Shown: in pieces, positions 1 to 20,289 of the stretch
How positions within the stretch are numbered: the first letter of the stretch is position 1
Layout: each line of letters starts with the position of its first letter
From: a virus
IMG/VR virus record: IMGVR_UViG_3300030102_001246
Coordinates: 1-20,289 of that record
Direction: 5' to 3' (one strand)
Length of the DNA: 20,289 bases
The notes under the pieces: generated by a model
What the model saw: the letters and a program-made list of their open reading frames with translations, nothing else
Database searches by the model: none
Told to the model about the DNA's origin: nothing
Program-made: the position numbers and the translations under genes

Positions 1-618
1 GACCTCACCAGCCACATAGGCAAGGCCGGGGATGTGGTGCGCTGCAGGCTGGATTACTTCAACAGTGTGGATAAATCGTGGGCTTTCCAAGTTTTCAGCG
101 GGGCGTATCGCGACCTGTGCCGAAATACTTTGGTTTTTGGCGGGGAAAAGGCTTACCACCAAAAGCAAAAGCACACCGGCACCATGTCCACCGAGGCCAT
201 GGGCACAAAGGCGACCATGGGCCTTGATATGTGGTCGAACCAGTCTGAGCAAATGAAACTGTGGCAGCAGGCCCCGATGACTGACCGCCAATTTGCGGAC
301 ATCATCAAGGAAACGCTTTGCCGGAAGAACACCAAAGGCGCTAAACTAGAGGAATCAATTTCCATCAACCAGCGCAAATTTAACTACCTGTTGGAACGGT
401 TCCACGAAGAGAAGCGAGAACTGGGGCTAACAATGTGGGCAGCCTATAATGCCCTTACCCATTGGGCCACCCATCTTCCGGACGCCCGAGACAGTGGCCG
501 AGCAGAAAAGAAGCGGTTTGACCGAAACAACCAAATTCGCCAGATTATCGACGGGCCGTCATGGCTCTATGTTGAAGGCTTGGCGAGAGGCAACCAGCAT
601 CCAATGGTGACTGCATAG
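1..618 (+). CDS. DUF932-type phage/plasmid protein, 5' truncated by window edge
   Basis: The frame is open from base 1 to the TAG at 616-618, so the true start lies outside the window; about 205 codons are visible. Seen: the segment around FNSVDKSWAFQVFSG and CRNTLVFGG, then a Lys/His-rich stretch, and a long helical C-terminus (ISINQRKFNYLLERFHEE, MWAAYNALTHWATHL). Known: this pattern matches the DUF932 / 'phage-plasmid primase-like' family found beside replication genes of marine phages and plasmids; no biochemical role is established. The helical tail ends with the Trp/His motif typical of the family. It is followed after 1 nt by a small membrane-peptide gene. Family assignment is by recognition and was not checked by search. 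Confidence 0.75.
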   Translation, partial: DLTSHIGKAGDVVRCRLDYFNSVDKSWAFQVFSGAYRDLCRNTLVFGGEKAYHQKQKHTGTMSTEAMGTKATMGLDMWSNQSEQMKLWQQAPMTDRQFADIIKETLCRKNTKGAKLEESISINQRKFNYLLERFHEEKRELGLTMWAAYNALTHWATHLPDARDSGRAEKKRFDRNNQIRQIIDGPSWLYVEGLARGNQHPMVTA

Positions 619-619
619 C

Positions 620-700
620 ATGGAAGCATTGTACGTCATTTATAGGACCATCACGGTCCTGCTACTGTGCCTGCTAATCTGGGCATTTTTCATCGTCTAA
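620..700 (+). CDS. 26-aa single-pass membrane peptide
   Basis: An ATG at 620 begins one nucleotide after the TAG of the upstream gene, and the frame closes at TAA 698-700, just before the next ribosome-binding site. The product starts MEALYVIYRT and is followed by about 16 hydrophobic residues (ITVLLLCLLIWAFFIV), which is one transmembrane segment. There is no good Shine-Dalgarno, so translation would rely on coupling to the preceding stop. A hairpin (AGGACC 644-649 / GGTCCT 655-660) lies inside it. It fills the gap between two genes exactly and has a coherent membrane profile, but it is so short that chance cannot be excluded. Function unknown. Confidence 0.5.
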   Translation: MEALYVIYRTITVLLLCLLIWAFFIV

Positions 701-721
701 AGGTAAATGGAGAAAACCGAA

Positions 722-1240
722 ATGACCAAATCAAACGACATCACTAAGACCATCCCTGCAGCCCTTGCCAGTAAGATCGGAAACTTTACTGACATAATGT
801 CTGCTTGTTACGACAGCGGTTATGAGGACGGCTTCCGGGACGGAAAGCGCGAGGGACAGACCCACGCCTTGCGCCGTCGCCGCGAACTCGCCGAGGCGTG
901 GAACGATCACGGGCAGCCGCTGGTTACCGGGATCAAGAACGCGATGGACGACGGCAACCAGACCGGCATGCACGGTGAGCCGCTGTTTGAATCGGAGCAG
1001 CAGCAGCAGCCGGACAACAACTGGGACCGCATGACCGCCAGCCACTTCCGTCTGGTCAAGGAACTCAAGCGGGGTTTTCAGTCTGTGCCGACCCTTGCCG
1101 GGAACCTTGGGGTCAAGAAAAGTAGCGTCTGGGCATTGATGACCACCATTAAGAAGAACGGGTACGTCATAGAGAAGCGGGCGGTTAGTCGGCAGCCGGG
1201 CCGGAACCACAAGGAATATCGGCTTGCCAAGTCGGCATAG
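722..1240 (+). CDS. Winged-helix DNA-binding protein, putative regulator
   Basis: 172 aa from the ATG at 722 (MTKSNDITK). This start has GGAG at 709-712 with 9 nt spacing; the in-frame ATG at 707 would have no usable ribosome site. Seen: an N-terminal region with GYEDGFRDGKREG and Arg-rich RRRREL, a Gln run (QQQQ, from a CAG repeat) in the middle linker, and a C-terminal domain (about residues 104-170) with the pattern of a winged helix: LVKELKRG, then TLAGNLGVKKSSVWALMTTI as the helix-turn-helix and NGYVIEKRAVSRQPG as the wing. Inference: a sequence-specific DNA-binding protein, possibly a transcriptional switch acting on the dyad-rich control region about 400 bp downstream. Specific function unknown. 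Confidence 0.7.
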   Translation: MTKSNDITKTIPAALASKIGNFTDIMSACYDSGYEDGFRDGKREGQTHALRRRRELAEAWNDHGQPLVTGIKNAMDDGNQTGMHGEPLFESEQQQQPDNNWDRMTASHFRLVKELKRGFQSVPTLAGNLGVKKSSVWALMTTIKKNGYVIEKRAVSRQPGRNHKEYRLAKSA

Positions 1241-1258
1241 CTTGTGCTTAAACTTGGG

Positions 1259-1279
1259 GGCGGGCTGTTGTGGCCCGTC
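1259..1279 (+). other. Intergenic RNA hairpin
   Basis: GGCGGGC (1259-1265) pairs with GCCCGTC (1273-1279) with one G-U pair around a 7-nt loop. No T-tract follows, so it is not a classic terminator. It may be a processing or mRNA-stability element between the two small genes. Confidence 0.4.
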
Positions 1280-1310
1280 TCAACAACACCAGTAACAAGG
1301 AAATGACCAA

Positions 1311-1529
1311 ATGTCTGAAACATTCAAAAAAGCTCTTCAAGTCTCCGGCATGGTAGATACCCGCCGTAATAATCTGGCCTATGCGGTGAGCCAGCTACAC
1401 AATTCCATTTCGCAGATGGACGGCCACCACCTGACCATCCTTGTGCGGGATTATCCGGAAATTTTAGAGGCCGCCCGCACCTATGCAAAGCACGAGGCCG
1501 GGCTTAATCGCTTCGAACAGGCCGGATAA
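1311..1529 (+). CDS. Hypothetical 72-aa helical protein
   Basis: ATG 1311 is preceded by AAGG (1297-1300) at 10 nt. The product (MSETFKKALQVSG...) is predicted mostly helical, with no membrane segment and no Cys. It starts MSETFKKALQVSGMVDTRRN and ends HEAGLNRFEQAG. The DNA at its start shares the 13-mer gaaatgaccaaat with the start of the preceding gene (719-731 and 1300-1312), but there the ATG of that word is in a different frame and closes after 17 codons. It is the last gene before the strong terminator at 1592-1619, so it ends the upstream transcription unit. I do not recognise its family. Confidence 0.65.
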   Translation: MSETFKKALQVSGMVDTRRNNLAYAVSQLHNSISQMDGHHLTILVRDYPEILEAARTYAKHEAGLNRFEQAG

Positions 1530-1591
1530 CCCGCGAACCCGTTACCCTTCCCGGCGGGGTCAACAGCCGGGTGTTTCCTCCCTCTAACTTG

Positions 1592-1619
1592 CCCCCGGCC
1601 TAGTGCTGGGGGTTTTTTT
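1592..1619 (+). terminator. Rho-independent terminator of upstream operon
   Basis: CCCCCGGC (1592-1599) pairs with GCTGGGGG (1605-1612) through 8 pairs including one G-U, with a 5-nt loop, and is followed by seven T (1613-1619). A weaker hairpin (CCCGGC 1550-1555 / GCCGGG 1566-1571) lies just upstream. Confidence 0.9.
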
Positions 1620-1681
1620 GTGGGCCTGTCATGTTTATTCGGGATCACCGGTTGTAAACATTGGGGAAACCGGGCCGGATG

Positions 1682-1806
1682 GGTTGCCGGTATTGTTAGT
1701 ATATCAGGCACCGGGGGGTCATCTTCAAAGTTTACCAGCATGACAAATTGTCCACGCGCGGGTGCGCGGGCGGGCTTGCATGTGGGTTGCCGGGACTGGT
1801 TGCCGG
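1682..1806 (+). repeat. Three GGTTGCCGG iterons
   Basis: Exact copies at 1682-1690, 1785-1793 and 1798-1806, all in the same orientation; the last two are 13 bp apart, just over one helical turn. They could be binding sites for a phage regulator or initiator. Three copies in 125 bp of GC-rich DNA is suggestive but not proof. Confidence 0.45.
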
Positions 1807-1818
1807 GGTTGGTTACCC

Positions 1819-1831
1819 GCCAGTTACTGGC
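1819..1831. promoter_or_regulatory. Perfect 13-bp dyad, operator-like
   Basis: GCCAGT and ACTGGC arms around a single T, located 13 bp after the last GGTTGCCGG copy. It may be a binding site for a dimeric regulator. The arms are short, so this is tentative. Confidence 0.35.
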
Positions 1832-1983
1832 ACAATCGCAGCATCACCGATGCCATATAAAAATTTCGCTAGGCGCACCCGTACGCAAGGGCCACCCCAC
1901 CCCCCTGACATTTGCTATGCAATCCCGACATATTTTTTATAGTTTTAGGTTATCGATATGGTATTCCTGCGAACCCGTTGGGT

Positions 1984-2011
1984 AAAAAAAAGGCTCCCAA
2001 CGAGGGGAGCC
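1984..2011 (-). terminator. Leftward Rho-independent terminator
   Basis: GGCTCCC (1992-1998) and GGGAGCC (2005-2011) form a perfect 7-bp stem with a 6-nt loop. The run of eight A at 1984-1991 becomes eight U downstream on the minus strand; on the plus strand no T-tract follows. An alternative hairpin, CCCGTTGGG (1974-1982) with CCCAACGAGGG (1996-2006), would exclude it. Confidence 0.75.
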
Positions 2012-2064
2012 GCGAACCTATTAGGGGAACCGGGGGGGTACATGGGTGTATCCCCGGCGGGTTC
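1984..2064 (-). ncRNA. Candidate minus-strand small RNA, about 81 nt
   Basis: A leftward promoter (2099-2071) and a leftward terminator (2011-1984) enclose a transcript that would start near 2064 and end in eight U. The RNA folds into two hairpins. The 5' hairpin closes with GAACC (2064-2060) / GGTTC (2031-2027), then GGGG (2055-2052) / CCCC (2038-2035), a bulged A, and TACA / TGTA capped by loop CCCA. The 3' hairpin is the terminator. No start codon with a ribosome site and no useful frame is present, so it is probably non-coding. Its job is unknown; it lies back to back with the promoter of the structural operon. The terminator loop side contains a CUCCCCUC tract that could pair with purine-rich ribosome-binding sites. 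Confidence 0.5.
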
Positions 2065-2070
2065 TACGCC

Positions 2071-2099
2071 AGTGTACAGTCAAATTTCGCATTTGTCAA
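2071..2099 (-). promoter_or_regulatory. Leftward sigma70-type promoter
   Basis: Read on the minus strand: perfect -35 TTGACA (2099-2094), a 17-bp spacer, and -10 TACACT (2076-2071; 4 of 6). It is divergent from the rightward promoter at 2130, and the two -35 boxes lie in a perfect 8-bp inverted repeat (TGTCAACC 2094-2101 / GGTTGACA 2128-2135). Confidence 0.55.
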
Positions 2100-2129
2100 C
2101 CCTTTTCGTAATTTTTGATCACTTTTAGG

Positions 2130-2158
2130 TTGACAGGGCGGGTAACTAGCCCTAAACT
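2130..2158 (+). promoter_or_regulatory. Rightward promoter of the head operon
   Basis: Perfect TTGACA (2130-2135), 17-bp spacer, TAAACT (2153-2158; 4 of 6), giving a start near 2165 and a leader of about 18 nt before the ATG at 2183. TTTAGG (2124-2129) / CCTAAA (2151-2156) and GGGC (2136-2139) / GCCC (2149-2152) are inverted repeats around it, so a repressor could bind here. Confidence 0.7.
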
Positions 2159-2182
2159 AATGGGTTGCAAGGAGAATTTGAT

Positions 2183-2383
2183 ATGTTCACAGCGATAGTA
2201 TTCGCCTGTTGGCTTCACAGCCCCAACGATTGCACACAATTTATCGATAAACAGGGTCCGTACAAGACAGAGGGTGAGTGTGCAACCCGTGTGGTTCGCA
2301 TGATCAAGGAAATACGCAACATAACACCCGGAAAAATCATTGTCGGTGCCGACTGCACCATAGTCGCACAGGAATCTACATAA
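2183..2383 (+). CDS. Small exported-type Cys protein, first gene of head operon
   Basis: 66 aa from ATG 2183, with AAGGAG at 2169-2174 (8 nt), the best ribosome site in the region; an upstream TTG at 2165 is not needed. Seen: a hydrophobic N-terminus (MFTAIVFACWL), then N-D-C, a helix starting E-C-A-T-R-V-V, and a C-terminal strand with G-A-D-C-T-I-V. Small proteins with this layout (hydrophobic start, helix with Cys, final strand with Cys) are common in marine phage genomes and have no known function; a disulfide between the later Cys residues is possible. The gene at 16854 has the same layout. It leads the operon just before the terminase genes. Confidence 0.75.
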   Translation: MFTAIVFACWLHSPNDCTQFIDKQGPYKTEGECATRVVRMIKEIRNITPGKIIVGADCTIVAQEST

Positions 2384-2386
2384 GCA

Positions 2387-2791
2387 ATGAACCTGCTACC
2401 CCAACAAAACAACCGCAAACCCGCCTTAACGGACAAACAGGAAGTCTTTTTAGATGCTTTGTTCGACAATGGCGGCAACGTACGGGCTGCAGCAGAGGTT
2501 GCTGGCTATGCAGAAGGCTCTATTAAGTGGCTCAAGGACCGCTTGGCCGATGAAATCATCGAACGGACCAAAACCGTGTTGGCGGGACAGTCCCTCAAGG
2601 CCGCGAACAAGCTGGTCAGCCTTGTGGACGCTCCGGATATCGAACGTGGGGACGATTTGCGTATGAAAGCAGCCGAATCTGTCCTCAACCGTGTGGGCTT
2701 GGGCCGACAAGAGACGATGCACCACAATGTCACGGCGGTTCACGGCGTTGTTCTGCTGCCACCAAAAAAAGAAGTAGTAATTGATGGGTAA
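2387..2791 (+). CDS. terS: Terminase small subunit
   Basis: 134 aa. Role: DNA recognition in genome packaging, loading the large subunit on concatemeric DNA. Seen: an N-terminal helix-turn-helix typical of small terminases (TDKQEVFLDALFDNGG, then NVRAAAEVAGYAEGS and IKWLKDRLADEI), a central helical segment (VLAGQSLKAANKLVSLVD and the RMKAAESVLNRVGLGR motif), and a short tail. The RMKAAESVLNRVG stretch is common in small terminases of this type. The start follows 3 nt after the previous stop, with a weak AGGA upstream. The last 8 nt overlap the large-subunit start, so the two are translationally coupled. Assignment rests on motifs and on position directly before a clear TerL. Confidence 0.88.
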   Translation: MNLLPQQNNRKPALTDKQEVFLDALFDNGGNVRAAAEVAGYAEGSIKWLKDRLADEIIERTKTVLAGQSLKAANKLVSLVDAPDIERGDDLRMKAAESVLNRVGLGRQETMHHNVTAVHGVVLLPPKKEVVIDG

Positions 2792-4517
2792 ACCCCGCAA
2801 ACGCGTCCTAGTCCCCCCTGACCCGGCGACCTTGGACCAGCCACGGAAACGTGGGCGACCAAAAAAAGACCCGAACCAGCCCAAAGCTGAATATGCAATC
2901 AGCGACAGGGAGCGGGCACGACGTTCCGTCCAGATGCGTCTTCGCAACGCAAAGAAGTCGGCAGCTTCCCAGCAACGAAAAGCCGAATACAGGAAAAAGA
3001 AAGTCAAAAAACTAACCGAATCTGCAGATAAAATAGAGAAGGCGTTACAGGGTGAAAAAACTAGAGTCATCGATCAAGGCGATCTTACAAATCTTCCGGA
3101 CTCAGTGGGCGATCTTGTTGATGGTAGCCCAGTTATCTTCAAGCCAAATCCGGGACCACAAGAAGAATTTCTCAGCGCGTCTGAGCAAGATGTACTCTAC
3201 GGTGGTGCAGCCGGGGGCGGTAAATCTTTCGCTCTCTTGGCCGATCCTCTGCGCTACTGTCACAACTCTAATCATCGTGGGCTTCTTCTTAGGCGTACTC
3301 TCGACGAGCTAACAGAACTCATCGACAAGTCGAAGCAGTTATACCCGAAAGCATTTCCGGGAGCTACCTTCCGTGAGTCCAAGTCCACATGGGTTTTTCC
3401 GTCAGGGGCAACCATGTGGTTCACCTATCTCGACAGAGATAAAGACGTAACCCGTTTCCAAGGACAGGCGTTCAACTGGATCGGCATAGATGAAATTACT
3501 CAGTACCCTTCGTCCTATGTCTGGGATTACCTGCGTTCTCGCCTTCGTTCTACTGATCCTGAACTCCAGCAACAGTTGTGCATGCGCTGCACAGCCAACC
3601 CCGGAGGAGTGGGTGGTTGGTGGGTCAAGAAGATGTACATTGACCACCGCGAACCAAACAAGCCTTTTGGTGCCTACGACTTAGAAACAGGAAAAACATT
3701 TGTGTGGCCTGACGGTCACGAAAAAGCAGGTCAGCCGCTGTTCTATCGCAAATTTGTCCCTGCACGGTTGACTGATAATCCCTACCTGATGGCAGACGGC
3801 CAATACGAGGCCATGCTCAGGTCGCTCCCGGATGTCGAGCGTAGACGACTCCTAGAAGGGGATTGGGACGTGGCGGAGGGAGCGGCCTTCCCCGAGTTTT
3901 CGAGGTCTCGACATGTGGTCGAACATTTTGAACTTCCAACCAACTGGCCGCGCATACGAGCGGCGGACTACGGCTACGCAAGTCCATCGTGCGTTTTATG
4001 GGGGGCTATTGACTGGGATAATAATATCTGGGTTTATCGTGAGTTGTACGCAAAGCACTTGACAGCCGAGCAACTAGCTGATAAAATACTAGAAGCAGAA
4101 GAGTTAGACCCACTTCCACACTACAATGTTCTAGACTCTTCTTGCTGGAACAAGACAGGCTTCGGCCCGTCCATTGCAGAGACAATGATGCGGGCTGGTG
4201 TTAGGTGGACTCCCTCGGACCGCAACCGTCTACAAGGTAAAATGGAAGTTCACAGGCGGCTTGCTGACGACCCCTACACCGACGAACCTCGTCTTAGAAT
4301 ATTCTCCACGTGCAAGCACACCATAGCGCAGCTATCGGGCATACCTCTCTCCAAAACCAACAGTGAAGATGTAGACACGAAGGCAGAGGATCATGCGTAC
4401 GATGCGTTGCGCTACATGGTGATGACGCGCACGTCGGGGTATCAGGCTATACACAAAACACTTCAAGGCATCAAGGATCAGGCGTTTAGGCCGATGGATG
4501 CTACGTTTGGATACTGA
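2784..4517 (+). CDS. terL: Terminase large subunit (packaging ATPase-nuclease)
   Basis: 577 aa from ATG 2784. It powers DNA translocation into the prohead and cuts the concatemer. Seen in order: a very basic N-terminal extension (residues 1-95) with an AT-hook-like RKRGRPKKDP (21-30) and a Lys-rich coil; the ATPase domain with Walker A GGAAGGGKS (140-148), Walker B IGIDE (233-237) and the coupling motif CTANPGG (269-275); then an RNase H-like nuclease with acidic residues D395 (ADYGYASP), D451 (NVLDSS) and D540 (EDHAYDALRY). All catalytic positions are present. It overlaps terS by 8 nt and the next gene by 1 nt (TGATG). The N-terminal extension is longer than usual and may help hold DNA. Confidence 0.97.
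   Translation: MGKPRKRVLVPPDPATLDQPRKRGRPKKDPNQPKAEYAISDRERARRSVQMRLRNAKKSAASQQRKAEYRKKKVKKLTESADKIEKALQGEKTRVIDQGDLTNLPDSVGDLVDGSPVIFKPNPGPQEEFLSASEQDVLYGGAAGGGKSFALLADPLRYCHNSNHRGLLLRRTLDELTELIDKSKQLYPKAFPGATFRESKSTWVFPSGATMWFTYLDRDKDVTRFQGQAFNWIGIDEITQYPSSYVWDYLRSRLRSTDPELQQQLCMRCTANPGGVGGWWVKKMYIDHREPNKPFGAYDLETGKTFVWPDGHEKAGQPLFYRKFVPARLTDNPYLMADGQYEAMLRSLPDVERRRLLEGDWDVAEGAAFPEFSRSRHVVEHFELPTNWPRIRAADYGYASPSCVLWGAIDWDNNIWVYRELYAKHLTAEQLADKILEAEELDPLPHYNVLDSSCWNKTGFGPSIAETMMRAGVRWTPSDRNRLQGKMEVHRRLADDPYTDEPRLRIFSTCKHTIAQLSGIPLSKTNSEDVDTKAEDHAYDALRYMVMTRTSGYQAIHKTLQGIKDQAFRPMDATFGY
4059..4087 (+). promoter_or_regulatory. Possible internal promoter inside terL
   Basis: TTGACA (4059-4064), 17-bp spacer, TAAAAT (4082-4087; 5 of 6), with an extended -10 TG one base before. 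It is the closest match to consensus in the window, but it lies in coding sequence, so it may be chance. It would feed the recombinase-like and portal genes. Confidence 0.4.
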
Positions 4518-6349
4518 TGTCGGATATAACTGCAAAGATCAAAGATCAGACTCTTACCATTCGTGAGGCTATCGAAGGTGCGGGTAAGCCTTTGACCACC
4601 TCTAAGGGTGCGCCAAATAAGTTTGCTAAGAATATCGAAGCAGCAGGTTTGTCTCTGGATGATCCGTGGTCAAGTATAAAAGATGAATCTTTTTTACGTA
4701 AGCTGAACGAAATTGGAACAGAAGGAAACTTCGTTTCACTTCTTACTGTAGAGAATGAACTTCGTCGTCTCTCTAGCGTCGGAGATATTCCGTTTCCTTA
4801 TTCTGATGTGTTTAGCCCCAAAGGGAAAGCGCGTGGACTAAAAGACGCTGAAGGTAATTTTTTAGAAAAGGCGTCACAAGCACGTCTAACCAAGAAGTTT
4901 AAAGGTGTTCCCGAGGCCCAGAAGTCTCTCACTGCCCTAACAGAGGGCATTTCTGTTATCAAAGACCCGCGAACTCGTGCTGCCGTTGCCTTCAATGCTC
5001 TTGTGCCTCTTCGTCCCGGTGAAGTCGCAGGGATTAAAGTGGATGACATCGACTTTGAAACTGGTTCTTTCAAGGAATCATATCGTCGTGTAAACAAGAT
5101 TCGTAATGAACTTGATCTTCCGGAAGTTGCACTAGAGATTATACGCGATGCTGCTGACAAAGCGAAAGCAGAGGGACGTGAATATATATTCCTCGACAAA
5201 GATGTCAAAGACCCTAAAAAAGCGACGGGCAACTTTGTAAATAAAATGACCACGGGCATGAAAATGCCGGGTGGTGTTATTGAAAGGTTCAAGCCTTTTG
5301 AAAAGGCTATGGGTCGTGCGGTTGCTGGCGCATCAGACATTCGTAAAATCATCCCCTCTATTATCGCAATGGAGTTAGGATACACCACAGAAGCTAGTGC
5401 GATTATGGGTCACGCATCCTTCGATGAAACCATCGACGGCATGAAAGGCATAACTCGTAAGCACTACGTTTCTCAAATTATTACAGACGAAGGCACTACA
5501 GCAAAGCAAGCTCTTCGTGCCTTACAAAACATGTACGGCGAAGTTCTTGGCTTGTCAACCTTAAATGAGATTCCGGCATCTATGGGCGTAGATGCAGCAG
5601 GACTCACCCAAGAAGGCGCACCACGTCTGGCAGTAATTCCTAAAGGCTCTGAGATTGTTGGGACACAAGTTCAGGGCACACTAAACGACGCGGACCTTGA
5701 CTTGATTGAGGATGTTCGTGAAGCACGGAGTCAACAGCTAAAATTAGAGGCAACGACTGCAGAAAAACAGCGTCTTGAGATGGAAGCCCAGATGGGTGAA
5801 CTTGACGAAGAGGCTGAAAGGGTCCGAGCGCAAAGGCGACTGCGTCGTCAAGAGATTTACAAAGAAGAGAAAGCTGCAGTCACACCCGAGTCCCCCGAAC
5901 CTAAGTCTATGACTGACTTCAATCCTGATTTACAGGATCAACTCAACAAAGGCGGTTTCGACTTTGATGCGTTTCTCAAGGGGACGACTAAAGCAGTCGG
6001 GGGTGCATTTGCTGGGTTGGCGGCTTACGAACTTTTCCGTGATCCTTTAGGCACGGGAGCGGCAATGGCGAAAGAGATTGCTATAGAGGGTGCTGGTTTA
6101 GCAGCACGTTTACCTGCCGGACCGGCTGCTGCCCTCCCGATGATCCTTGAACCTACGGCCACAGCCGGACCAGAGCTTTCAGAAATCGAACCCGGTTTAG
6201 GATACACAGAAGACGAACTTCGTCAGATACGAGGCACCGAACCGCTGCCCGATGCTGACGCCGGGTTCGTAAACAGAAACGATGCTGCACGGAACCGTGA
6301 GGAAGCCACCGATGCAGCCGCTCAACCTATGGGCTTCCTTTCACCATAA
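4517..6349 (+). CDS. Tyrosine-recombinase-like protein with extra C-terminal region
   Basis: 610 aa, start codon overlapping the terL stop (TGATG). Seen: an N-terminal helical region (1-130); a recombinase-like catalytic domain (about 130-320) with LVPLRPGEVAGIKVDDIDFE (Arg166), SDIRK (Arg276), MGHAS (His299) and KHYV (Tyr317); a coiled coil rich in Glu/Arg (about 390-455); and an Ala/Gly-rich hydrophobic stretch (about 485-550). Known: tyrosine recombinases use Arg, His/Lys-x-x-Arg, His and Tyr. Here the first residue of the H-x-x-R box is Ser273, and Tyr is 18 residues after His299 rather than the usual ~9. So it is probably related to integrases, with altered or lost activity. Its site between terminase and portal, and the large extra C-terminus, are odd for an integrase and suggest a head-related or packaging-linked role. 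Confidence 0.7.
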   Translation: MSDITAKIKDQTLTIREAIEGAGKPLTTSKGAPNKFAKNIEAAGLSLDDPWSSIKDESFLRKLNEIGTEGNFVSLLTVENELRRLSSVGDIPFPYSDVFSPKGKARGLKDAEGNFLEKASQARLTKKFKGVPEAQKSLTALTEGISVIKDPRTRAAVAFNALVPLRPGEVAGIKVDDIDFETGSFKESYRRVNKIRNELDLPEVALEIIRDAADKAKAEGREYIFLDKDVKDPKKATGNFVNKMTTGMKMPGGVIERFKPFEKAMGRAVAGASDIRKIIPSIIAMELGYTTEASAIMGHASFDETIDGMKGITRKHYVSQIITDEGTTAKQALRALQNMYGEVLGLSTLNEIPASMGVDAAGLTQEGAPRLAVIPKGSEIVGTQVQGTLNDADLDLIEDVREARSQQLKLEATTAEKQRLEMEAQMGELDEEAERVRAQRRLRRQEIYKEEKAAVTPESPEPKSMTDFNPDLQDQLNKGGFDFDAFLKGTTKAVGGAFAGLAAYELFRDPLGTGAAMAKEIAIEGAGLAARLPAGPAAALPMILEPTATAGPELSEIEPGLGYTEDELRQIRGTEPLPDADAGFVNRNDAARNREEATDAAAQPMGFLSP

Positions 6350-6364
6350 CTAGGGAGAAACCCG

Positions 6365-6583
6365 ATGCCAGACAATAACTACAATTATGGCGCGGCCTAC
6401 ATCATGAATTCACCAAACACTTCAGTGGATGATCAGATGGGCGCGGATAAGTTGTACCGTGAGGGACTTGAGTTCGATACCAAGACCGCTCAGGGTGTCT
6501 TGACGGAAGATATGCCGAAGAAGCAGACCAAAACTGCTGTCGATCCGGCTGTCATGCGTATGGCCGACGAACGCGACTACTAA
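6365..6583 (+). CDS. Hypothetical 72-aa protein between recombinase-like gene and portal
   Basis: ATG 6365 with a strong AGGGAG at 6352-6357 (7 nt). The product starts MPDNNYNYGAAYIMN, has no membrane segment and no Cys, is rich in Asp, Thr and Lys, and ends with VMRMADERDY. It lies 3 nt before the portal gene, so the two are probably co-translated, and its good ribosome site suggests high expression. Small acidic proteins at this place in marine phages are often of unknown function; a role in head assembly is a guess from position only. Confidence 0.7.
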   Translation: MPDNNYNYGAAYIMNSPNTSVDDQMGADKLYREGLEFDTKTAQGVLTEDMPKKQTKTAVDPAVMRMADERDY

Positions 6584-6586
6584 GAC

Positions 6587-8707
6587 ATGTCAGAAGATAA
6601 TTTTCTCCAACCGGCGGATGACACTACCATAGGTCTGCTCAATCCTGAAGAGCAGATGCCCGGTCTTGCAGCTTACGTCAAGTCCAAGTTCGAGGATTCC
6701 GAGAATGGTCGCTACGCTCACGAGCAGCGGTGGCTACAATCGTACAAGAACTTCCGTGGCATCTACGATTCGACCACCCAATATCGCGATTCGGAGCGGT
6801 CACAGGTCTTCATCAGGATTACAAAGACGAAAGTCCTTGCAGCCTACGGTCAAATCGTTGACATCTTGTTTGCGAACAAGAAGTTTCCGCTTGTCGTCGA
6901 ATCCACTCCCGTGCCCGAAGGCATCGCGGAGTTTGCTCATATGGAAACGCCTCTCGACCAAATGGAGCAGCAGGACCCCTACGGGTTCACAGGAGACGGT
7001 CGAGAACTTTTGCCGGGTGCCCTACAGGCCGAGGAGCCGAAGGCGTTCCTTGGGGGCTTACAGGCCGAATACGGGCAACTTCCCTTGCAAGAGGGTCGGG
7101 CGCGTATGGGTGAAGCTCAGATCGAACCGGCAAAGATCGCGGCTCATCGCATGGAGAAAACTATCCACGACCAGCTTCTCGACACAAACGCTGTAAATGT
7201 GTTGCGGAGTTCTATCTTTGAATCGTGTTTGCTCGGAACGGGCGTCGTAAAGGGTCCGTTCAATTTCTATAAACGACTGCATCGCTGGGAGCGGGACGAG
7301 ACTGGTGAGCGGGTGTACGTGCCCGAGGAAAAGACCGTGCCGCGCATCGAAATGGTTTCGGCTTGGGACTTCCACCCGGACCCGTCAGCAACCAGCGTAG
7401 ATGATTGTGAGTACGTCATCGAACGTCACCGCATGAACCGCCAGCAACTCCGCTCCTTGATCAAGCGTCCGTACTTCAACGCGGAAGCCATCGAAGAGTG
7501 CCTTGCAAAGGGTCCGAACTATGAGGACAAGTATTACGAGGATACCATCCGCGAGGATGAGACCGAGCCGTACTATCAAGGCAATCGCTATGAGGTCTTG
7601 GAGTATTGGGGTGTCTTGGACTCCAAGCTAGCCAAAGAAGCCGGTCTCGAAGGTGCGGATCAGATGTCCGAGTTCGACGAGGTTCAGGTTAACGTCTGGG
7701 TTTGCGGGACGATGGTTCTTCGCTGTGTCCTCAACCCGTTCACACCGGCCCGGATTCCGTATCAGGTGTTCCCGTACGAGATCAATCCCTATCAACTGTG
7801 GGGCGTCGGCGTAGCGGAGAACATGGAAGACGCACAAAAGCTGATGAACGGTCACGTTCGCATGGCTATCGATAACCTCGCCCTTGCTGGCAACCTTGTG
7901 TTTGATGTGGACGAGGCCAGCCTTGTGCCGGGGCAAAACATGGATATCTTCCCCGGAAAGATTTTCCGCCGCCAGTCAGGCGTCACGGGCACAGCCATCA
8001 ACGGCCTCAAGTTTCCGAACACCGCTGGCGAAAATTTACAGATGTACCAGATCAGCCGCCAACTGGCAGACGAGGAGACGGGCATCCCGTCCATCGTACA
8101 CGGTCAAACAGGCGTGACTGGCACAGGTCGTACTGCTGCCGGTCTGTCGATGCTGATGGGTTCAGCAGGCTTGTCTATGAAAACGGTGATCAAAAACATC
8201 GATGACATGCTTCTGAAGCCTCTCGGCGAAGCGTACTTCCAGTGGAATATGCAATTCAACGAGGAAGCTGAAGACATTATTGGTGACCTCGAAATCAAGC
8301 CACGTGGCGTAGCCGCAGTGATGCAAAAAGAGGTTCGCACTCAGCGACTCACCTCGTTGCTTCAGACGGTTGCTAACCCGATGCTTGCACCGTTTATCAA
8401 GATTCCAAACCTCATGCGTGAACTGGCGATTTCGCAGGATATCGATCCTGACAGTCTCGTCAATGATGCTAACGAAGCACAACTCTACGCGCAGATGCTA
8501 CAAGGACTGATGGCAAATGTACAGCAAGGAACAGGCGAAGCTGCTGGGGCCGCTGATGGCCAAGCCGGAGATATGGGCGGGGCTGGAGGAGTATCTCCAA
8601 GTCCTGAAGGAACAGACGTTCAAGGGTCTGGTAACGGCACAATCGGAGTCGGAACTGCGCCAACTGCAGGGGAAGGCGGCTTTACTGGAAATGCTCCTCA
8701 AACTTAA
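6587..8707 (+). CDS. Portal protein
   Basis: 706 aa. The portal is the dodecameric ring at one vertex through which DNA enters and leaves the head. Seen: an N-terminal region with HEQRWLQSYKNFRGIYDS, ERSQVFIRITKTKVLAAYGQIVD and FANKKFPLVVE; a wing region with DFHPDPSATSVDDCEYVIERHRM; a stem-like part with VAENMEDAQKLMNGHVRMAID; and a Gly-rich C-terminal tail (about 645-706). These are typical of the large portals of marine podovirus-like phages. Its place after the terminase and before scaffold and coat agrees. The tail-coding end is overlapped in another frame by the next gene for 191 nt, so this DNA is dual coding. No strong ribosome site; coupling to the 72-aa gene is likely. Confidence 0.9.
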   Translation: MSEDNFLQPADDTTIGLLNPEEQMPGLAAYVKSKFEDSENGRYAHEQRWLQSYKNFRGIYDSTTQYRDSERSQVFIRITKTKVLAAYGQIVDILFANKKFPLVVESTPVPEGIAEFAHMETPLDQMEQQDPYGFTGDGRELLPGALQAEEPKAFLGGLQAEYGQLPLQEGRARMGEAQIEPAKIAAHRMEKTIHDQLLDTNAVNVLRSSIFESCLLGTGVVKGPFNFYKRLHRWERDETGERVYVPEEKTVPRIEMVSAWDFHPDPSATSVDDCEYVIERHRMNRQQLRSLIKRPYFNAEAIEECLAKGPNYEDKYYEDTIREDETEPYYQGNRYEVLEYWGVLDSKLAKEAGLEGADQMSEFDEVQVNVWVCGTMVLRCVLNPFTPARIPYQVFPYEINPYQLWGVGVAENMEDAQKLMNGHVRMAIDNLALAGNLVFDVDEASLVPGQNMDIFPGKIFRRQSGVTGTAINGLKFPNTAGENLQMYQISRQLADEETGIPSIVHGQTGVTGTGRTAAGLSMLMGSAGLSMKTVIKNIDDMLLKPLGEAYFQWNMQFNEEAEDIIGDLEIKPRGVAAVMQKEVRTQRLTSLLQTVANPMLAPFIKIPNLMRELAISQDIDPDSLVNDANEAQLYAQMLQGLMANVQQGTGEAAGAADGQAGDMGGAGGVSPSPEGTDVQGSGNGTIGVGTAPTAGEGGFTGNAPQT

Positions 8708-8741
8708 AGATAATCACGAGGCTGTGGTGAAGAATGGCTGA
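8517..8741 (+). CDS. 74-aa helical protein overlapping the portal 3' end
   Basis: The frame is +1 relative to the portal. It begins inside the portal gene (ATG 8517, or possibly ATG 8556), continues past the portal stop at 8707, and ends at 8741, overlapping the next gene by 8 nt. The product is a well-formed amphipathic helical protein (AKPEIWAGLEEYLQVLKEQ, then QSESELRQLQGKAALLEML), unlike a random alternate frame. It would be translated through coupling, since ribosome sites are weak. Similar small helical proteins follow the portal in related marine phages as far as I can recall. Function unknown; perhaps a chaperone or scaffold helper. The dual-coding part encodes the Gly-rich portal tail in the other frame. 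Confidence 0.65.
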   Translation: MYSKEQAKLLGPLMAKPEIWAGLEEYLQVLKEQTFKGLVTAQSESELRQLQGKAALLEMLLKLKDNHEAVVKNG

Positions 8742-11397
8742 TCGCATAAATCTTATTGAAGATGACGATACTGAAGACACATCTTTTCGGTTCACGCCCA
8801 AGCGTGTGGTCAGTGCGGGTGAATACGGTAGTTCGTTTATCAACTTTTACAACACCACGCTCGGACTGCCATCTCTCGGACAAGAAACTGGCATCGAAGT
8901 AAGAGAGGATATCACAGAGTTGGCTGAACCGGGTCGTTCGCCAAAAAGGGATGAGCCGAGTGATGATCCGAGTGAAACTGGCGTAGACCCGTTTGATGTT
9001 ATAAACACACAGCCTATAGTATTTTACAACGATAACACCTCATCAACCAATGTAAATTTCGACAGTTATTCTGATTACCTATCTTCTGCACAAGATGGGA
9101 AGTTCAAGGATCGCGTGGGTCTCGTACAAAATGTTTTAGAACCCACTGTCACTGGCAACTTTAGAGAAATTGATCTCGGTGCAGGACTCAGTTCAGAGGT
9201 GAAGGCCACTGCTCAAGATATAGGTGCTGAAATCAAAGAAGCACCCTCTCGGGCCGAGCGTTTGATCACGGGTAATTTGGACGAAAGAGACAGCAAGTCT
9301 CTTGCCGCTGGTCTTGCGTCAGCTATGGCGGGACCGGTTGGTGGCGTAGCAGGCACCTTTATAGGGGGAACAGAAGTAAGGAACGCTTTTGGTAACAACA
9401 GTTTCCGTCCAGCGGGGCCTTTAGGTTTTGTAGCAGACCTCGTTCACGCGAAACAATACGATGCTAGGGCAAAAAACAGGGCTGTCCGTAGTGCGTACGC
9501 TCAAGGAGACATGGCGGGCACGGATTTTGGCCGGATGAATTTTAGCAAGGTCGATGTCGGTTTTGAAATGACTATCGGCAATTTAGGTATAGTTCGCGCT
9601 GCCGGTGAGTATCATTACAGCGGCAACATGCAGGGGCTGTCCCATCAAACTGTACGAGCTTTGGAGGCAATTAGCAAAGGATACGACCCCACCCGAGGTC
9701 GCTACAATTTTCGTGATCCGAGTAAAAGTCTGACGGTAGAAGAGGCGGGTGGTCTACAGGTATCCGGCAACCCGATGGATGGTTTCTTTAGGGCGAACGG
9801 CACTGTGTACAATCCCAAATTCATAGGCCATATCGGGGGTGCTTCAGGGGCGTTCCCAAGCAGAGCAATGATTCTAGGCGCAGCCAAAACTCATGGTGTA
9901 TCAGAGGATCAGTTTCGGAGTGCCCTTTCCCAAGCTAGAAGTGGAAATATCACGCTGGGGGATGCGGTTAGAAGAATCAAGTCTCAGGAAGACGCGATAC
10001 GCAAAGCAGAGGCAGATCGTAAAGAAAAAGCAGAGGCAGATCGCATAAGAGATGCTAATCTTAAAGCCCAACAACGTGCAGCAGCTCGGGCGGCTGAAAA
10101 AACTGCGGCTCAAATTGCAGAAGAAGCGAGGGAGCGGGCTAGAAAGCAGCAGCAGCAGCAGGACGATGGGGGCACACCATCTTACTCTCCACCTACTGAG
10201 TATTCTATCAGTACAGGCTTCGAGGATCGCACAGACTTTGGTGGATCAAGCGGACCATTTGCAGAGGGTGGTCGTGTTGGCCTTGCCATGGGTGGCGCAC
10301 CCGGCATGGCATCTGGTTTCGTAGATCGCCCACCCGAGCAAGTGCCTGAAGATCAGACTGTTGCGGATAACCGGGCAACCCAACTCCCCGAAGGCGCGTT
10401 CGTAATCAACGCCGCAGCCGTTGAGTTCGCGGGAAGCAATGATATCAAGGATATGTTGCTCAAGGCTCACAAAGAATCTTTACGACGCGGATTATCGGTT
10501 GACAAACAAGGAAATGGTGCTAAACTAATAGACGTGGCGATTTCAAGCGGTGAAGTTGTTGTCGCCCCACACCTCGCCAAAATTATCGGCTATGATCGCC
10601 TAAATAAGATCAACAATCGCGGCAAAGCCGAGACTCGCGAACGTATCGAAGAAAACGGGCAGCCCGAAGGTATGCAGGCTCGGTCTGGTGGTTTCATAAA
10701 TAGGTACAATGGTGGTGACGTGTCCACACGTTACGCCGGACCGTTGTCAGCAGTTGAGTTGATGAAGTCCGGCCTCAACGTCTCATCCCCTGTTTCTCAA
10801 GGATTTATCGAACAAGAACCGTTTGATACCGGCCCGGTTCCGACTGGGTTAGATGATACGGCACACGGATATCGCATAGGTGATGTGATGGCTGCTATTC
10901 AGGCTGTTGAAACCAAAGGCTACGAAAACAAGAACGGCGGCTACATATTCACCAAGTCTGATAAAAAAGGAAAAAGGTCTTCGGCCTTCGGTCCCTATCA
11001 AATAACCGGAGAAACAGTAGCGGACTTGCTGAAAAGAAACAGCAACGTAGCTAGACAAATTAAATTTGATCCGGGATTTGGCGATTACATCAATGCCTTT
11101 ATTGCACAGGGCGTTGATGCTGTAAACATACGCAAGACAGGTAAAAAGTACGTCGGTCCAGAAGATAACAGAACCCCTGTAAAAATAAGCAACGCTGTAA
11201 AGAAACTATACGGTCCCCTCGGTGTGGGTGAAATACCCAGAGAACTTCATGATAAGTATTACCCCATGCTTGCCGAGTATGTCGTGAAACAAAAAGCTTC
11301 AGATGCCGGTTCTTTTGACGAGTGGATCAAGAGCTACGGAAACAATACCGAGGCTTATCTGAAAAAAGTAAAAACAGAACTAGATAAATTATCATAA
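8734..11397 (+). CDS. Large virion-type protein with C-terminal transglycosylase-like domain
   Basis: 887 aa. Seen in order: an acidic N-terminus (MADRINLIEDDD); a hydrophobic Gly/Ala segment (about 190-212, LAAGLASAMAGPVGGVAGTF); a charged coiled coil (about 412-476) containing an 8-residue repeat (KAEADR) and five Gln; a linker with FAEGGRVGLAMGG, a phrase common in marine phage virion proteins; a domain starting LPEGAFVINAAAVEF (about 550-645); and a C-terminal region (about 715-885) with the lytic-transglycosylase-like pattern AVETKGYE (candidate catalytic Glu726) followed by SSAFGPYQIT (751-757, like the G-x-x-Q-I motif). Inference: an internal virion or ejection protein whose end opens peptidoglycan during DNA entry. 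The domain call is by motif only. It follows portal and overlaps the 74-aa gene by 8 nt. Confidence 0.72.
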   Translation: MADRINLIEDDDTEDTSFRFTPKRVVSAGEYGSSFINFYNTTLGLPSLGQETGIEVREDITELAEPGRSPKRDEPSDDPSETGVDPFDVINTQPIVFYNDNTSSTNVNFDSYSDYLSSAQDGKFKDRVGLVQNVLEPTVTGNFREIDLGAGLSSEVKATAQDIGAEIKEAPSRAERLITGNLDERDSKSLAAGLASAMAGPVGGVAGTFIGGTEVRNAFGNNSFRPAGPLGFVADLVHAKQYDARAKNRAVRSAYAQGDMAGTDFGRMNFSKVDVGFEMTIGNLGIVRAAGEYHYSGNMQGLSHQTVRALEAISKGYDPTRGRYNFRDPSKSLTVEEAGGLQVSGNPMDGFFRANGTVYNPKFIGHIGGASGAFPSRAMILGAAKTHGVSEDQFRSALSQARSGNITLGDAVRRIKSQEDAIRKAEADRKEKAEADRIRDANLKAQQRAAARAAEKTAAQIAEEARERARKQQQQQDDGGTPSYSPPTEYSISTGFEDRTDFGGSSGPFAEGGRVGLAMGGAPGMASGFVDRPPEQVPEDQTVADNRATQLPEGAFVINAAAVEFAGSNDIKDMLLKAHKESLRRGLSVDKQGNGAKLIDVAISSGEVVVAPHLAKIIGYDRLNKINNRGKAETRERIEENGQPEGMQARSGGFINRYNGGDVSTRYAGPLSAVELMKSGLNVSSPVSQGFIEQEPFDTGPVPTGLDDTAHGYRIGDVMAAIQAVETKGYENKNGGYIFTKSDKKGKRSSAFGPYQITGETVADLLKRNSNVARQIKFDPGFGDYINAFIAQGVDAVNIRKTGKKYVGPEDNRTPVKISNAVKKLYGPLGVGEIPRELHDKYYPMLAEYVVKQKASDAGSFDEWIKSYGNNTEAYLKKVKTELDKLS
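10003..10043 (+). repeat. Coding tandem repeat in coiled coil
   Basis: The 17-mer AAAGCAGAGGCAGATCG occurs at 10003-10019 and 10027-10043 (period 24 nt, 8 codons) and encodes KAEADR twice. A recent internal duplication of a coil heptad-like unit is likely; a CAG x5 run (10147-10161) lies nearby. Confidence 0.8.
10499..10526 (+). promoter_or_regulatory. Weak internal promoter-like site
   Basis: TTGACA (10499-10504), 16-bp spacer, TAAACT (10521-10526). The word CTAAACTAAT (10520-10529) is identical to that at the head-operon promoter (2152-2161). It is inside coding sequence and about 960 bp before the scaffold gene, so it could boost scaffold and coat expression, or be chance. Confidence 0.3.
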
Positions 11398-11405
11398 AGA
11401 ATTCG

Positions 11406-11471
11406 CTGGCTACCCGCAAGTTCGCGGCCCCAGCACAACCGGAGCGGCTACCCACAGCCAAGTGGCCCCGC
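11406..11471 (+). promoter_or_regulatory. Two tandem covarying RNA hairpins before scaffold gene
   Basis: Hairpin 1 (11406-11433): CTGG/CCAG outer stem, asymmetric internal loop CTAC/CC, CCGC/GCGG inner stem, 6-nt loop AAGTTC. Hairpin 2 (11444-11471): GCGG/CCGC, CTAC/CC, CCAC/GTGG, loop AGCCAA. The architecture is identical, and stem bases that differ between copies keep pairing (C-G to G-C, T-A to C-G, G-C to A-T). They lie 5 nt before the scaffold ribosome site (GAGGT 11476-11480), so a role in translation or mRNA stability is likely. Confidence 0.6.
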
Positions 11472-11487
11472 GAGTGAGGTAAATTAA

Positions 11488-12378
11488 ATGGCAAAAGCAA
11501 GAGGCCACCGTGCCAACAAAGCTAACGATTCATTCGGAACAGTAAACAATGAATCGCTGTATCGTGGAAAGTACCGTGATGAAGTCTACAAAGATGAAGA
11601 CGACAATGAAGCGGGAGAAACTGTAGAAGCACAAGAAGCGGACCCCGAAGAGGCTACTCCGCAGGAAAGCACCAGTTTCGTCGAAGCAAAAAAAGAAGAG
11701 ACCCACGATTACAAAAAACGGTATGACGACTTGAAGCGTCATTATGACGAAAAGGTCGGAGAGTTCAAGAGTGAAATCGAAAATCTCCGCAAGACCATGA
11801 CCCAACACGCACAAGAAATGCCGCGTGGGGTTGCACCACCAAAGACTGCAGAAGAACTGGAAGAGTTCAAGGAACGCTATCCAGATGTGTTCGAGGTAGT
11901 GCAAACGGTTTCAAGTCTGCAAACTGAATCTCAGGTTGCAAAACTCCGAGAAGAACTCGGTTCTATCAAGGAGCGGGAACAGGAGCTAGAAAAGCAGAAA
12001 GCCTTCGAGGAACTGCTTCGTCTCCAGCCCGACTTCAACGAGATCAAGGCGGATGAAAAATTCCTTTCTTGGCTCGAAGAGCAACCAACATCAATCTCAG
12101 ATGGTATCTACAAAAACAACAAGGATGCCCGCTGGGCGGCACGGGTCATAGACCTCTATAAGGCCGATGTTGGCCTAACAAAGAAGAAAGCCAAATCTCC
12201 ATCTGCTGCAGAAGCTGTCACTAAAACCCCTACGCGGGAAGTGAAGACAGAAGCAACAGATGGGAAGAAGATTTGGAAAGCTTCTGAAATCGGCAAAATG
12301 AAGCCGTGGCAGTTTGAAAAGGCGGAAGCCGAATTAGACGCTGCCCGTGCAGAAGGCCGAATCGACTACAACTCTTAA
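11488..12378 (+). CDS. Scaffolding protein
   Basis: 296 aa from ATG 11488, with GAGGT at 11476-11480 (7 nt). Scaffolds guide coat assembly into proheads and leave before or during packaging. Seen: a very acidic N-terminal part (about 30-75, KDEDDNEAGETVEAQEAD), a coiled coil (about 72-110 with DDLKRHYDEKVGEFKSEI, and about 145-185 with KLREELGSIKEREQEL), and a basic C-terminus that would contact coat, including KKAKSPS and the terminal GKMKPWQFEKAEAE. No enzymatic motif. This composition, length and position just before the major capsid gene are typical of phage scaffolds. It is preceded by two tandem hairpins that may control its dosage. Confidence 0.85.
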   Translation: MAKARGHRANKANDSFGTVNNESLYRGKYRDEVYKDEDDNEAGETVEAQEADPEEATPQESTSFVEAKKEETHDYKKRYDDLKRHYDEKVGEFKSEIENLRKTMTQHAQEMPRGVAPPKTAEELEEFKERYPDVFEVVQTVSSLQTESQVAKLREELGSIKEREQELEKQKAFEELLRLQPDFNEIKADEKFLSWLEEQPTSISDGIYKNNKDARWAARVIDLYKADVGLTKKKAKSPSAAEAVTKTPTREVKTEATDGKKIWKASEIGKMKPWQFEKAEAELDAARAEGRIDYNS

Positions 12379-12409
12379 CCTTTAACCTCCAAATAGGAAG
12401 GATGGACTA

Positions 12410-13348
12410 ATGGCTTTCAATAGCGCGTCAGGTTACAACAACCTGCCATCCGGTAACTTTACACCGGAAATTTTTAGCCAAAAAGTTCTCAAATTCTTCC
12501 GTCGCGCTTCGGTTGCAGAAGACATCACGAACACCGACTACGCTGGCGAAATTGAGAATTTTGGCGATACTGTCCGCATCATCAAGGAACCAACAATTAC
12601 GGTCTCCTCGTATGCTCGTGGATCAGTAGTAAACCCGCAAGACCTTGCTGACGATCAGACAACTATGGTTGTTGATCAGGCAAACGCTTTTGCATTTAAG
12701 ATTGACGACATCGAAGAGCGTCAGTCTCACGTTAACTTCGAGGCTCTGGCCACCTCTTCAGGTGCGTACTCCTTGAAGCGTAAGTACGATGCCAACGTCC
12801 TGCAAGCAATGGCAGACGGCGCAGGCAACACCGGTACCTCTGTTGGTACGGCTGCTAGCCCGATCGATATCACTGGTAGTGGTAACGAGGACGCTGCTGT
12901 CAACCTGATAATGACAATGGCTCGTATTCTCGACGATCAGACTGTTCCAGAAGAGAACCGCTGGTTTGTAGCACCTCCGATCTTCTACGAGAACGCGTTC
13001 AAGGCTGGTGCCAAGTTCGCAGAAGTTCAGGTAACTGGTGACGGCACTTCGCCGCTCCGCAACGGTCTTGTCATGGCTGGCAATATTGCCGGTTTCAACT
13101 GTTACAAGTCCACGGCCCTGAACAACTCGGGAACTGACGTTGTGACCATCAACTCGCAAGACACTACGAACGATTTCGTTGTTCTTGCTGGACATATGTC
13201 CTCAACTGCAACTGCTTCGCACATTGCGAAGACTGAGGTTGTACGTTCGACTGAAACCTTTAGTGACATCGTTCGTGGTCTCCACGTGTTTGGCCGTAAG
13301 GTCATTCGCCCGGAAGCTATCGTTCAGGGTGTCATTAAGACTGACTAA
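12410..13348 (+). CDS. Major capsid protein
   Basis: 312 aa, start ATG 12410 with the best ribosome site of the window (GGAAGGA, about 12396-12402), as expected for the most abundant protein. Seen: N-terminal MAFNSASGYNNLPSGNFTPEIFSQKVLKFF with an E-loop-like region, AFKIDDIEERQSHVNFE, then YSLKRKYDANVLQAMA, NRWFVAPPIFYENAF and the C-terminal end VIRPEAIVQGV. This profile matches HK97-fold coats of the P22-coat-like group in marine podovirus-like phages; the exact family was not searched. It ends with tandem stops (TAA TAG, 13346-13351). The next gene has its own strong ribosome site. It follows the scaffold and lies in the expected order. Confidence 0.92.
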   Translation: MAFNSASGYNNLPSGNFTPEIFSQKVLKFFRRASVAEDITNTDYAGEIENFGDTVRIIKEPTITVSSYARGSVVNPQDLADDQTTMVVDQANAFAFKIDDIEERQSHVNFEALATSSGAYSLKRKYDANVLQAMADGAGNTGTSVGTAASPIDITGSGNEDAAVNLIMTMARILDDQTVPEENRWFVAPPIFYENAFKAGAKFAEVQVTGDGTSPLRNGLVMAGNIAGFNCYKSTALNNSGTDVVTINSQDTTNDFVVLAGHMSSTATASHIAKTEVVRSTETFSDIVRGLHVFGRKVIRPEAIVQGVIKTD

Positions 13349-13361
13349 TAGGGAGGCTTAG

Positions 13362-13784
13362 ATGACTGATTATACCGTAACTGGCGCTGTCGCAGGCGTC
13401 CCTCTTGGCATTAAGCCGCAGATCGTAGAAGTCGTTCTTGACTTCTCGTCTACTAGCCTGACTACTTCGGACTCCGTTGAGGTTTTCGAAATGAAGGCAA
13501 ACACTCTTGTCCTCATGGCAGGTGTGGAAGTCCTTACCGTGGCATCGACTGGTTCGCCGGTCCTTGACCTCGGTGACGACACAGACGACGATCTCTACGT
13601 TGCTGCTCTGGACGGTACTGCTACCGGCCACGAGATCAACAATGCAGCCGGTACTGCAAAGCTGTACACCGCTGCCGACACTATCGATCTGATTGCCAAC
13701 ACGGCAACCTTCGATGGTAAGGTACGTGTGTTCGCAGTGATCGCAGAACTCGGTACTGCAGAGACGGCGGCTTCGTTCGCCTAA
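13362..13784 (+). CDS. Small structural protein after capsid, head-decoration type
   Basis: 140 aa with GGGAGG at 13351-13356 (5 nt from ATG), hence probably highly expressed. It is rich in Ala, Thr, Val and Asp, with beta-strand-like segments (PQIVEVVLDFSST, NTLVLMAGVEVLTVAS, GKVRVFAVIAELG) and no membrane segment or Cys. Genes of this size directly behind the coat gene of marine phages often encode head decoration or head-completion proteins; this is from context and composition. It is the last gene before the terminator-like hairpin and the next promoter, so it ends the head operon. Confidence 0.7.
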   Translation: MTDYTVTGAVAGVPLGIKPQIVEVVLDFSSTSLTTSDSVEVFEMKANTLVLMAGVEVLTVASTGSPVLDLGDDTDDDLYVAALDGTATGHEINNAAGTAKLYTAADTIDLIANTATFDGKVRVFAVIAELGTAETAASFA

Positions 13785-13796
13785 CCAACTTGTCGG

Positions 13797-13813
13797 GGGG
13801 GCCACGTGCCCCC
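13797..13813 (+). terminator. Terminator-like hairpin ending head operon
   Basis: GGGGG (13797-13801) pairs with CCCCC (13809-13813) around a 7-nt loop. The downstream T-tract is poor (ttgacatttcttt), so termination may be partial. The -35 of the next promoter begins on the next base. Confidence 0.55.
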
Positions 13814-13842
13814 TTGACATTTCTTTAATTACATGATAAAAG
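13814..13842 (+). promoter_or_regulatory. Promoter of lysis and accessory operon
   Basis: TTGACA (13814-13819), 17-bp spacer, TAAAAG (13837-13842; 4 of 6) with an extended -10 TG (13834-13835). It fits the expected place between the hairpin and the gene at 13870. Confidence 0.65.
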
Positions 13843-13856
13843 CAGGAACCTCCTGC
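13842..13856. promoter_or_regulatory. Dyad over the -10 and start site, operator-like
   Basis: GCAGGA (13842-13847) and TCCTGC (13851-13856) are perfect arms around ACC. It covers the expected start (about 13848), so it would be only half present in the RNA; this favours a DNA-binding site over an RNA hairpin. A repressor here could block the promoter. Confidence 0.4.
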
Positions 13857-13869
13857 GGGGATAAACCAT

Positions 13870-14154
13870 ATGGCCCGTAAAGCCGACAATATGCCAGCCC
13901 GTAATAAGAAGAACTTTCGCCCTACCAAAAAGGGTGCGGGTATGACCGAAGCTGGGGTCAAGGCTTACCGTAGGAAGAACCCCGGTTCCAAACTCAAGAC
14001 TGCAGTCACCGGTAAAGTAAAACCCGGAAGCAAGGATGCAAAGCGGCGTAAGTCGTTCTGTGCCCGTTCTGCAGGTCAAATGAAAAAGTTCCCTAAAGCA
14101 GCAAAGAATCCGAACAGCCGATTGAGACAGGCTCGGAAGAGGTGGAAATGCTAA
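13870..14154 (+). CDS. Small basic phage protein with C-x-R...WKC end (DUF6321-like)
   Basis: 94 aa, very rich in Lys and Arg, from ATG 13870 with a modest GGGG site (13857-13860). Seen: MTEAGVKAYRRKNPGSKLKTAVTG, then RRKSFCARSAGQMKKFPKA and the end SRLRQARKRWKC, all hallmarks of a small family found across marine phages (I recall it as DUF6321, not checked). Its charge suggests DNA or RNA binding, perhaps a virion or packaging helper. Two Cys, C67-like in SFCARS and the final residue, are conserved in what I recall. It is the first gene behind the promoter at 13814 and overlaps the holin gene by 7 nt. Confidence 0.75.
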   Translation: MARKADNMPARNKKNFRPTKKGAGMTEAGVKAYRRKNPGSKLKTAVTGKVKPGSKDAKRRKSFCARSAGQMKKFPKAAKNPNSRLRQARKRWKC

Positions 14155-14531
14155 CTGCATTGATTGGCCCAATCTCTAGTCTTGCAAGTACATGGCTAGA
14201 AGGAAAGGTCGAAAAGACAAAAGCCGAAACAGGCGCAAAGGTTGCAAGGGCAAAAGCTGAAGCAACCATAATGGAAAAAAAAGCCACAGGCGAAATAGAC
14301 TGGGACTTGGAAGCAATAAAGGGTAGCCAGAACTCGTGGAAAGACGAGTGGCTGGTTATTTTGTTTTCGGTACCCCTTGTACTCGCCTTCATTCCCGGAA
14401 TGGAAGATGTCGTATCTCACGGATTTCAACAACTGGAGCAAATGCCTGAATGGTACCAGTACAGCTTGGGCGTTATTGTTGCTGCGAGTTTTGGAGTCCG
14501 CAGCGCAACAAAATTCTTCGGTAAAAAATAG
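14148..14531 (+). CDS. Holin, 3-TM gene-transfer-agent type
   Basis: 127 aa from ATG 14148, with a GGAAGAGG region just upstream (about 14135-14142); it overlaps the previous gene by 7 nt. Holins make inner-membrane holes that let endolysin reach the wall. Seen: an N-terminal hydrophobic helix (1-17), a charged helical hinge (18-60), and the characteristic SWKDEWLVILFSVPLVLAFIP transmembrane helix (about 68-84), followed by PEWYQYSLGVIVAASFG (about 100-120). This matches the 3-TM holin family known from alphaproteobacterial gene-transfer agents (GTA_holin_3TM), which supports an alphaproteobacterial host. Orientation and activity are inferred. Confidence 0.85.
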   Translation: MLTALIGPISSLASTWLEGKVEKTKAETGAKVARAKAEATIMEKKATGEIDWDLEAIKGSQNSWKDEWLVILFSVPLVLAFIPGMEDVVSHGFQQLEQMPEWYQYSLGVIVAASFGVRSATKFFGKK

Positions 14532-14542
14532 AGGTTCTAAAA

Positions 14543-15418
14543 ATGGCAGACATTGACGACTTGCTTGCCGCAGCAAAACGTGCATCTGGACGCACTGGAA
14601 GCGGTACGCTCGGGGCACGAACACAGGCTGCAAAAGATATGCGACGTATCCAGCAACAGATTCGCGGGAATACCGGCGCAAAGAAAAAGACAGCCACCAC
14701 AGCGGGGAATACTCGACCTCGCCGTAAAGCGATAATGGACCCCGGGCCGGGGCGCAGTCGGACCCGTCGTGGACCGGTAATGGACCCCAAGCCGGGGCGC
14801 AGTCGAACCCGTCTTGCGAGAGCATCTGTTGACAGTCGTTTTAGGCCAGTCAGCAGTGGAGCATTGGTAGCACCTAAATTGGTAGCACCTAAAAGGGCAC
14901 CTCTAAGACCAGCCAAAGCCGTTGAAATGCCAAATCGCTTTAAGCCAGCTAAAGGAGCAACACGACGTCCTGCAAAGGTTTCTGCGAGTGGCATACGGCC
15001 ACTCACCCCTGCAGAGGTTGCTGCGCTAAGGAAAAGACAGTTAGGACAATCAAAACTACAAAAATCAAAGTTGACAAAAGCGCAACAAGATCGATTGAGG
15101 TCTCAAGCAAAAACTATGGAACGTACCGCAAAGTACGCATTGAGACAAGAAATAGCTAGGCGAAAAGGGGTAGCACCAAAAACGCTTGCCGAATCAAGGG
15201 ACTCAGTTCGCAGGATCAATCGACAGATGAGAACTACTACTTCTCGTCTATCAGACCGTAACAGACGAGGAAGAAACGAGGCTCTACGAAAGGCGCGTAT
15301 GAATCGCATGAAAGCCGCTCGTCGGGCAGCGGCTGCACGTATGAACACTGCCAGCACTTCTCGCACACGTTCTCGTTCACGAGTAACACGGCCATCCTTG
15401 AGGCGTAGACGGCGGTAG
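14543..15418 (+). CDS. Arg-rich protamine-like protein
   Basis: 291 aa with GAGG at 14531-14534. About 59 of 291 residues are Arg (20%), plus many Lys, with few acidic residues. Seen: a short acidic N-terminus (MADIDDLL), a duplicated segment MDPxPGRSRTR, a tandem LVAPK repeat, helical basic central segments (RKRQLGQSKLQKSKLTKAQQ), and a C-terminal end with STSRTRSRSRV and a run of five Arg. It looks like a histone or protamine substitute, so binding to DNA or RNA is very likely by charge. Possible roles: condensing DNA in the head, or inhibiting host processes. No family recognised; it lies between two membrane-protein genes of the lysis block. Confidence 0.7.
   Translation: MADIDDLLAAAKRASGRTGSGTLGARTQAAKDMRRIQQQIRGNTGAKKKTATTAGNTRPRRKAIMDPGPGRSRTRRGPVMDPKPGRSRTRLARASVDSRFRPVSSGALVAPKLVAPKRAPLRPAKAVEMPNRFKPAKGATRRPAKVSASGIRPLTPAEVAALRKRQLGQSKLQKSKLTKAQQDRLRSQAKTMERTAKYALRQEIARRKGVAPKTLAESRDSVRRINRQMRTTTSRLSDRNRRGRNEALRKARMNRMKAARRAAAARMNTASTSRTRSRSRVTRPSLRRRRR
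14733..14813 (+). repeat. 36-bp imperfect tandem repeat in Arg-rich gene
   Basis: Copies at 14733-14768 and 14778-14813 (33 of 36 identical, period 45 nt, 15 codons) encode MDPGPGRSRTR and MDPKPGRSRTR, a recent in-frame duplication. Confidence 0.85.
14864..14893 (+). repeat. 15-bp perfect tandem repeat in Arg-rich gene
   Basis: TTGGTAGCACCTAAA occurs twice in a row (14864-14878 and 14879-14893) and keeps the reading frame, giving LVAPKLVAPK. A slippage-prone site. Confidence 0.9.
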
Positions 15419-15421
15419 CGC

Positions 15422-15652
15422 ATGGCGGACGTAACATTTGAACGCATAACGCGATGGAAGTTGTTGCCCCGTTTCATGATGCTTGTGATGACCTTGATGA
15501 GTTGGCGTTGTGCAGAGTGGTTTATGAACTTGGAAGCCCCCACAGCAGCACAGTCCGCGTTTGTAAGCGTTGTGATGGGTGCCATGACCGGTGCGTTTGG
15601 AATCTGGATGGGAGGAGAGAATCGAAATGAAAAAGTCAGTACCAGCCCCTAA
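15422..15652 (+). CDS. Two-TM holin-like protein
   Basis: 76 aa. Seen: two hydrophobic helices (about 15-36, LLPRFMMLVMTLMSWRCAEW; and 43-64, AQSAFVSVVMGAMTGAFGIW) with a short charged start and tail. The pattern W-R-x-x-E-W-F-M-x-L followed by PT-x-x-Q and MGA-x-TG is common in small holin-like proteins of marine phages. With the clear 3-TM holin upstream and endolysin downstream, it is probably a second holin, antiholin or pinholin. No strong ribosome site; it starts 4 nt after the Arg-rich gene. Its end overlaps the next gene by 26 nt. Confidence 0.75.
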   Translation: MADVTFERITRWKLLPRFMMLVMTLMSWRCAEWFMNLEAPTAAQSAFVSVVMGAMTGAFGIWMGGENRNEKVSTSP

Positions 15653-15779
15653 AGGGTTTCACTGGATGAAATCCGGTAAATCTTACAAACTTATGAAGAA
15701 CCCTCCGGGCGGATACAAGCCGCACAAAGGAGCATCTCTTCGTGCATCGTTTGACGTACAGAAAGTACACAACAAATGA
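15627..15779 (+). CDS. Small basic 50-aa phage protein
   Basis: ATG 15627 is preceded by GGAGGAGAG (15611-15619), a good ribosome site; 50 aa. It starts inside the holin-like gene, overlapping it by 26 nt in another frame, and its stop overlaps the endolysin ATG (ATGA). Seen: KSVPAPKGFHWMKSGKSYKL, then GGYKPHKGASLRASFDVQKVH, a motif I recall in small marine phage proteins. It is basic with no membrane segment. A role in virion or lysis is unknown. An upstream in-frame start at 15591 is less likely since it would lie deep within the holin-like gene with no site. Confidence 0.75.
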   Translation: MKKSVPAPKGFHWMKSGKSYKLMKNPPGGYKPHKGASLRASFDVQKVHNK

Positions 15780-16261
15780 AATATAACACATCACATTTTT
15801 TAGATAAACTGATTGCACACGAGGGCTTAGTCCTCACCGTGTATCAGGACACCCTCGGCATCGACACTATTGGTATCGGGCGCAATTTGAAAGACCGGGG
15901 GATTAGTAAAGAAGAACTAGACCACATGGATATTCCGTCGATGGCTGTCGTGTACGAGCATGGCATCACAGAGGCGGATGCACGTTATCTTGCCATGAAT
16001 GACATCAAGATCGTAGAGGATGAGTTGTGCCGTGTGCAGCCTGTCGTCAACGACTTAGATGCCGTGCGCCAACTAATCTTGATGGACATGGCCTTCAATA
16101 TGGGTGTGCCACGCCTCTGTAAATTTAAGCGTATGTGGGGTGCAATTCACGATCACAAGTTCGACGCCGCTGGACGGGAGATGCTCGATTCCAGATGGGC
16201 AAAGCAAGTCGGTTCGCGGGCCACAAAGCTCTCGGATGCGATGGTCAAGGGAGAGTTCTGA
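15776..16261 (+). CDS. Endolysin, T4-type lysozyme (GH24)
   Basis: 161 aa, starts in ATGA overlap with the upstream stop. It cleaves the glycan strands of peptidoglycan from the periplasm after the holin opens the membrane. Seen: the T4-lysozyme-like active site, LIAHEG with Glu16, YQDTLG with Asp25 and DTIGIG with Thr31, the same order and spacing as Glu11, Asp20 and Thr26 of T4 lysozyme. The residue after GIG is Arg36 where His is common. The later part, LILMDMAFNMGVPRLCKFKRM, matches the second lobe, and the end contains DSRWAKQVGSRA, a conserved piece of the family. No signal peptide, so it needs a holin. It overlaps the next gene by 1 nt. Confidence 0.93.
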   Translation: MKYNTSHFLDKLIAHEGLVLTVYQDTLGIDTIGIGRNLKDRGISKEELDHMDIPSMAVVYEHGITEADARYLAMNDIKIVEDELCRVQPVVNDLDAVRQLILMDMAFNMGVPRLCKFKRMWGAIHDHKFDAAGREMLDSRWAKQVGSRATKLSDAMVKGEF

Positions 16262-16488
16262 TGAGCGGGGCTAGAGGAAGAAAAGCGCAGGACAGCGCGG
16301 AAAAAAGTCTAACAACAGATCAAAAGGCATCTTTAATTGCGGGAGGACTGACTCTAGGTTTGGCTACTGCAGCCTCTTCTGTAATGTTGCCTTCAATTCT
16401 AGAAGAAAGAAGGCGAAACAAAAAGCGTCTTGAAGATGCTGCCATAAAGCCCGGAAGTGATATTAGACCTATCAAGCCGAGTAATTGA
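16261..16488 (+). CDS. Small single-TM protein, lysis accessory candidate
   Basis: 75 aa, ATG overlapping the endolysin TGA by one base, with GGGAGAG (about 16250-16256) as ribosome site. Seen: a polar basic start, one transmembrane segment (about 23-47, ASLIAGGLTLGLATAASSVM), then a charged tail LEERRRNKKRLEDA. Size and position right after the endolysin are those of an inner-membrane spanin or an accessory lysis protein, but no lipobox partner or long periplasmic coil is seen, so this is context only. An in-frame upstream reading within the endolysin is a shadow. Confidence 0.65.
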   Translation: MSGARGRKAQDSAEKSLTTDQKASLIAGGLTLGLATAASSVMLPSILEERRRNKKRLEDAAIKPGSDIRPIKPSN

Positions 16489-16489
16489 G

Positions 16490-16852
16490 ATGCCCCTAAC
16501 AGACAAAGGCAAAAAGATCATGTCTTCAATGAAACGCACATACGGGGGCAAGAAGGGTGAACAAGTCTTCTACGCAACACGCAACGCCGGAAAGATTGAA
16601 GGCGTGGAGAAAGAACAAGAACTCAAGAAGGGTGGCCGGGTTAGAAAAGCTAGCAAATCGTCGAAGCCTAAAACGAAGAGCAAAAGTCGAGTTAATGAAG
16701 CTGGCAACTACACTAAGCCCGGAATGAGGAAACGTATCTTCAACCGTATCAAGGCAGGTGGCAAGGGCGGACGCCCGGGACAGTGGTCAGCGCGTAAGGC
16801 TCAGATGCTAGCTTCTGCCTACAAAAAAGCAGGGGGCGGATACCGAGGCTAA
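16490..16852 (+). CDS. Two-part small basic phage protein
   Basis: 120 aa from ATG 16490, 1 nt after the upstream stop; a more upstream in-frame ATG at 16457 has no good site and would read into the previous gene. Seen: an N-terminal block MPLTDKGKKIMSSMKRTYG and KKGEQVFYATRNAGKIEGV; a Lys/Ser-rich linker; and a C-terminal block NYTKPGMRKRIFNRIKAG and GGRPGQWSARKAQMLASAY. Both blocks are recognisable as separate small modules in marine phages and seem fused here. The second resembles a DUF5872-type motif, from memory, unchecked. Probable nucleic-acid binding by charge. Role unknown. Confidence 0.75.
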   Translation: MPLTDKGKKIMSSMKRTYGGKKGEQVFYATRNAGKIEGVEKEQELKKGGRVRKASKSSKPKTKSKSRVNEAGNYTKPGMRKRIFNRIKAGGKGGRPGQWSARKAQMLASAYKKAGGGYRG

Positions 16853-16853
16853 G

Positions 16854-17042
16854 ATGAAGCACGTCTTTCTCCTGTTTGTTTTTCTTGGCATAGGAGAGGA
16901 CAAGCGACAAGTCAGCGGCGACATGTACTTCCGCGACCTAAACGATTGTGTTTGGTATGCACAGAAACTTCATAAACAGGGTGAGCGTGTGACAGCATAC
17001 TGCTTACCCGCTACTGTAAATAAAGATATGGAGACTTACTGA
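16854..17042 (+). CDS. Small exported-type Cys protein
   Basis: 62 aa. Seen: a hydrophobic N-terminus (MKHVFLLFVFLGIG, signal-peptide-like), then MYFRDLNDCVWYAQKL with one Cys at the start of a helix, and VTAYCLPATV with a second Cys in a strand. The layout matches the gene at 2183 (helix-Cys ... strand-Cys), so the two may be diverged copies or members of one family. A disulfide between the two Cys is possible. The GAGG (16846-16849) site is close at 4 nt. The stop overlaps the next start by 1 nt (TGATG). Confidence 0.7.
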   Translation: MKHVFLLFVFLGIGEDKRQVSGDMYFRDLNDCVWYAQKLHKQGERVTAYCLPATVNKDMETY

Positions 17043-17473
17043 TGCTTGCCGAATTAGCCGCAGCGAACGCGGCGTTTAGTGTTATCAAGACTGCCGTCAT
17101 GAACGGCAAAGAGATTGCCAGCGCAGGCAAGGCGATTGCTAACTTTGTAGGCGCAAAGGAAGATTTAGAAAGAAAAGCAACAAAAAAAGGCGGCGGCTCT
17201 GACCTCGAAGAGTTCATGGCTCTCGAACAGCTACGCGAAAAAGAAAAGCAACTAAAAGAAATAATGATATATGCGGGTCGTCCCGGTTTGTGGAATGACT
17301 GGCAACGCTTCCAAGCAAAGGCGCGGGTTGCTCGGAGAGAGGCAGAACAGGAGCGTAAAAGAAAACGCAAGCATCACTTTGAAGTGGCCATCATTACGTT
17401 CCTTTTAATTGTGTTTGCCTGTATCCTTGCTTCCATTGTATTGCTAGTTCTACACGTGCAGGGCAGGCTATAA
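17042..17473 (+). CDS. C-terminal TM protein with coiled coil
   Basis: 143 aa. Seen: a hydrophobic Ala-rich N-terminal helix (LAELAAANAAFSVIKTAVM), a charged segment, a coil with LEQLREKEKQLKEIMIYAG, then RPGLWNDWQRFQAKARVARREAEQ and a strongly basic KRKRKHH just before one transmembrane segment (about 113-138, VAIITFLLIVFACILASIVLLVL). The positive stretch before the helix suggests the N-terminus stays in the cytoplasm. I recall similar genes in marine phage structural or lysis regions, function unknown. It may be a lysis regulator or a membrane-bound virion protein. It ends the lysis operon; its stop overlaps a TATAAT. Confidence 0.7.
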   Translation: MLAELAAANAAFSVIKTAVMNGKEIASAGKAIANFVGAKEDLERKATKKGGGSDLEEFMALEQLREKEKQLKEIMIYAGRPGLWNDWQRFQAKARVARREAEQERKRKRKHHFEVAIITFLLIVFACILASIVLLVLHVQGRL

Positions 17474-17478
17474 TTTAC

Positions 17479-17507
17479 TTGCAAACTTTGCAATTATATG
17501 TTACAAT
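17479..17507 (+). promoter_or_regulatory. Promoter with -35 inside a perfect dyad
   Basis: TTGCAA (17479-17484; 4 of 6), 17-bp spacer, TACAAT (17502-17507; 5 of 6), with extended -10 TG (17499-17500). TTGCAAA-C-TTTGCAA (17479-17493) is a perfect 15-bp dyad over the -35. A repressor at the dyad would shut the promoter. Confidence 0.65.
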
Positions 17508-17528
17508 AGGGGTATTTAGGAGAGTGCT

Positions 17529-17780
17529 ATGCACAAGTTGGCGATTGAAGCCCTCAAACATAAGTACACTGCGGAGATGGCAGATGCGGAGTTTGTACTC
17601 GACATTTACCTTAAACGTGCTGTTGGCGTGGGTGAACATCCGGGTCTTTTGGAAGAAATGGATGGCGCGTTGGAAAAGTGGGTCAACGCCAACGATAAAA
17701 TGAATGCACTTGCTGCGCTGACAATGGAGACTGAAGATGGCACTGAAGAAGAGCCAACGCTCTTTGAAAGCGTGGACTAA
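17529..17780 (+). CDS. Hypothetical 83-aa acidic helical protein
   Basis: ATG 17529 with AGGAG at 17518-17522 (6 nt), about 15 nt after the predicted transcription start at 17514, so it is the first gene of the last block. Seen: a helical acidic protein (MHKLAIEALKHKYTAEMAD, then VLDIYLKRAVGVGEHPGLL and a Glu-rich end EDGTEEEPTLFESVD), no TM segment, no Cys. The motif GVGEHP and the helix pattern occur in small marine phage proteins I recall, with no known function. It overlaps the next gene by 44 nt. Confidence 0.7.
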   Translation: MHKLAIEALKHKYTAEMADAEFVLDIYLKRAVGVGEHPGLLEEMDGALEKWVNANDKMNALAALTMETEDGTEEEPTLFESVD

Positions 17781-17997
17781 GCAAAAGTGGCGCACAAAAA
17801 GTGGGAAACCGTCCACACAAGGTTCAAAAGCAACCGGGGAGCGATATCTACCGGAAAAGGCCATTAAGGCACTTTCTGCGAAGGAGTACGCTGCTACGAC
17901 TCGCGCAAAGCGTAAAGCGACGAAGGCCGGTAAACAGGTGGCGAAGCAGCCTAAAAAGATAGCAAAGAAGACACGCGCATATCGAAGGGTGAGGTAA
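17737..17997 (+). CDS. Small very basic phage protein
   Basis: 86 aa. Starts inside the previous gene (44-nt overlap). Seen: MALKKSQRSLKAWTKQKWRT, then KSGKPSTQGSKATGERYLPE, KAIKALSAKEYAATTRAKRK and the end KQPKKIAKKTRAYRRVR. This is a familiar family of marine phages and myoviruses with the conserved sequence SLKxWTKQKWRTKSG and YLPxKAIKALS; the function is unknown, likely nucleic-acid binding by charge. No TM segment. Its upstream region lies in the 17529 gene, where a purine-rich GAAGAT precedes the ATG. The start is supported by the conserved MALKK beginning. Confidence 0.82.
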   Translation: MALKKSQRSLKAWTKQKWRTKSGKPSTQGSKATGERYLPEKAIKALSAKEYAATTRAKRKATKAGKQVAKQPKKIAKKTRAYRRVR

Positions 17998-17998
17998 G

Positions 17999-18361
17999 AT
18001 GCCTGTATTAAGTAACGGGTCGAAGTTTGTTACTCACGCAACATCTTTAAGCACGACTAATGACACAGATGTGTATGTTGTCCCTACGAACTTCTCATCA
18101 CACATCGAAAACGTGATGGTTGCAAACAACAACGCAAGTAACAAAAATTATACCTTAAAATTCTATGAAGCCAGCACCACTACAACACACACACTATTTT
18201 CTAGTCATGCCGTGACTGGCAAAGACTTTGAATCTGTCTTTACAGTAGACAAGCCCTTGTATTGTAGTGCAGGTGACAAGATCATTATTGCGGCTGCAGA
18301 AGCCGACACTCTGACGGTTGTGGTTGCTGCTGAAGAGTTTTTTGAACCCAACCGATTTTAA
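17999..18361 (+). CDS. Small virion-type beta protein
   Basis: 120 aa, one base after the previous stop; GAGGT at 17991-17995 is close to the ATG. Seen: a beta-rich Ser/Thr/Asn sequence (VTHATSLSTTNDTDVYVVPT, NYTLKFYEASTTTTHTLFSS, DTLTVVVAAEEFFEP) with no TM segment and one Cys. Such proteins just before tail-fiber genes in marine phages are usually tail or fiber-associated; this is inference from composition and position. It is followed by a 24-nt gap with a strong ribosome site for the next gene. Confidence 0.7.
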   Translation: MPVLSNGSKFVTHATSLSTTNDTDVYVVPTNFSSHIENVMVANNNASNKNYTLKFYEASTTTTHTLFSSHAVTGKDFESVFTVDKPLYCSAGDKIIIAAAEADTLTVVVAAEEFFEPNRF

Positions 18362-18385
18362 TCCGTAGTAACAAGGAAGTAGGAA

Positions 18386-18778
18386 ATGTCCGCTAAATCT
18401 AACTATTTGGAGAAGGCTGTTCTTGATCACGTGCTAGGCACGTCTGCTATGTCCTCTCCGAGTGTGTACATCTCTCTTTATACAAGCAACCCTGCGGAAG
18501 ACGATTCTGGCACTGAACTGTCGGGAAATGGTTACTCGCGTCAGGCTGCATCTTTTAATGCTGCTACGAGCGGAGCAGGCACGGCTACGGGTCCAACTGC
18601 TGCAAAAGACTTCACTGCATCGGGCGGCAACTGGGGAACAGTGACGCACTTTGGTTTGCACGACGCATCTAGTTCCGGAAATCTTTTGTACTACGGCGCA
18701 CTGACAGAAGACAAACTTATAGAGGACGGGGACACCCTGCGTTTTGCAATAAATAGCATTACCATAACTGAGGCATAA
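18386..18778 (+). CDS. Tail/fiber-associated structural protein
   Basis: 130 aa from ATG 18386, with AAGGAAG at 18373-18379 (6 nt), a strong site. Seen: SNYLEKAVLDHVLGTSAM, then VYISLYTSNPAEDDSGTELS and GNGYSRQAASFNAATSG, WGTVTHFGLHDASSSGNLLY and LRFAINSITITEA. The YLE-LDHVLG start and the Y-x-x-LYTSNP-GTELSGNGYSRQ sequence are typical of a small phage tail or tail-fiber-associated family that precedes fiber genes. Beta-rich, no TM segment. The GTG-started fiber gene follows 3 nt after its stop. Confidence 0.78.
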   Translation: MSAKSNYLEKAVLDHVLGTSAMSSPSVYISLYTSNPAEDDSGTELSGNGYSRQAASFNAATSGAGTATGPTAAKDFTASGGNWGTVTHFGLHDASSSGNLLYYGALTEDKLIEDGDTLRFAINSITITEA

Positions 18779-18781
18779 ACT

Positions 18782-20289
18782 GTGGCTCTTGTTGTAAAAG
18801 ATCGCGTAAAAGAAACGACTACAACCACCGGAACCGGCACGTATACACTTGCGGGGGCCGCGACAGGTTTTGAGTCGTTTTCTTCTGTCGGGGACGGCAA
18901 CACAACATATTACTGTTGTACAGACGGCACTGACTTTGAAGTAGGTATTGGCACCTACACAGCGTCTGGCACGACACTGGCTCGTACAACAATCTTACAG
19001 TCGAGCAACAGCGATGCCGCAGTCAACTGGACATCGGGAACACGGGACATCTTTGTTACGCAACCGGCAGACAAAGCGGTGTTCCTAGATGCAAGTGGCA
19101 ACGTAGACATCGACGGCGGTGCAATCGACGGCGTTACGCTCGGCACGAACAGCGCGGTTACCGAGTTGCAAGTTGATAACATCAATATTAATGGCAACTC
19201 AATTACCAGCACCAATACAGACGGCCACCTTACATTATTTCCAAACGGCACTGGCGATGTATTATTAAATGCAGACAGGGTGCGTGTTGGGGACGATTTG
19301 GTAAATAGTACGATTACGACTTACGGCGGCGACCTAACACTCAATACTGCCGACGGCGGCAACTCCGGTTCTATCGTCATTGCAAGTGGCACAAACGGCA
19401 ACATCTCTCTTACACCTGACGGCACAGGCGTAGTGCAAATTGACGGCAGCAACGGTGTTTCTATAGAAAGCGGCGTGGTTTCGGTAAAGAACGGCGGCAC
19501 ACAATCGGAAGTTCGCCTCTATTGCGAAAGCTCTAACGCACATTACGCCGGGTTGAAGGCTCCTGCACACGCTGACTTTACAGGCAACGTGACCTCTACC
19601 TTACCAGCGGTCACCGGCACACTGGTCGGCACGGGTGACAGCGGCACAATAGCAACAGGAATGATTGCTGACGATGCGGTCAATGCTGACAAGCTGGCTA
19701 ACACAGCAGTCACTGCTGGTAGCTATACCGCAGCGGATATTACTGTGGACGCACAAGGCCGTATTACTGCAGCAGCTAATGGTTCTGGTGGGGGCGGTGG
19801 TTCAAGCGACAGCTTCAAGACGATTGCGGTAAGCGGACAGAGCGATGTCGTGGCGGACAGTGCCACGGACACGCTAACCTACGTCGCTGGCGCAAACATG
19901 ACCATAACGACAGACGCCTCTAGCGACACGATTACGTTTGCTAGTGGCACTAGCGGCAGTAGTATCAGCGACACCGGCATTACATTCGAGGGTGCAACAG
20001 CCAACGACTTTGAAACCACTCTGGCTATTGAAGACCCCACCCGCGACAACACGATTACGGTTGGTGATTTGTTCGATGGTCACGTTGCGTTGCTGCGTAC
20101 AGAAACGGGTGACAATGGTGACAGCGGCACAGCTATCCACGGGTCCAATACGGTATTAATTAATTCGAGTATTGATACTACCAGCTATGCAACAGGCAGT
20201 GCATTAGGTAGCGGTTCAATCAGAAGTGTCGCAATCGGCAACAGCGCTTTAGGGGTTTCATCGTATACGGTGGACGACTATAACACTGC
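18782..20289 (+). CDS. Tail fiber, N-terminal part, runs off the window
   Basis: 502 codons visible from GTG 18782 (GAGG at 18770-18773, 8 nt). GTG is chosen since the product then starts MALVVKDRVKETTTTTGTG, a conserved fiber start in marine phages, and no ATG fits. The fiber binds the host surface. Seen: the N-terminal attachment domain (about 1-100, with YYCCTDGTDFEVGIGTYTAS, then TLARTTILQSS), a Thr/Gly/Asp-rich beta region with repeats like TLFPNGTGDVLL and SLTPDGTGVVQID, the AVNADKLANTAVTAGSY and ITVDAQGRITAA motif (about 300-334, common in phage fibers), a Gly/Ser hinge (about 334-342), and a second beta region. The end with host-binding tip is missing. Confidence 0.85.
   Translation, partial: MALVVKDRVKETTTTTGTGTYTLAGAATGFESFSSVGDGNTTYYCCTDGTDFEVGIGTYTASGTTLARTTILQSSNSDAAVNWTSGTRDIFVTQPADKAVFLDASGNVDIDGGAIDGVTLGTNSAVTELQVDNININGNSITSTNTDGHLTLFPNGTGDVLLNADRVRVGDDLVNSTITTYGGDLTLNTADGGNSGSIVIASGTNGNISLTPDGTGVVQIDGSNGVSIESGVVSVKNGGTQSEVRLYCESSNAHYAGLKAPAHADFTGNVTSTLPAVTGTLVGTGDSGTIATGMIADDAVNADKLANTAVTAGSYTAADITVDAQGRITAAANGSGGGGGSSDSFKTIAVSGQSDVVADSATDTLTYVAGANMTITTDASSDTITFASGTSGSSISDTGITFEGATANDFETTLAIEDPTRDNTITVGDLFDGHVALLRTETGDNGDSGTAIHGSNTVLINSSIDTTSYATGSALGSGSIRSVAIGNSALGVSSYTVDDYNT

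What the first reader, a model, noticed from the sequence alone, without database searches (positions are those of the whole stretch)
1984..2158. Divergent promoter pair driving a candidate structured minus-strand RNA and the head operon
Two promoters with perfect TTGACA boxes and 17-bp spacers point away from each other (leftward 2099-2071, rightward 2130-2158). Their -35 boxes form a perfect 8-bp inverted repeat (2094-2101 / 2128-2135). The leftward transcript would end only ~81 nt later at a strong leftward terminator with eight U, and folds into two hairpins. There is no minus-strand gene, so this terminator needs another explanation: a small RNA is the simplest. The layout resembles a regulatory switch in which one factor could control both directions, and the RNA might act in trans.
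Basis: partly seen in the sequence, partly recalled or inferred. Interest (0 to 1): 0.72.

Follow-up and report, generated by a model that had tools for sequence, protein, structure and literature searches.

The report
Phage two-small-RNA switch before terminase
In a group of uncultured marine phages, the stretch just before the DNA-packaging genes carries a conserved pair of back-to-back promoters, one of which appears to make a short non-coding RNA, and next to it a second RNA element that looks like a bacterial ribosome-site-blocking small RNA.

Summary
The window is a fragment of an uncultured HMO-2011-like phage. The leftward promoter is present in 110 of 114 related loci (17-bp spacer in 74 of 82 distinct ones); the rightward, terminase-side promoter in 40 of 41 tested. 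In 61 of 82 a strong leftward intrinsic terminator follows within 140 nt (60-locus subset: 51 within 190 nt, against 4-8 in shuffles), and its stem shows compensatory changes. So a short (here 81 nt) non-coding minus-strand RNA is well supported; action in trans is not shown. The shared -35 inverted repeat is trivial; a variable dyad centred on the leftward start site is a better operator candidate.

It follows a stop codon directly, recurs at the same place across the clade, and its core also occurs in unrelated phages. Expression and function are inferred; no RNA data were available.

The parts
2071..2099 (-). Leftward promoter PL, TTGACA-17-TACACT
   Evidence: present in 110 of 114 related loci, 82 distinct, spacer 17 in 74 and 16 in 8
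2056..2070 (-). Dyad directly after the -10, centred near the PL start site (arms GGCG/CGCC in the window); sequence varies between relatives, symmetry is kept; candidate operator
   Evidence: 39 distinct segments: own arms pair over 3.87 bases on average, swapped partners 3.02+-0.12, maximum 3.41 in 500 shuffles
1984..2064 (-). Predicted short non-coding RNA (81 nt) from PL
   Evidence: fold z -3.6; lengths 62-146 nt in 61 distinct relatives, no GGAGG in any of 61, longest ORF 23 aa or less in the 7 checked
2044..2055 (-). 5' mini-hairpin GGGG-AUACA-CCC of the minus-strand RNA
   Evidence: GGG / A+T-rich loop / CCC in the first 34 nt of 76 of 81 distinct loci against 1.3 in shuffles
1984..2011 (-). 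Leftward intrinsic terminator (stem 2011-1992, U8 1991-1984)
   Evidence: within 140 nt in 61 of 82 distinct loci; compensatory changes in 3 of 7 pairs, 0 of 500 shuffles reach the covariation score
2130..2158 (+). Rightward promoter PR, TTGACA-17-TAAACT, in front of the terminase/head genes
   Evidence: 40 of 41 distinct relatives
2183..2383 (+). Small ORF (66 aa from ATG 2183), first gene after PR
   Evidence: no PHROG or Pfam match (scanned as 2165-2383)
2387..2791 (+). Probable terminase small subunit
   Evidence: PHROG 51, E 3.9e-4, weak
2781..4517 (+). Terminase large subunit
   Evidence: PHROG 979, E 3.5e-61; Terminase_6N
1537..1628 (+). MmgR/alphaR8-family RNA element (sRNA1); hairpin 1550-1571, core UUUCCUCCCU 1574-1583, terminator stem 1591-1613
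   Evidence: RF00519 48.2 bits, gathering 41; structure covariation in 7 of 15 pairs over 10 sequences; model R1 hits at the same place in relatives
1311..1529 (+). 72-aa ORF whose stop codon (1527-1529) directly precedes sRNA1; probable host mRNA of this 3' UTR element
   Evidence: no promoter signal just upstream of sRNA1 (6.99 against 7.36 in control windows, 37 loci)
1874..1985 (.). Most conserved non-coding block ('island A') between the two terminators: C-rich stretch, TTGCTATGCAA, T-tract, GGTTATCGATA; role unknown (packaging or replication site suspected)
   Evidence: 81-93% identity stretches in many relatives; pattern scan gives 61 stretches
1969..1984 (+). GCGAACC repeat, copy outside the minus-strand RNA (others at 1533 and 2012)
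   Evidence: copies of one locus resemble each other more than those of other loci, 0.457 against 0.36

Best explanation
The stretch 1530-2160 is a conserved non-coding control region between the upstream gene block and the terminase/head operon of an uncultured HMO-2011-like phage clade. PR starts the terminase and head genes to the right. PL, back to back with it, starts a short non-coding RNA (81 nt here) that ends at its own intrinsic terminator before reaching island A. Shown by comparison: promoters and terminator are kept together, and the terminator stem is kept by compensatory change. Inferred: the RNA is made and acts as a regulatory RNA, most likely as a small base-pairing RNA with a C-rich body and a U-tail, with PL controlled through the dyad on its start site. 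To its left, the 3' UTR of the upstream operon ends in a MmgR/alphaR8-type element whose single-stranded UUUCCUCCCU would pair with Shine-Dalgarno sequences of host or phage mRNAs, as SisA does in Caulobacter. It would have to be cut out of the mRNA (no promoter of its own was found), as SorX and CcsR are in Rhodobacter. Together: two small RNAs facing each other at the boundary of the head operon.
For: PL in 110 of 114 loci and PR in 40 of 41. Terminator in 61 of 82 distinct loci and 51 of 60 against 4-8 of 60 shuffled. Covariation of the 7-bp terminator class. Dyad arms co-vary. 5' mini-hairpin 76 of 81. PL is the only leftward TTGAC[AG]-16/18-TANNNT site in G003 and one of two in G001. sRNA1: RF00519 above cut-off; hairpins covary; CCTCC kept in 46 of 60 model matches, 11.5 expected in shuffles; exact published core 5'-UUUCCUCCCU-3' (PMC12559287, passage).
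Against: No transcript data of any kind. 14-15 of 76 distinct loci with enough sequence keep PL but lack a near terminator, so PL must be useful there without the short RNA; 8 of these 14 loci, or their near copies, carry strong sRNA1. Between clades the RNA body is poorly conserved, except its 5' end and terminator, which fits a DNA-level role as well. No conserved partner was found. Only 1 of 12 phage copies of the strong sRNA1 class passes Rfam's cut-off; scans of 27 clade loci gave none. The weaker R1 matches were scored by a model that contains the motif, so motif counts on them are partly circular.
Confidence: 0.6

Rival explanations
1. The conserved feature is mainly a DNA site (packaging start or replication origin: island A plus GCGAACC repeats). 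PL transcription or its termination matters only in cis, for example to open or to shield the site; the RNA itself has no function.
For: Island A is the most conserved block. GCGAACC copies lie on both sides of the terminator, only one of them inside the RNA, and are homogenised within loci. [quoted passage not shown] A DnaA-box-like GGTTATC[CG]ATA lies beside a T-tract (the resemblance is recalled). PL is kept even where the terminator is missing.
Against: Terminator sequences differ widely yet keep their stems, which a pure DNA site does not explain. Contig ends do not cluster at island A: in 21 long records with the block, 2 lie within 400 nt of an end. GC skew of the complete relatives follows gene strand and shows no extreme at island A.
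Confidence: 0.25
2. PL is a by-product of a strong bidirectional promoter region and the terminator only insulates the upstream + strand genes from antisense transcription.
For: All genes to the left are on the + strand, so unterminated PL transcription would be antisense to them. Divergent promoters are common in bacteria (recalled).
Against: PL keeps a near-consensus -35, 16-17-bp spacer and -10 in 82 distinct loci at variable distances from PR, which a by-product would not need; it also has its own dyad and 5' hairpin.
Confidence: 0.12
3. sRNA1 and the PL RNA are only transcription terminators, one for each direction, and the resemblance of sRNA1 to alphaR8 is convergent.
For: Both end in strong intrinsic terminators. 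Most phage copies of sRNA1 stay below Rfam's cut-off, and weak RF00519 matches also occur in 13-14 of 14 control genomes at these lax E-values.
Against: The core plus ACTTGCCCC is conserved where the 5' hairpin is replaced or lost. Above cut-off in the window, L168 and L157 against 1 of 14 control genomes.
Confidence: 0.2

Closest known systems
MmgR / alphaR8 small RNAs (RF00519; SisA-D of Caulobacter)
   Same: sRNA1: above the Rfam cut-off; identical 10-mer UUUCCUCCCU; hairpin before it; intrinsic terminator after it
   Different: Encoded in phage; directly after a stop codon without a detectable promoter; most clade copies below the cut-off; Hfq binding and targets unknown
3' UTR-derived anti-SD-like sRNAs of Rhodobacter (SorX, CcsR1-4)
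   Same: sRNA1 lies in a 3' UTR and matches the SorX model at 33.9 bits; RNase E maturation from 3' UTRs is described for SorX and CcsR (PMC8625941, abstract and passages)
   Different: 33.9 bits is below SorX's cut-off of 46.6; phage context; processing untested
Lambda OOP RNA
   Same: Works like it in layout: a short (77 nt) terminated RNA from its own promoter, in a phage control region (PMC12197685, passages)
   Different: OOP is antisense to cII; the PL RNA is antisense to no ORF here and lies before terminase, not before replication genes
Lambda 6S RNA from the late promoter pR' (recalled, from no call)
   Same: Short terminated RNA at the start of the late genes
   Different: 6S RNA runs in the same direction as the late genes; the PL RNA runs away from them
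HMO-2011-type phages (CRP, HTVC, HMO-2011)
   Same: Nearest named relatives by TerL, up to 58% identity
   Different: No DNA match to sRNA1 or to the PL/PR region in 50,697 phage records, only chance-level hits

Membership tests
MmgR/alphaR8 (RF00519), for sRNA1 | Covariance-model score at or above Rfam's gathering score | tested here: met
   48.2 bits against 41 for the window; not met in 27 clade loci scanned whole
MmgR/alphaR8 (RF00519), for sRNA1 | Internal single-stranded 5'-UUUCCUCCCU-3' (PMC12559287) | tested here: met
   1574-1583, unpaired in the fold; exact 10-mer in 14 of 60, TTCCTCCC in 32 of 60 R1 matches
MmgR/alphaR8 (RF00519), for sRNA1 | Weak hairpin before the core and Rho-independent terminator after it | tested here: met
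   covariation in both hairpins
MmgR/alphaR8 (RF00519), for sRNA1 | Independent transcript with own promoter | tested here: not met
   no promoter enrichment: best score 6.99 against 7.36 in control windows, 37 loci. That family members have their own promoters is taken from the SisA-D passages, so this is a feature of the described members rather than of the Rfam definition
MmgR/alphaR8 (RF00519), for sRNA1 | Hfq binding, base-pairing with SD regions, alphaproteobacterial host | not testable with these tools
   host unknown; named relatives infect alphaproteobacteria
Independently transcribed phage small RNA, for the PL RNA | Own promoter and own terminator, conserved together | tested here: met
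Independently transcribed phage small RNA, for the PL RNA | No coding capacity | tested here: met
   no GGAGG in 61 of 61, ORFs of 23 aa or less in the 7 checked
Independently transcribed phage small RNA, for the PL RNA | Detected transcript and a target | not testable with these tools
   no RNA data; pairing with sRNA1 own against swapped -62.4 against -60.9+-7.3 kcal/mol, no specificity
OOP-type antisense RNA, for the PL RNA | Complementary to a gene on the other strand | tested here: not met
   1984-2064 overlaps only the mechanical + strand ORF 1912-2118 of 68 aa, which lies in the gapped, variable part of the alignment

The most novel reading that the evidence does not exclude
Marine phages of several kinds have taken up alphaR8-type anti-Shine-Dalgarno RNAs to redirect host translation. 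In this clade such an RNA is paired with a second, divergently transcribed phage-specific RNA, making a two-RNA switch at the entry to the terminase/head genes.
Probability: 0.3. Interest if true: 0.82.

Novelty: new variant of a known kind. Interest (0 to 1): 0.62.

Why it matters
HMO-2011-type phages are described as dominant and broadly distributed in the ocean (abstract of PMC9038755), and their gene control is hardly known. If right, the locus gives two concrete, probe-ready RNAs, one with a predicted mode of action (blocking Shine-Dalgarno sequences through the same 10-mer that Caulobacter SisA uses). It would show phages carrying a regulator class so far described from alphaproteobacterial chromosomes. 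The literature searches made here listed no report of a phage-encoded MmgR/alphaR8 RNA or of an RNA in HMO-2011-type phages; most subscription journals are outside that library.

Tried and rejected
Chance: rejected by conservation, although the window's own promoter and terminator counts are at chance level.

-35 inverted repeat as operator: it follows from two identical -35 boxes; the bases beside them differ between relatives.

PL RNA as sponge of sRNA1: the window has 9-base complementarities (direct repeats D2 and D5), but over 10 loci own pairs are no better than swapped ones, and GGAGG, needed to bind the UUUCCUCCCU core as CrfA does, is in 0 of 61 PL RNAs.

Physical genome end at island A: the loci suggested it, but the loci are cut by storage. 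On the whole records island A is near an end in 2 of 21, besides G001, a circle with a 91-base end overlap opened there.

Own promoter for sRNA1: not found. Prophage or host by TerL in bacterial genomes: only a 36% relative in Jiangella. The 5' stem GCCGGGG with a distal partner: RNAalifold gave no consensus stem on 68 sequences; only the mini-hairpin is general. GCGAACC as a repeat special to this locus: it occurs 48 times in G001, 9.3 expected at order 1, so it is not confined to the locus.

Phage targets of sRNA1: only gene 13362 has a 7-base SD match (AGGGAGG) and 6365 and 1311 six-base ones among 24 starts; no control was run, so no claim is made.

Rows left out before counts: 22 of 136 loci without a profile match and, of 110 with PL, 28 with identical sequence. 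In one search the 82 were reduced to 39 distinct segments. In one search, L051 is counted as lacking a near terminator because a stronger distant hairpin was picked, although one search shows its near one; L004 is counted in the 61 although it has only 149 nt of sequence, so the 76 (150 nt or more available) is not the denominator of the 61. For some searches I gave 62 of the 105 sources, chosen by me to avoid repeats; 4 of the 60 matches lie on the PL RNA, not on sRNA1.

Full report
WHAT THE WINDOW IS. The window is a 20,289-base virus record. It reads rightward: DUF932 protein (34-618), two unknown ORFs, a non-coding stretch 1530-2180, a small ORF, probable terminase small subunit, terminase large subunit, a protein with a weak tyrosine-integrase match, SU10-type portal, and major head protein at 12410-13348. 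The nearest named relatives by TerL are HMO-2011-type phages of Roseobacter, SAR116 and Pelagibacter, up to 58% identity. In IMG/VR 596 candidate stretches encode a relative; the best 80 (79-96% identity) were kept.

THE OBSERVATION. Every stated element is there. A generic consensus scan of the window finds no more promoters or terminators than shuffles do, so the case rests on relatives.

CONSERVATION. A profile from 1870-2160 finds the region in 58 of the 80 loci besides the window's own. A second set came from an exact-pattern scan for the conserved block to the left, 61 stretches. Of 136 loci in all, 114 match the profile; 110 of these have TTGAC-N with a TANNNT-type -10 at the place of PL. 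Three of the four without it (L123, L086, L132) end just after the conserved block; the fourth is L032. There are 82 distinct sequences, 74 with a 17-base and 8 with a 16-base spacer. The rightward promoter was found in 40 of 41 distinct regions. The distance between the two promoters varies while both are kept.

THE TERMINATOR. Of the 82 distinct loci, 65 have a hairpin of -9 kcal/mol or better with a U-tract within 330 nt of the predicted start, 61 within 140 nt. In 60 loci with 200 nt available, 51 have one within 190 nt; dinucleotide-shuffled copies give 8, 4 and 7. These are related sequences, so 51 is not 51 independent events; but more than 20 different hairpin sequences occur. In the class with a 7-bp stem (8 distinct sequences), 3 of 7 pairs change on both sides and stay paired, 0 of 500 shuffles reach the covariation score, and slid controls lose it; without the alignment gap of L081, four stem positions show double changes (by my reading of its pair counts). 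This is the best evidence that a leftward RNA end is under selection. Against it, 15 loci with at least 200 nt lack a near terminator by that script (L051 wrongly) and still keep PL.

THE RNA AND ITS 5' END. The predicted RNAs are 62-146 nt long, rich in C (0.33) and without GGAGG in 61 of 61. Directly after the -10 lies a short dyad centred near the start site. Its sequence differs between relatives (for example AGGACC..GTCCT, AGGTCC..GACCT, GGGC..GCCC), but the arms follow each other: own arms pair over 3.87 bases on average, swapped ones over 3.02+-0.12. Since half of it lies before the predicted start, I read it as a DNA operator that changes with its regulator, not as an RNA hairpin; this is inference. 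After it comes GGG, an A+T-rich loop, CCC, in 76 of 81. RNAalifold finds no larger consensus stem there.

THE SECOND ELEMENT. Rfam at curated thresholds has one match in the window, not to the finding but 350 bases to its left on the + strand: RF00519 (suhB/MmgR), 1537-1628, 48.2 bits against 41. It begins directly after the stop codon of ORF 1311-1529. It has a hairpin, an unpaired GUUUCCUCCCU and an intrinsic terminator. The described hallmarks of the alphaR8 family are a terminator and an internal single-stranded 5'-UUUCCUCCCU-3' downstream of a weak hairpin (PMC12559287, passages seen), exactly this layout. Ten phage copies align, with 7 of 15 pairs showing double changes. A model from them (R1) matches at the same place in most loci, strongly (over 70 bits) in 14 of the 105 sources, two of which (L057, L061) are copies of L055, and weakly (about 18-43 bits) in many more. 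In 60 matches of a reduced set, CCTCC is kept in 46 and TTCCTCCC in 32, although the 5' hairpin is often replaced or lost; shuffles give 11.5 CCTCC. Weak R1 matches also fall on the PL RNA itself (for example L022, L023, L063, L092, L128), which shows a shared build (hairpin, C-rich link, terminator) rather than descent.

BEYOND THE CLADE. The core TTCCTCCCTNRACTTGCCCC occurs in 39 viral stretches. Of the 35 new ones, 25 carry the same terminase-side region and 10 have neither it nor a related TerL. Of these ten, L157 and L159 carry Phage_portal_3, L157 also a Mu-F-like head gene right after the core, and L182 and L150 a different terminase. L168 and L157 pass the RF00519 cut-off; no phage protein was recognised for L168 in the one (PHROGs) or two (Pfam) ORFs scanned. 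Named phages have no match beyond chance.

MECHANISM. Best reading: PR starts the terminase/head genes; PL starts a short, self-terminated regulatory RNA; upstream, the 3' UTR of the preceding operon delivers an anti-SD RNA of alphaR8 type. For SisA the 10-mer pairs upstream of start codons and represses targets (PMC12559287, passages). 3' UTR-derived sRNAs cut by RNase E are known in Rhodobacter (PMC8625941), and no promoter was found just upstream of sRNA1. The main rival is a DNA site: island A with GCGAACC repeats, kept even where the terminator is lost, at a distance from terL like that of the predicted pac site of PhiM6. The two readings are not exclusive.

NOVELTY. Phage small RNAs with own promoter and terminator are known (OOP, 77 nt; PMC12197685, passages). 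A phage-borne alphaR8-like RNA and an RNA in HMO-2011-type phages did not appear in my searches (listings only, except the passages named). I rate it a new variant of a known kind.

Noticed in passing
window 4517-6349: 610-aa protein between terminase and portal with a weak tyrosine-integrase match (PHROG 1, E 1e-5; Pfam below cut-off); in the annotated HMO-2011 and CRP-13 regions the portal follows terminase directly. Relatives are found in many clade loci with very variable identity.
   Followed up: partly
L157, L159, L182, L150 (cores at 9422+, 5810-, 6811-, 6479+): The alphaR8-like core plus terminator in other phage types: between portal and a head gene (L157), after the portal (L159), just upstream of a different terminase (L182).
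   Followed up: partly
window 1874-1985 and relatives: Inside island A the stretch CCCCA before CCCCCC is replaced in some relatives by its reverse complement TGGGG (for example L002, L034, L038), like a tiny inversion.
   Followed up: no
G001 (record of L002), whole genome: GCGAACC occurs 48 times against 9.3 expected at order 1, on both strands; in G003 11 against 8.1.
   Followed up: no
L150 4045-4122 (-): Match above cut-off to the Rfam family CyVA-1 (45.9 bits, cut-off 41.4) beside a terminase gene of another phage type.
   Followed up: no
window 13791-13856: A strong rightward terminator (13791-13819) faces a leftward terminator-like hairpin (13856-13842) after the head genes, again without a recognised minus-strand gene.
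   Followed up: no
G001 38.8-49.7 kb: The minus-strand gene block of the complete relative carries ribonucleotide reductase, Cas4-type exonuclease, PolA, DnaB and primase; the + strand carries terminase and portal, the DUF932-type gene and, next to the block, an amidase-like protein (the + strand names partly by homology with the window).
   Followed up: partly

Follow-up and report, generated by a model that had tools for sequence, protein, structure and literature searches.

Does the leader of a phage capsid gene carry a selected RNA structure, and if so, what would that structure do there? The question arises at an IMG/VR virus contig of 20,289 bases (the window, by which we mean the whole stretch of DNA analysed), in which two small hairpins stand in tandem directly before the putative scaffold gene. 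Its relatives in culture are HMO-2011-type phages that infect Pelagibacter, SAR116, and Roseobacter, together with phages of Rhizobium/Sinorhizobium. Phages of the HMO-2011 type are widespread in the ocean and dominant there (PMC9038755). On how they balance their capsid proteins we found nothing in the literature; among open-licence papers none was found that describes such an RNA in these phages, and the main comparative paper on them leaves promoters, intergenic features, and features of the coat leader unmentioned. The element described here is a real plus-strand RNA motif that marks the leaders of capsid genes, and it would offer a concrete RNA site for capsid-protein balance in abundant ocean phages.

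The Locus and Its Two Hairpins

The genes of the window are ordered as terminase large subunit, integrase-like open reading frame (ORF), portal/head-tail connector, an 887-amino-acid ORF, the scaffold-position gene, coat, and smaller genes. The 887-amino-acid ORF ends at 11397, and both hairpins sit between it and the scaffold-position gene (Table 1). We infer the scaffold identity of the latter from its position, its membership of phrog_13678 (a group with no named function), and the layout of an AlphaFold model in which long coiled helices and a C-terminal helix-turn-helix are predicted (pTM 0.43, with a low-confidence N terminus). A PDB fold search and a sequence search with this model matched nothing informative. 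No conserved RNA-binding motif was found in the scaffold proteins across the groups compared; a basic N terminus was considered as a general RNA-binding motif and rejected, since only the window's group and a few neighbouring groups have it.

Two other features of the window deserve mention. A gap between ORFs contains a match to the suhB/mmgR small RNA (RF00519), a host-type small RNA on a phage contig. The integrase-like ORF, which has a tyrosine recombinase domain, lies between terminase and portal, an unusual location for an integrase; the R, GH, and Y motif residues are apparently there, and D replaces the first H.

Table 1. Features of the window; bit scores of the hairpins are from R1, the covariance model used for copy searches
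Feature	Position	Strand	Description or basis
suhB/mmgR small RNA (RF00519)	1537-1628	+	Rfam match, 48.2 bits, above gathering score
Integrase-like ORF	4517-6349		610 amino acids
Hairpin 1	11405-11434	+	GCTGG-CTAC-CCGC.AAGTTC.GCGG-CC-CCAGC; outer stem GCTGG/CCAGC, internal loop CTAC/CC, inner stem CCGC/GCGG, apical loop AAGTTC; 35.4 bits
Linker joining hairpins	11435-11443	+	ACAACCGGA; moderate conservation among close relatives (alignment)
Hairpin 2	11443-11472 (stems 11444-11471)	+	GCGG-CTAC-CCAC.AGCCAA.GTGG-CC-CCGC; outer stem GCGG/CCGC, internal loop CTAC/CC, inner stem CCAC/GTGG, apical loop AGCCAA; 34.3 bits
Ribosome binding site (TGAGGT) and spacer	11475-11487	+	Sequence
Scaffold-position gene, phrog_13678	11488-12378	+	Gene order, predicted fold layout
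Major capsid (coat) gene, phrog_267	12410-13348	+

A sequence-only reading of the window had described two tandem hairpins of shared architecture with an identical CTAC/CC internal loop, and both sequence and coordinates bear this out, each hairpin folding singly as described. The 4-bp outer stem that it gave to both copies is found in copy 2; in copy 1, G11405-C11434 adds a fifth pair, and five pairs are also present in many relatives. All three compensated pairs that it had counted between the copies are there (outer C-G/G-C and U-A/C-G, inner G-C/A-U). The window has two matches to the pattern GGCTACCCRCN6GYGGCCCC and no others, and 100 shuffles have none. For the window taken by itself, folding energy falls short of significance (z = 0.25 for both hairpins together, -1.8 and -1.2 for the hairpins singly) and was therefore left out of the evidence, which is decisive at the comparative level. 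Hairpin 2 ends 16 nt before the scaffold ATG; it is followed by GAGTGAGGTAAATTAAATG, without the U run that follows the GC stem of an intrinsic terminator.

Conservation and Covariation among Close Relatives

Close relatives were represented by 80 loci fetched by coat similarity, 542 kb in total. A structure scanner returned 157 plus-strand matches in these 542 kb, 146 of them in the zone directly before scaffold; from shuffles, about 17 would be expected overall. Contigs without a scanner hairpin are either cut ahead of the leader or carry divergent copies (L010, L011, L060, L067, L081, L078) that were regained by a looser search. The sequence-only reading had proposed a covariance-model search for copies before scaffold or coat genes; in the same 542 kb, this search placed 151 copies before scaffold, with one stray match (E = 0.71). 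Both hairpins are kept in all 43 non-redundant complete leaders, and their apical loops vary. Homologues lacking the structure or breaking its pairing, which had been named in advance as evidence against it, are absent among these 43, except for a shortened copy-2 inner stem in L060, L067, and L081.

In 28 diverse hand-picked hairpins, nine of ten pairs have changed on both sides. Because this set had been chosen by a scanner that demands pairing, the count was redone on the 43 leaders aligned by position only. Without any pairing requirement, 90.6% of cells pair, compared with 25-41% when partners are slid, and there are 96 double-change cells against 31.5 in column shuffles, with double changes in 12 of 18 pairs. 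RNAalifold predicts both hairpins de novo from the close-relative leaders. When pairs are mapped on a tree of coat proteins from 73 loci, an outer pair (G-C/A-U) requires 17 changes and an inner pair (C-G/U-A) 13, with zero unpaired states at either position; recombination between leader and coat can inflate these switch counts, but not the absence of unpaired intermediates. The selected RNA structure that had been proposed from the window is thus strongly supported by covariation across relatives.

Topology across Phage Groups

Beside the window's group, another four were assembled, each of 80 loci. The HTVC103P group carries tandem copies as in the window, the HTVC033P group one or two copies before scaffold, and the CRP-2 group a single copy before scaffold; locus L462 has three. 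Leaders of the HMO-2011 group form one hairpin with two loops, the inner loop being rotated by 180 degrees (GG-CTAC-stem-CC-stem...stem-CTAC-stem-CC-CC). This rotated-nested form parses in 36 of 43 non-redundant HMO leaders and in 0 of 2,150 shuffles; its best example is L288 (TGTTGG-CTAC-CTATG-CC-CCT.AATA.AGG-CTAC-CATAG-CC-CCAACG). The MAFFT alignment of HMO leaders misregisters the middle stem, which RNAalifold hence misses, and a parser with shuffles was used instead. At the corresponding place, G-AYAC-C/G-MC-C hairpins occur in Vibrio phage CHOED and in two phages of Aeromonas, a form that is provisional because it comes from three sequences.

The internal-loop consensus is 5'-G-CUAC-C / G-CC-C-3', with the variants CCAC/CA, CAAC/CM, and AYAC/MC, and apical loops range from 2 to about 50 nt across groups, GNRA tetraloops among them. 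Tandem, single, and rotated-nested use, together with the variable apical loops, indicates that what is kept is the internal loop with its closing pairs, and neither the terminal loop nor the order of the strands. That one loop is used rotated and nested further suggests that a compact RNA module is the recognised part. At L093, L097, L107, and other HTVC033P-type loci, a further hairpin (TGTG-CCAC-CTAGTCA...TGACTAG-CC-CACA) lies upstream of the main one and apparently overlaps the coding end of the upstream gene.

The Loop in Coat Leaders

Scaffold and coat are only about 22-45 nt apart in the window's group, without a separate coat leader. The HMO and CRP-2 groups have about 200 nt between the two genes, and this gap carries the same loop pair. 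Among CRP-2-type coat leaders, the pair parses in 23 of 23 non-redundant sequences (0 of 115 shuffles) as AAAGA-ACTAC-CTC...TAGG-CC-CAGC...GCTG-ACTAC-CCTA...GAG-CC-TCTTT or covarying versions of it, with double changes at six pairs and 93% of cells pairing. Under a strict rule, at least the outer loop (TTAC/CC or CAAC/CC) is present in 26 of 44 HMO-type coat leaders, compared with 2 of 880 shuffles; Sinorhizobium phage phiM6 and L288 provide clear examples. Scaffold and coat leaders alike are thus marked by this loop. Its position differs: about 51-67 nt (95 nt in phiM6) separate the end of the coat-leader pair from the start codon, and the pair does not adjoin the ribosome binding site.

Two additional features were seen in coat leaders. 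Those of the HMO-group loci L088 (2755-2994) and L087 (2738-3000) open with a promoter-like TTGACA..TATAAC, which suggests that coat has its own promoter in this group. In L092 (2930-2990) and its homologues, which are CRP-2-type, a second possible hairpin (GGATATG...CATATC) lies downstream of the loop pair and upstream of the ribosome binding site of coat.

Specificity

In whole or near-whole phage genomes, R1 matches essentially only the pre-scaffold leader. The exception is HTVC115P, in which an extra copy, GGAG-ATAC-CCAT..ATGG-CA-CTCC, was observed at 24554-24584 (L438 1555-1585, minus strand), about 16 nt before the giant gene gp40. Searches of 289 alphaproteobacterial genomes found no convincing host copy: weak matches occur in six genomes, about the number that the threshold predicts, and are mostly inside ORFs, and the sole strong match is a phage contig in a Pelagibacter single-cell assembly. 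A scan of IMG/VR with the bare DNA pattern, using no protein information, yielded 71 new loci. This same coat gene lies about 1 kb downstream in 58 of them; six contigs end before the coat position, and seven are unrelated chance or repeat matches. One pattern match considered as a further copy, in L490, proved to be an unrelated repeat.

Strand, Spacing, and Upstream Boundary

The selected molecule can be identified from tolerated mismatches in the nested stems of HMO-type leaders, the one group in which this strand test is informative, since tandem groups do not discriminate strands. Complete structures form in 30 of 45 leaders when G-U is allowed, and in 12 of 45 when A-C is allowed, the same number as with Watson-Crick pairs alone; G-U pairs are required in 18 of the 30, and A-C instead rescues none. 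This tolerance of G-U but not A-C indicates that the plus-strand RNA is under selection.

The distance from the end of the last hairpin to the start codon is 10-23 nt in nearly all leaders of the five groups, and within each tandem or single-hairpin group it is nearly constant, mostly to within 2-3 nt either way. Of 162 leader pairs that are more than 90% identical, 146 have upstream DNA that is less than 40% identical. The conserved block starts at hairpin 1, which indicates that the element belongs to, and serves, the downstream genes. At 11398-11406 in the window and at homologous sites, the mosaic boundary is sharp, and the genes upstream of hairpin 1 are almost wholly different between phages with leaders of more than 90% identity.

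Proposed Function and Alternatives

The explanation that we favour, and to which we give an even chance, is that the element is a translational operator, bound by a phage assembly protein, that coordinates the synthesis of scaffold and coat. It would act in cis as an RNA within the 5' leader of the scaffold(-coat) message, with the modular asymmetric internal loop between two short stems as its working part. A phage protein made late in infection, the first candidate being free coat or free scaffold, would recognise this loop and, as hairpin 2 abuts the ribosome binding site, would compete with the 30S subunit, lowering scaffold translation. Coat translation would also be lowered, either because coat is downstream on the same message or via its own leader, and the supply of both proteins would be matched to assembly.

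The signature of a site at which a trans-acting factor would bind and control translation is present: the offset from the ribosome binding site is fixed, the modular loop is used in either orientation, and it recurs on two messages that are needed together. Two features expected of an autogenous operator are found here: a conserved structure abutting the ribosome binding site, and the same site on other messages of the putative regulon (the coat leaders of the CRP-2 and HMO groups). The feedback by coat or scaffold binding suggested by the sequence-only reading is consistent with the fixed start-codon distance and with the same loop in separate coat leaders. Against the operator are the single pre-scaffold copy in some groups (CRP-2-type), the extra copy of HTVC115P, which precedes a gene other than scaffold, and the scaffold proteins' lack of an RNA-binding motif conserved across groups; in coat leaders, the loop pair is so far from the ribosome binding site that simple occlusion would not act in the same way. 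More tentatively, and at somewhat less than an even chance, one assembly protein may read invertible loop modules in scaffold, coat, and occasionally other virion-gene leaders throughout the phage, so that procapsid assembly sets scaffold and coat translation. Such a capsid-gene regulon, if true, would operate in one of the ocean's most abundant phage groups.

The main rival, which we consider unlikely, is an mRNA stability or processing element: a scaffold-coat message would be cut at the hairpins, or its processed 5' end shielded by them, and more of it would be present late in infection, as with the RNase III hairpins of T7. An intergenic location in a cluster transcribed one way, a conserved block that begins at hairpin 1, recurrence at separate coat leaders, and up to three copies (in L462) would all suit such an element. 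RNase III sites, however, typically have about 20 pairs; the stems here are short and interrupted (8-10 pairs per hairpin in the window), and the tandem form lacks a continuous duplex of about 20 pairs or an equivalent, nested forms being longer. Strict conservation of the asymmetric loop and a fixed start-codon distance would be needless for stability alone, and matches in host genomes are at chance level or on a phage contig. That same scarcity makes it improbable that the loop, although it recurs in phages of several alphaproteobacterial hosts, is bound by an RNase or RNA-binding protein of the host, which the phage would exploit or sense: the 289 genomes contain a few weak matches in chance number, and in phages of unrelated hosts the loop keeps to capsid genes.

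A protein-free switch, in which loop 2 (GCCA) would pair with the scaffold start (AUGGC) and hide the start codon until opened, is very improbable. It is prompted by GCCA in or near loop 2 together with an ATGGC start in 64 of 67 leaders of the window's group, and by UCCAU against AUGGA in HTVC033P; yet L060, L067, and L081 combine ATGGC with a UUAAUU loop, L149, L157, and L161 combine it with GUGA, GUAA, or GUAG loops, and there is no such match in the H103, HMO, and CRP-2 groups. A pseudoknot between loop 2 and the start codon was accordingly rejected as a general function, fitting the window's group and failing in others. We attach marginally less credence still to an element that acts as DNA, either an inverted repeat bound by a repressor or a boundary of recombination. 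The sharp mosaic boundary at the 5' edge would agree with this, but tolerance of G-U and not A-C in nested stems, variable apical loops and spacing, rotated-nested topology, and fixed start-codon distance all point to RNA. Chance or GC-rich low-complexity hairpins, for which the nonsignificant folding energy of the window might speak, are contradicted by every comparative test, and this explanation is refuted.

Comparison with Known Systems

The sequence-only reading knew of no named RNA family with this form. In Rfam 15, no family reaches its gathering score at this site in the window or in 12 related loci; and we know of no RNA family that is a loop module with rotated-nested use in the capsid leaders of double-stranded DNA phages. 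There are precedents for the kind, namely small structured RNAs that resemble operators and lie in phage leaders. The Mu-gpT downstream element and other phage-gene RNAs in Rfam are structured RNAs near capsid genes, as here, and differ in that the present element has no Rfam 15 match. C-loops occur in ribosomal RNA and in the protein-bound thrS operator. They may offer a lead at the level of description. This RNA 3D motif has an asymmetric, C-rich internal loop with integral closing pairs (PMC3854523), features that the element would share.

Phage translational operators include the coat hairpin of R17/MS2 and the RegA, gp32, and gp43 operators of T4. The element resembles them as a small structured RNA beside the ribosome binding site of a phage gene, with protein-bound repression here as a proposal. 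It differs in what is conserved, an asymmetric internal loop that is used singly, in tandem, or rotated and nested, in the scaffold and coat leaders of a double-stranded DNA tailed phage. The rotated-nested loop module could be useful to structural biology, and as an orthogonal part for translation control.

A close parallel in function would be phage P22, in which free scaffolding protein (gene 8) limits its own synthesis post-transcriptionally, matching it to assembly. Coat proteins of the present phages are P22-type (that of HMO-2011 is annotated PF11651). Only 13 nt separate P22 genes 1 and 8, without a comparable leader; a homologous leader was considered for the gene 8 control site and rejected, as this gap leaves no room and the element is absent, and we make no claim that the control sites are homologous. 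In P22, the question of how scaffold that is not assembled restrains its own synthesis is decades old, and the phages described here would provide a second system, with defined candidate sites, in which to address it.
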